DNA of 64,000 bases from Diphasiastrum complanatum (taxonomy: Eukaryota; Streptophyta; Lycopodiopsida; Lycopodiales; Lycopodiaceae): NCBI GenBank assembly GCA_029204225.1, contig CM055106.1, forward strand, positions 18,300,149 to 18,364,148, written 5' to 3'. Numbering within the stretch: position 1 is the first letter of the stretch; every line of letters begins with the position of its first letter. Positions 1 through 64,000 of this stretch are shown piece after piece. Both the position numbers and the translations under genes were made by a program. The notes beneath the pieces were generated by a model, which saw nothing but the letters and a program-made list of their open reading frames with translations, was not told where the DNA came from and made no database searches.

Positions 1-977
1 ACTTCCGAGACGATGATGTCTTGCTAGAATTCTGACTTGTAGAATCATCCTCTACTTTTTCTTTGTCTTTATCTAGTAAGGGTGGCACATTCTCTGAATC
101 AATCTTTTGAGGAGAATTTTCTCATTTCAGGATCGTATTAAAATGTTGCTTGGCTTGTTTCTTCATCATCGATCCTGTGATCCTATATTCCTTCAATATA
201 ATTGCTTTAGGCGGTTTTATTGTTGGTTCATTAGGAACATTATGCACTCCAAATCTGGTCGGATCCATATGATTTAGAATCTTCTCATTTGTAAGTTATG
301 CATTGCCATCATAAGTCAAGGCATGACTCACAGGTCTGAGAACCTCTTCAATCGGATCTGGTATAGGTTCCATTGATATCTAGACTACATTCAGTACATT
401 CAATGGAAACATGATCGGTGTATCCAAAGTTCAATCTAATATTGAAATCTCACTCAAATTTGACTGATTATCTTGTTGACACATATATCTTGCTGTACAA
501 TCAATCGTTGCAAAAGCTTCATTCCAGTTGACAGTATCCATTTGAGAATCGTAATGAACTCCCAAATTTTTCTTTGGACGGTCACAAGTATGAAACATCA
601 TCCTCTTTTTGAACCACTGGTTTGATAGTCCAAGTTGTGGGATCAACTTTGATTGCATGTTCATGATATTCAAAAGTGATTTTCCTAGTATCCCAGTTAT
701 GAATTACATGTGCAACTCGTAACCATGGACGTCCCAATAGGACTCGGTACACATTTGGTGTTTTTGGTAAGTCCATTACTATGAAAGTAATGACGAATTG
801 TACTCCCGCAATTCTGACAGGTATATCTTCAACCATTTCTTGTGGACGAACTGTCGTTTGATCAACTAGCTTAATGGCAAAAGTCGCAGGCTTGATCTTT
901 GTAAGACCCCATTTCCAATGCTTTGATCTTGTCATCAAATTGCGACTGCAACTTTTCCATCTATTTTTCGAACTCAT
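1..977 (-). pseudogene. gypsy protease and protease-RT linker (broken)
   Basis: The minus-strand peptides include the retropepsin core of plant gypsy elements (V-R-I-A-G-V-Q-F, then L-L-G-R-P-W-L near 720), followed by a linker whose W-N-E-A-F-A-T-I-D-C and H-M-D-P segments have clear counterparts in element B. Retropepsin cleaves the Gag-Pol polyprotein. The part nearest the window start (1-430) is the frame-shifted remainder of the linker; RT is not reached. Confidence 0.75.
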
Positions 978-1491
978 TGAGCATCATTTCTGCAATAGCA
1001 TTGACATTTGTGGATGCAATAGTGGTGGATGTCGTAGTAGTCTGCCCTGCTGTATAAGGCAACAAACTGATATTCGGCTCATCATCTGAATCTTCATCCT
1101 CCTCCCAAATTGCATCGTCTATAGCATTTTGCAAGAGTGCATACTCATTATGGCATTTCAACTCACGTCTAATTCGTTTAGGTAAACTTGACAAAAATCA
1201 CATAATCATGGCATTTTCGTTAATCAACTCAAGTTCGCACTCAAATCTGAAGCGCTTCACCCATTCAATGTAATCTCGAACCATTTCCTACTTTCTCATT
1301 TCAATTTTACTTAAAAGAAGGAAAGGGTCTTCCATAAACTTCCGTGGTTTGAATCGTGTGATAAGGGCTCTTTTAACAACCTACATCTGTTAATCCATTG
1401 TATTTGGGTAGATCCAAATGGGGTGCTCTTCTAACAATAATAGGATTGACAATCTGAGAAGCACCTCCCGGAGCAGCTCCAGGGGCATCCA
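961..1491 (-). pseudogene. gypsy gag (broken)
   Basis: The frame opens on the minus strand at an ATG near 1491 (MDAPGAAPGGASQIV...), a typical plant gypsy gag start, and ends with a conserved segment (R-I-R-R-E-L-K followed by an acidic stretch EEDEDSDDE) that recurs at 55.6 kb. Gag would form the virus-like particle core. Stops and shifts break it between about 1200 and 1450. Its position just after the leader and before protease fits. Confidence 0.7.
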
Positions 1492-2674
1492 TCTTAAAAA
1501 TTCAAATCAAGCAAGCAATGAGATTGGATCTAGATTTTTCAAAAACTATTTCAGATCAAATCTGCTAGATCTATTTCATTTTTCAAGAATTTGATTCTAT
1601 ATTGTAAAAAAGCTTTCAAAATTCAATGAATCGATACTTCTAAAAAATGAAAAATTTATCAGAACCCAAATCAGAATATATTAAATTTGACCTAAATTTT
1701 GATAGAGACTTGATCAGGAAAATTAGAACCTAAAAATAGAACTGGGGAAGGTTCCCTAGGCGAAGATTGGCTCGACAAAAGTTCAACAGTGCTATTTTGA
1801 AAAAAAAAATTCTCTGATCAATTTTTCTAACAATTTCTATGGAAATAACCTTCACCGAAGATGCTAGATCTGAGACATATAAAACTAGGGTAAACTCAAC
1901 GAAGGTTTCTGACACAGTTTCTGTAGTTTGGTGAGGGTAAAAATCAAGATTTTTTATGTTCTAGACAACAAGAATCTTCGCCGAATTCAAAAATAATATT
2001 TTACTATAAATAAAATGTTCTGAAAACTCGGCGAAAGTTTTGGCAAAGGATCAAGAGTAATAATGGTATTTTTGCAAAAAAGTGACTTTTTTGGCAAAAA
2101 TATGGCAATATGACAACTGATTTTTTGAAAACCCTTTTATTTTCGGTATTATTCTTTGCCGACCTGGTAGTAGATAGATGTGAATTAATGAATCAGACAA
2201 GGATTCTTTTTTTGTATTTTTAGAGTTTTGGTGATTTTTTTGGTGTTTTTTGACGATTTTTATAATGTTTTTGGAAATCTGTTGGGAATTAATCTTCGTC
2301 CTTCAACCTGAAGGTTTTGTGATCAAAATAAAAGGTGTCTGCAACTCGACGAAGGTTTTTTGAAAGAGGGCAAAAAGTTATCAGTTCTGATGATGATTTT
2401 TGTCTTTTTTGACCAGAATCTGGCAGATTTGACCAATTTTTGTTGTTTTTTTCTGATATCTCAGATGCAAATGGATCTTAAAATTGGTGATTTGAATAGC
2501 TTTCCCTATTCCACATTCAGATTAGATTTCAAACAAGCAAATCCACTCAAATCAAGCAAAATTCAATCCCAAACTAACCTAAATGCAGATCTCACACTAT
2601 TCATGCAACAACAAGATGCCTAATGCAAGCTAACCATCCAACAAACATGCTACAAACTAAAAAATTGGGGTAGC
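1492..2674 (-). other. Element A untranslated leader with CGAAGGTT-like repeats
   Basis: This AT-rich stretch between the primer site and the gag start has no convincing reading frame. It carries a scattered motif close to CTCGGCGAAGGTTTTTG in both orientations (about 1755, 1850, 1895, 1975, 2025, 2295, 2345). It looks like a degenerate minisatellite. Confidence 0.55.
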
Positions 2675-2692
2675 TCCCCGGCAACGGCGCCA
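2675..2692 (-). other. Primer binding site, tRNA-Asp type
   Basis: The plus strand reads TCCCCGGCAACGGCGCCA, the 3' end of plant tRNA-Asp with its CCA-derived terminus. On the minus strand this is the complement expected of a minus-strand-DNA primer site. Asp primers are known from Athila/Tat-type plant gypsy elements. Confidence 0.88.
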
Positions 2693-2696
2693 AAAT

Positions 2697-3413
2697 TGTA
2701 GTGGGTTTCTTTCCTTGTCTAACCTCAAACCAAGATCTAGTCAATCTAGCATCAAAAGACGAAGTTAGTTGTCATGCGTAGGTTCGTTCCCATGAGAGCG
2801 ATAGTATAATTCAGATTTCAGCATGAATGGAAAATCCACATCTAATTCTAACATCCATTAACACTACGATCCATTAACACTATGCATCCACAACAAAGAT
2901 AGCTTACCCTTTTTCGCTCATAAAAGTATATTAACACACAATTCCAATAACAATCAGATCCAACAATTAGCAAAAACCAAAGAAAGCATGAGAGATGGAG
3001 GAAAAGTGATAGAGAGCAAGGACATTCATCAATCCATTTCTGAAGAGAACCAATCTCCTTTATGGAAATGAGGAAATGAACATGTGTACAAATTCGAGTT
3101 GGTCTCTTTTTATAATAGAGAGGACGACCCTGGCAAATCCTATTGGTCCATTTTCGCCTCCCTAATTATTCAAATTTAAAAAAGAGTGGGAACCATCCAA
3201 ATTGGAAGAAAACCCAACTTTATTCACTAACTTGACATTTAGGCCCTGCGACATTAAATGTCCCGCAAAAAAGGCCTAAAGTCCTTCTATTGACTTGTAA
3301 CTAATCAAATAACTATGTGATCATCGGATTGGATTTACACACGTAGGGTGCCAAATCCCTCTCACTTATTAACTAGGTTTAGGATTGCCTTGGGATCCGC
3401 AAACCCTCCAACA
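2697..3413 (-). repeat. LTR of gypsy element A
   Basis: A 717-bp segment starting TGTTGGAGGG on the minus strand and ending in CA four bases from the primer binding site, the expected spacing for a 5' LTR. The partner LTR is outside the window, so the outer border at 3413 rests on the TG/CA ends only. Confidence 0.75.
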
Positions 3414-3469
3414 GTCACTTTCAGACTTCATTTGAGGAAGAAGTTCTTCACATTGAGAACGTCTGATGT

Positions 3470-4960
3470 AGATAGTATTTTGAGCCATCTCAACACTTTC
3501 AAAAATTTTATGGAGTAGATGACTATCACCGGATTAGTCATTGAAGATTTCGATGCAGTAATGACTCTAATATCGAGTTTGCTTGATGTCTATGAAACTT
3601 TAGTCATGGTGACTCAAAAAATGAGTCAGAACCTCTACAACTCGAATTGCATCAGAGGATCGAAGTTCCACCCAGAAGATCGAACAGATTCAGATAGCCT
3701 CCATCCCGATTTATGGATGATTCAGTCTATTATTTTGTGCAAGAACCAAACACGATATCAGAGGAAATGTCTACACCTGATGCTGATCAATGGAAAGTAG
3801 CAATGGACATAGGATTCGATTCTCTGATCGAGAAGCAAATGTGAACTGTAACTGAGCTACCAAAGGATCAAAATCCGATTCCATTCAAATGGATATTTGA
3901 AGAAACATTAAATCAATACCAGACTAGGCTAGTCGCCAAAGGCTTCTCCCAAATTCCAGATCTGGATTATTTTGAGACTTTTAGCCCAGTTGTCAAGCAT
4001 GCTCCAATTCATTTACTTCGTTTCTATGCACCTGCAGTAGATCTCGAAGTTCACCAAATGGATTTCCACACCGCTTTTCTCAATGGGAGTATTGAAGAGG
4101 AGATCTACATGTCATAGCCAAAGGGATACGAGCTCAAAGATAAGGAGCACCTTGTTTGAAAAATTCACAAGGCTCTGTATGGTTTGAAATAGTTACCAAG
4201 AGACGAGTTCCAGAAATCAATGTATTTTTAATCGAGAATGGTTTTATTCCAAACTCGGTAGACTCGAATGTCCAATTCAAGTTTGTATCGGATTCCCTCA
4301 TAATCGTCACTCTTTATGTAGATGATACGTTATTGTTTAGTAACAATCTGAATTTGTTAAGGACATCAAATGCATGCTATCATAGGAATACATGATGACT
4401 GATATGGGTCCAGCCCATTATTGTCTCAGAATTTAGATTCAACGAATTCGATCCAGCAGATAACTTTCCATCAATCAACAACAATATCTCACCAATGTGC
4501 TGGGCAAATATGAGATGACCAACTACAAATCGAGCTACTTTCCACTCGACCCAGGTCTAAAGTTGTCAAAGGAACAATGTCCTCAAACTGAGGTAGAAAA
4601 GGAGAAAATGAAGCAGTATCCATTTCACTCCATCATCGGCTCATTGCGGTATGCAATGCTCTGCACTTGACCTGACCTTGCATACTCGATCAGTTCACTC
4701 AGCAAGTTCCTATCGAATCCAAGTCCAACCCATTGGAAAGCACTCATGAAGGTCATGAAGTATGTCCAAGCAACAAAACATCTCATCATCTGTTATGGAG
4801 ATAGCCAATCTACCAATATTCTCAAGGGTTATACAAATGCATCTTGGGCAGGAGATATCAATACCAGAAGATCGACTTCTGAATTTGTATTCTTGTTCAA
4901 TCAAGGCCCAATCTCATGGAATAACCGAAATTAGTCTGTGTGTAGAATAGAAACGATTCC
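3470..4960 (+). pseudogene. Ty1/copia relic: gag fragment fused to reverse transcriptase
   Basis: At 3480-3640 there is a copia gag (UBN2-like) segment, D-A-V-M-T-L-I-S-S-L-L-D-V-Y-E-T-L. From about 3765 the RVT_2 reverse transcriptase follows: V-A-K-G-F-S-Q, F-E-T-F-S-P-V-V, then T-A-F-L-N-G near 4078, the LYVDDT catalytic segment near 4314, and RNase H traces to about 4935. Protease and integrase are missing between them, so this is an internally deleted copy. Several in-frame stops are TAG where Gln is conserved (for example before P-K-G-Y-E near 4117). Confidence 0.85.
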
Positions 4961-5740
4961 AACAAGGATAGTTTTCAGGGCACAGATTCAATTCCGGATA
5001 TTCCAGCAATTTTTTTTACAATGCATGAGACGTACGCAAGTGATTTCAGCATGGAACCTCGTCACTACATCGACAAAGTTGCAATGAGGGACTATTGGAC
5101 TGGTAAGAAATGGGAACAGAATTTGAAAGAATTTTTTTTAAGAGGCTTAAAGATCAACTTTCAGTAGATGACGCCAAAACAAGAAATCGAATCTGTTTAG
5201 CTACGACAAAATATTAGCGAAGACATACACAACAAGTTTCAATAGGTATTCAGAGGGAGACATATCTGGAACTACTTTTGCAACCAACTTTTTGGGAGCT
5301 ACAAATATAATCTAATACTGTTGAAAACAATCTTGTTTCTAACATATGTAACAGCCTCAGTCAAATAAGGTGCCCCACACTCGGCGAATGAACTCTTTGT
5401 GAAGAGATCTTCGCTTGTGATGGTACTAAATTAAGCCGATGGCACAACAAATCTCCCTCATTTGAAAATTGTAGGTGCTTTGGGTGTTCATCGCAGAAAG
5501 ATTGCTGCAGCCAGTTCTTGCCTTAGCATTAAGGACAAGGAGGAGGTTCTGCCCTTGAGTGCTTGTTAGAGACAATTGCCTAGAGGTAGTATAATCACGG
5601 CTCAAGGAACTGGCGTATGCCATTTGGAGCTCAGAAACTTGAGTGTCCCCCAATAAAAAAGACATATGCCGATAGAGGATTGGAAGAAAGAGTGTTGTCA
5701 TGCATCTAGTACATCTTCTTGATGACACTCATGTCCTCCT
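4961..5740. other. Unassigned stretch between copia relic and array
   Basis: Only short frames occur here, on both strands, and none resembles a family I recognise. A CTCGGCGAATG motif near 5374 resembles the repeat in element A's leader, so part of it may be retroelement-derived. Confidence 0.3.
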
Positions 5741-7202
5741 TTTTTTTGGATTTCCATTTTCTTGGTAATGCTGATCTTTTGCACTATTGAAATTGATCTT
5801 TGATACTCTTGTTCTTTGGTACTGTAGATACACACTCTACCTCTTGCTCTTTGGAACTGTTTTGCAGTTTTTACTCAACTGATATTTTGCTCTTTTGGAC
5901 TTTTGGGACTATTGGTACTTGTAGAAGCTTATAAAGAACTATTTATTTTCTATTTGGTACTTATGAAAACTTGTGTAAGATATATTTTTGGTACTTTTGG
6001 TACTCTATATTCTTTTCAAATAACTTTTCTTTCTGCTGTTTGGACCTCGTGAAATATTTTGTTGTTCTGGTGTCCAAAAAGTACTATTGTTTGTTGCTCT
6101 TTGGAGCTTTTGGTAGTTTTTAAACGTTTCTTCAATTTGTTGTTTGCAACATTTTGGTACTTTTCGATCTCCTAGCATTTAGTTGTTTGGTGCTTTTTAG
6201 TATTTTGAAACTTTTGGGTATTGAATGTTTGTGTTGGTACTACTGAAACTTATCGTGTAACAATTTTGATACAACAGACTACCAAAATAGGTTTTTAATA
6301 CCTTGTGTCTCATTTTCATTCTAAAATCATCCAAATTGATCTATTGAGATTTATAGTGTGTACCATTTGTATTTTAGAATCTACAACATTTGGTTCTATT
6401 TTTTTAAATTTCGTCGTATTTGCAGTTTTCACACGACCCGATTCGGTCTTTTTGGTACTGCTTTAGTGTTGTTACACCAATTGGTACCCCAGTAGTCGGG
6501 TACTAATTTTACAAATTTTGTACTTTTTTGGTGTTGGTAAAACTCTTGAATACAAAAGAATGGTACTACAATAACTTATTGTGTACCAATTCTGATCCTC
6601 TTGACTACCAAATTAGGTTCTTTTATAGTAAGCATCTCATTTTTATCTTAAAATCTACCAAATAGGTACTATTTAAACTTTTTGTGACTATGATTTACGC
6701 ATAAACTATAAAATTAGGCTTTTTTTTTTTTTTTATATTCATTTGTGTTTGCAGTTCGCATACAATCCTTTGTGGTCTTTTTCATACTATTTTAGTGTTG
6801 TTTATCAATTGGTGGAATCTAAGCTTTAGTTACTACCAATTTTACAAGATTTGTACTATTTTTGTAATGTTTATGTGTTTCTGAAACTTTTGAGTACCAA
6901 AGATTGGTACTATTTGAACCTATCATGTAACAATTTGGATCCTTCAGATTACCAATTAAAGTTCTTGTAATTTCTGCATGTTTAGTAGTTTGGTATTATA
7001 AGATGCTTTAATACTTTGGTACTACATGTATATGATGCTTTGTTACTACTTGTAGGCACTTTCTATTGTTCTGGTACTACCTATGTATGATACTTTGGTA
7101 CTACCTATAGGTACTTTCTACCGTTCTGGTACTACCTGTGTATGATACTTTGGTACTAATTGTATATGATGCATTGGTATTACCTGTTGGTAATTTCTAT
7201 CT

Positions 7203-7345
7203 GTAACACGATAAGACTTCTTGAATATAGATCAGTGATGAGAATACTCCTCAAGTTCACTTTGAAGATGTTAACAATGACTTTAATGCAGAAGGAATCT
7301 TTAAGAAGTTTCGAGTGAACCAACACTGTATTGAGCTGCACCAAT
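7203..7345 (+). other. Conserved exon-like fragment, copy 1
   Basis: Inside the array, a stretch starting GTAACACGATAAGA encodes FEDVNNDFNAEGIF and then a KKF-VNQHCIEL segment. The same peptide recurs near 8300. I do not recognise it. It may be an exon of a captured gene with array sequence in place of introns. Confidence 0.45.
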
Positions 7346-8240
7346 GTCGAGTACTACTTTTACAAATTTTGTACCATTTTGGTAGTATTTTTGTGTTGGT
7401 AAAACTCTTTATTATGAAAGATTCGTACTACAAGAACTTATCATGAACCAATTTTGATCCTACCGACTACGAAATTAGGTCTTTTATGCTAAGTGTCTTA
7501 GTTTTATTTTAAAATCTACCAAATAGGTACTATTTAGACTTCTGGTGACCATATTTTACGCACAAAACTATAAAGTTAGGTATTTTTCTCTTTATATTTA
7601 ATTGTGTTTGTAGCTCGCATACAATCCTTTGAGGTCTTTTTGGTACTATTTTAGTGTTGTTTACCAATTGGTGGAATCTAAACTTTAGTTACTACCAATT
7701 TTACAAGATTTGTACTTTTTTGTAATGTTTACGTGTTCTTGAAACTTTGGAGTACCAAAGATTGGTACTATTTGGACCTATTGTATAACAATTTTGATCC
7801 TCTAGACTACCAATTAAGATTCTTGTGCTTTCTGTATGTTTAGTACTTTTGTACTATAAGATGCTTTGGTACTTTGGTCCTACCTGTTGGTACTTTCTAC
7901 CGCTCTAATGCTTTGTTGCTATAAGAAGCTTTTAGACAACTCTTCAACGTGCAGTGTGCTTTGGTAATTGTAATGTGCAGCAACATAAGAAATTTGGTGA
8001 GAATTTTATTGCAATGTGCAAAAAGATACTGAAATGTTAAATGTTGGCGAAACCCTCGAGCACCAAAGCTTTCTGAAACTCTATAGTACCAATGCTTCTT
8101 TCAATTGGTACTTATCAATTTTCAGTTTAGATAGTTCAGACTACCAGATTTGTTACTGTCACATATTACCTGTGTTGGTATTGTTTTCTCAAAAGAAACA
8201 ACAAAACCTATAATATCATTAAACATCCAAGTCTTATGTC

Positions 8241-8400
8241 ATGTAACACGATAAGAGTTCTTAAATATGGATTAGTGATAATGAAAATACTCCTCCGCTT
8301 TGAAGATGTTAACAATGACTTTAATGCAGAAGGAATATTCAAGAAGTTTCAAGTGAACCAACACTGTATTGAGCTGAACCAGTGTGTTTCTCAATGTATC
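8241..8400 (+). other. Conserved exon-like fragment, copy 2
   Basis: Second copy of the peptide FEDVNNDFNAEGIF followed by KKFQVNQHCIELNQC. It differs from copy 1 mostly by substitutions, and the frame is kept open in both. The flanks also match (GTAACACGATAAGA start). Family unknown. Confidence 0.45.
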
Positions 8401-8459
8401 TTGAAATATAATTATAATTCATGACGTGGTTTCAGTAGATTTTATTAGGCAGAGCAAGA

Positions 8460-8880
<421 letters not shown>

Positions 8881-9273
8881 TCATTTTTTCTCGTTTGGTT
8901 CATATTTCTATGAATTTTACACACTGATTATGTTAGGTTTAATGTTCAACTCGCGTTTTGCATATCCAATTGATTGCAGCTCTGCACGCTATTGTACATC
9001 CTCCGGATCTTTCATCCCTACCAAGTTAGAATTGGAATCTTGGAGATCCCTCAACAATGCAAAAATTACCAAAAATAGCTCCTATTTTTTCTCCCTTGTA
9101 TCTAAGCATAATTTGGACTCATTCCAAAGGTTCTAACACTTAGGTCTACTTAAGAACATCCTTATGAATGGAGTCCTATGCTATTTGGCACGTGTGACAA
9201 GCCACATCATGACCATCTAACTATTTACAGGTCATATGACCAAAACTAGTCAAGCTAGAATTGTGAATTTTTA

Positions 9274-9427
9274 ACATATTTTGGCTCAATAGTGGCATTA
9301 CAAGTGGAAATGCAGAATTTGCCATCTATGCCAAATTTGTTCCTATCAACATTCTACACCTAGATGCTTGATGTAAAAAACATAAGACCCCTATATCTAA
9401 CATAGATAATCTTTTTCAATTCTTCAC
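9274..9427 (-). repeat. copia-type LTR end (minus)
   Basis: Read on the minus strand from 9427 the sequence starts TGTGAAGAATTG and matches the first ~155 bases of the LTR at 15753 almost base for base, then diverges. The remainder of the LTR probably continues toward 8.9 kb, with a CACGTGTG box near 9190. Confidence 0.65.
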
Positions 9428-9839
9428 AACCTTGTCCCCATGAAACACACAAGTATTATCAAACTAACAAAAAATTAGTGGCTGAGCATGAATCATTAAG
9501 GTTCGGTGTTGAGGTACATGAAGATGAACCCTAGATGGCCTAAAGTCCTTAAATAGAGAATTCTACCTCTCGAAATGGCACACTTCAAAGTAAGAGATCA
9601 CCAACTTAGTGAACATGGGTGCTACCACTTAAACCCTCCCAACTTTTTCACTCATGAATTAAACAAATTCACACCCAAATGCCACCTCCTAAAGATGTTA
9701 AAAAATCTCTTACCTCTCTCGATGTTATATAAATTATATAAAATTATTCAAAAAGCATTAGCCAAGAGGCAAACACCTTGTCTCGCATAATGAGTTAAGT
9801 TTCAACAAAGGGCCAAGAACAATTTGATTAAAATATAAA

Positions 9840-10230
9840 CCCTTGCCCTTTACCATGACATCCAGTCAATATTTATCAAGTTAGATTTAGAAAAGGGTTG
9901 GAGTTACATGTTAACTTGATGTGGGACTCTCTCCCTTATTTTCTCAAAGTTGATAAAGCCCTATTTACTTTGGCAAGCTCTTCCATTCATTATTTAGGTA
10001 TGCTTCCAAGAATTTTAAACTTCAATATCAAATATGGAGTTAGACAAGGGTGCCCCATTTTACCATTTCTCTTTCCTCTTGCTAGAGGACCTCTCTCTTT
10101 TCACATAAGAGAAAGTATTTGTCAAATCTTAACCTTCTTATTGCACACAAAAAGTCCTTCAAACCCTAACCCCTTCAGGCTCTCAAATGAACTAGGCCAA
10201 GTTAGATTTGCTTATCTGTTCACATGACTT
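9840..10230 (+). pseudogene. LINE reverse transcriptase fragment
   Basis: The frame contains G-V-R-Q-G-C-P-x-L-P-F-L-F followed by L-A-R-G-P-L-S-F-H-I, the fingers/palm segment typical of plant L1-type LINE reverse transcriptases. Upstream in another frame is K-L-D-L-E-K, another LINE RT hallmark (KxDxEKA/G). Frames are shifted and the catalytic FADD segment is not reached. It is a short dead fragment. Confidence 0.7.
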
Positions 10231-10429
10231 GCCACAATGCCAAACCTTAGGCCTTAGCATCCTCAACCATGGCCTAACCTTCATACATACTTTTGAAGAC
10301 CACTTATACAAAATCCTAATGAACTTATCACCAATGAACTTTTGTCCTCAAGACTAAAACCTATACTCAACAAATGTTGAATACATTGTTGCTCATGAAT
10401 TTTTTTTTCATATAGATAATAGAAAGAAT

Positions 10430-11363
10430 GATACATAGAGCTCCAATTAGTATTGCTCTTGAGCAATACTCCTGAGTTGCCTTTTTAGGAGGTTATAGCA
10501 AGCGTATTACACGAAAAAATAAGAAGGAAGAGCTTATCATTTTCGAATAACAAGACAATTGTCTTGTATTCAAATAAGCAACAATCCCAGAGGAAGAAGA
10601 TTCCAAGGGGCAAGAAGACAAAAGCTGAGCAAACCGATTTAAACCAACAACAACAACAAAAACCCAAGACTAGACTCTTCGGCAAGTACTTGAAGAGAAC
10701 CAATCATGATATCAAATATTGTTGAATTCTCAAGCATAATGAAGTGAAGAAGAAAATGCAACAGCAAGATGGAAGTTTAGATTCTACCCAAACCTCCCAA
10801 GAAGACCCAACACTAATGATGGTAGAAGACCAAACAAAGTAGACATACCCAACAATGGTATCTTGATCTAGGACACATGACTTCATGCAAATACCTATTC
10901 AAAGATCACACAATATCTGACTCAAGATACAAATTCTTCAAAGATTCAAATTCACACAAGATTGAAGGCCAATGATCTATTTGTCTTCAATTTTCAGATG
11001 ATATTTTTGGATTACTCAATGTTGTACTTTTATGTATCCAAATTAACAAAAAAATTACTGTCTATTAGCAAGATCACGGATCGAGGCTATAGAGCTTTGT
11101 TTAATTCTAAACGATGTACCATCTTGGATGAAGAATCTAATAAAATCCTTTATGCAAACAGAGAAGAAAATTTGTATGTCTTGAGTCATGATTATGCACT
11201 TACAACAAATGTGAGAAATTCTAATGTCCAATTATGGCATCAACGACTAGGACACTTGAATATGAGAGCTAGCTTGTACATGCATCATAATAATATGGTC
11301 AAGGATATGAGCATAAATGCTGCTCCACAAACACTCAAATTGTCTTTTAGATGTGCTTACTAG
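10430..11363 (+). pseudogene. copia gag C-terminus to GAG-pre-integrase (broken)
   Basis: A Gln/Lys-rich stretch and an H-D-I-K-Y-C remnant of the CCHC knuckle lie near 10700. From about 11040 a clear GAG-pre-integrase domain follows: K-L-L-S-I-S-K-I-T-D-R-G-Y, then C-T-I-L-D, N-L-Y-V-L, and W-H-Q-R-L-G-H-L-N near 11238. The domain links protease and integrase in copia polyproteins. Integrase and RT are absent downstream. Confidence 0.75.
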
Positions 11364-11445
11364 GAAAACAACCTAGATACATTTGTGAAAATATCTAACC
11401 GAATCAAATCATAATTAGTAATATACACTATTTCATTGCAATTCC

Positions 11446-11733
11446 ATGACATTGTTTGAACAAATTTTTCAACTTAACATTGTTAAATGTGCAGGTATTT
11501 TTTCAACCGGATCGACTAAACAACAAAGGTGGTATGTTGTTCAAGTTAAGCTATGCGCAAGACATGTATTTGAAAATGCATACATTGAGAATGAAATAAA
11601 GGACTTGAATATTGACAACACAAACATGGACGTTGATGAGGATATAGAAATATCTCCTAGTTTTGGCAATGAAGGTTCTGCAACCATGTATGAGATTTTC
11701 CACACATCAACAATTGATCAAACAAAATTGTGA
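11446..11733 (+). pseudogene. Possible CACTA-associated (DUF4216-like) fragment
   Basis: The peptide has Q-R-W-Y-V-V-Q-V followed by basic residues and then an acidic Asp/Glu-rich tail (D-V-D-E-D-I-E-I). The same layout (R-W-W-Y-V-I-Q-L, basic, then acidic tail) occurs in the CACTA element at 59.4-59.8 kb. Similarity is short, so the call is tentative. Confidence 0.4.
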
Positions 11734-12001
11734 ATTCATAGCAACAACAATTAGTGTAGCCACAGGATATGCAATACACATCGTAGCAATATATTGACCA
11801 CCAATCATGAACATGGCAATTTTTATTTCTATTTTGTATTTTAGTAATATTCTTCAATGTCTGCCGGTACATACCATCCATCTTCTTAGGAGACTTTAAT
11901 ATAGATATACCCAATGATAGCACATGTTTCTCAAGCACTTATAAGCCTAGTATCTTTGTACAAAACTCTTGTGTAAAAAACCCATGACTTATGAAAGTCA
12001 A

Positions 12002-12370
12002 TTACACCAAATTTGAACAAAATTTAATGCTCCATTGAAACATATTAAAAAACTGGTTCTTGCTCCTTCCTTTATGCTTGTCCTTGACAAAGAGGGCTTT
12101 GTCACTTCCAATATGCTTGAGTTTGTTCATCCTAGAAAGTTTACAACTTTGCCTAGCTTCTTCAGAGATGAGAATTCCTTGGAGAGTTTCTAAATTAGGC
12201 AACTCTTCCTTAATGGCAAAGGATTGAACAAGATTATCATAGTCATCTTTCAAGTCATTTAAAATGACTTGTACTAGCTCATCTTGGTTAATTGTGACAC
12301 CAACACAAGAAAGCTCTCTATGAAGATCTTTTACTCTCTCTAGAGAACCCTAGATTTATACTTATAACAC
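12002..12370 (-). pseudogene. copia gag (UBN2-like) fragment
   Basis: On the minus strand: D-E-L-V-Q-V-I-L-N-D-L, then Y-D-N-L-V-Q-S-F-A-I and L-E-T-L-Q-G-I-L. The gag at 61.4-61.6 kb has near-identical segments (E-L-V-Q-V-I-L-N-G-L, N-L-V-Q-S-F-A-I), so both come from related copia families. No other domain is attached. Confidence 0.8.
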
Positions 12371-12830
12371 GTTTTAGAGTCTTTTCATGTTTTAGAATCC
12401 AACTTTGGTTCTTTATTCTTCAATTTTGGTAAGATAGGCAATGTTTAGTTTTAAACTGATTGGCCCTACTTTAGTGATAATTTCAGTAGAAACCATTGAT
12501 TTTTTTTTACACATCGATCATGTGAGTTCTTGGGTACTATGGCAGAACATATTGAAAGTACATATTGGGACTTTTGGTTCTTCCCTTAATTTGAGAGCTC
12601 AACTATGACATATTTGGAGCTATTTTGTTTCGAATTTGGTATTGTATGTGTGCATGAATCCCATTTTGATACTTTTGGCATTGTTTTTTTAAATACTATT
12701 GAGTTGAACATGTGTGTTTATTAGCACAATTTGTGTGTCTTTCACTCTCATGTTTGAGATATACAAAAATTCAATAGAAAGTATTAATTCAGCAATGTTA
12801 GTTTTTGTGCAAGTTGTTTGAAAAAGAAAA
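12371..12830. repeat. Second TTTGGTACT-type block
   Basis: AT-rich DNA with TTTGGTTCT, GGGTACTATGG and TTTTGATACTTTTGG phrases like those at 5.7-8.4 kb, running into a short AG run and then the second copy of the dispersed repeat. Confidence 0.55.
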
Positions 12831-12849
12831 AGAGAGAGAGAGAGTTTTT

Positions 12850-13740
12850 GGTGGAGTTAAATATAGTCAACATTCTCAATTCTAGGCAAGGGTGTAGCCC
12901 TTGTTTTTTCTCTGTTGAAGGCATGATATCATAAACGGTTCTTTGTTGGACTTGAAACATCTACAAATAAGGCCATGCTGATGGGAGGGAGCATTGTGGT
13001 GACATTCCGGAATAGGATACTGACAAAATTTCTAGAATTCACACGTGTGGGGAATGTCCACAAGTATGATTGATCTTGATTAAGCTTTGTGATTAGCATA
13101 GTAAACTGATTCTAGATTGTTTAGCAAGATCTAGTTCAGAAGAAATGGCTTAACCACAATCTAGCATGCTAAGCATCAGAATATGATAACAAAACTTTGG
13201 TTCTTCATCATTGATTGTGAGGAGAGCTACACATACTTATGGAGTTTGAGGTAGCTCGAGGCAGAACCACATCCATCCATTCCAAAATGACAACTAAAGT
13301 GACATCTAGAGTCTATGTGACATTTGTCACTTGCCATGCATGAAATTCTACCAACTTTTTACACGTGTACTAGTTCTAACTAACAAAGTACAATTCATCA
13401 TGCATGTGTCCATTACACTTTGTGCATGCCTTGCATGTCACTATGGATCACTTGCAATTAATGCATGTGAATTGCCACGAGTTTTTACAAGCATGACTTT
13501 GCTAATTCTATGTCTAGAAACTATATGCAAGTTGTATTCATCAATCTAGATATTACATAACCATGTAGCTCAAGTTCTATGTAGGCCAAACTTGGCGCTT
13601 TGCATTAATGAGCTACATACTTGCATGCTACTACATTTGTAGCAAGCCAAGAAATCAATATGGATTGTTTTTCAATTTTAACAAATACAACCATATGATT
13701 CGGGAATTTTGACTAACACTCTTCATGCTTTCTTTCTATC
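12850..13740. repeat. Dispersed repeat, copy 2, split by a solo LTR
   Basis: The parts at 12850-13020 and 13684-13740 together match the continuous copy at 8669-8880. The break falls exactly at GGATAC/AATACAACC, where a solo LTR sits. Confidence 0.8.
13021..13683 (-). repeat. Solo LTR with target-site duplication
   Basis: A 663-bp segment beginning TGACAAAATT and ending TTAACA on the plus strand (TG...CA in both directions). It is flanked by GATAC (13016-13020) and AATAC (13684-13688), a 5-bp duplication with one mismatch. The matching uninterrupted site is at 8826. A CACACGTGTG box lies near 13040. Orientation is inferred from the similar end order in other copies. Confidence 0.82.
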
Positions 13741-13960
13741 ACTTTTATTCTTGGTGGGTTCTTGGTAACTTTGGTTCTCTTGGAGTACCAAAGTTTTGTG
13801 AGTTGTTGGTACGTTTTTGTCCGTGTGGTACTCCGGGATGTTTTTATTCTCGGTTCTAGATTTTTTGTGTTCAAGGTACTTATTAGTTCTACTAAAGTAC
13901 CAAAATTGGTACTATTGGTTGTTGTCTTAGTCTAAATTTCAATAAAGAAGACTTACCAAA
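13741..13960. repeat. Third TTTGGTACT-type block
   Basis: Short stretch with GAGTACCAAAG, GTTGGTACG, AAGTACCAAAATTGG and GGTACTATTGG, in both orientations, directly upstream of the Gln-rich gene. Confidence 0.6.
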
Positions 13961-14056
13961 ATTGAGTTGAAATCTGAAATCTGACACTACTAAGCTGAAA
14001 TTTGAAATCTGTCATTTTTCTTCTCTGACCTCGCATAATCAAGTAGAGATAGCCCT

Positions 14057-15321
14057 ATGTTGACCCCTGTGGGCAGTTTCTTGCATGAAGACCAACAACT
14101 GAAAAAGGACCCAAACGTGGATTCAACGATAAATGAAGTGCTGGAAGAACTTTCAAAGCTCAAGGATGATATAGACTACTCCACAGTAGAGCAACCCCAG
14201 CATCAGATAGAAGAGGGAAAAACAAGCAAGGCAAAAATTACTATTGACATAGATGACCTGGATGAAGATACAGAGGAAGAGCAGAACTAGCAGGAGCATC
14301 AAGAGCAGGACCAACAACCAGACCAGCAAGACCAGTAGCAAGATCAAGAGCAGCAAGACCAAGTACAACAAGAGTAGCAAGAGCAACAACAAGACCAAAC
14401 AAGATCAGACACAGTAGGACCAGCAAGAGCTTCAAGGGCAGGACCAGCAGCAAAACCATGCACAGCAAGACCAGTAGCAAAATCAAGAGCAGCAAGGCTA
14501 GACATAGCAAGACTAGCAAGAGCAACAACAAGACCAAGCACAGTAGGACCACCAAACAGTGCAGGACCAAGAGGAGAAAGAAGAGCAGGAGGATGTGTAT
14601 GTGGATGTGAAAAATGAAGGGGCAGATGATGAAGTTGAAGGGCCTCAAAAAGGGAAAACAATAGGGGAGGAGGCCAGGGCAGAGAAAGATGAAACACTAC
14701 ACACTTTTGAACCTGAGACAGGTGACGATTTGTGCGACGATACTCTGTTATCAGAGTTCTATCCCCTTAAAAAGATAAAGTGCTCCAGACCATATAACAT
14801 TAAAACTTGTGCAAACAAGATGTAACACGTGCACACTCTACTACACTAAAAGTAGAATAATGCTACCTATCGTGTTATGAAGTGTGACCAAATTCACCGA
14901 GTGATCAGTGTCACCGCTATTTGATATGTTAAAAATACATTTGTTATTATTAAAAAGGAAACAAGGCATTTATTTTTTTCTGTTGCGCAATGTGAATCTC
15001 ATTATGATGATATCATGTTCTTGTTTTATGTGTTTGTAGCACCCACCTCTTGGTGGATAAAAGACAAGAATCCAACGACAGCCAAGGCCCTGGTAGGTTG
15101 GTCGCCCTCGATATAAACGGGGTGTTGTTAAACACTTACCGAACATTTCCATATGGCCCTTTTGTAAATTGCTTCAAAAGAAACATAATTCTAGTGCGCG
15201 AACACTGCTCTTGTTTTCTGAGGCCCGAGGCTAAGATTTTTTTGGAAAAACTAGCCGAAGCGGGAGTGCAAATCATTATATGGAGCAACATGAGATATTC
15301 GAAAGTCATGAAAATACTATA
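14057..15321 (+). pseudogene. Acidic/Gln-rich protein with FCP1/HAD-type phosphatase N-terminus (broken)
   Basis: The frame opens at ATG 14057 with an acidic region (D-I-D-D-L-D-E-D-T-E-E-E), passes through a Gln-Asp-rich stretch (14282-14580), then an acidic segment to 14821. A GT donor after 14821 and a TAG acceptor ending at 15039 keep the frame. The second exon encodes L-V-A-L-D-I-N-G-V-L, then L-R-P-E-A-K-I-F-L-E-K-L and I-I-I-W-S-N-M. These are motif I (in a D-x-N-G form instead of DxDxT) and motif II of NLI-interacting/FCP1-like HAD phosphatases, which dephosphorylate phosphoproteins such as the RNA polymerase II tail. Motif III is missing and the frame stops at TAG 15319. One extra base near 14398 shifts the frame, and nine TAGs interrupt the Gln stretch. 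Loss of the second catalytic Asp suggests weak or no phosphatase activity even before decay. It may be a gene fragment carried by the TTTGGTACT repeat family. Confidence 0.65.
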
Positions 15322-15469
15322 GATCTGCTTCCATGAAGAAATGCAACAAAGATTTTTCAAAGGTAGCTCAACATTTTACAGATTAATATTTGTGATCACG
15401 TTTTCATCTCGGCATAAGCATATGAGCTCAATTAACTAACAATAATGTATTCAGCAATACCCGCAAAAT

Positions 15470-15660
15470 AAACTATCAATACTTTTTTGTACTTTTTTAT
15501 ACTAGTTAATTCATGCTATGTTATTACCAATTGCCTAAATTTTGGTACTATTTTAGCACCAAGCTGAAACTGTTTTGAACTATTTTGGATATCAATTCTT
15601 AATGTTTGGTATCTATTGCCTCTATTTTGGTACTGTTTATATGCTCCTTCAAAACCGTGA
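15470..15660. repeat. Fourth TTTGGTACT-type block
   Basis: Contains TTTTGGTACTATTTTAG and TTTTGGTACTG with spacing like the large array. It lies just downstream of the HAD fragment, so the gene is bracketed by this repeat type. Confidence 0.55.
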
Positions 15661-15752
15661 GTGAGCAAAAGTGCTTTCATCAAGCATAGATCTAATCTTG
15701 GAGTGATATCAGATAAATGCTCAAATCTTCATAGATAATTTCTTAGGAGGAG

Positions 15753-16582
15753 TGTGAAGAATCGAAAAAGATTATCTATGTTAGATATAGGGGTCTTATG
15801 TTTTTTACATCAAGCATCTAGGTGTAGGATGTTGATAGGAACAAATTTGGCAGAGATGGCAAATTATGCATTTCCACTTGTAATGCCACTATTGAGCCAA
15901 AATAGAGTAAGAGGCTAAACTCGTGCCAATTAGAGTGTAGACAAGTGTAATGCCTTTGCTTGATGGATTCTAAGAGGTCCAATAGGATTTAGAGGTGGAA
16001 CCATGTGTGGTCCAATAGAAATTTGAGGTGTACTTGAATATAGTCCAATAGAATTAAGAGATGCATGGATCAATGGTCCAATAGGATTAAGAGGTGACAA
16101 AGTGTGGTCCAATCATAGTAAGCATAGTGGTAGCTCGTGGATCTACTAGTATCATTGTACTCCTCATTTTGGATCTAATTGATTTAGTGATTATATGGAT
16201 TTTGAGTGTTATTGGATTTCTAGCTTTCTCTCTCTACTCGAGAGCTCATGATGTTTTTTCTCTCTCCACCCAAGGAGAGCAGCTTGTTTTTACTTAGAAT
16301 AATTTTTGAATACTTCCCACACGTGTGAGTGAGAGTTGGAAGTGATTGAATGCATGTAGTAGTGTGTTTTTGCCATAGGATCTAAGATTGATCTTGAATC
16401 TCAATCTAATCTTAATCTTGGTGCATCTACACACCTTAGGAGATCACAAGTACATGTTGTGGACAATCCACACGTGTGAAATCAACAAAGGTTTTTTAGA
16501 TCTTGAGAAAGCCTTCATAATAGCCGGATGCATGTTGTGTACTATATGAGTAGGGTTGTGGGATCTCTTATATTTGATAACA
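15753..16582 (+). repeat. copia-type LTR (3' border approximate)
   Basis: It starts TGTGAAGAAT directly after a purine-rich AGGAGGAG, which looks like a polypurine tract, so this could be a 3' LTR. The first 150 bases match the minus-strand LTR end at 9427. It carries CACACGTGTG boxes near 16321 and 16461. The end at 16582 is the nearest plausible CA and may be off. Confidence 0.6.
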
Positions 16583-18343
16583 AAATTTTAGGTTTCATTG
16601 TTATCTTTTTATAAGCACATTCAAGAGGCATATTTTACTTGTAATGATTCTAATTTTGTGTTAAGACTTCCTTAGCTTAACCATCCTTCAAAGGACAATG
16701 ACACCATTGACCAGGCTCTAGAGGATGATAATGTCAGTGGGACACACAGAGGTCACATGTGGAACCTTACATTAGCTCCAAGCCAAAGTTGCTACAGTAA
16801 CCTGTGGAGAATTGGCTCACTCTACTAGGCTTGTTGAGCTAACTTGTAACGAGTGTAGTTCCATAGAAGATGGATCTTACCACTTGATGGTCCTACATAA
16901 TTTGCCATGAAAAAGATTCAAGCCAAAGATAAGGTGGGATGCAAGTGTGTGCCTAAAAAAGGGGGGTACAATTTTAGGTTGGAAAAAAGAGTGGAGTTTG
17001 AAAAGGAAAATAAAAGGAAGAAGGGACGTGCTACTCACGTATGAGAGAGAGGTTAGACGTGTGTGGAACATCCTTGTCTATTATATATAGCTTCATGTCC
17101 ATTTAGAGGAGAGTTTCTCATATTATTATAATGCCTCGTCTTCATCTTCATAGATTTGCTCTCCTACAATGATTTGTTTACTCTCTTTTACTAAAATAGA
17201 GCATTTGTTTACACTTTTTTTTGCTAAGAGAGCAGCTCTTTGTGATATTTGCTGCTTGTATTTTTATCATTTCAGTTCACTATGCTGAAGAAATATCTGT
17301 TCATGAAGGATTAGGAAAAGACGAGGAAGAAATTAATAATGACAGACAGTATATTCACTAGTCTCTCTGATCTCTCTCTCGTTTGATCGATGGATTGATG
17401 GATCGATATTGTTTTGGGTGGAAGAAACCAGATGCCAGATCAGAGCAGCTGGGTGAGAGTGAGTTGATTGAAATGTATTGTGGGTTTTTGGTGATGGTTT
17501 GATGAAGCATGAGAGATATGTATTGTTGATGATGCGAAGTGGGTTTTTGATTTGCGCTCAGGTAGTAAGTATGGGGGATGACTAGGGGGCTAAGCTGGGC
17601 AGTCCCTGATCGGAGAATGCAAACATGGGTGGTGAATAGATCGTAGGGAGGTGTTTCTTGAGATGCTTCCAGGCGTTTTGAATTGTGGATTTTGATTTAT
17701 TCATGGAATGAGTAGCTGGTCGAGATGGGTTAGTAATTTATTGAAGGCGTTGGAGATGTCCAATTGAATCGGTCTTGAAAACTAATCAAAGGTCGCAGCA
17801 CGGAATGTAGACTATGTTCTAAGAGGCAATTGGTTCACGCACAATCCGGTTTTTTGTACCAGTTTCAGAATATCTGAGAGGTTGTATGCAGACCATCCTA
17901 GCAGATAATGGTTGCATTGAACACTCATCAGTGCGTGCAAACCTATATTTGCGCCTATACTCTTTAAGAACTTGGCTAGTATTTATTTCTATGTACCAGC
18001 CGATCCGAAATTATGGGATTTGCAAAAAGCAGGTAAGCATTACAGATTCAGCTGAAGCTCTTGCATTATTTTGTGATGAAAGCCTCTGAATCAATGCTGC
18101 AACAAGCACCACTGCTTGTTAATCCGACAGGTCATCAGAAACCCTGGGGGTCACGTACGTAGCTGGATCCAATTCGAGGAACACCGTTGTCTTATTAGGA
18201 AGATCGTAGTTTATGCTGCGGGACAGATGTAGTAAATAGCAAAGCATTATCAGATTAGCCTTTAAACTGGAGATCGTCGCTGAAGTATAAGATGTAGTTC
18301 GCTTTGCAAATTATTGACTTTCAAAGTAAAAGAAAGAGATATT
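16583..18343 (+). promoter_or_regulatory. Upstream region of the PERK gene
   Basis: No protein-coding frame is credible here. A TATATATAG box near 17084 is followed by CT-rich sequence (17355-17390, CTCTCTGATCTCTCTCTCG) of the type common in plant 5' leaders. I infer that transcription of the PERK gene starts in this interval, possibly with an intron in the 5' leader. This cannot be settled without RNA data. Confidence 0.35.
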
Positions 18344-21300
18344 ATGTCGGCATCATCTCCTACCAGTTCTACACAAGGAGGCTCTCCTCCCCCCACAGAT
18401 TTCTCTCCTCCATCGCCGCCCCCTCCTCCTTCCAGCGGAGGTAGTAATTCTGCTCCTCCTACCAGCGGAGTTGGCATTTCTCCTCCTCCTTCTTCCAGCG
18501 GAGGTAGTAATTCTCCTCCTGCTTCAAGTCCTCCACCTGTTCAGTCTCCTCCTCCTATAACTTCAAGTCCTCCACCTGTTCAGTCTCCTCCAGCTCCCCC
18601 TCTTGCTGACGCTCCTCCTCCTGCCAGCCCACCTCTTGCTTCTCCACCACCAGCTACACCTGTATCTCCACCACCGTCTAATGCACCTCCATCTCAGCCA
18701 TCACCAGCTACAGCTGTTCCTCCTCCGAATCCACCTCCATCTCAGCCACCACCAGCTGCAGCTTTCCCTCCTCCGGATGCTCCACCACCAGCCACTCCTC
18801 CTTCGGCACCTCCTCTGACAACAAATACTCCTCCGCCTGTGAATGGTGCTCCTCCGCCAGCTCCAGCGGCTCTCTCTCCTCCTAATCCAATAGTTCCGCC
18901 ACCATCTCCCCATTTGCCTCCCCCTCCCCCTCCCCTTCCACCACCTTCACCGTCTCCATCGCCCCCATTGTCTAATTCATCTCCTCCACCCACTGCGCCT
19001 CCTCCATCGACTCCCTCAACCCCATTGCCGTTTTTGGCTCCTCCCCCCACTGCACCTCCACCATCGCCACCACCTCCTGGTCTCGTCCCTCCACCATCGC
19101 CTCCAACTGTTGCCTCTCCACCTCCGAAACCCTCCCCTGCATCGTCCCCTCCCCCACACAAAAGTTCTCACGCGTCCCCTCCGCCACCCCACTCGTCCAA
19201 GGGATCGCCACCCCCTTCACTGCTGCCGTCGCCTCCACCAGCTTCTAACTCCACCACCACTCCTCCAACAGCATTACCCTCTAATTCAGCGATCCCTCCG
19301 CCACCAACACTAACAGCTCCATCACCACCAGGCGCTGTTCCTCCTCTACTGCCGCCACCTAAATCGCCGCCTCCAGTCTCATCGGCTTCAACTCCTCCAT
19401 TCAGGTCTGTCAATGGATCATCCACTCCTCAAGCTGCAATTGCTTCACCACCTGCTGGTGGCAAAAACTCGCCGACAAACGGGATTACTCCTGGGTCTAG
19501 CGGACATGGTGGCGGAGCGAATGGAACAATAATTATTGGCATTGCCGTTGGAGCAGCTGTTGCAGTGGCGCTGATTGCAATAGCTGTGCTGCTGTTCACA
19601 AGGAAGCGAAAGAGAAACAATTTTGGCAATGGACCTGAGTACGGATTTGTTGCTGCAGCAAGATCTTCATTCCAAAAAGGAGGTGCGCATGATCTAGCTA
19701 TGCTTACATTTGTCCCTAAACCTCATTTTTAGTTGTTAGTAATCTTCATGCGCGCGGTTCAAATTAACCTAATAGATACGACCTAATGTGTGGAAAGTAG
19801 ATGCCGCCCCTTGCCCTGATTTGCTTTAAAGATCTGTCGGTGGAAATTACATGCATTTACATGTTTACTTTGAGATTGTGTCGACATAATTATAGGTTGC
19901 CATAGCTGCTTGCTTTGTCTAAATCTAAGCTTTTTCCTGTTTATGAAAGCTCGTCCAGCATATTTGATAGTTGTAATTAGAAAAGCTGAAAGCTCATTCT
20001 TGAGTCTGCTCCAAACTTGTTTCAATGGTTGCATGCGTGTAGCTGCTTAATCATATTTGAATTATATTCAAAATCTTACTCGACTGGAAACCAAAAACTG
20101 AATAAGCAATATCCTGAACTTGCTCTTCGACGTTAAAAAAATAGACCAGTGTTCAATCTGTACGTGAATTTGACTTTCAAGCGCTAGTTTTATTCAGGAT
20201 ACATATTACATACATTTTTCGAACTTCAATGACGATCTTCAATTTTTCAAACAGTCGTTAGCTACTACTGTTCCAATTTGTGTTTCTTAGGATGCGGGGA
20301 TGGTGGATCTCGGAGATCAGAACGATACTTTGATTGATTGAGAGAGAGAAAGAGAGAAAGAGAGAAAATGAATGTAGAACGTGATCATTATTAATCCTAA
20401 CAGTTGGTACACTAGCACGATGCTCCAACATTAAGATGTGAAATCATAAATAAAGTGTAATATGCCAACAAGAGAACTCAATTTCGCTCTGGAAACTAAT
20501 GAGTATTTAGTTGTTTCACAATTCTTGTTCCCCTTCAGTGGTAAAGCTTTCGAATTTTTTGCTCGTGGAAGCTAGTCATGTGCTTGCCTTTAGAATTTAT
20601 ATGAGCAGTCAACCGAAATAACGTTTCAAGTGACGCCTTTTGCAATCACTTTTGCATCATCAGATGGATTGTATGATGGTAGACAGAGATTTGATGCCCT
20701 TTATTCAGGAGCATCTGATGCTAATGGAAGACCTTTCTACCCTCCGACGCCACCTTTCGGGTCAATTCCACCCCCACCTCAAGGCTCTTCTTCAAGCATG
20801 GGAAACTCAAGATCTTTTTTCACTTACCATGAACTTGAGGCGGCTACAAATGGATTTTCGAAGGATAATCTGCTGGGAGAGGGAGGTTTCGGGTGTGTCT
20901 ACAAGGGACATTTAGCTGGTGGGCAGGTTGTTGCAGTCAAGCAGCTCAAAGCAGGCGGAGGTCAAGGAGAGCGAGAATTCCGAGCAGAGGTTGAAATCAT
21001 TTCACGCATCCACCACAGGCATCTAGTATCGTTGGTTGGATATTGCATTGCTGAAAGTCAGAGGCTTCTGATATATGACTATGTTTCGAATGGCACTCTT
21101 GACCACCATCTCCATGGTAAATACACTGACCTTAGATTCCTGCTCTGCAATTTAGGTAGCTATTGTTATTGAAGCACACGATACTGACAATGATTATGCA
21201 TTCTTTGTAGGAAAAGATATGCCAGTGATGGATTGGGCCACAAGGGTGAAGATTGCACTTGGATCTGCGCGTGGGTTGGCCTATCTTCATGAAGACTGTA

Positions 21301-23356
21301 AGTACCACACATTCGTGCCCCCACTTCTTCTGTCGAATGAATTTTTTGGCTTCCAATACCATTCTTCGCTGAGCTTCTTACGGTCCATTGCAGGTCATCC
21401 TCGGATTATCCACCGTGATATAAAGACATCTAATATCCTTCTGGATGACAACTTCGAAGCACAGGTTTGTTTTATGCTAGTCAGCTTCTAACAGAAACAC
21501 ACATATATATGTCGAGACTCTGCATCTCAAGTGAATGTCTCCATTGAATCAGCACCTATTGCAACATTGTCCTTTTAAAGTGGGTTGAGTTCAATCCTCC
21601 AGGTTGCAGATTTTGGTCTTGCAAAGCTTACGTCAGACACACACACTCATGTTAGCACCCGCGTGATGGGAACATTTGGGTATGCAACTTTCCCCTTAGC
21701 AACATAGAACTAATTGATAGAAGGCACCCCTCTGAACCATTACTGGTGATTATAACGTATTTGCTCTTATGAAAGGTATTTGGCGCCTGAGTATGCATCA
21801 AGTGGAAAGCTTACAGAAAAATCAGATGTCTTCTCCTTCGGTGTAATGTTGCTCGAGCTGGCTACCGGTCAAAAACCAGTAGATGTAACACGACCGATAG
21901 GTGAAGAGAGCTTGGTGGAATGGGTAAGATCTTCACTAAAGTTTTGTAGTGATTATTTGATTGATATTAGTCTTGGTAATCATCTCCATTCTCAACTGCA
22001 TGTCGATAAGCCTGAGGTTTTACTTGAGAATTATCTTGCTGGGTTTTGATTCTTGTTCTCAATTTTCTTATTGTTGCAGTTTAGTCGCTTAGCTGATAAG
22101 ACAAATAAAACCAAGTTTGGTATGTACTATGTACGAGATGTTTCATTTAAATTGATCATGCACCTAGCCTGAACTGATCTTGGGTAAACCTCCAGAAAAG
22201 TAATCGTTCAGCCAATTTTGCTCAGTTTGGTTTCAAATACAGTATAATCTTGTTTCTGTAGATATACTATATAAGAACTGCATGAGATTCTTCATTTGAC
22301 TTTAAACTTTACATTCTGACAAGGCAAAACGGGTGTTTAGCCCGATCTTACTGAATTCTAAAAAAAAAACTGGGAGTATTGAGAAGCTATTTGCCTTCTC
22401 AACCAGTGTATAGAGGCCGGAGCGGGGAGAGCATGTGGCAAGAGGCCTGAGCCAAGATAGTGTTGCCTGTTGTCATAAAGTTCTCATATAGCTCATGACA
22501 TTAATTCATTCACATTGTTTGTCAATAATGCAGGCTCGACCCCTGCTAACACAAGTACTTGAATCTGCAAATGCTGAGGGTTTGGCTGACCCTAGGCTGA
22601 ATGATGAATACAACGAAAATGAAATGTTGAGGATGCTGGAAGCTGCAGCAGCTTGTGTACGTCATTCAGCCAGTAAACGGCCAAGGATGGGACAGGTTAG
22701 CGGCATTTCTTTTACAATCTTATAGAATGCATAACTAGATACTATTCTCATATAATGCTTAGCAAGGTGTCAAAACTGAGTTCTGAAACCACTTTCCAAA
22801 ACTGCTCGTGATTTACTATTTGCTTGAGATTAATAAAGCGACGGATTTGCTGGGTAATTCTGTGTATGTAGTTAGGGTTTGTGAGCTTGTGTGCAAATAA
22901 AAAGCATGTAAAAAGATCCATGACTATGTGAGTATATTGAAGCGAAAGGTGCTAATATTGAAGCTTTTTCAGATTGTACGCGCTCTCGAGAGTGATGTTC
23001 CAATCTCAGATCTAAATCAAGGAGTGAGACCTGGTCAGAGTACCATTTACGAAGCCCCGTTTGACAGCGCTGACTATGACAGTAGCCAATATAGCACAGA
23101 GATGAGGAAGTTCCGAAAAATGGCTCTTGGTGTAAGTCAGGATTATGGGAGCGAATATAGCGCAAGCGCTGCCACAACTGAATATGGGAGAAACGAGTCT
23201 AGTACATCCAGTAGCGAATTCCATCAAACAAGGCAGGTGGACCTAGGATGGAATAGCAGGCAATTTGAAACAGTTTCAGAGGAATTAAGCATAGATCTGG
23301 ATCACAGCCAAAGTATAAGAAGCACAGATGAATTAGAGAAGCCCCTAAGAAGCTAA
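18344..23356 (+). CDS. Proline-rich extensin-like receptor kinase (PERK), 8 exons
   Basis: A plasma-membrane receptor-like Ser/Thr kinase thought to sense the cell wall through its extracellular Pro-rich domain. Exons: 18344-19682, 20664-21116, 21211-21297, 21394-21464, 21603-21679, 21776-21923, 22534-22695, 22973-23356; every junction has GT/AG and keeps frame, giving 906 residues. Residues about 10-365 are rich in SPPP/PPP motifs; there is no obvious signal peptide, as is usual for PERKs. A membrane helix at about 395-419 is followed by RKRKR. The kinase has the GEGGFG loop (518-523), catalytic Lys in VAVK (539), HRD (633-635), DFG (653-655) and APE (679-681), all intact, then an acidic Ser/Tyr-rich tail. 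ATG 18344 is chosen because the frame upstream has no other ATG. The Pro-rich domain is longer than in most PERKs. The kinase is certain; ligand and signalling partners are unknown. Confidence 0.95.
19683..20663 (+). other. PERK intron 1 (981 bp)
   Basis: GT donor after 19682 and CAG acceptor ending at 20663. The join makes one Asp codon (G|AT) and leads into G-L-Y-D-G, a segment PERKs have between the membrane helix and the kinase. The intron holds a short AG-rich run near 20340-20368 and no gene. Confidence 0.85.
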
Positions 23357-23894
23357 AGAAAAAAATATGCATTGTTTTCTTGTGTCAACGTTGAAGGATT
23401 CCCTCCATGTACCCATTAGCAGCAGTAATTGCTGATGTTCCTCTCATCTTTGGACCCGATCATATCAACAACCGTAAACTATACAGATTGTCACCCGATC
23501 CATTGAGGGTTGATCATGGGGGGCGATTTCCCCCCATTCTTACAGACTTCTCAGTCTCTTCTCTTTTGTTATCTAACTACAGTAGCTGATTCTTTTCCTA
23601 ATTCCCATTTCCTGACAGCTTAAAAGCTTAGCATCTGCATGTCATGTGAATTGGCAGTTCTCAGTGAGCACCTTAGTTGTAGATCTTTGATAGAGAAAAT
23701 CTTCTCAGCTTCACAGGTTCTTGATGCCAATAGTAACAGAACCAGTAGCTTTGGATTAGAAATATATAAGTAGCCCTTGATGATTCTTTAAGCTTGATGG
23801 CTTCGGTTGATCCAACATTCCTTGTACTTCCAACACTGATTGACTTATGTTCGATTTGATTTTCCATGTTGTAATATGTTCTGAGCTGCAACAT

Positions 23895-24010
23895 GCATTT
23901 GATGTGATAAGCAAAAGGTGTGAAAGACAGATTGTTAACAATCATTTGTCAAAATTTGGATGTAAAAATGAGGGTCAAATCTAGAAGACGTTGAGGTCTA
24001 TTTTTAAACA
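23895..24010 (+). mobile_element. CACTA fragment
   Basis: About 110 bases (GATAAGCAAAAGGTGTGAAA ... ATGAGGGTCAA ... AAGACGTTGAGGT) match 58120-58230 inside the CACTA element, in the same orientation. Nothing else of the element is recognisable nearby. It sits about 540 bp beyond the PERK stop codon. Confidence 0.7.
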
Positions 24011-25499
24011 ATTGATTTTATAAGTTGAATACCTTGCCAATATAAAGTTTGACTGAGCTTGGTCGACGAGCGAGCTTCATAGCCAAATTTTATTTTCAAT
24101 GCTCTAGTATAATATTTGTGACTCCATGATTCCACAAGATCATGTTTTTTTTTTTGAAGTCTGCTTCCATAACATCTATTTGATGATGTCAGACTACTCA
24201 TAATGCTAACAAAAAAATTTGTGGAACATTATAATGGTTTTTGGCTTTGTATCAAGGTTATTTTATTGAGTGACAAATATAATACAATCGACAAATATGA
24301 AATAATATTGTGAGGAAGTTTGGAGGTGGAGCCTTACACTTTTATAACAACAACTAGAAAAAACCAAGCTCAACAATAATCCAAAGCTTAAGAGCCAACA
24401 TTCATGTAAAATTACAGGCAAGAGATGAATGCATAAGGAACTAAGGTGATTTTGCAACAAAGTAAGATAATTGCTATGCTAATTTCCACATTACTTCTCT
24501 TAACCTCACACTCCCACCACATCCACACACTGCATCTAACACAAAATTTGATGTGCACAATAGAAAGTAAAAAAACTTGCACAAGTAAACTGATAGCATG
24601 TGGACCCCCAAAATTACTCTCTTGTATTATGAACCATCACATTGAGTACATTGCACTTCTCTTATCATGATTTACACCCAACTTTACAAGTTAAGCACAT
24701 TATCAGAATTCAAGTATAACTTTATAATTTGTACAAAAAATAGCTCTAGGCCTAGGTTAACCAATAAGGTTTTTAAGATTAAGTAAGTCTAATTTTAGTA
24801 AGATCACAACTTGGAGTACTTATACACATAGGATGCCAAGCGGGCTTTTTTTTTTAGATTTTTTTTTTTTCAAAAAACAAAATGTTATCCATGATCGTTG
24901 TGTGCCACCTTGATGAATACTCATGGGTTTTGTTGGGCTAGCTTACTCGGTCTTGCACTTCAACTGGCAATAAGAATAGAGACGTGACTATTGCATTTTT
25001 TTGGGTTTGAAGGTTAGTGTAAGAATTGGTGCTAGATTAGCATGGATTGGTGTTAGATTGATGGATCATAAGTATATCTAATCATCATTGTTGTATTACG
25101 TAAAATAAATGCCTATCTAAACAAGCATATTACCACTATACACAGATTGAAAGACAATAAAATACATTATAATATGTCTCATAGCTAGCATTGCCTTTTT
25201 AATAGAAAATACATTGGTCCCCCATGCAAATTCTTTAATTCCAATAAATACTAAACTAAAATGATAAAATTGTGTTGAAATAATTGGTTATAACAAGCTC
25301 CTCTGCTACCTCTACTTCAACCATTTGAATCAAACAATTAGAATTTTTTTTAGCTACCAACCTTAATATCAAACAAGTCGATAAAAGATACCATATGCTA
25401 GTGTATTATCTTCCCTACACATTCATGCATCTCATTCTTGATAAAATTTTAGATAATGACAGTTACCTAGGACCTTCTAAATTTAGGAACAAGAACTTG
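24011..25499. other. AT-rich stretch without recognisable features
   Basis: Short frames only, all in low-complexity AT-rich sequence. I see no domain, LTR ends or tandem repeats here. Confidence 0.5.
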
Positions 25500-25830
25500 G
25501 TTGCACAAATTTCTTTAAGCCTCCAAGCCCATTACATGTCTACCAAAAGATGAAGTAGCCTGTAGTAACACACCAGTACTAGTAGTGAAGTCAACAAGCA
25601 CATCACTAGGGTTAGTGACTTCAGACCACTTACCATGAGTCTGTTCGAAATACTGGCAACAACACAAGGTGATGCACATCTCATTAACACACCATGAATG
25701 TACTGGAGGCTTATAGGGCCTACCCATGAATGTTCAATTGACTCTTCCAACAAGAGCAGTCCACTTAGAATGTCAACTTCAACCATTGCAAGGGCCTTAC
25801 CAAACTTAAAGTTACAATTATTCATGATAT
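25500..25830 (-). other. Short minus-strand frames, unrecognised
   Basis: Two overlapping minus-strand frames occur (one with D-V-L-V-D-F-T-T-S-T-G-V-L-L, one with A-L-A-M-V-E-V-D-I-L-S-G-L-L). They may be frames of one decayed protein. The adjacent gypsy RT/RNase H relic suggests retroelement origin, but no family is recognised. Confidence 0.3.
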
Positions 25831-25989
25831 ATACCTTCCCATCAGTTAAAATAGCAATGATCGACTTATACAGTGCTTTCTTATTTCAACGGCACCACGT
25901 GTGCTTAGTTCTAGAGTTATCGGGCCGTCTTTTTTTTACGAGCCCTTTGAGTGCTTTTAAGCAACTTATCTTTGTACTTACTTCTCAGT

Positions 25990-26720
25990 TGAATATACAG
26001 TTTGTGGAGAGCAGTTCTGTTGTCTTGTCTTGTTGCACTTGATGTTGTGATGAGGTGATTGATCCGGTCGGGTGTTTAGTAGTATCCTTTGCCCAAACGG
26101 GGGTATAGTCAACTTGAAATATAATGGCATTAGGTAAATCATCGTTGACGCCTTGGTCCGGAGTTGGTAGATAAAGGATTCGAGACGCCCTTTCAAACAG
26201 CAATCCAAATCTCAAACTCGCGTAACAACAGGATCCATCGAGTAATACGACTGGTTGTGCAAGTTTTATTGATAAGATAGAGAAGTGCTAGATGATCAGT
26301 GAAGAATGCAAAAAGTTTTTCCAAGAGATAATGGCAAAACTTCTATATACCATTGCTAAAGCTTCATGGTCAGTAGTGGTGTAATTGATTTCAGTGGGGA
26401 TCAATTGTCTACTAAGGAATCAGATTGGATAATCCTTCTTGAATTCTCCCGGTTGGGTGAGCACTGCTCCGATGGCATACTTGGATGCATCGGTATGTAC
26501 ATGAAATTCCTTGGAGTAATCAGGAGCCCATAAAATAAGTGCATTGCTGAGGGCCTCCTTTAACTAAATGAATGTGACTCGTTGTTCATCAGTCCATTTG
26601 GGAACGACAACCACCTTATAAATTAATCGTGTTTTATTAGCGAAATCGAGAATAAAGTAGCGATAATAATTGGCATAACAGAGGTAGCCTTAAATGCTCA
26701 TATTCGAGGCACTTATGTAT
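25990..26720 (-). pseudogene. gypsy RT/RNase H relic
   Basis: On the minus strand: A-N-Y-Y-R-Y near 26660, then F-H-V-H-T-D-A-S-K-Y-A-I-G-A-V-L-T-Q (RNase H start), L-S-R-Q-L, and E-I-N-Y-T-T-T-D-H-E-A-L-A-M-V-Y. Downstream, F-Q-V-D-Y-T-P-V-W-A matches the F-Q-I-D-A-T-P-L-W-A segment of element C. RNase H would degrade the RNA strand during reverse transcription. The rest of the element is missing. Confidence 0.82.
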
Positions 26721-27009
26721 AAATATGTGATGGATTTGCCATCCAATTATGAGTAGATTTGAGATCTTTCTTCATGACTAGTTTTGCTCTACAATTTGCA
26801 GCTATAGCATAGGTATAGTAAGTCAATTTCTGCATAGTCCTTTTGAATTGCATTGGAAAAGTGCCAAAAGTATGCATCCACTTCAAGTACCATAAACTTT
26901 GGTATCTTATATGGAGGATCTAACATTGACTTGAAAGCATTCTCATATTCTAATTTTTACGTAACAAAGTGAATTAAAATTGCAAAAGTTCCTTTATTAC
27001 ATTCATTTG

Positions 27010-27390
27010 TGGTGGGGTTGTCTCTTGGCTTTCCAAAAAATGAGAAAGTATTTCACCATCTTCAACAGATTTTGAGTACAAGGCACTAACTCTCACTGCC
27101 AAGGAAGTTCTCTAGCTAAAGATGTTGCTAATGGAACTTCATATTGAGCAGGTCCCTACCATCTATTGTAACAACCAAATAGTCAAACAACCTACCACCA
27201 ATCCAATTTCTCATGTTAGGTGCAAGCACATTGAAATTGCTCATCATTTTGTGAGAAAGATGATGCAAGCAAAAGAGATTCAAATCCAACATGTTTCTCC
27301 TTTATAATGTAATTTTCACATTCTCACTAAATCCTTGCCAAGAGATCCATTTACCACATTGCATCCTACCACCATTATGTTGTCTGTGTC
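27010..27390 (+). pseudogene. copia RNase H C-terminal fragment
   Basis: The frame reads V-S-W-L-S-K-K, S-I-S-P-S-S-T, E-Y-K-A-L-T-L-T-A-K-E-V-L, then C-N-N-Q and K-H-I-E-I-A-H-H-F-V-R-K, the canonical end of copia RNase H. A TAG sits where Trp or Gln stands in other copies. No RT is attached upstream. Confidence 0.82.
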
Positions 27391-27404
27391 TTAATTCACA
27401 TAGG

Positions 27405-27570
27405 TGAGAAGCATTCTCTATGTGATGTCATGTTTCATCAAACTCTTGAGTTTTCATACCAATCATTCTGATTTGAGATTTTTTTTAAAACTTCATCAAG
27501 GCATACCAATCATTCTCTGTGTGATGAAGCTCTTGAGTCTACACACCAATCAGTCTCATTTGAGATTTTA
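27405..27570 (+). repeat. Imperfect tandem duplication (~85 bp unit)
   Basis: The phrase ATTCTCTATGTGATG ... ACTCTTGAG ... ACCAATCA ... TTTGAGATTTT occurs twice in a row with substitutions. It follows the copia RNase H end and is probably its 3' untranslated part. Confidence 0.6.
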
Positions 27571-28305
27571 TAATATCAATCTCCCTCCTCCAATATCATC
27601 ACCAAATTGATGTATGTACATCAACTACTAACATGGTAAGGAATTCAACTATTTATAGCTAGTGTAGGCGACATTTGGGAGGTTCTAGACTAGGCTTAAG
27701 CCCTAAATCTACACCATCCATCAAATCAATGTTCTAGATTGAGTAGCTTGACAATAACCACATAGTCTTATGAAATAATCATGTGGCCCCCCTCCACATG
27801 ATTTGCACACATTTGGCCTGTACTTTGACCCTTGGTCAAACTATTTGAAATTTTCATATTTAGGCCTCAAGTTGATATTTGCCAATTTGAACTATTTTTT
27901 TACAGATTCTAGGAGGATGGGTTACAAGGGTTGGTCAATAGTGGAGGGAAAGTTGATCTACTAAAACAAAGTAAAGCATTTTCTATATTATGTTTGTGGA
28001 TGGCCAAGTCACCATCTGTTTTGGGGGAAGTGACAACTTCCATTTGAGTAGGGTGTGAATTTTGTCTCGTAGGAATTTCTTGAAGCTTCTTGAGGTAGAT
28101 ATACTTAACAAACTTATAGAATAGAGAATAAGGGAGGCAAAGCAAACAAGATATGAGGATAGGATTTGTTTAAAAGCTACGACTCTTCAGGGTAGATGGA
28201 TCCATCCTTATCTAAACCCGAACAACGTGCGTTGATCCTCAAAACAACACCTTATTGTTGGGGGTATTCCCAACAAAGTGTAAATAAATAAAATCCTCCA
28301 ATAAA

Positions 28306-29037
28306 ATGTGTTGCGAGGGCATGGCATCTTGCGTGTTCAAGCCAATGTACGTCCTCCACATCGGAGCAGCATGGGAAAGTGAGGAACACAACATTACTTT
28401 GCCAATCAAACACAAGAGATACAAGGACGAGGCGACAATGGTAGATGGAGAATCGGGTGTCAATCCGATCTCCACTACTTTGTACGAAAAATGGGGATTA
28501 CAAGGATTGAAGCCAGCCAGATTCGCCATCAAGCTAGCAGATCAATCCTGTGTGAAACCAAAAGGTGTAGTTGTTGCTGATATTCCCGTAAAGATAGCAG
28601 GCATGCAGTATGTGATTACTTTTGTGGTCATGGATATATCTGAATCTCCATCTGCATACCGTATTTTACTGGGAAGACCATGGTTGAGGGCTGCGCACGT
28701 AGTACACAACTGGGGTACAAGGAAACTCACCTTCGAGAATAGAGAACAGGCTTTAAAGGTAGATCCAACCACATGGGCGGTGAGACCTATTGCACCCAAA
28801 GTTGATGACGGATCATCCACGACAGGTCATACAATTGACCGCTCAAGGCCAGCCAAGGGAGGTCACTATCATTCAGAGACGGATGTCATGAGATGGACGG
28901 ATGCATTAGCAACTATTGACTGCCAGACATGTCAATATGAATCAGATCCAGAACCGAGTACATCTTCACCCAAATGTTACACTATGGACACACCAATCAC
29001 ATATGATAAACGTAGCATGGCTGTCAACAAAGCCGAT
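28306..29037 (+). pseudogene. gypsy protease and linker (element B)
   Basis: An open frame of 244 codons. V-D-G-E-S-G-V-N near 28440 corresponds to the D-G/S-G-S-G-V-N active site of plant gypsy retropepsins, though with Glu in the triad region. V-K-I-A-G-M-Q-Y and L-L-G-R-P-W-L-R-A-A-H-V follow. The C-terminal part, with A-L-A-T-I-D-C, is the same linker as in element A. Confidence 0.8.
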
Positions 29038-29490
29038 TGAGAACCTAGTGGAGGATGATCTAGTCCCTTGGCGACATGCTCTAACTTATAATAAGGAGAT
29101 TGAGCTGAATGATGAACAAGTCCTACACCACATGGACCCAGATCGTTACAGAACCAAGAAGGTTCTAGCTCAACCACCACAAAGCTCTGCTATGGTGAAA
29201 GTCTCAAGGATCTAACCACCCAAGGCACCTGCGAATAAGAAGAATTAGTTGAAGCAACGCTACAACCAGGTGATCCGATGAAGTGACCTACCCGAAGAGG
29301 CAATAGCTACAGTAGACGTTGATATTCGCAACCATGAGGCGAATGTCACAACAGTCCCAAAGAAAGACAACAAGGATGAACCCACCAAAATGACAAAAAA
29401 GAGCAAGAAGAAGGTGTTGGATTCCTTGAAGTCAATCAAGTTGGACTCGGATACAGCGTCATCTTCTACATAGGTGACATAAGATAAAAA
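29038..29490 (+). pseudogene. Element B protease-RT linker, decayed
   Basis: Frame-shifted continuation of the linker: L-V-P-W-R-H-A-L-T-Y-N and H-M-D-P-D-R match the equivalent part of element A at 240-330. Beyond 29220 it becomes Lys-rich with stops. Confidence 0.6.
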
Positions 29491-30850
29491 ATGACCAGTC
29501 GAGCCAAGATCAATATGCTGAAAGAGGAATTTCGACGAGCTTCAGTTCATGAGATGTCTGATACTTTCAAGAATTATACATTGGACGACGTGGTAATCAT
29601 GATGCCGCAAGCCCAACGAGAACCTGATCAAAGTCAGGAACCAGCGGAACAAGTCTTCGAGGGACCTGCGCGAACACAGTCGATGAATCTTGCGGAACTA
29701 GGAGAAGAAGAAAGGATAGTGCATGTGGGAGAGCAGTTAACACACATGCAGTTCAAGAGACTACGATCCTTGTTGGTGGAATATAAAGACTGTTTTGCCT
29801 GGAGCTATAGTGATCTAAAGGGCATTCCGCCAACAGTAGTCCAACACACCATACCTTTGGTGGACGGAGTAGTCCCCAAGGTAAGCTGTTACTACCGCTG
29901 CAACCTGAATTATACAGACTGATCAAGCAAGAATTGCAGAAACTTATGGATGCAAATTTCATTTACGAAATCGAACACACGGAATGGGTATCGCCGATAG
30001 TTATAGTACCCAAGAAGAATGGCAAAATGCGTATCTGTGTGAATCTGAAAGCGCTTAATGCAGTCACCAAGAAGGACCATTTTCTTTTACCATTTACGAA
30101 AAGTGTCCTCGATAGAGTAGCTGGTGACGAAGCCTACAGTTTTATGGACAGCTTCAGCGGCTACAACCAGGTGAAAATAGTCCCCCAGGACCAGCACAAG
30201 ACAACATTCGCCACAGAATGGGGAACTTATGCCTATAAAGTGATGCCATTCAAACTTTGCAATGCCCCAAGCACTTTCCAGCGAGTCATGTAGGCGGCAT
30301 TCAAAGATTACTTGCAAAGATTTTTGGAATTTTTCTTGGACGATTTGTGCGTGCATGGACCAGATCCAGAACACTTATCCAATTTGGAGAAGGTGCGACA
30401 AAAATGCCACAAATACCAGATCTCCTTGAATCTAGAAAAATGTCAATTTTGGGTGACGCATGGCTTAATACTCGGCCATATAGTGTCAAGACACGGGATC
30501 GCCACGGATCTATCAAAGAGCAGGATCATTGTTGATCTACCACCACCGGGGACGATCCGCGAGGTCTACATTTTTATGGGTCATGCTAACTATTATAGGA
30601 TCTTCATTCTTGACTTTACGGAGTTAGCAAGACCAATTTACAAGCTCACAACAGATCCACATTGGAATGAGGAAGCTCTAAAGGCTTTCCAGAAGATTAA
30701 GGATGCATTGGTCTCAGCACCAATCCTACGACCACCCAATTGGTCCATTGAGTTCCACGTGCATACGGACACATCGAAGTATGCAGTTGGAGCAGTCTTA
30801 ACCCAGCTAGGTGAACACAAATTTTTTTTTCCAATCCGATTTGCAAGCTG
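29491..30850 (+). pseudogene. gypsy reverse transcriptase (element B)
   Basis: Leading part: Y-K-D-C-F-A-W-S-Y near 29790 and V-V-Q-H-T-I-P-L. The RT core follows from 29934: E-W-V-S-P-I-V-I-V-P-K-K-N-G-K, F-M-D-S-F-S-G-Y-N-Q, N-A-P-S-T-F-Q-R-V-M, and the catalytic F-L-D-D-L near 30339, then L-G-H-I-V-S and Y-Y-R-I-F. RNase H begins at F-H-V-H-T-D-T-S-K-Y-A. The frame is broken after N-L-N-Y (29920) and by a TAG at 30291 where Gln is found in element C. The catalytic Asp pair is intact. Confidence 0.88.
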
Positions 30851-32289
30851 ACAACTCAGTGATACAGAAATGAATTATTCAATACAGACCATCAACCCTT
30901 GCTACATCTCGTTAATAAAACTTGCAACACCGAGAGAATCACCAGATGGCTCCTGTTGTTGTTGGAATTTGATTTTCGAATAGTAGTTCGCAAGGAAAAA
31001 CAACACTACATGGCAGATCATGTGTCACGAATCAAGGGAAAGGAGATTGCAACCCAACCCGTTGATGAGCTGGTAGATGCTGCCTTATTTTACGTGGATA
31101 CAGTACCAGAATGGGCTGCCGACATTGTTGAATATCTAATGCGGGCCCAACCAGACACATCACTACCAAAGACAGAACAGCGGAAATTGATCTTGAAAGC
31201 TAGACCTTATCAGCTGATTGTCGGCCAGTTGTACCGAAGAGGTCCAGATGGAATTCTTCGGCGGTGTATTCTTTCTCATGAGACTACCCAGATCATTTCG
31301 CTTTCACATGAAGGCATGGGTGGAGGTCATTTTGCATCTGACATTACAGTTCATAAGATCCTGCAATCAGGATGTTGGTGGCCAACGATTCATAAAGACA
31401 CAGAGGAATGCTTGAAAAAGTGCGATGTGTGCCAAAGGGCAAGGAGACCAACGAGGCTGAACTATGATCTACTGCACCCAGTCTTAGCCCAAGCACCATT
31501 CAAAAAATGGGGACTGAATTATATTGGTCCAATTCACCCTGCGACAAGGAGTTCCCAGGCTCGATACATAATCGTAGCCACAGACTACCTCACCAAATGG
31601 GTTGAAGCCAAGGCAGTAAGAGTAGCTGATGCTAGGAAGCCATTTCATCAACGAGACCATCAAGGTCCTGTTGGAAGAATTCTTCGCGATCCACAGAACC
31701 ACTACGCCTTATTATCCTCATGGTAATGGGCAAGCAGAATCATTCAATAAGATCTTGTGTAGCGTGCTCACGAAAACAGTTGAAGCTAGCAGATCAGATT
31801 GGGAACACAAGTTGCATGCTGCACTGTGGGCATTCAGGACAGCATATAAAGGGAGCATTGATCAAACACCCTTCCAATTGGTATATGGTCAGGATGCTAT
31901 GATGCCAGTAGAGTTTTTAGCTCCTTCATTAAGGATTGCCACCGCGCAACATCTTAATGAGTCCAAATCTCTACAGCTACGCCACGAAGCTCTGCATAAA
32001 CTCTGTGAAACACGCTTACTAGTTGTGCATGCACTGGCAGCTGAAAAGAAAAGACGCAAGGCTTGGCATGATCGCAGATTACAAAAGAAGGATCTTCATT
32101 CAGGAGATCTGGTCCTGATGTATAAAACCAAGGTGATCAAGGGGAAGTTAAAATTCACGGGCGAAGGTCCTTATAGGATCAAGGAAATTCTTAATCATGG
32201 GGCCGTGAACTTAGAATAGCTTGATGGGACACCCTTCGACACACCCATCAACGGTAGCCGGTTGCACAAGTACTGGCCACCACAATAAG
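30851..32289 (+). pseudogene. gypsy RNase H remnant and integrase (element B)
   Basis: RNase H is internally deleted near 30870, rejoining at T-D-H-Q-P-L-L. Integrase then has the H-H-C-C zinc domain (H-E-G-M-G-G-G-H-F, later C-D-V-C-Q), and the core with Y-I-G-P-I-H-P and D-Y-L-T-K-W-V-E-A. A shift near 31640 removes the central core Asp region; the frame resumes with Y-Y-P-H-G-N-G-Q-A-E-S, which supplies the catalytic Glu. The end is G-P-Y-R-I and R-L-H-K-Y-W. Integrase would insert the cDNA; this copy cannot. Confidence 0.85.
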
Positions 32290-32689
32290 ACAGATCCAGA
32301 TTGGGGGTGGCACATTACAAAAAGCTAATCTACTCAGCCATCACCGCTAGATCTAAGGAGATCAAGCCAAATCAAGCTAAATCCATCAAGATTCAGCTAG
32401 ATCTGGCAAGATCGGAAAAATTCATCAGAATCCAAGGAGGATCCAGATCCTGATAGGGTCAAAACGGAAGCAAATAATCAGATTGACTGAGGGATCTACT
32501 ACCAAGAATCCATCAGAACTTTCAGACTACCAACAGTCAGATCAAGTCTGGATGAAGCTGATTACCAGTTTACAAAAGTTAAAAATTAAAAAATCTCAAG
32601 ATCTCGTCAAAAAACACTCTGAAGGGGCACTTTTTTCATGATTTTTTGAGATTCCCTGGGAGATAGCTCTTGAAAATTGGATAGTCACC

Positions 32690-33010
32690 AGATATGACCT
32701 AGATGCATCCATAAAAATCTCTACGAGAGTTCCTGATGGAGGAATCATCATTTTTTAGTGTATGCGAGACTTTTCAGAAGCAAAATTTTCAGGGCCCTCG
32801 CAGAGCATCAAGATCAACTTACCAACTCTCGCAAGGTGCCTAAATGGAATCAGAGGAGTGAAATTAGCCTACCTAAATGGTTTGATCTTGAAAATCCAAT
32901 CATAGGAACAAGTTGTGCAAGAGATCACTTTCTGCGAGAGTTGAACCCTCGCAGACAGCCTGAACCCTCGCATAGTAGTCAAATCACTTTCTGAACTCTC
33001 GCAGACTTTC
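32690..33010 (+). repeat. CTCTCGCAGA-type repeats in element B 3' region
   Basis: At least eight scattered copies of a CTCTCGCAGA-like motif occur (about 32720, 32763, 32795, 32826, 32930, 32948, 32965, 32997), spaced irregularly. They lie between integrase and the extra ORF. No protein-coding frame uses them consistently. Confidence 0.6.
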
Positions 33011-33370
33011 CTGAGGTCTTAGAATTTTGTGAAGAAAAAGCCTGCAAAAATCTGGGTGGAACTGAACAAGGGAAAGTGAATTTTACCTAATACGCACTCT
33101 AAATTCCGCTATATAAGGGCTGAATTTGAGTGAATTGTCACCTTTGCTAGCGAAGCTCTGCCGAAATTTCCACTGAAAATACCAAGTTTTCTGTTTTCCA
33201 CCAAACTTCCTACCACCTATCATCTGCTCATATCAAACACCGATCTGCACTCTGAACTACAAGCATTGTCATCCAACACTCATTATTCTCAATTTTCTAC
33301 TGTTTCCTTTCATTTTCCACCATTTTTTCTACTTTTTTGACTTTTTCAACCACTAATCATCATTGCTAAC

Positions 33371-34634
33371 ATGGCCTCCTCATCCTCTGAAGACTCTGGC
33401 ACCAAACAGGTGATCCAACATGACATCCCCAAGGCCACGCAGATTTGGCCTCTACCCTCTGACACTTTGATCCAACCATGACTGCAGACAGCCGGGCCCC
33501 TCCTTGAAGCAATGGGTTTTTACTCGGTGCTCTTCCATTCTGAGATTAACATGGGCCTCGCCCTTCACGCTTACGCCACCTAGGATGAGGACAAGGCTCG
33601 TTTCCACTTCCTATACCAAGGTACCACGTACAAGGTTAGGATTAACGCTGACTCGATGATCACCATTGGCATTATATTCGGTGATCGTCAACCCATCTCC
33701 CATCGCCACGCCAAAGCTCTGATCAAACCATTTGTCACCCAAAACACACCAGAAATTTCCTTCCAGACTAACAATGGTTACCTGATAGAAGCTATCACGG
33801 AACCCATCATTCAGGCAGCTGCGCATCTGTTGAATAACTTTCTGGTTATTTTAACATTTCGAAAGGACATAATCTAGTCTAAAAAAAGATAAGAAGCTCG
33901 TCTGGTTAGCTCAATTTGCACCGGACACAAGGCCGCTTTCCCAATTAAAGATGAATCTTCTACGACGTCAGGTGCAAATTTATAGCCAAACCCTGAACAG
34001 CTACCAGGCGGAGTTCAATAAATATCTGGCAAGCGTAACACAAGAGCTCACCCAGGCCAAGCAAGCCCTCAAGGCATGTCAGAAATACATGGAAATGAAG
34101 GCCCAGCCCTCTCCCATGGTAATTCCACCGCCACCTAATTTTGACGCTGCACATGCTAGTACCAGCCAAGATCAGAGCCAATAGGCAGCCGGGGGATTTC
34201 AACCAGATCAAGGGTTCGAAGGCCAGGACCAAGGGCAGACAGATGCGGCCGTTGAGACGCGCGACCAGAGCCAAGACGCAACCACCGGCCATGGCCAAGC
34301 AACATCATCCAGAGGGTCACGAACGATATCTGCCAGTCGGGCCTTCCGAAGACCGAAATCCGTGGAGGAAAACATCAATGAATTTTTATCCAAATATCTC
34401 CACGAGTCATCAAGAGGCGGCTGGCAGTTATCATTCTCAGCTCAGACCATCAAGGGAAAAGAACTACAAGCCTTACTCGCCCTCCAACCACAACCGGAGT
34501 GGCGACAACAGTTATTTGAGAGAGACCCTGCGGCCATCAGGGCTTATGTGACGAGTCCGCAACAGTTACGGGTGAACGCACATTTTCTGCCATGTCCAAG
34601 AAGATCCAAATGGGCGGAATGCGGCACTCCTTAG
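33371..34634 (+). pseudogene. Extra ORF behind integrase (element B)
   Basis: It opens at ATG 33371 with M-A-S-S-S-S-E-D-S-G. A similar start (M-S-S-N-Q-S-S-S-S-D-D) stands at the same place in element C. The frame is cut by a TGA near 33479 and a TAG near 33582, and shifted later. The middle has F-H-F-L-Y-Q-G-T-T-Y-K-V, suggestive of the plant 'putative transposon protein' domain, followed by a Gln-rich part, then E-E-N-I-N-E-F-L-S-K-Y. Function unknown; extra ORFs of this kind occur in Tat-type elements. Confidence 0.5.
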
Positions 34635-34913
34635 TTCTACTGATAATCTTGAATCAGATGGCCACAGATTGAGAGAACTAATCTAAAAAATGGAATATTT
34701 TCTCCTTTTGGAGAGAATACATACCATAGAAACTTGCCCATCTCCCTATTGGAATTTCAGATTCTTGAGCCAAGTTTCCATTCCTCTCTTGTATTCATTC
34801 ACTATGGCTTGGGGGTGAAGTAGTTAGGGTATTGACTAGCCTCTTCATGTTGGTTGGGTGGTTTATGCTCCACATGTGTCCTTTTGGTTTGCATGTGATT
34901 GATCTGAGTCAGA

Positions 34914-36191
34914 TTATCCAGCATCTGACTCAGAGCTCAAGAAGATATGGGGTCTCTTGGCCGGGATACGTCTAGGAGAAAGGGAATCAGCTGGCCTTCG
35001 AGATCCAGCCTTCTTGGAGACAGGCTGCTTCCTCTTCCTCCTAGAGGTAGTCTGCAAGTCTGTTCTATCCAGAGACAGGTCTCTGGAGGTGCTGGCATTA
35101 TCAACATGCAGACCAGAATATCGGTCCCGAAGCCTTTTGAGAATGACAAAATCCTTTGGCATAATGGTGACACGCTTACCATGCACTGCCAAAAGACAAG
35201 TATCCTTAGAAAACTAGGACATAAATTCTTCCTCAGCACCTTGTAAGGCCTGCATATCTGTCACGGCAAAACGAACATTCAGCCCAAGTGACAGAGTGAC
35301 ATTCCATATAGATCGACCGAAAGGAGCTCTAGAAATCAACAATTCAGTTGATCTCTGGAGTTTTCTGATCTCCCTCAGGCAGACCTGCTTCCTGCTGTGA
35401 AAGTACTATACTTTAGAACCATAAATGGATCTACAAAAGATCCACAAGAGTGATTGGATGCTTGCTTAACAATCTATCAAAAAACTAGACACAAAAAAGT
35501 TGATCTAGATTGGCAATTTGACAAACAACAAGCATTAACAATCAAAAGCATTGATCAACATTGAAATCCATGCCCACACATGTGTACTATAGGCTGTAGT
35601 ATGGCCTTCAACCTGAGAAACAAGTAGAAATTGATTTTGTTTCATTTGGATCACAAAAACTCAATGTACATAGTGAACTAGCTTGAGATTGCCAATGAGC
35701 TCCAAAAATTTTCTGTCTTCTCACTATGGAGAGAGGGAATACATAGCAAATTCGACTTCCTTCTTGAAGTTAGATGGATTTCCAGCATGTAATAAGGAAG
35801 TTAACTCACTCTCCTTGACCTAAAATGAAACCCTAAATTTTCCTAGAGTCATGCTTGGTAGATAGCTAGTTGGTCAAATTTTCACCTTAAATCTAGGATT
35901 TAGGTCCTATAAACTAGGAATCACTACCAAAATGACATGACCAACCCTATGGACTTGACCTAAACTACATTAGGAGTGGATTTCCACGTGGCATCTTGGC
36001 CTCACATGTGTGGAATTCACTTATGTACGAAATTTACATTATACTACATGGTTTTTTATTAAGCTAGATTTGTGACTTTTTGACAATTCTTCACACCTGC
36101 CATGCCTACGGCCAGTACCAAGAGGGACACGAGAATGAGATTGCTGTATAGTGGTTATGGCACAGGCAATGGATTTGGTCTTGGACATCAT
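34914..36191 (-). pseudogene. Divergent histone H3-like gene with C-terminal extension, split by a solo LTR
   Basis: Two minus-strand coding blocks, 36191-36096 and 35390-34914, are separated by a 700-bp LTR plus one copy of its target duplication; without these the frame is continuous for about 190 codons. The N-terminal tail is only ~36 residues and starts M-S-K-T-K, recalling the A-R-T-K of H3. From residue 37, L-R-E-I-R-K-L-Q, S-T-E-L-L-I, then A-L-Q-G-A-E-E, and A-V-H-G-K-R-V-T-I-M-P-K-D follow the H3 alphaN and histone fold without gaps, with about half the residues identical to canonical H3. A ~65-residue basic extension with R-R-K-R-K-Q-P follows, likely a nuclear signal. A single TAG at 35214-35216 lies where H3 has G in loop V-G-L-F. 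Canonical H3 normally ends soon after the fold, so the extension is unusual. It lies antisense just beyond element B. The H3 homology is strong; the role is unknown. Confidence 0.88.
35396..36095 (-). repeat. Solo LTR inside the H3-like gene
   Basis: Exactly 700 bp, TGTGAAAGTA ... TCTTCACA on the plus strand. It is flanked on both sides by a perfect CCTGC duplication (35391-35395 and 36096-36100). Its interior matches, in reverse, the 3' LTR starting at 63397, and its minus-strand end matches that of the LTR at 40718-41534 (ATCACTCTTGTGGATC ... TTTCACA). Palindromic ACACATGTGT and CACATGTG boxes lie near 35577 and 36004. Confidence 0.93.
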
Positions 36192-36269
36192 TCTCAAAAG
36201 AAGAACATTAACAAAAAAAAGTTTGAACAAAAGAAAAGTGGATGAAAACAAAAAAAATTTCGATAAAAG

Positions 36270-37070
36270 GGCGCTTGAGATCGATACCAGAACTGAATAT
36301 CAGTTTCGAGCGCAAGATCTACACAGATTATTTTAAGAAAAGAGATGCATGCTCGAAAGCGATATTGGACTATGCGGTATCGGTCTCGAGTGCACTGTGA
36401 GAGAGTGGAAGCTTGAACGGTGAGAGAGTGTGCTTGAGAGCGATATTGGGAGCGAAAATCAAAAATTTTGCGAAAAAAATGAAAATTACGAGGACTTATA
36501 TATATGAAATTTTTGCACATGTGAAAAGACGGCCGAGACACGTGTCATCAGTTAATTTGTCCACGTGGAATGTTCGTATATACAATGATGACCCAATTAT
36601 GAGGCCATGTGGGCTGGGACACGTGCACCAATCCGTTCTCTACGCGTGTCATTCTCGCACATGACAGATGTCAGATCAATCATTCTAGGTACGGCGCATT
36701 AATTTTGACCAATCACAAGTCGACACATGTTCCTTCGCCACTCCTCCACACATGCAATTTTTTTTTATAAACAGGTCTTTTTCGGCTCGAATTTTCACGC
36801 AAATTTACAATTGCTTGGCCGGAGATCGATTTCAAGCGCATCGTTTGCTCTGATTACCCTCTGTTGACTAATTTGCGTTTGGAACTGATATTGCCTTGTC
36901 CGGTATCGCATTCAAGTGTGCATTGCATCTCCTTTCTTTTGTGCTCCGTGTTCTTGCGCTTGGATCCAATACTCCAACCTGTAATATCTCTCTCGAGCGC
37001 ACATTGCCTTGACGTGCTTGCCTGACCTGCAGTTTGCGCCTGAGAGCGATATTTGGAATTTTACTTCTGT
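36270..37070. repeat. GAGCGATATTGG-type degenerate repeats
   Basis: Repeated phrases such as GCGCTTGAGATCGATACC, GAAAGCGATATTGG, GAGAGCGATATTGGGAG, CTGATATTGCC and GTAATATCTCTCTCGAGCG occur in both orientations. A consensus near GCGCTTGAGAGCGATATTGG seems to underlie them. It begins just upstream (minus strand) of the H3-like start, so it may hold that gene's promoter or be a retroelement minisatellite. Confidence 0.55.
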
Positions 37071-37084
37071 TGTTTTTGTTTAAA

Positions 37085-37426
37085 ATGTCTAATTTTGATT
37101 CTAATTTGCTTTCTTTTTTTCATAAATTTGGTATTAATGATAGGTTGGAGTATTTCAAATCTCTTTTTTCTCCTTTTCTTTTTATTCTACCTTTTATAAC
37201 TGAGGGCGCTGGTGTGGAGGTATTTTTAGAGATATATCTCAGATTTAAGTCTCTGCTCAATATTCTGTTATTCAGATCTCAGAATAAGGACACGATTCAT
37301 TATCAGGACCTGGTGGCACTCGACAAGCATATCTATAAAGCTAAGCTTGACATGTTGTCTAACTTTTTCCAAACTTCACCATGTTGTCTAACTTTTTCCA
37401 AACTTCTACTTTGTGTATACGAGTAG
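37085..37426 (+). CDS. Hypothetical ORF behind the GATATT repeats
   Basis: Starts at ATG 37085 (M-S-N-F-D-S-N-L-L) and is Leu/Phe-rich. It has no family I recognise. Like the extra ORFs of elements B and C it begins just after a minisatellite with an M-S-type start, which is the only hint to its nature. A 29-bp tandem duplication (about 37350-37407) lies at its end, so the last residues are probably not original. Confidence 0.3.
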   Translation: MSNFDSNLLSFFHKFGINDRLEYFKSLFSPFLFILPFITEGAGVEVFLEIYLRFKSLLNILLFRSQNKDTIHYQDLVALDKHIYKAKLDMLSNFFQTSPCCLTFSKLLLCVYE

Positions 37427-38370
37427 AACCTCCTTCTTCAAAATCTTGAGTTGTTGCAATAATTTCTTTCCAAACCGTGTATTGAACCTTGGATTGTTTG
37501 CCAAAATAATTTGATAAAAATCTTTGAGCTTTAGATCCTCCAATGCTTGGCTTGCATGGAATATTTCCTGTTTTACCTAATAGTTTGTCATCTTTTTTTA
37601 TTTTAACGTGGCCTTTATGTAAGCCTGCTTTGGACAACACATCTTCTAATCTGGAAATAGCTTCCTTCGCAGAGGCCTCTGGTTCAGAATTCCATGCAAA
37701 CAAGATGTGAAGATATATTATTTTTTCTATAATACGCACCTCCGCATGCAATGTGCGGATATGAACATTTCGTAGAGGAATCGGTAGTACAGGTTTTTAA
37801 TTAGGATCTTCTTGATCTCTTGATATTCTGTACTCCTTGTCATGTTTATTGTTGTTTTCATGCAGTACAAACAAGGGTGTTTAGAATTAGCGCCATGAGA
37901 TACATTGAACATACAGTTTAATGTCTTCAAGTCTCCTGCTAAATGCCATTCAATGTTGAAAGTGCCAATTCTAAGAATATTGAGTGGAACTCCCTCATGT
38001 GATTTTTTATGGTGGCAGAATATGATGTTCTATTAAATATCCATGAGAGAATGTCATGGTATTCTTTTAGCACCTATAAGAGAATACAAAAATGTGATTA
38101 GCCTCATAATTTTAACACAGAGAAGATTTTTATATGAAATTCATATTCAAATAATTATCCCTATTTATTATGCGAAGGAACTGCTATACTTGAAATGCTG
38201 CCAACCACCAGATATCATTTTCTGATTGAACACTAAAGTTGAGGCCTTCTGAGTCTTCTGAATTTGAAAGTGCTCCATTCATGATGGTGAGACTAACTCT
38301 TTCCATTTTTTGTCCTTTTATAATTTCAGACTCATCTAACTTGAGAACAACTATCAACTTGTTATTGACA
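37359..38370 (-). pseudogene. Unrecognised protein with H-P-C-L-Y-C motif (broken)
   Basis: Successive minus-strand frames give a coherent protein. First D-E-S-E-I-I-K-G-Q-K-M-E-R-V-S-L-T and E-N-D-I-W-W-L-A-A-F-Q, then A-G-D-L-K-T-L-N-C-M-F, S-H-G-A-N-S-K-H-P-C-L-Y-C, then I-R-T-L-H-A-E-V-R, and G-K-T-G-N-I-P-C-K-P-S-I-G-G-S-K-A. The GDLK ... HPCxxC layout recalls uncharacterised proteins of transposons, where a C-x2-C pair could bind zinc, but I cannot name a family. Stops and shifts show it is dead. Confidence 0.5.
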
Positions 38371-38769
38371 TTCTCATTTGTAAAAATTTATGATGAATGT
38401 TAATAACTGATTAATGTCAATAAATAAATTGTTTGAATTGTTATAAGCTAGACTTTCTCTTTTCGAGCAATACACTTTATTGATATGAGATGGATTACCA
38501 ACTATTGTCTGCATACCTTGGTTTAAGATGTCTCTTTTTTTTAAAAGATGATTGGATCACAGTAACCCAAAAGGCCATTTTTACCATGACACATATAGAT
38601 TATTAACTGACTCACCGAATGAAAATCTGATTGTTGCAATGAATATGGATCAATAGGATACAATGTTCCTGATGACCATAAATCTACATGCTTTAGCTTT
38701 TCCTCCCTGTATCGAACCATATCAAAAGTTGACAATTTGGGTTGCTTTGAATTTCTTGTCCTGAGCGGA
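38371..38769. other. Unassigned AT-rich stretch
   Basis: Only short minus-strand frames are present; the one at 38541-38735 is unrecognised. It may be a further part of the protein with the H-P-C-L-Y-C motif or the outer flank of the next copia relic. Confidence 0.3.
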
Positions 38770-39380
38770 GCATGCTGAATTCACACGTGTGGGACGCCCT
38801 ACACATGTATTTTTGATCTCCTAAGCACAATAACACCATAAAGATCAGACTAGCATTGGTTGTCAATAGGAAAGCTGATGATACAAGCAATATTATTGTG
38901 CTACAAGCAAAATCTGTCAAATCCTAGGTCAAATAGATCTAGCCCCCAAGCTATGGATCAATCTCAAAGAGGAGTGAGGCATCACACCAGCAGCATACGG
39001 CTATTGTTTCACAATCAAGGATACACTAGTGAGAGCCCAATAGGTATACTTATACCCTCCAAAGTGTTGTAAAGCTACCTTTACAAGCTTTAAAGTGAAA
39101 GATGTTGATTTTCCATCAAATTTTGAGACAAAATCTCATAGATTTATATACATGTCCATTCGGATTTAGGGTTTAGGGTTACCCTTCAACCATGTAAGAT
39201 CTAAGCCTGAAGTCAGTACCCTAAAATAGGCCATCAACCCAAGGATTGACCTTGAGATCTTGAGATCCTTCAACAATGTCAAACATACTAAAAATAGTCC
39301 TGCATTATCTGTACAAAGCTAATGTACATTTTGTACTCACTTGCAAAGATGCCAGAAGACCTCGTGTGAGGAACTAAACA
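38770..39380 (-). repeat. copia-type LTR-like sequence
   Basis: Carries the CACACGTGTG box (38783) and ACATGTAT of the local copia LTR family, plus two tandem plant-telomere-type units TTTAGGGTTTAGGG near 39166. It lies beyond the end of the minus-strand copia pol, where a 3' LTR is expected. Borders are not resolved. Confidence 0.45.
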
Positions 39381-39479
39381 CATGGTATCAGCCATATCAT
39401 CACTTATGATCTAGTGGAATTTTACATTGCTAGTATTGTGATAAGTCAATACTCCTACTGCCAATCTACCTAGATGATA

Positions 39480-40360
39480 GCATAACTTTGCTCATTAAAC
39501 CTAAGGCTAATCTAAGCCTAAAAAATGTAGCCTTTTGAAGAGGCTTTGTCAAAATATCAACAATACTTTCATTAGTTGAAACCGTTGCTCCAATGAGATC
39601 TCCTTAGCTTGGACATTTTCCCTTACAAAATGGTGGGCAATTTCTATGTCCTTGCTCCTTCCATGATAGATTGGATTGGATGTTAGGTGTTGGGCCGAGA
39701 CACCCTCTCCAATGAAAGTTGCAAATGAACTTGTTGACAATGCAACGATCTTGGGTTCTGATTGAATTGGCTTAGCCTGTATACTGCAAATGCTATATCA
39801 AGTCTAGTGTTGTATACAACAATGATCCAATCAACCTTCGATAGGGTGTATTGGCCATTTGCTTCTCTTCTTCGAGAGTTTGCAGGCAATCTGCCTTGCA
39901 AAGTATCGTTCCAGGTATGATGGGAGTATGCACACCTTTGCATTCGATCATGTTGAAATCTTCGATGATTTTTTGAATATACTTTTGTTGGTGAAGATAC
40001 AACTTGCCACCCTCAAAGTCTCTTTCAATTTGTAAGCCTAAATAGCTTCTTGCTTCTCCTAGGTCAGTGAGCTCAAATATTCCAGAAATGTCTCTTTTTA
40101 CATCTGAAATTGAGTATCATCTATATGAACAGTTAGAATGATAATTTCACCTTCGACATGTTTGATATAGACATTCGACTCAGCGAAAGGTTTGAAGCCT
40201 AAAGAACGTAGTGCTTCGTCCTCCTTTTTATACCATTGTCTGGCTGCTTGTTTCAGACCATAGATGCTCTTATTCATGTGACATCCGAATATTAGATATT
40301 CTTGACTTATAAAACCCAGTGGTTGCTCGTCTGTTCTTGCAAAAGAAATTTTTTTCTTGC
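39480..40360 (-). pseudogene. copia reverse transcriptase/RNase H (minus)
   Basis: On the minus strand from 40360: a V-H-I-D-D-T version of the YVDD catalytic segment near 40110, S-Y-L-G-L-Q-I-E-R, Y-I-Q-K-I-I-E-D-F-N-M, then Y-R-R-L-I-G-S-L-L-Y and, after a deletion, S-K-D-I-E-I-A-H-H-F-V-R-E and D-I-L-T-K-P-L-like end. Most RNase H is missing. The N-terminal half of RT is cut near 40370. Confidence 0.83.
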
Positions 40361-40717
40361 GGGATGTTAGAATCGGCTTCTATAAGTGACCATGTTAAAT
40401 TAAACGTTAGAATTGACGTTAAATTAAATCATTGATTGACCAACTTGCTACAGTCTGATCACCCATTCTCGATAATAATGTCGTCATGTCTCTCTTAGGA
40501 AGGCTTCCTACTTCTTATGATCATTTAGTCATGTTGATCTCTACACAGCCGGATTTATAAGGTCACTTCAATTCTTCTCCAAGAAGAACTTCGAAGGAAG
40601 TAAAATGATGTTTCTACATTAGAAAACTTGGTCATACTATATTTGAAGAAGAAGCAGAACTCAAAAAAAGGCGTTGTCCATAGTTCAAAGTAAGATACTC
40701 AACATCCACCACAACAG

Positions 40718-41534
40718 TGTGAAATTGTCAAAATCACGCTTGATCTAGGCCAAATCTATGTACATATCATAAATGCACATGTGTGGATCATGTCACTTGT
40801 CATTTAGAATAGTCCTATAGGTTGTACATATCATGTTATTTGAGATCTAGTGGCTAAAATGGCCAGAATCTAGTTTTCTAGCTATATGCCACTTGGCATC
40901 ATTTTATTGGTAGGAAAAGCTATTTCACATGGGTAGGAGTGATCTCACATGTGTGTAGGACTACTCACACATGTGAAAACATCAGTAGTGGGTGAGATCC
41001 CACTTGTAGTAGATATTTGTGCAAGTCCCTATAAATTAGAAAAATTACCTCAAATCCAGGGAGGTGGCTATAAGTTAGGAATCTTGGATCATGTGCCATA
41101 TTGATGATTATTGGTGGATCCTATGATGAATAGGCACTCTCACACGTGCCAAATCAGTTGAGTCAGCAGCAGCTCTTGTGTATATATAGAGCCTCATTTG
41201 GCCATAATCAATAAGCAAGTGAAATCTTGGTTTTGGAGCATTTCTTGAGTAATTTCACTATTTGTCTTGTGATTTTATGCTTCTATTGGATTCTAATCTT
41301 AGTGTAATTCATTCTCTGCTAGTAGTTCGTACTCTGACAGGTTTTCACATGCGTGAAACCAACAAGGCATAGTTTTGATCATAATTGATTGTTCTTGTTA
41401 GATTTGTTGATGTAGAATTTATCTAATGAGCTCTAAACTTGTGTAGATTGGTAGATCAATTGAATCTTACACCCAATCACTCTTGTGGATCTGATTTGGA
41501 TCCATTCTTGGTCCTCATTTTTTGTATTTTCACA
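40718..41534 (+). repeat. copia 5' LTR
   Basis: 817 bp from TGTGAAATTGTC to TTTTCACA, directly followed by a primer binding site. A TATATATAGAG promoter element is at about 41183, and several ACACATGTG/CACGTG boxes lie upstream of it, in the U3 position. Only a short stretch of the element body follows. Confidence 0.88.
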
Positions 41535-41547
41535 TGGTATCAGAGCC
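41535..41547 (+). other. Primer binding site, initiator tRNA-Met
   Basis: TGGTATCAGAGCC directly after the LTR end; this is the standard plant copia primer site, complementary to the 3' end of initiator tRNA-Met. Confidence 0.95.
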
Positions 41548-42639
41548 AAATACAAGAGCATTAATGGCATTGATCTAAGCTACACCCAAATTAGCAAGTT
41601 TTTGGAAACTAGCTTATCTTGAGGTAGCAAGTTTGAATAGATAGATAGAATCATTATTTTTGTACTAGATCTTGTTGTGGACTGCAAGTGTACTTTTCCT
41701 ACGTGTGGGGCAATACAGAACCAGTTCTGAACAAAACATAAGACAAAGCATCATAAATGCCTCTACTCGACTAGAGAGAGAAAATAGAAAGTACAAAACT
41801 CGTGGAGAGAGAGAGGGCACAAAGAGCTTGTCTCCAAATTTGCATTACACACAAATTTCATCATATTCTCAATGAGAGTACATCACATATATAGATCCAT
41901 GGACTCTTCTCGTACTTGAAGTTGAATTGGACTTGTGGATCCACCTCTCAAGCTATCTAGACTTATCCAAGCCACCTCACTATGTCTAATTGTGCCACAT
42001 AGTCTTTTCATGCATTAAATGTGGCATGTAATGTACAAATGGCAATTCCTATGGTAGCTCGAGTTTCTACTTCTACCTACCTTGAATATTTTATTCTAAG
42101 ATGGGTCTTTACTAAGCCAAAAGAGCTCAATTCATCTTTGGCATTTTTAGGACCCATACTCACAACATTAGATAGATTTTTCAATATTTTGACAGAGCAA
42201 ATTCTGGTGACAGATCCACATGAAGATGATAAAGCTTTGTCATCAGTACAGTAGTATAGTAACAAACAACACAATGATAATAACAAAGCTGGAGATGGCG
42301 CTAACGACTCTGCTGGAGATAGAGATGGTGCTAAACACTTGTTTTTGACCTTGGAGATAGAGATGGCGTAGGCTTTTTTTTTCATAAATGTCACTCCTAA
42401 TTCAAAATACTGAGTATTTCCAGCTATTGGGAGGGAATACTTCAGATTTTGAAAAATTAATATTTTAACTATGGCTAAGCACCAATGAAGTTTGATGTGA
42501 CTAAACTAAGGTGCATTCATTTACATGGAAAGTAGTTCGGACAGATGCATAAAGAAGTTAGAAAATGATATTATAATTACTTTATAGGTATTTTTTTTCT
42601 CTCCTACATGGCATTTCTTATAGGGTCCTCTTTGGGCCC
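41548..42639. other. Copia leader remnant and unassigned sequence
   Basis: After the primer site a short leader-like stretch runs to about 41670, then the sequence changes character (a TACGTGTGGGG box near 41700, AG-rich run near 41805). No gag follows, so the copia element is truncated. Between 42000 and 42640 nothing is recognised. Confidence 0.4.
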
Positions 42640-42650
42640 ATATTTTCTCT

Positions 42651-43604
42651 AATGTGTGAAGAAACGGGCCACTTCATGGTTGACTGTAAAGCAAAAAACC
42701 AATACCATGCTGAGTGTCCAGACTGTGTTCACAAGCACAGTTTCAAAGACTGCCCTAAGCAACCTAACAAGATCCTCCCAGCACGACATATTTCATCAGA
42801 ACCTATTAGAGTCCTTACTAGAGCTCAATGCCAAAACCAACAACAGTAGCAAAACATAGCAAAACTAGCTGACCATACGGGAAGCTCCTTGATAGCTTCC
42901 ACTTTACCAAGAGATTACCCAGACCCACACATGGAACAAAGGCAATACAACAAATTTCAAGATGAGTTTTTGTAGGAAGAACAAAAAATAGACGGTCTGT
43001 TATTTGCCCCGATCCTCAAAAAAGAGCAACCCCTACAAGGACTCCAAGTATTCTCTGAACCTCTACAACTCAAATCACAATGCCCTTCCATAGCACAATG
43101 AAATCATTCACTGGTCTTCAAAGTTATATCCATCATAGTTTTCAACTGCCCACTATTCCAAATGAACAGTGAAAGCCAGATGAGATTCCAGAAATTCCTC
43201 AGATTCCTATGAATTTGATGAACATCGGTGTTGCTAAGGGGACTAGCATTGCCTTAAATATGACCTATAAAGATTGTTTAGCAATATCCGCTATCCTTGA
43301 TAGTGGATTAGGCGTAAACATAATGGCTTTGTCACTAGCAAAGTCATGGGAGTTTCATTAATTAGATCAGCCACATTACAAACTTCGTATGGTTGATCAG
43401 CAAGTCACAGACCCTGTAGGTCACTTATCGAATATACCAATACATATTGCAGGAGTCAAATTTACTATAGATTGCGTAATCCTCGATTTACCAGATGATG
43501 CAAATACATATCAGCTCCTTCTTGGTACACCTTGGCTCCAGATGGCAGGTGTTGTCCAAGATTGGAAGAGAAGCAAGATAACCTTTGGCAATAATGAAAA
43601 ATGA
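42651..43604 (+). pseudogene. gypsy gag knuckle and protease (element C)
   Basis: Starts with C-E-E-T-G-H-F-M-V-D-C, a CCHC-type knuckle, followed by C-P-D-C ... H-S-F-K-D-C, a second Cys/His cluster. Protease follows with A-I-L-D-S-G-L-G-V-N-I-M (active site D-S-G) near 43295, then H-I-A-G-V-K-F and L-L-G-T-P-W-L. TAG codons at 42847 and elsewhere fall in Gln-rich context. Confidence 0.78.
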
Positions 43605-44513
43605 GTCACTGTTGACTCGACTGGCCATATAGAGCCCGCCAATGTATATGATGACTGGTCGTCAACAACTTATGACAAATCAGATAGTCTCCCGATTTAA
43701 CCCAAAAGACACTATACGAGATCAACTGACATTATAAATTGGGGTCAAGCACTAGCCACTGTGGACTATTCCTAGACTTTGTACTATATCAAAATAGCTG
43801 CAGAAGAAGTGTATATTCTACCATCTTCTACGGACATTGACACACCCATCATTCCCCATATGATGATCGACCCCATTCCCATGCTTGGTGCCTAGGAAAA
43901 CCTATTGTCTCCGCTGCACAAGTCTCGAAAAAAGGTACTCTTCCGATGAATGATGGATGAACATGTGCTCCTTTATCTAGATAACAAACGTTATCCAGCG
44001 AAATCCATTCCACAAAAGATCAAGTCACCAGGGCCTTTGGCTCATGTGCAACTGACCTCCAAAGTACCCAACACCCCAACATATAGGCCCAAACCCAAAG
44101 TATACACATGGGACATGTATCCAGACAAAGTCTGGGATACAATAGATGAAGACATGATTTGAGAGGCAACAACACCGCCTCTTCAACATATTAGAAAACC
44201 TCGATTCCAAAAAATTCAATCATCGACACAAAATTAACCGAGAGACAAGAATAAATGCGCGAGAAGCTTAAGCAACATATCAACCCATTGTCTGAATAGA
44301 CAAAGGACAAACCATTCGATCAAGCATCCACATCTGATAGCGCATCCACACAAGTGATTCCCACGCAAGTGATTTCCAAAGTTTCGGAAAACTTTGTGGA
44401 ACCACCTTCTGATCTACCACGCAAGTTCAAGGACTTCACACTTGATGATGTGGTCATCCAGTTGCGCCTACAATAGTTTTCCAATCCTTTGAAGGACCAG
44501 CTAAAACCATAGA
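43605..44513 (+). pseudogene. Element C protease-RT linker
   Basis: Contains W-G-Q-A-L-A-T-V-D-Y near 43740, the counterpart of the A-L-A-T-I-D-C segment in elements A and B, and later P-R-K-F-K-D-F-T-L-D-D-V-V-I, matching the T-L-D-D-V-V-I segment of B at 29580. Several stops interrupt it. Confidence 0.65.
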
Positions 44514-46067
44514 GCTAAATCTTAAAGATCCTGATGAAGATGTAGATCACATTGTTCACATCGGAGCCCACCTCACGCCGGGTCAACTTTTTGATCTAGA
44601 GACCTTACTCCGCAAATACAAGGATGTATTTGCATGGAATTATACTAAAATGAAAGGGGTCCCGTCTGAAATAGCGGTCCATACTATTCCCTTAGAGGAG
44701 AACGGTAAGCCTATTCGAGCTAAGCCATATCGAAGTAACCCTGTTTATTGCGAGCAAATCGATGAAGATATTAAGAAATTGTTGGATGCTGGCTTCATCT
44801 ATGAAGTCCAACATACTGATTGGGTATCACCCATTGTGATAGTACCCAAGAAGAACGACAAGTTGCATATCTGCATCGATATGAAGAATCTTAACGCGGT
44901 TACGAAAAAAAACCATTTTTCCTTACCCTTAACTACACAAATCCTTGAGGAAATGGCAGGAGTTGAAGCTTTCAGCTTCTTAGATGGGTTTAGTGTCTAT
45001 TTTTTGGTCCAAATTGCTCTAGAAGATAGATGCAAAATCGCGTTTGCCATAGAAAACGACATTTATGCTGATAATGTCATGTCTTTTGGCTTATGCAATG
45101 CCCCTTCAACGTTTCAGCGGGTCATGCAAATGGCCTTCCAAGACTTGCTACACAGGATTGTCGAGATCTATCTTGATGGCCTTGGTGTACATTCCTCGGT
45201 GGACAAGTACCTCAAAGCTCTAGAAAAGGTCTTCATTCACTGTCGTAGGTTTGGAATCTCACTAAACCCTGAGAAATGTCAAATCTAGGTAACCATGGGG
45301 TTGTCCTTGGACATATCATTTCGAAGGAGGGTATTTCTACAGATCCTTAAAAAATCAAGGTTATAGTTAAGATGCCTCTCCCAACCACGATGAAAGAAGT
45401 TTATGTGTTCCTAGGCCACACTAACTATTACCGCATCTTCATAATCGATTATGCTGGTAAGGCATGACTAGTTTATTTAGTTGTGGTAGACCCTAGATGG
45501 ACCGAGGAGTGCATCAAAGCTTTTGAGGAGTTAAAAACAGTGCTCACAATAGCTCCCATACTTCATTCCCCAAACTACACAAAGGAGTTTCACGTACATA
45601 CAGACGCAAGTAAGTATGCCATCGGGGGTCTCCTAACACAATCGGATGAGTATGGAAAGGATTTTTCAATACATTTCTTGAGCGGGCAATTGGTGCCTGC
45701 TGAAATAAACTATACAACAATAGAGAGAGAAGCATTGGCCATGGTCTACGCTGTACAGCAACTTAGACATTATTTACTAGGGCAAACATTCGCCTTCTAT
45801 ACAGACCATCAAGCCCTGTTATACATTGTTAATAAATCTTGTAAAACAGGACGCATAGCTCGATGGCTGTTAATACTCGAGGAATTCAATTTTCAAATAG
45901 TCGTTAGGCAAGAAACACAACATTTCATGGCCAATCACCCTTCCCGACTTCCTAATGCTGAAAAGGCGGATGCACCAGTAAACGACGATCTTCTTGATGC
46001 ATGTCTGTTTCAGATTGATGCCACACCCTTATGGGCTGAGGAGATCACTCAGTTCCTCAGCCCATAA
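44514..46067 (+). pseudogene. gypsy reverse transcriptase and RNase H (element C)
   Basis: RT is open from about 44514 to 45288: Y-K-D-V-F-A-W-N-Y, V-H-T-I-P-L, W-V-S-P-I-V-I-V-P-K-K-N, F-L-D-G-F-S, N-A-P-S-T-F-Q-R-V-M-Q. The catalytic segment reads Y-L-D-G at 45169-45180 where Y-L/V-D-D is required, so one metal-binding Asp is lost. A TAG at 45286 replaces a conserved Trp. RNase H (45483-46067) is open: T-D-A-S-K-Y-A-I-G, E-R-E-A-L-A-M-V-Y, T-D-H-Q-A-L-L, and A-R-W-L. Confidence 0.9.
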
Positions 46068-46102
46068 GGACTCAAAGAGGGCCTAAATACGGTAGCAATT
46101 TT

Positions 46103-47223
46103 TTGTTTTTGCTAAAGGCAACACCCTTTCAACTCATAGCAGGACAATTATATGAAAGGGGTGCTGACGATATTATATGCAGATGCGTTTATGAATCTGA
46201 GATACATCCTATCATATCTCAAGCACATGAGGGCATTGGAGGCGGTCACTTCTCGGCTGAAGCGACTACTAAAATCATACTTCGAGCAGGCTTATGGTGG
46301 CCATCACTGTTTAAGGATACGTTTTCTATCATTAAAACATGTCATGTTGCCAACGAGCCATGAAAAATACAAAAGCCGACTTCACACCATTGACACCCAT
46401 TATAGAAGACAAAGCCTTCCATAAGTGGGGTATCGACTTTGTTGGGCCCTTCAGTCCAGCAGCAAAAAATACCCAAGCACAATATATCCTGATCGCAATA
46501 GATTATGCAACTAAGTGGGTAGTAGCTCATGCAACAAAGGACGCTAATGCGAAGATCATAAAACATTATTACGCATTTTGGTTGTCCAATAGGGCTTGTT
46601 ACTGAGTGCGGCACACACTTCTTAAATGAAGTGATCGATCATCTCCTCTGCCATTACCTTGTGGTCCACCGCAAAAGTACTCCGTACTATCCTAGATGTA
46701 ATGGCCAAGCCGAGTCCACCAACAAGACGATTTGTAAAATCTTAACCAAGATAGTCGAAACGAGTCGATCAGATTGGGAAACCAAACTGTTCTCCGCTAT
46801 ATGGGCGTATCGCACAACTCCCAAGAAGGCCACTAGATGGGTTACCCAATTTCACCTCGTATATGGTCAAGAGGCAGTAATGCTTGTTGAATTCCTAGTA
46901 CCTTCATTGCGAGTCATGCAAGCTTTCTCCATAGATCTCTGTGAGGATGCTGCAATTGAACAACAAGTAAAAAATAGGCTATTTACATTAGCCCAATTGT
47001 GTGAGATTGCCAAAAAGCCTAGCACGATCGTCATCTACGCAATAAAGATTTACACTCAGGTGATCAGGTGCTTCTTTACACGTCTAAGAAGCATCCAAAA
47101 AAATTGAAATTCAGAAGCAAAGGACCTTATGTTATCAATAAAATCTTTCCTAATGGAGCAGTCCAATTGCAAACACTTGACAGAGTACTCCTAGACATTG
47201 TCGTCAATGGTGGTCGTCTATGA
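46103..47223 (+). pseudogene. gypsy integrase (element C)
   Basis: Zinc domain H-E-G-I-G-G-G-H-F then C-H-V-A-N (first Cys kept, second disrupted by a shift near 46350). The core resumes in other frames with G-I-D-F-V-G-P-F (first Asp) and D-Y-A-T-K-W-V, then Y-Y-P-R-C-N-G-Q-A-E-S. The C-terminal part shows F-R-S-K-G-P-Y-V-I and ends at a R-Y-Y-E-E-L segment. At least three frame changes. Confidence 0.82.
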
Positions 47224-47494
47224 CGGTATTACGAAGAGTTGTTTTTTGTTGACTCAATATAACTCCATACCTCTTGTATATATTTATGCTACTTCATGTT
47301 ATTTTTTGTATCTTCTTTTGTTTATGCTTTTTGATTTCCTCTATTAGTCTTTATTGCATCTTATTCAACATAATGTTTTAATCTCATCCATATCTATTCA
47401 CAGAGAGTGTTATAGGTCAATAACTGATGGTCTAGCTCACATGGATAAGTTATATACCATTTTAAGATTCAGTTTACTTGTAGTACTCAAAAGA

Positions 47495-47905
47495 CATTGG
47501 TCACCATCTCGACCGCGTCATTTGGTCACCATCTCGACTGCGTTATTTGGTCACCATCTCGATCGCGTTAGTTGGTCACCATCTCGACCGCGCCAGTTGG
47601 TCACCATCTCGACCGCGCCAGTTGGTCACCAACTCAACCGCGTCACTTGCTCAACATCTCGACCGCGCCAGTTTGTCAACACCTCAACCATGCCATCATG
47701 TCAACACCTCAACCGAGCCATCACTTCAACATCTCAACTGAGTCACCTGCTTATCGTCTCAACCGAGTCTCAACCTTCAAATTTTGACCGGGCCACAACA
47801 ACGTCGTTCCTTAAGATTTTTTGAAATCTTGACCACGTCTTCCCATTACGATGTTGACCAAGTCGGGCACTTTTAAAAATCTCGACCGAGGAGAATCAAA
47901 GAATG
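47495..47905 (+). repeat. 25-bp minisatellite, main array
   Basis: About twelve consecutive 25-bp units of the type GGTCACCATCTCGACCGCGT plus a 5-base spacer (CATTT, TATTT, TAGTT, CAGTT). Units lose conservation toward the 3' side, where CTCAACCGAG replaces CTCGACCGCG. All three forward frames stay open through the best part because 25 is not a multiple of three. Confidence 0.93.
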
Positions 47906-48480
47906 ACCATAAATACATAAAAAACAAACACATTCTTACCTTAGTAGTGATGTGCGAATATTGGAGCCTTCATGCGACTACTTTCTGGCGATCTTCTTGC
48001 AAACATACTCAATCCTGGCGCTCATACACTCCATCGATCACTCATTCTTCACACACTCTGTCCATCAACCATACCCGATATCAAGTCCGAGCGCCATCAC
48101 TAAAGATATCAAAAACCTAATATCAGCAGACGGTAAAACTTTTCCATTTGAATCTCTTGCACATCGAAGCGCTGAGGGGTAGTGCAGTTGGAGCATGCAT
48201 CACGCTCTAGTTTCACTATTGTGAGACACCATTTTCAGAACCATCACCATCACAAACTTATTGTTTTCCAACTTCATCATCATCTCACTCACTCTCCTCT
48301 CACCACAACCTATCCATTCCGTCTCTACAAACTTCCATTTACCACCGACAGTCTACACACACATTTACATCTTTCAACCATCCTACTTCATCCACTCCTT
48401 TTTCCCATTCCAACCTGACTCCATATACCTTCTTCCTCATAACCATGCCATTCTACCCCTCTACTTTTCACCAAACCCTC

Positions 48481-48640
48481 ACTTCCATTTCGACCGCGTC
48501 TATCCATTACCTTCTCAACCGCGTCTATTCGTCACCACCTCGACTGCATCTATATGTCACCTTCTCGACCGCGTCTATCCATCACCACCTCGACCACGTT
48601 CACCTGTCATAGTCTCGACCGAGCCGAGCCTCTGTCAACT
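48481..48640 (+). repeat. 25-bp minisatellite, second array
   Basis: About six units with the same CTCGACCGCG core and 25-bp period but spacer TCTAT and CACCACC/CACCTTC in place of CACCATC. It lies about 600 bp beyond the first array, so one ancestral array was split or seeded twice. Confidence 0.88.
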
Positions 48641-48699
48641 CTGTCTTAAATCTCAACCGCAACATTTTTTCCAGAATCTCATTTTTTCAGTTTCCAACA

Positions 48700-48758
48700 T
48701 GTCTTCCAACCAGTCCTCCAGTTCAGATGACCCAGATGCAAATAAGATAGATATTTAG
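48700..48758 (+). pseudogene. Start of the element C extra ORF
   Basis: M-S-S-N-Q-S-S-S-S-D-D from ATG 48700, the counterpart of the extra ORF start in element B (M-A-S-S-S-S-E-D), ended by TAG after 19 codons. The rest of the ORF seems deleted. Confidence 0.5.
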
Positions 48759-48961
48759 ATGGGACAACTGGATGTGTCGTATTATACCAACAAGGTTGAT
48801 ATAGATTTTGTAATAAATAATGTCGAACTCTCAAAGAATAACATTTGAAAGTTATGTATTTGGTACAATTATGATTTATTTCGAGTGAAGTGGATTTGAG
48901 AGTTATTCTGGTTGTCAACAGACATTAGAAAGTAACCAATATTACTTGTGTTGGGGGTGTG

Positions 48962-50039
48962 TAGTGTTAATAATTCTACAACAACAGTCTTGCCTCTATC
49001 AAATTGAAGGAAATGCATTCTACAGGTGAGATGTTATCAAAGTAGTACAGAAGTACTACACTCCGGCTGATTAAGTTGTCAACAGAGAGTTGAGAAATGT
49101 TCGATGTATTCGTGTTTGTGCAGACAATTAGTTAATCGTATTCGCGAACTGTTCAGTTCTAGACAGAAGTTTTTAACAACTTAAGTCCAAGGTTATGGTT
49201 AAAGAGCACAAATACTTTTAGAGTACGTTAGAAACTTATGTCAGTTACAAGCAAGAACACATATCAAAGACTCAATTTCTCAAACAAGGACTGTCATCTC
49301 AGATGTATACATAATTCTGATTGTGCTAGATTGTACCAAATGTAGATGTTATTTGAGTGTCGAAAAGAAAGTGTTCACGACAAACGAATAAGATAGTTTT
49401 AAGACAGTTCTTTTAGAGCATATTTATGGACATACATCAAACGACTGTAATGCGCTAGAGAGTCTGTCTAACCAGAGAGTAATTCATGTAATGCAGTAGA
49501 GATTGCTAGTAGACTTAGGATCACTCACACTCAATAGTGCGGAGAACAGAGATAAGAGAGAATAATCCTCAACACTCTATTCACTTTTCAACCTCTCACA
49601 AATACATAAACTCTTCCTCTCTCGATGATTGAGACTGAAGCGTGTGATCACTATATGTTCTACGGAGCGAACAAACACACCTCTAAGACTACAGGTGTGT
49701 CACTCCCATGAAAAGGTCTAGTTAGCAATTAGATTGATTGTATATTCAATTATACCATAAGAGGTATATTTAACTAAGAGTTGAAATTACTCTAGTTTAA
49801 TATGACGATTCATATTTAGTCATTTCGCATAGATGACCTAGTAAAGGCTTATCCAAGGAAGCATTTCCCTTCTAGAAGTCTCGCCCTTAAATACAAGGCA
49901 AGCCTTTAGGAGATATATTCTCGAAAAATGACTTAGGCCTCTTCATGATTTATATTTATCCAGCTCATATCTTCATTTTCGAGTATATCATGCCATATTC
50001 AGGTTGATATTCAATATTTAACAATTTTGTGGCATCACA
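48962..50039. repeat. LTR, 1078 bp, orientation ambiguous
   Basis: TGTAGTGTTA at one end and GGCATCACA at the other, so TG...CA on both strands. A purine tract GTTGGGGGTG abuts the left end (as for a plus-strand element C), while on the minus strand GAGGAAGGGGATA abuts the right end (as for a minus-strand element lying at 50-56 kb). No tRNA-like primer site is seen on either side, so it is a 3' LTR of one of them. Confidence 0.65.
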
Positions 50040-50399
50040 TATCCCCTTCCTCAAATGTGAAACGTCCTCGTGAACATATAATCTTTATTTCGAGGATCAT
50101 TCGTGAATCATTCTATTTTTCAGGTATTCATTGAGGTGAAAAGATATTTCTTCATATGTTCCTTCTTTTAGATATTTCTTCTGCTTTAGAGAATATATGA
50201 CTTGCTGCTTCTTGAATTGAATAGGCTAATTTGAGTTGATCTTTGAAATTATTGATGAGAACATGAATCAAACTTCAAAACATCTTCAAAACTTCAAAAA
50301 TCAGGATTCAGCATCACATAGAAAAATCACCATTACATAGGCAAGAATGAATATTCATGATGGATTCAATTCTTCATGTAATCTTTGGGCTAACTCCAA

Positions 50400-52394
50400 A
50401 TTTTGTTGAGCCTCGTACAACATCAACGTTTTCCTTTGATTTCATATAATGGCCAACGGGTGGGCTGCCGAATTCTTCAAGCTTAACAGGGAGCAATGTT
50501 CCATCAAATAGCTCCTGAGTTAACTTTTCATCTTCATCTGAATCACTACGAAGTGTGATTTCTTTACAAAAGCGAGCTAAAAATCTTATAAAAGAACCTT
50601 TAACATAAAGATTCTATACAAAAAACAAAGTCCTTGCTACAAAAATTCCAAACTGCCAGAACGAATATGTACAAAAGTGCTTATAACGAATTGACTTTCT
50701 TTGATCTTGCAAATTATGTCAAAATTCCACAAAATAGTCAGCAAGATTTCGCACCCAATCCATGTAGAGACTGAAAAGTTCTGGATACACCATATTTACA
50801 TTGATAAGTAATCCAGCTTCATCAAAAGCGCCTATGTCCGCAACATCTTTTGGTTTGTACAATTGGAACTTCGACTTTCGCTTCCAAAATTGTCACTTAT
50901 TGTCTTCATTTCGCAAAAAGTTATATTCTTTAATAGAATGTATTCTAAGGCATAGTTGAAGAACCTATGTATGACTCAACTGATCCGAAAAGCTCGACTG
51001 TGAATTTCCCCTGAATTATGCCTCAACAGAGACATCCTTTCTGCTCGATAGATAACTGGGCCCATAACTAGAGAAAGTCATCCTTTTCCCATGGTGTCTT
51101 CCAATCATCAAAGGCGATGCCTACTGCGCCTAGTGGCATCATATAATCCACATAGCATTGTAATTCAGTGTTAAAAGCTTGTGGACACCACTTCCAGAAT
51201 CGATCAGCAAATGCATTGAACCTTTCAGCACATACCTTCGACTGGGTTCGACGTTGTCGCTTTGTCTGAGTAGCTGCTGTTGCCATGTCTTGAGTTTGTA
51301 ACTCGGTAGCTAACTTTTGATCTTCCAGCTGATGCTTGAGATCAAACAGCTCTTGTTCGAGCTTGTCGACCTTCGCTACTGCCTCCAAGTATTCTGGATG
51401 GTCAACAACTCCCGAACAGACATGAACGAACTTAAGTTGCTACATCAGATCATCAATTCTCAACAAGGCCTGTAAGTATTTGTCATCAGAGTCTGGCCCG
51501 CTGCAAGTCTGGGTGGCTTCAATAGATAGCTCCTTCAACTCCGCCAACTCTTCTTCGACTAGTGCCTTTGCATCTTCGAGCGGTTACAGGAACTTGACTC
51601 AAAAATTATCTAGCATCTGGCCTTGGAGCTGGTTTAGTTTTGAGAGGTCTATTGTGATAGAACCTACATTGCTGCACAGAGCAAGCATAGTTTCTGCCTT
51701 TATTCATGTCGCTCGCTCCTCTTGCAAAAGTTTCTGGAGAGTGACATTGTCCTTATTCACGGTCTACACCTGTTGTTGTAAAGAATCAATGGCAGTCTGA
51801 TAATTTGCAGACTTGGCCTCAATTGTTTGATTGATTTCCTTCAAAGAATCAGCTTTCTTTGTTGCGGTGTGAAGTTGTGTTTCTGGAAAATGAGTTTGGT
51901 TGATCAGCTTCGTGTTGTCTGTCAATCTTCTCATAAGACTCTTTGAGAGAGTCTTGAAACTTTCGCTCTGCTTCTATCAGGTCCATAATGTTCCTCTAAT
52001 TATATCTATTTGATTTATATATGTTAGTAGCTAAATTTTTGGCTCTGCTGGTCATGGATGTAAACCACCGGGGCTGGGTGTCAGGTTCATCATCATCTTC
52101 ATCAGCTACCCCAGTGTCGCCTACTGCAGCTACTCGAGCCTTGCCTGAAGTGTCGAGCGGAGTTTCATTTTCATCCGAGGCACTTGAGTTCTTCTTCTTT
52201 TGTGAGGTTGAAACAGAGGCTAGCTTTGTTGATTCAGTAGCAGCAGGTCCATCCGTGTCCATGGCAGTGGTAGTATCTGTGTCTTTCTGAGAAGCTGCAC
52301 CATCAACTTCCATAGCATTTGTTACAGAACCCCTGCTCCAGAGGATCTGTTGTTTAGACTTCTTTTGTTTACTTCTTCTTCTACCTGTCAACAA
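50400..52394 (-). pseudogene. Unrecognised acidic and coiled-coil protein (minus)
   Basis: Minus-strand frames in order: a Lys-rich start then Ser/Thr/Asp-rich low complexity (52394-51996, with D-E-D-D-D-E-P-D), stretches with shifts, a coiled coil (A-K-V-D-K-L-E-Q-E-L-F-D-L-K-H-Q-L-E near 51350), then C-A-E-R-F-N-A-F-A-D-R-F-W-K-W and a C-terminal part ending G-S-P-P-V-G-H-Y-M-K-S-K near 50450. This could be the extra ORF of a minus-strand retroelement whose 3' LTR is at 48962-50039. No family identified. Confidence 0.4.
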
Positions 52395-52488
52395 AGGCAG
52401 TGGGCTCTTGCTTAAGTTATTTGTTCTTGTTCAAAGCCCAAAATCAGGCAGAAGGGAACAGATCAACGTTGTAGTATTGTGTCCTACC

Positions 52489-53468
52489 TGTCAGAGGACA
52501 ACTCATGGTTGTTCTCTCTTGAAAACACTTACATTCAAACAGAGATGCAAGCCATGAACATTCATGTACAGATCAATGTGTAGCCCAAATGAATATTCAA
52601 TAGATTCTACAGCTACCTACTCTAAAAACGAACTAGATTAGATCCTACACTTTACTAAAATTGAGCTACACTTGCATTAATCCACAAAGTTGAAACAAGA
52701 TTCAACCTACAACATTTTAGAAGTCCAAGAATCAAGAAACCAGCCAGTCTTTTGATTCTTGGACATCCCAAGAACATCAAGAACTAGAATGTTAGAGGAT
52801 ATGCAAGATTTATACCACATTTCTAGCCTATTTAGTTTACTTAAATGCTGATTCCTACATTAATCCACAAACAAGAAAAGAAAACTAATCCACTCTAGGA
52901 AAGCAGCAAATACAATCCACAACCACACACAAAGGAGAGAAGGGCAAGATCGTGAATGCATCACTCAAGAAACAAGCATGATCAAGGAGCTCAATGGATG
53001 CACCAAACTCGTGAAGGTTCTTCTCATTTCAGCATGGAGTAGATACAATTCACAAAAAGCTCCTCTTCACAAAGAGGGAGTCTCTTAAATAAGCAAGAGA
53101 GCTCTTTAGGTGGCATCCTAGTGGAATTTCCACATTTCACAAATTACAAGTGGAATAATGCTCTCCACTAGAGGTCACCATCAAAAGGTGGCTTACTCTA
53201 CTTTCTTTAAGAGGGATCTACTTGCATTTATTACATTTGCCTAGAAATACTAGTTCCTACATGGTCATTCCATCTTCCGGGATTCACCATGAGGCTTACA
53301 CAGTTCTTGCTTGTCATTTCTACTAGTATTCCTCGACTCTCATACTCGGCTCTCAGTCTTCGTTCGTCTCGTCTTCTCAGAGACCTCCTCAGTCTAAGGT
53401 GAGAGGTGCTCTTGAGTTGCTCTGTCCGAGTATTTTGGAGATTCGTCAGAATCAGCCAACATCATCTC
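52489..53468 (-). repeat. Probable LTR (minus), tentative borders
   Basis: Minus-strand sequence from a TGATGTTGGC start behind a purine-rich TTAGGGGTGAGA to a TG/CA end near 52489. A TTATTTAAGAG promoter-like box lies on the minus strand near 53090. No duplication of the target site was found, so the borders are guesses. Confidence 0.4.
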
Positions 53469-53593
53469 ACCCCTAATGTGTTGCAGGACCCACTGCAACT
53501 CATATTGGACGATGTCACTCCGCCTCCGTAGTGGCATTTTCGATTGTCACTTAAAAAGCATAGATCCTTGGTCGCTTGCGTAAAACCAAGTGC

Positions 53594-54846
53594 TTATTGT
53601 TGCCAGTCTTTACTAAAAAATTGCTTTCTGCAATCTGTCGCAATGTAATTTTGGAGAACTCCTAGCAGCTTCACAACTTGCATGCATGAGTGCTTCCTCA
53701 TGTCCTTTTTATCACTTGTATCTGACATTGACGGTTTCATCTCTGGTTTTTTGGCATGTACTAACTTCTGGGAGGTTTTATCCTCCATTTTGCTTCTGGG
53801 TGTTTTTGCAGTTCTTCGCTCAGTTGAAGTTCCAGCCTCAAGGAAAACCTTCGATCTACAGGTTGCACAAACTTTGATTATCAGTCTCAAGGGGATGGAC
53901 TCATCAAAAACTGGTGGTAGGAACAGATTTGGGTGGACAACTTGGTAATGGTAAGGAAACATGATGAAGGCTTGGTAGCAGGGTGAAGGAACTAATAGTT
54001 CTACAGTTGCAATTTTGGACTCTTGCAATGTCGAGCTTTGACCACCACTTGCTGGGTGAGGAGCTCACTTTATTTTGTAGGTTCACGGTTGTCTTCATCT
54101 TTCTTTTTCTACAGCTCTTTCTTTTGATCCGTACTTTTGGGCCTCTTTGGGCTTCATAGGAGGGGAATCAACTATCATTGCTCCAGAGAGTCTCTTTTGA
54201 TCAAGATTGATCTTACTCATCTGTTGCTTAAGTTTTGTCCTTTCCTCCTTAGCTTCTTTGCTTAATTTCTTATGTCTTCTAGTCGTTTCGCCTGCTTCTT
54301 AGATCTTCGTTTGGCTGATCAACCATTGTAGGTGGTAGTTGGTCTCCGTAGGACATTTGCAATGATCTCTTAGCTGATTCAGTAAGACTATCAAAAATTG
54401 GGAATTTCTCAGAAGAACAATGAAATGATGATAAACAAACAGATGGAAGGTAGGGTGGAGGTGGTGTCATCGGTAGATGGTGTGAACGATAGGCATGAGA
54501 ATGGGCACATAAGTATGGCAAGAGATCGGTTGAAGGAGACTGAATTTTCAATGCTTGTGTTTCCCTTTCTAAAGGATCCTCGTCGTGACTGGGGTACTTC
54601 TTCTGATTGAGTCTCTTTGAATTGCCCATTTGTCTTCTTAGCCTTGTCTTTTTCATATTTGACTTGTGACCTTGGTTGTCGATCTTGCTGATGTTGTTGC
54701 TGGTAGCGTAACTGCTCTAGTGGATCCAAGCAGATCCACTCTCTCCCCCCCAAAAAAATCTGTTGGTGGGGATGTTGTTGCTTGTAACTATTCATGCTCA
54801 GGATTGGATCGCCGTGTGGAACACATACTTGAAACACGTTGAACAT
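53594..54846 (-). pseudogene. Unrecognised charged protein (minus)
   Basis: A chain of minus-strand frames: G-R-E-W-I-C-L-D-P-L-E-Q then Gln-rich; E-K-F-P-I-F-D-S-L-T-E-S-A-K-R-S; a basic coil (A-K-E-E-R-T-K-L-K-Q-Q-M near 54220); then F-P-Y-H-Y-Q-V-V-H-P-N-L-F-L-P-P and a Lys-rich tail. The frame changes at least twice. I do not recognise it; a retroelement gag-like or extra ORF or a captured host gene are both possible. Confidence 0.35.
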
Positions 54847-55489
54847 GCGACTGGACTAAAGATTGAACAGATTTTAGCTAAATCTGTTTCAATCTTGCCG
54901 TAGTTGACTCAAAAATTAAGATAACGACGAGATTCAGGAATCAACTCTAATGTGACAAAGATTTCTCAAAGTTTCAGTATGCTCAATGATTGTAAACTTT
55001 GTGCAAGGTGATCTGAAGGTGGATATATGAATGAAAATGTATTCTTGAGATGCTCTACGGAAGACTCTCGTGTAGTAGCTATTTCTCATGCAAAAATCAA
55101 TCACACAAAATAGGTGAAGAGAAACAAGGAAATAAACAAACGTTACAGAGAGTGAGAACTGTATGGCACCTGTCGAACAAAACTTGCATTCATCAACATT
55201 GATAATGTACCTTGACAATTGCAATATTTCTTTTGTTTTGTAGAGTAATAATACTTACTCTGACATGCCCTTGTCAAAACAAGACAGGGTTGGTGACACT
55301 AAAATCTACCATCATTTATAGCAGATGTTGTAAGATATAGCTTGAGATGTAGGTATGGTTGAGGTACTATGTCCTGAGTACCTCTCTGAACAAGAGATTC
55401 AGAACCGAATCTCTATCTTGATTTCTTATCCTAGATTTGTTGTGTATTGGCACATTGGAAAACTTAATCAGCATGTGGAAAGACAAATA

Positions 55490-55865
55490 GATGTGAGGTT
55501 GTAGAAGGGGAGAAAACTTGTCAATTTTCCTTCGACTCATGGACATGAGCACGTGGTGCTTTTCTTTCCCTAGATTCATCATCATCTGATCCTTCGTCTT
55601 CTTCCTTGATGGCATCAGACATAGCTAATTTGAGGCTTATATATTCATCATTGGATTTAAGCTCGCGTCTAATCCATCTTGGAAGGCCGACTAAGAACCA
55701 GATGATGAGCATCTGTTTGGAGGGCTGTTACTGTACTTGACTTGTGAGGCATTTGAAACGCTCGATATAGTCTCGTACATGTTCATCTTTTGCCATCTTG
55801 ATATCACTCAATTTGACAGAAGGGCTCTCTATCAAACAAAAGGGCTTAAAGCGCTTGATAAAGAA
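55490..55865 (-). pseudogene. gypsy gag fragment (minus)
   Basis: I-E-S-P-S-V-K-L-S-D, V-R-D-Y-I-E-R-F, then L-P-R-W-I-R-R-E-L-K and an acidic run K-E-E-D-E-G-S-D-D-D. The latter two match the gag of element A (P-K-R-I-R-R-E-L-K, E-E-D-E-D-S-D-D-E). It is cut at about 55870 by the CACTA element. Confidence 0.8.
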
Positions 55866-55884
55866 AAAAGTCCATCATCATTCG

Positions 55885-56025
55885 ACGTATAATGGGACGT
55901 CCAATATAGATGTCGGATTCCGACGTTTGTTAATAGAATGTCATAAAAAAATGTCCGGCGGGTGATGTATATCCGAGATATGCCCGATGTTTTTGTGTCG
56001 GAATTCGACTTCTCGGATTAGGCAA
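55885..56025. repeat. CACTA subterminal repeats, left
   Basis: Several copies in about 130 bp: GACGTCCAATATAGATGTCGG, GTCGGATTCCGACG, GTCCGGCGGG, ATATCCGAGATATG, GTCGGAATTCGAC. Such motifs bind the element's DNA-binding protein in known CACTA transposons. Confidence 0.75.
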
Positions 56026-56589
56026 AAAAAAATAAAAAATGCTTAAAAAATAGCGCGCGCATTTTTTTCGGTCTATTCTTGGAGTCATGTTCTTGGAGAG
56101 GCGCTAGTCTTGGATTGCTTTTGAGACAATATTATTGGATTGCATTCGACATTTGGATCAAGTAACAAGCATGAGGTACTTTCTATACTTACATTACTTA
56201 ATTCACATTATGAATTGCAATATCTTATTGTATTACTTTTTGAAAATATGACTTGAAGGGATGTTTCTACAAGCTTACTTGAAAGGGGCTAACATGCATT
56301 AAGAAAAGTATTTTTCTGGAAAGCACGGAAAATCATGACTAAACTTTTTGAAAATACAACATTGCACAAAGTTTTGCAATTCTGTTAGTTTAGACATTGC
56401 ACATTTTGGAATAGGACATTGCACATATTTCGGAATCCAACATACAAAACCAACAATATTGTGATCAATTGCAATAATATATATATTGAAAGTGTATATC
56501 AATGTATCACAAAATTGCTGCTTTCGTAGTCTCTCTAACTTATGATAGAAAAACTAAAAATATATTAAAAACCTAATCTACTCATCATC

Positions 56590-57582
56590 GTCTTGACGTC
56601 CGCTCTGCATGAAAACAAGCAAACAAGACACATTGATATTTAATGCTTGATCATACTAATGATTAAAAGTGAACACATATGCATTTTACATTAATAATAT
56701 ACCAAAAAGATAAAGTTTAAATCTTTCAAAAAAACTTACTCGTGGAGGATTACCCTCGCTCTTCAGTTTATCGACTAATGCCTCGTATGATTCCCTGAAG
56801 GCAAAATCGTACTCTTCCTTGGTTGGTAGACGTCCATATTCCGCCAACTATCCATTCAATTTAAGTTGGAATTAGTTTAGGGCTAGGTTAGAACAGCTAG
56901 TCAGAATGCATGTTAGAAAAGGAAATCATATGAAATCAAAGACAAACTATAAGAGTAGTTTAAATTTACTTACATGCTTGCTTGCAAGCTCGCCTTTCCA
57001 CTCGAGCCCAGCTTAGGGTTGCCTATTCCATGCATCCTAGCAGTCGCGACATCTCTTTGAATCTTGTATTTATCTGGTGTTTTTTCATCGTTTTTTATAT
57101 CATTTCAATCTAACCTTGAACACCAGCTGGGTTTGAATTGCCTGTTTCTATAAGCTTGTCGTACTGTATCACGACAATGTCTTATCCACAAGCCATATGC
57201 TTATGGATTTCCTTCGAGTTGAGTTCCTCATCTTGTGAGAATTCGTCATGAAGGGTATCAATGATCTACCGTTTAAGTTCGTTAGATTGTTTGGACCATT
57301 TCATAAACAATCTATCACCAAAATGGCGTTGGCACAAAGAATACAATCGGTCCATAACCATCCTCCCTTTACGGTTGGCGATTATGTTCCCTTGAGGATC
57401 CACGTCATAATACAGATTTGTGGATGACTCTTTGATAGGGGCGGGGGTCTCGCTTGTGAGGTACCACCCTCGAGGTCTTGGCTAAGCATACTTTGCAATT
57501 ATGTTTTTTGTTTGGGAGTTAGTGATGAATAGAAATTTGAAATATAATCTCTTGAACTCTCGCCACTGCCGGACCCCGACAT
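56590..57582 (-). pseudogene. TNPA-like plant transposase (Ptta/En/Spm)
   Basis: Minus-strand start M-S-G-S-G-S-G-E-S-S-R near 57582, then in shifted frames G-R-G-W-Y-L, Y-D-V-D-P-Q-G-N-I, N-E-L-K-R-Q-I-I-D, later L-A-E-Y-G-R-L-P-T-K-E-E-Y. This is the conserved C-terminal transposase_24 region found with CACTA elements, thought to bind the subterminal repeats. Stops and shifts. It is transcribed away from the TNP2 gene. Confidence 0.72.
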
Positions 57583-58049
57583 GATTATTACATTCGTAAA
57601 CATACAATATATAACAATAAAGCCTAATATATTGAAATAAAGGATAAAAATGAGATTATAGAAGTATAATGTATATTAGAATTAGACTTTCATACCAATG
57701 ATAACAAAAAAAAAAGATAGATGTGCGTTCATAACCTGCAACAAGATGCAAAAGAATCATATAAGAATCCACGTATGAGAATCAAACAATAATATGCATA
57801 TAGAAATCATGCTATCTAAATGTCGAAAGATAAGAATCAACATATTTTTAAATTGATTAGGCTTATGTTATTTTTGTTTTGTACTTGTGCATATACATAG
57901 TTTATCACAAGGAGATGAATTACATTCAAATCAATCAAACGATGAAGACACTACTCAAGTCAACAGGGTAAATCATAAACATGCATGTTTTTTTGTACAT
58001 AGAGACTTTGTTACTATAACTTAAAACATGACCTCAAATATTGTGCTAA

Positions 58050-59130
58050 AGTGACACATACTTGATTTTTGTTTCTCGTAGAATAACTATTTTCAAAATA
58101 AAATATGGTGCACATTCATCAAGTGTGATGGGCAAAAGATGCGTGAAAGACGTATTGTTGAAAATCATTTTTGAAAGTTTGGACGAAAAGATGAGGGTCA
58201 ACCATCGAATTTGCAAGACGTTGAGGTTTGATAATTTTATATGATTGTTTTTTATTATAATATTCGTCAATCTATCAACGCCATTTATTGAATTTGTTTA
58301 ATGTGTGTAGCCAATAAACCAAATGCCATTCCACGAAGTTGATCCATCTGTGTTTAATTACAATCAACGTCAAGTTTTGATGGACATGAGAGAACAACGA
58401 GCGAAACAAATTCAAAAGGCAAATACAGTTGAAGAAAATGATGATGATGATGAGGTGCAACATGATGAAGCAATGCACAATATGTTTGAATTGTACTTAA
58501 ATGATGCAAACGAGAATGATTTATGCACGCATCTTCTAGTAAAAATGGAAATCACGAACATTTGAGATGGATGAAGATGAGCTTTTATTGTGCAAGGAGG
58601 CAGACACTCCTTTGTATCTAGGAGCATCCACTTCGAGACTAGCTACATCAGTTTTTATTCTAAACCTTCAAGCAACATACAAATGGAATGACCGTAGTGT
58701 CACATCATTATTCGGGTACTTAACACATAACACAACTTTTGTACTTTATAGCGTATTTACATTGAATTAATTTGATTTTTCTTTTCTAACAACTCACATT
58801 GTTATTTGTCTTTTCAGGTTGTTGCATAGAATACTTACGAAAGAAAACGTGATACCTAAAACACAAAAAGAAGCACGAAAGATGATGAACGTACTTGGAA
58901 TGGATTATGACACAATACATGCATGTCCAGAACACCATGTTTTATATAGAGGTGATCATTCAAAAAAGCTTCAATGTCCAACATGTAACGCTTCACGTTA
59001 TCGAGATGATGTACAAGGGGATAAAGTGCAACGAAAAGTGTTACGGCAATTTCCAATTATCCCACGATTGCAGTGTTTATTTCGATGTAAATCTTTGGCA
59101 CAACTAACGGATTGGCATGTGAGATACTAA
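58050..59130 (+). pseudogene. TNP2-like CACTA transposase, N-terminal part
   Basis: Fragments in order: G-K-R-C-V-K-D-V-L-L-K-I-I-F-E; M-F-E-L-Y-L-N-D-A; E-A-D-T-P-L-Y-L-G-A near 58600; K-W-N-D-R-S-V-T-S-L. A likely intron ends at CAG 58817, then L-L-H-R-I-L-T-K, Y-D-T-I-H-A-C-P, H-V-L-Y-R-G-D, C-P-T-C-N-A-S-R-Y, and F-P-I-I-P-R-L-Q. The zinc-like Cys pairs and order match TNP2 (transposase_21). The sequence ends at L-T-D-W-H, just before the catalytic core, which is deleted. Confidence 0.88.
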
Positions 59131-59828
59131 CATCAAATACTCTATTTTTGATGTAAAATGGTTTAAAGTCATCTATCGTGGAAGCAACGCCATGATTAGA
59201 AATGGTAACTCAAAGTTTTTTCAGATCGACTCAACAAAATGTATATTGATGGACTCTCATGACACTTTAGTGTTGCCACGACATTGCAAACAGGCGAATA
59301 ATACTCTCTACAATCCAATGCATTAATATTCTCAATGTCTTATTTATGTATCGATCTTATAAAACTAGCTTAATTTTATTCTCTTATAGGCATATTATAT
59401 TTCATCCAGATTGAATAGACCCAAGATGGTGGTATGTGATCCAACTTAATGCAAGAAAACGACGTGTGTTTGAAGGAAAATGTATTGTAACATTGGATAC
59501 ACACGACGAACCACCACCCAATTTTGAGGTTTTGGAAGAACCTGAACCACTCATCCAAGTTCCAAATGACATGGAAATGACGGGAGAAGAAGATACAATT
59601 GCAAATGATGAGATTCCTACAATCGTACAAGGCCAAATTGAGAGTGATTTGAGGCCCCCACATTTGGATGAGATAGAACTAGAAGAAGAAGAGATTGAAT
59701 ATGAGGGTAGCTCACATTATCAAAGAGACACAATAAAAAATCTACAATTATACTTAGACCTAGACTCAGATGAGTGTCAAGACTTGTGTGATGACGAGAA
59801 TGATGAAAATGACGAGAATGATATATGA
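59131..59828 (+). pseudogene. DUF4216 region of the CACTA transposase
   Basis: F-D-V-K-W-F-K-V, N-G-N-S-K-F-F-Q-I-D-S-T-K, then, after an intron-like break near 59390, D-P-R-W-W-Y-V-I-Q-L and an acidic tail (E-L-E-E-E-E-I-E, D-D-E-N-D-E-N-D-E-N-D). This domain normally follows the TNP2 catalytic core by several hundred residues; here it follows the N-terminal part almost directly. Confidence 0.8.
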
Positions 59829-60384
59829 TTATTAATACTTAAATTCACTTGCATTCATTTTTTTTTAATATATTCGTTGCAATACTTTTATGTATACTTT
59901 TAATATAGAGTTGAATGTGATAATTGCAATACCCAAACCTTGCAGTTATGTCCTATTTCAGAATGTCACCTCATATTTCCTCCCTGCAACATATAGATTT
60001 TTTCATTTAAAGAAAGATTAGAACCTCGCCTTTAACGGGAGAAAAGTAAGGGCTACACACCTTCCTAGGATTGGATATTTTAATTACCTACATTTCACTC
60101 TTTCATGTTAACTAATATCTAGTGTATGTGATAAAATACGACATTGCTTTAAAAAAATTAAAGTAACAAATTACATTTGACTGTTTTACTATGTTGGGTA
60201 ACGTATTCAAATAATCAAAAACTGAAACAACACAAACTCATCGATAAGCTCGAAGCTTGAGTGCAAGCTTGTTTGCTCTTACAAAGCTTGCTATCTTTCT
60301 TTTTCTTTGAATATCTTTGTCACATACACAAGCAATTCAAAAATAACAGTCTACTACACAATTGAATTATTATTGCAAGCTTCA

Positions 60385-60528
<144 letters not shown>

Positions 60529-60549
60529 AATTACAAATCTAAGATTCAT

Positions 60550-60690
60550 TTACCATCAAACACTATCTATTCAAGCACTTAACACTTAACAATATCTATT
60601 CAAACACTTCACACTTAACACTATCTATTCAAACACTATTATTCAAACACTTAACACTTAACACTATCTATCCAAACACTTATCTTTCCT
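60550..60690. repeat. AACACTTAACACTATCTATTC tandem repeats
   Basis: Four to five imperfect units (AACACTATCTATTCAA plus CACTTAACACTTA) in a row, period varying about 18 to 40 bp. Confidence 0.85.
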
Positions 60691-60909
60691 CTCTTCACTT
60701 TCTTTCACAAAAACAAACTTTATCTTTCAAACAAAAAGCAAAATGAAAACTTCAAAAGCTTTTAATAGTTTCAAGCACCAACCTCAAAGCATCAAAAGCA
60801 TGAACTGATCTTCAAGAATCTCAATAATCGCTCCAAAGACGCCTTTAATCGCTCCAACTTGCACAAAACGAAGTGATAAAGAAGACGCTGGATCGCACGA
60901 ATTCGGATA

Positions 60910-61275
60910 AATGAAACAGACGTCGGATTTCGACGTCCTCCAAACACGTCAGAATCCGACGTCCGTGTTAGACGCCAGATGCCAGATGTCGTGGACAGGC
61001 TTTTGGACTGTTGACGTGGACGTCGGATTCCAACGTCCATGTTGGATGACACGTAATTTTTTTAAAAAAAAAAATGCCACGCCATATCCATGTCAAGATG
61101 TCAAATTTCGACATGTCGGATTCCAACATGCACTTTAAAAATTGGTTGCTGCCACAATTTCCTGATTATCGGACTACCAGTTTTGGATTTTTTGCCTGAA
61201 CGTCGGATTCTGATGCGTCGAATTGCGACGGACTATAAAATTTTCGAAAATACGTTGGACGTCCATGTCAGAATC
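60910..61275. repeat. CACTA subterminal repeats, right
   Basis: Many copies, direct and inverted: GACGTCGGATTTCGACGTCC, CAGAATCCGACGTCC, GACGTCGGATTCCAACGTCC, TGTCGGATTCCAAC, GTCGGATTCTGA, GACGTCCATGTCAGAATCC. They mirror the left cluster. Confidence 0.8.
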
Positions 61276-61935
61276 CGCACAATATGTTATTATGTAGCTT
61301 TTTGCAAATCGGCCAAGGAAGTTTGGGATTATTTAAAAGCTATATATGAATCTAACAACACTTCAAGAGTACTTATGCTAAGAAACTAAATCTTAGAAAG
61401 AATGAGAAGAAGTGATGAAAGTGCACAAGAATATGTGCTTAGGATCAAGTCTCTCAACAAGGAATTGGTTTCCATTGGAGAGAAGATTCATGATGGAGAG
61501 CTTGTACAAGTAATCCTCAATGGCTTAGGAAATTAATTCTCCAATTTGGTTCAAAGTTTTGCCATCCAAGACACTTTGCCATCAATTGATAAGCTCCATA
61601 GTGTGCTAGTGGCTCAACAGTGTAGGATGCTCCATGCAAAAATCCAGGATGAGTTCCTCATCATTGCAAGATGGAGATGAGGGAGTAAATTTCTCATTCA
61701 AGAGCAAGAAGAAGACCACTGGATCCAAGAATGATCATGCAAAGGAGGCCAAGGAGGAGGATCAAGCATCAAGTTCAAAGGCAAAGGACAAGTCAAAGCA
61801 GAAATGCTTCTTTTGTGAAAAGAAGGGGCATTATGCATCCAAATGCTACAAGAGGCAAAGAGCACATGAGGAGAGAGAAAACAAGGAAACCATGCACATG
61901 AAGAGGAGGAGGATGAAGGAGATGTACTCTTGATC
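61276..61935 (+). pseudogene. copia gag with zinc knuckle
   Basis: S-A-K-E-V-W-D-Y-L-K-A-I-Y-E near 61310 opens the UBN2 domain; R-I-K-S-L-N-K-E-L, E-L-V-Q-V-I-L-N-G-L and N-L-V-Q-S-F-A-I follow across a stop. From 61790, C-F-F-C-E-K-K-G-H-Y-A-S-K-C is an intact CCHC knuckle, which binds RNA. Then a very basic/acidic tail to 61933. Confidence 0.85.
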
Positions 61936-61969
61936 ACATCTACATCCTCACCAACAAGCAATGGCATTT

Positions 61970-63190
61970 CAAGAGACACTTGGTGGATTGATAATGGGCC
62001 TAGCTCCCACATATCTTGTGAAAAGACTTTTTCTCAACCTTACACTCATTCAATGATGCTAAAAAGTTAGTATTTACTGCAAGTGATGAAGAGAGTAGGA
62101 TAGATGGTGTTGGTACCATCTCTTTGTATCTAGAATCCTCAATAAGTATGGATCTAAAAAATGTTCTTTTTGTACTATCAATCACCAAGAATATGTTAAG
62201 TGTTGGTAAACTTTTGGAAAGTGGCTTGGATGTCCACTTTAAGCATGGAGTTTGTTCCATTTTGAAGAATGATGTTTGCATTGCAAAAGGATTTAAACAT
62301 GGAAGATTGTTTAAATTGGAAGCTAATATTGCTTTTGAGATTGTGAGCTTGGCAAAGGAGGAGATCTTGGCAAAGTGTGATCTTGCTGGCATTGAGGAGG
62401 AGTATCAAAAGGAGGAAGATCTTGAGGACAAAGCATGAGAGTTCCAAGGAGGTCCTCAACGACAAAGGCTGAGTCATCAAATTGCATGCAAATTATCCAT
62501 TCAAGTGTGCATCTTGCAAGGATGGAGAGCATTGGAGAGTCTACTACTTTTGAATACTTTTTGGATAGTATTAGTAGACATAAAGTGGCTTGTTTCTTAT
62601 TTTTAAGATTCATGGTGGTTAGTACTTTTTATGACAAGACAATGAAATTAGATGCTTTCAAATCTACATTTGTTGTTGACAAAACATTTCATTGGATAAC
62701 TATTTATGTAATAGTTTGAATAGAGTCATAAAAGTTAAAACATCATTTGTTTTGGAAATATCTGTGTCCACATGCTTTGTGCATGATCATTCCAATGTAA
62801 GGACCAAAGATTATCCTACTTCAATGATAGGAATGATGGTAATGTTTTGCTTTTCAAGTAGAGATTGTAGAATCTACATGTTTTCCACCAAAGAAGTTGT
62901 CAATGGTAGAAATGTGATCTTTCAAGAGTGGAAGATTTGTGAACTTGAAGAAGCACCTTTGGATCAACACCTTATTCAATTCATTGATGGTTTGGAGTCA
63001 TGTCAAGTGGAGGAGCAAGCTGAGACCCGAAGACTCCAAGAGGAACCATGAGTATCAAGATGGAGCCATCAAGGCTCAATCAAGGCAAGTTGTCTTTGGA
63101 AACATTATGTATGCACTTAATAGTTTAATTGATGTACCTTCAAGTGCACAAAATGCCTTGGATTCCATGGCTTGGCATGATGTATAGTTT
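61970..63190 (+). pseudogene. copia protease, GAG-pre-integrase and integrase remnants
   Basis: W-W-I-D-N-G near 61982 is the protease active site with Asn for Ser. M-D-L-K-N-V-L-F-V-L-S-I-T-K-N-M-L-S-V-G-K-L and H-G-R-L-F-K-L mark GAG-pre-integrase. F-S-S-R-D-C-R-I-Y ... V-V-N-G-R-N-V-I-F-Q-E at about 62850-62935 is the integrase C-terminal segment. The integrase core is mostly absent and RT wholly absent. Confidence 0.78.
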
Positions 63191-63396
63191 TTGAAGTGTG
63201 CTACATATCTATAGACACATTTGTGGAAAATCTTGTAAGGGATCCTTTTAGAGGTGGTGAAAAATCCTTCATGGACACCATTCTCTATTGGAGTCTCAAA
63301 AGTTCCTTGTTTGTAGCTGGATTTTTTAGACACTTCTAAAAGCATTCATTCATCTAGCAAGAGAGTTGTAGATAGATCAAGCTAAATTTGAGGAGT

Positions 63397-64000
63397 GTCA
63401 GAAGAATTGCCAAAAATTGGCAAATCTAGGTTGATCAAAAACCATGTAGAATAATGAAAATTATGTGCGTAAGTGGGTCCCACACGTGTGAGGCCATGGT
63501 GCCACGTGGGTAACCTATCCTAGTGTAGGTTAAAACAAGTGTAAAGGGTTGGTCATGTCATTTTGGTAGTGATTCCTAGATTATAGGACCTACACCTAAG
63601 TTTAAGGTGAAAAATTGACCAACTAGACACCTGCTAAGCATGACTCTAAAAATTAGGGTAGGGTTGCAAATTAGGGCAAGAGAGCCAAGTTAACTTCCTT
63701 ATCACATGCTGGAAATCCACCTAACTTCACAAAGGAAGTCACTTTTGCTATGTATTCCATCTCTCCATAGTGAGGAGATAGATTATTTTTTGAGCTCATT
63801 GGCAATCTCGAGCTACTCCACATTATACATTGAGTTTTTTGATCCAAATGGAACCAAATCAATTGGTACTTGTTTCTCAGCTTTCAGGCCGTACTACAAC
63901 CTATAGTACACATGTGCCAGGTCGTATTTAGTGATTGATCAATGCTATTGATTGTTCTTGCTTGTTGAGTGTAAAATTGCCAATCTAGATCAACTTTTTT
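63397..64000 (+). repeat. copia 3' LTR (runs off window)
   Basis: Starts TGTCAGAAGAATTG after the purine tract GAGGAG. It contains CACACGTGTG (63482) and ACACATGTG (63905) boxes, and about 600 bases match the solo LTR at 35396-36095 read in reverse. The window ends before its 3' border. Confidence 0.85.

Follow-up and report, generated by a model that had tools for sequence, protein, structure and literature searches.

A divergent histone H3 gene in the window, by which we mean the whole 64,000-nucleotide stretch of Diphasiastrum complanatum DNA analysed here (C15:18300149-18364148 of the 1.745-Gb genome), belongs to a degraded copy of a plant DNA transposon that we call family A. Besides the H3-like gene, elements of this family contain a transposase-like gene and at least two further genes, named D and E.

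The H3-like pseudogene and the transposon copy around it

The minus strand of the window at 34914-36191 codes for an H3-like protein (Table 1). From LREIRKLQ to VTIMPKD, it aligns without a gap to the genome's own H3, from alpha-N to alpha-3, with 37 of 76 residues identical, whereas 10,000 shuffles of the window peptide gave at most 15 identities. The Pfam Histone profile matched the first half of the window copy with E 9.5e-7 (29.5 bits, above the cut-off of 26.4) and the second half with E 2.8e-4 (21.5 bits, below that cut-off); in relatives, it reached 80 bits (copy L039 of family A) and 101 bits (copy L047 of family B, described below). The best 60 PDB sequence matches listed were all H3s, H3 variants or chains named histone domain-containing protein. 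An earlier note, made from the letters of the window, had described a divergent H3 that aligns gaplessly over these 76 positions with about half the residues identical, and the identities and the Pfam match bear this out. The short N-terminal tail lacking ARKS motifs and the basic C-terminal extension that it reported are likewise present. The extension recurs in the genome: a query made of the C-terminal half of the window protein (99 residues), for which the best 150 of 5,377 first-look candidates were scored (the window's own place included), matched 92-99 of 99 residues at 81-100% identity in 150 of 150 places. In the window, a stop closes the C-terminal part; some other copies stay open for about 140 residues more. 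Neither the profile search nor the conservation of the extension speaks against reading the protein as an H3 variant.

An in-frame TAG at 35214-35216, overlooked by the earlier reader, who had counted a single frame of about 190 codons once an LTR was discounted, splits the fold, and the window copy is therefore a pseudogene. The LTR insertion itself was recognised correctly: the insert has TG..CA ends, GCAGG is duplicated at its borders (36100-36096 and 35395-35391), and a second copy of the same LTR lies at L044 1304-2008 (91% identical). An intron in its place, for which GT..AG borders would be possible, is ruled out by these ends, the repeated GCAGG and the second genomic copy.

The left terminal inverted repeat (TIR), the transposase remains and the H3 gene of the window copy all lie on one strand. 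Relative to the copies L049 and L052, about 850 bases are absent between 38551 and the region from 38557, and 38774-42192 looks like an insertion, without match to the compared element pieces; the right half of the transposon found no match within the 64-kb window. A free-standing H3 variant gene is not supported, and what the earlier note raised as a mere possibility, a multicopy and element-borne gene, is upheld by the left TIR, the genome-wide pattern counts and the linkage to the transposase given below.

Table 1 Positions of the transposon copy, the H3-like pseudogene and the LTR insert in the window
Feature	Position	Strand	Basis
Whole recognisable transposon copy	34901..42654	-	Homology ends at 34901
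Left end of transposon, TIR CATTAGAGAAAATATGGGCCC from about 42654	42193..42654	-	84-85% identical to L049 and L052
Transposon 5' region	38557..38773	-	93-95% identical to L049 and L052
Frameshifted remains of transposase-like gene (LKLDESEI; AGDLKTL..HPCLYC; HIRTLHAEV)	37360..38551	-	91-92% identical to L049 and L052
Remains of promoter region and 5' part of divergent gene D (opposite strand to H3)	36507..37352	+	85% to L041 1113-1960; reading frames
N-terminal tail part of H3-like pseudogene (MMSKTKSIACAITT...GRRHG)	36101..36191	-	Aligned to other copies
Solo LTR inside H3-like gene	35396..36095	- (taken as that of the H3 gene)	TG..CA ends, 700 bp
Histone H3 fold (KQVCLREIRK...VTIMPKDFVILKRLR), split by in-frame TAG at 35214-35216	35127..35390	-	
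Basic Ser/Arg/Lys-rich C-terminal extension, stop at 34914-34916	34914..35126	-	Matched in 150/150 scored places

Elsewhere in the window, a 472-residue open frame at 18314-19732 (plus strand) is very proline-rich, has a hydrophobic stretch near its end and coincides with a GC-rich, C-skewed patch at 18-20 kb; it had no Pfam match, and to us it resembles exon 1 of a PERK gene (proline-rich extensin-like receptor kinase). Two retrotransposon polyprotein remnants with RVT_1 and RNase H lie at 30312-31726 and 44650-46067 (plus strand), the former with an integrase zinc-binding domain too, and both are Ty3/gypsy-like as judged by reading. Long AG/CT dinucleotide repeats, perfect or near-perfect, occupy 8499-8674 and 60389-60525, and minisatellites with a 25-bp period and TCGACCGCGTC-like cores occupy 47497-47738 and 48490-48621.

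Ends, copy number and insertion sites of family A

Element ends were determined for family A only, family B being known from its gene neighbours and families A', C and D from the H3 frame only. The ends of family A are 11-bp TIRs, CATTAGAGAAA..TTTCTCTAATG, with subterminal hairpins. The left end is sharp in five of the six loci compared (L045 is cut short), and the right end is common to three of five (L042 and L043 stop earlier). A C precedes ATTAG in 17/17 left ends and a G follows CTAAT in 13 of the 15 distinct right ends, so that the termini with TIRs are CA..TG, as in the CMCT clade of transposons, with the G missing from two of the 15.

Genome-wide, a 26-base H3 motif (up to 3 mismatches) occurs at 1,143 places, the left end at 1,198 and the right end at 1,045 (each with up to 2 mismatches), and the reversed controls gave 0 throughout; these pattern counts may be inflated by allelic contigs of one locus. 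Since the counts for the H3 motif and for the ends are similar, we infer that the H3 gene is present in most element copies. A copy at C1:33126502-33135397, for which both ends are known, is 8.9 kb long. At C1:48.4-50.2 Mb, a run of 16 exact matches to the right end, 14 of them on the plus strand, suggests local amplification of this end. The right end also lies less than 2 kb from a canonical H3 gene at L002 and L003 (C11:51246170-51249547 and 51298922-51302299), an arrangement present in two copies about 53 kb apart, perhaps a duplicated segment.

Both ends were sought for 23 copies and obtained for six. Five of these have G after the right end and no visible target-site duplication (TSD); in the sixth (L079/L044) the base is T, and with runs of T flanking the element on either side a duplication is ambiguous. 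Joining the flanks of L075/L076 gave a sequence that, with up to 3 mismatches allowed, occurs uninterrupted at 347 places, and two of these match exactly. The L074/L039 insertion sits inside a copia integrase frame, and its joined flanks occur at 2,667 places with 1-3 mismatches and at none exactly, nearly all those listed differing by one base at the junction. Both empty sites fit insertion of CATTAG..CTAATG with a TSD of 0 bp.

Other transposon types were considered. Helitrons are marked by a 5' TC, a 3' hairpin with CTRR, a Rep/helicase and the lack of TIRs; the right end of family A resembled CTAA/T, but both ends are TIRs starting with CA, and the element pieces scanned had no Rep/helicase match in Pfam. 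A hAT element was rejected, since no TSD was seen where 8 bp would be expected and eight transposase pieces had no hAT match in Pfam.

A transposase-like gene linked to the H3 gene

Upstream of the H3 gene and on the same strand lies a transposase-like gene with the motif order LKLDE(S/A)EI, DLKTLKCM, C(2)C, H(4)H and QGMEKSH (QGMKKSH in copy L045). The C(2)C (HPCLYC, NFCIYC) and H(4)H (HICTLH, HFCTMH) motifs were read by eye from the transposase alignment, and the catalytic D, D and E were guessed from position, without a profile match. Eight pieces of the transposase gave no significant Pfam match, and none was significant against the PDB (best E 0.49, judged chance). From these motifs, the gene product appears to be a CMCT-like DDE transposase, in or near the CACTA/EnSpm-Mirage-Chapaev-Transib (CMCT) group. 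CMCT elements are published with TSDs of 2-5 bp, as given in the available passages of PMC12730594, whereas 0 bp fits the two empty sites here; because of this difference we call the element CMCT-like and do not file it as a member.

When the best 150 transposase places were compared with the best 150 H3 places, 17 were shared, within 10 kb, on one strand and with H3 downstream, and another arrangement occurred 0 times. Full linkage would give 19.7 such places, treating both lists as random draws from the 1,143, and no linkage 0.26. Two of the 17 (C3693 and C3995) show the same distance and may be allelic.

The same neighbours recur in family B: the transposase-like gene and genes D and E all lie beside its H3 gene, whose orientation relative to them is different. 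By BLASTP, the pieces shared between A and B matched with E values of 6.6e-23 (H3), 1.7e-19 (C-terminal end of the transposase), 1.9e-10 (gene D) and 1.0e-14 (gene E). In the scanned pieces of the transposase, gene D, gene E and a coiled-coil frame, no Pfam family rose above its cut-off; a 'BAH-like' label for gene E had no supporting match and was dropped. At L042 6404-7198 (minus strand), two frames of no known family, likewise without a significant Pfam match, are present, one of them containing IKATDISKCYENIPLYG, which to us recalls reverse-transcriptase motif A of telomerase-like enzymes.

Further H3-like families and their tails

The places listed by a genome-wide Pfam Histone search fell into three score classes: 163-165 bits (13 places), about 95-110 bits (137) and 83-84 bits (three). 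The top class is canonical H3 in the six frames read (L002-L005, L007 and L008), and the two places read of the lowest class (L111 and L112) are H3.3-type exons. Among the 17 read of the 137, five belong to A', the sister of family A (L100, L101, L106, L110 and L113), eight to family B (L095, L096, L098, L099, L105, L107, L108 and L109, besides L047 and L048), two to family C (L103 and L104) and two to family D (L097 and L102). Patterns for A' and B were found 782 and 204 times, with 0 in the controls, which brings A, A' and B together to 2,129 pattern matches. Of the 204 B matches, 90 are exact, which suggests that the family is young, with the reservation that the pattern was taken from a stretch invariant in nine B copies.

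The tails differ among the families and the fold is kept. Canonical H3 and H3.3 have a tail with ARTKQTARKS and ARKSAP and end at about 136 residues. The tail of family A is another one and is joined by the C-terminal extension; among the copies having these sites, K4 is present in 20/20 and K9 in one of 20, the copy with lysine at position 9 being L042. The A' copies begin with MDRRKQTRRD. In family B, copy L047 starts with MARTKQTARD; its tail, some 320 residues long, contains SR and poly-proline stretches, and the protein lacks a C-terminal extension. None of the A, A' and B copies read has the ARKS motifs that surround K9 and K27.

Selection on the histone fold

Pairwise rates on the H3 fold (Nei-Gojobori) were obtained from copies picked by protein similarity or Pfam score, a choice that favours intact proteins. 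The A' pair L101/L113 gave dS 0.54 and dN 0.046; a second A' pair, L100/L106 (0.34 and 0.099), was excluded because its loop 1 alignment is shifted by one codon. The D and C pairs gave dS/dN of 0.50/0.117 and 0.23/0.121, two B pairs 0.05/0.026 and 0.10/0.021, and A pairs 0.06/0.061, 0.14/0.048 and 0.10/0.042; in one A pair (L039/L042), dN equals dS and no constraint is visible. In comparisons between families or of element with host H3, dS is at least 1.9 and dN 0.31-0.54.

Within family A, pN/pS was calculated from 22 non-redundant copies, 13 near-identical ones having been dropped from 35. It was 0.57 in the first half of the fold, which lay outside the search query, and 0.37 in the second half. 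Outside the fold, the values were 0.54 for the tail, 0.53 for the extension and 0.83 for the sequence downstream of it. Because these copies had been selected for resemblance of their protein to the C-terminal half of the window protein, the values for the second fold half and the extension are biased. Residues 1-121 are free of stop or gap in nine of the 22 copies, the window copy not among them. The rates indicate purifying selection on the H3 fold, moderate in family A.

Origin of the element H3s and relation to CENH3

The earlier note took the unlengthened loop 1 as an argument against a centromeric H3; this argument is weaker than it was put, since loop 1 has no extra residue in family A but one in the sister family A'. 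In a tree of 19 folds that includes three provisional CENH3/CENP-A reference sequences, A and A' group with support 98/99 and B, C and D together with 85/82, all element H3s fall on one side of a branch with 46/71, and element H3s join plant CENH3 with 82/83. Topology tests rejected neither the placement of B, C and D with H3 (p-AU 0.24) nor that of A and A' with plant CENH3 (p-AU 0.27). A LIPxAPF motif is common to the element H3s and the provisional plant CENH3 sequences. Capture may have happened once or more than once, and either H3 or CENH3 may have been the source.

Proposed function and alternative explanations

Methylation of H3K9 and H3K27 silences plant transposons. On balance, it seems probable from the fold and the tails that the element H3 pairs with host H4, enters nucleosomes and gives silencing-resistant chromatin. 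Entry into nucleosomes is proposed because the fold and the HxKRVTI.PKD region are kept. An element H3 that still pairs with host H4 would form nucleosomes, probably on the element's own DNA; a tail with K4 but without K9 or a K27-like ARKS could yield chromatin that the host cannot silence through H3K9/K27 methylation; and in such chromatin the transposase might stay expressed or the DNA accessible. The retention of K4 together with the loss of K9 suggests an anti-silencing H3. It is possible, and we put it forward tentatively, that over repeated transposition a lineage of plant DNA transposons has kept and diversified an H3 of its own to counter silencing.

The element H3 could instead descend from a host H3 gene captured by chance and carried as dead cargo, as has been reported for Pseudocercospora fijiensis. 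This fungal precedent (PMC6710886, as far as its available passages go), the stops or gaps in many copies and the just moderately reduced pN/pS of family A would suit such a passenger; we nevertheless regard it as rather unlikely, given an H3 motif about as frequent as the element ends, a gene set kept in two diverged families and a fold dN well below dS within A', within D and between families. The kept fold might also serve as a working part of the transposition machine, binding or bending nucleosomal DNA or choosing targets, rather than replacing host H3. Such a role would agree with the linkage of H3 to the transposase in the same orientation, with the long in-frame part that follows the H3 domain in A and with the HxKRVTI.PKD stretch kept in A and B, which we take to lie at the H3-H3' and DNA contacts of known nucleosomes. 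However, H3 and transposase are encoded by distinct genes, and in B the H3 gene is oriented differently with respect to its neighbours; we judge this role unlikely.

Several genes of no known family side by side, and the existence of viral H3s (PMC9145170), might point to an endogenous large DNA virus whose remains, with a viral H3, were amplified as repeats. Short TIRs, sharp ends and clean insertion into repeated host sequences argue against such an origin, as does an IMG/VR scan with the A profile, in which 0 of 37 pattern matches encode a relative; a PHROGs scan gave one match, with E 0.083. We hold a viral remnant to be very improbable. That the copies are a host gene, for CENH3 or an ordinary H3 variant, together with its scattered pseudogenes is scarcely credible: the LIPxAPF motif shared with plant CENH3 and the branch at 82/83 speak for it, but these depend on provisional references and weak support, with other arrangements not rejected, and the copies are bounded by TIRs and linked to a transposase. 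This last reading may describe where the gene came from rather than what the copies are.

An H3 kept and diversified by a transposon lineage against silencing would, if true, provide a nucleosome-level counterpart of the VANC or TET/JBP cargo of other transposons. Core histones are among the most constrained eukaryotic proteins, and diverging H3s in about two thousand mobile-element places, their tails altered and their fold retained, would make nucleosomes a battleground between transposons and host silencing. The element H3s would also offer a natural series of altered tails for asking which residues silencing needs, and H3 counts in such genomes would be inflated by transposon copies.

Comparison with known systems

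Anti-silencing cargo is described for TET/JBP-carrying fungal transposons (PMC12730594) and for VANC of Arabidopsis Vandal elements (PMC13317346). Like these, family A is a transposon with an accessory gene that, by the function inferred here, would act on chromatin; unlike TET/JBP and VANC, which act on DNA methylation, its cargo is a nucleosome subunit. With the single H3s of viruses, in the portions available of PMC9145170, it shares the coding of a host-resembling H3 by parasitic DNA, and it differs from them as a chromosomal TIR element, in the scanned pieces of which no viral gene was recognised.

The CMCT clade is characterised, in the available passages of PMC12730594, by C(2)C and H(3-4)H motifs between the second D and the last E and by mostly CA..TG termini. 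Family A shares these termini and, as read by eye, the two transposase motifs, and departs from the clade in the lack of a TSD in the two insertions tested; those passages mention no histone gene for the clade. No plant transposon with an H3 gene was found in the open-licence literature searched, and in the accessible text of a 2026 review of gene capture by plant transposons (PMC13317346) the word 'histone' occurs 0 times.

Capture of H3 by transposons is already known from fungal hAT elements, in Pyrenophora tritici-repentis (H3L; 26 H3-like copies; PMC3538342) and in P. fijiensis (784 copies; PMC6710886). According to the excerpts available of the latter paper, the capture is old and common to several fungi, and the P. 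fijiensis copies have 8-bp TSDs, are all RIP-inactivated and are truncated in 90% of cases. The plant elements resemble these hATs in being amplified TIR DNA transposons with genes for a transposase and a divergent H3-like protein. The plant case differs in the type of transposon, with CMCT-like ends and motifs and no TSD in place of the 8-bp TSD, and in the diversity of its H3s, which comprise several diverged lineages with differing tails and apparent selection on the fold.
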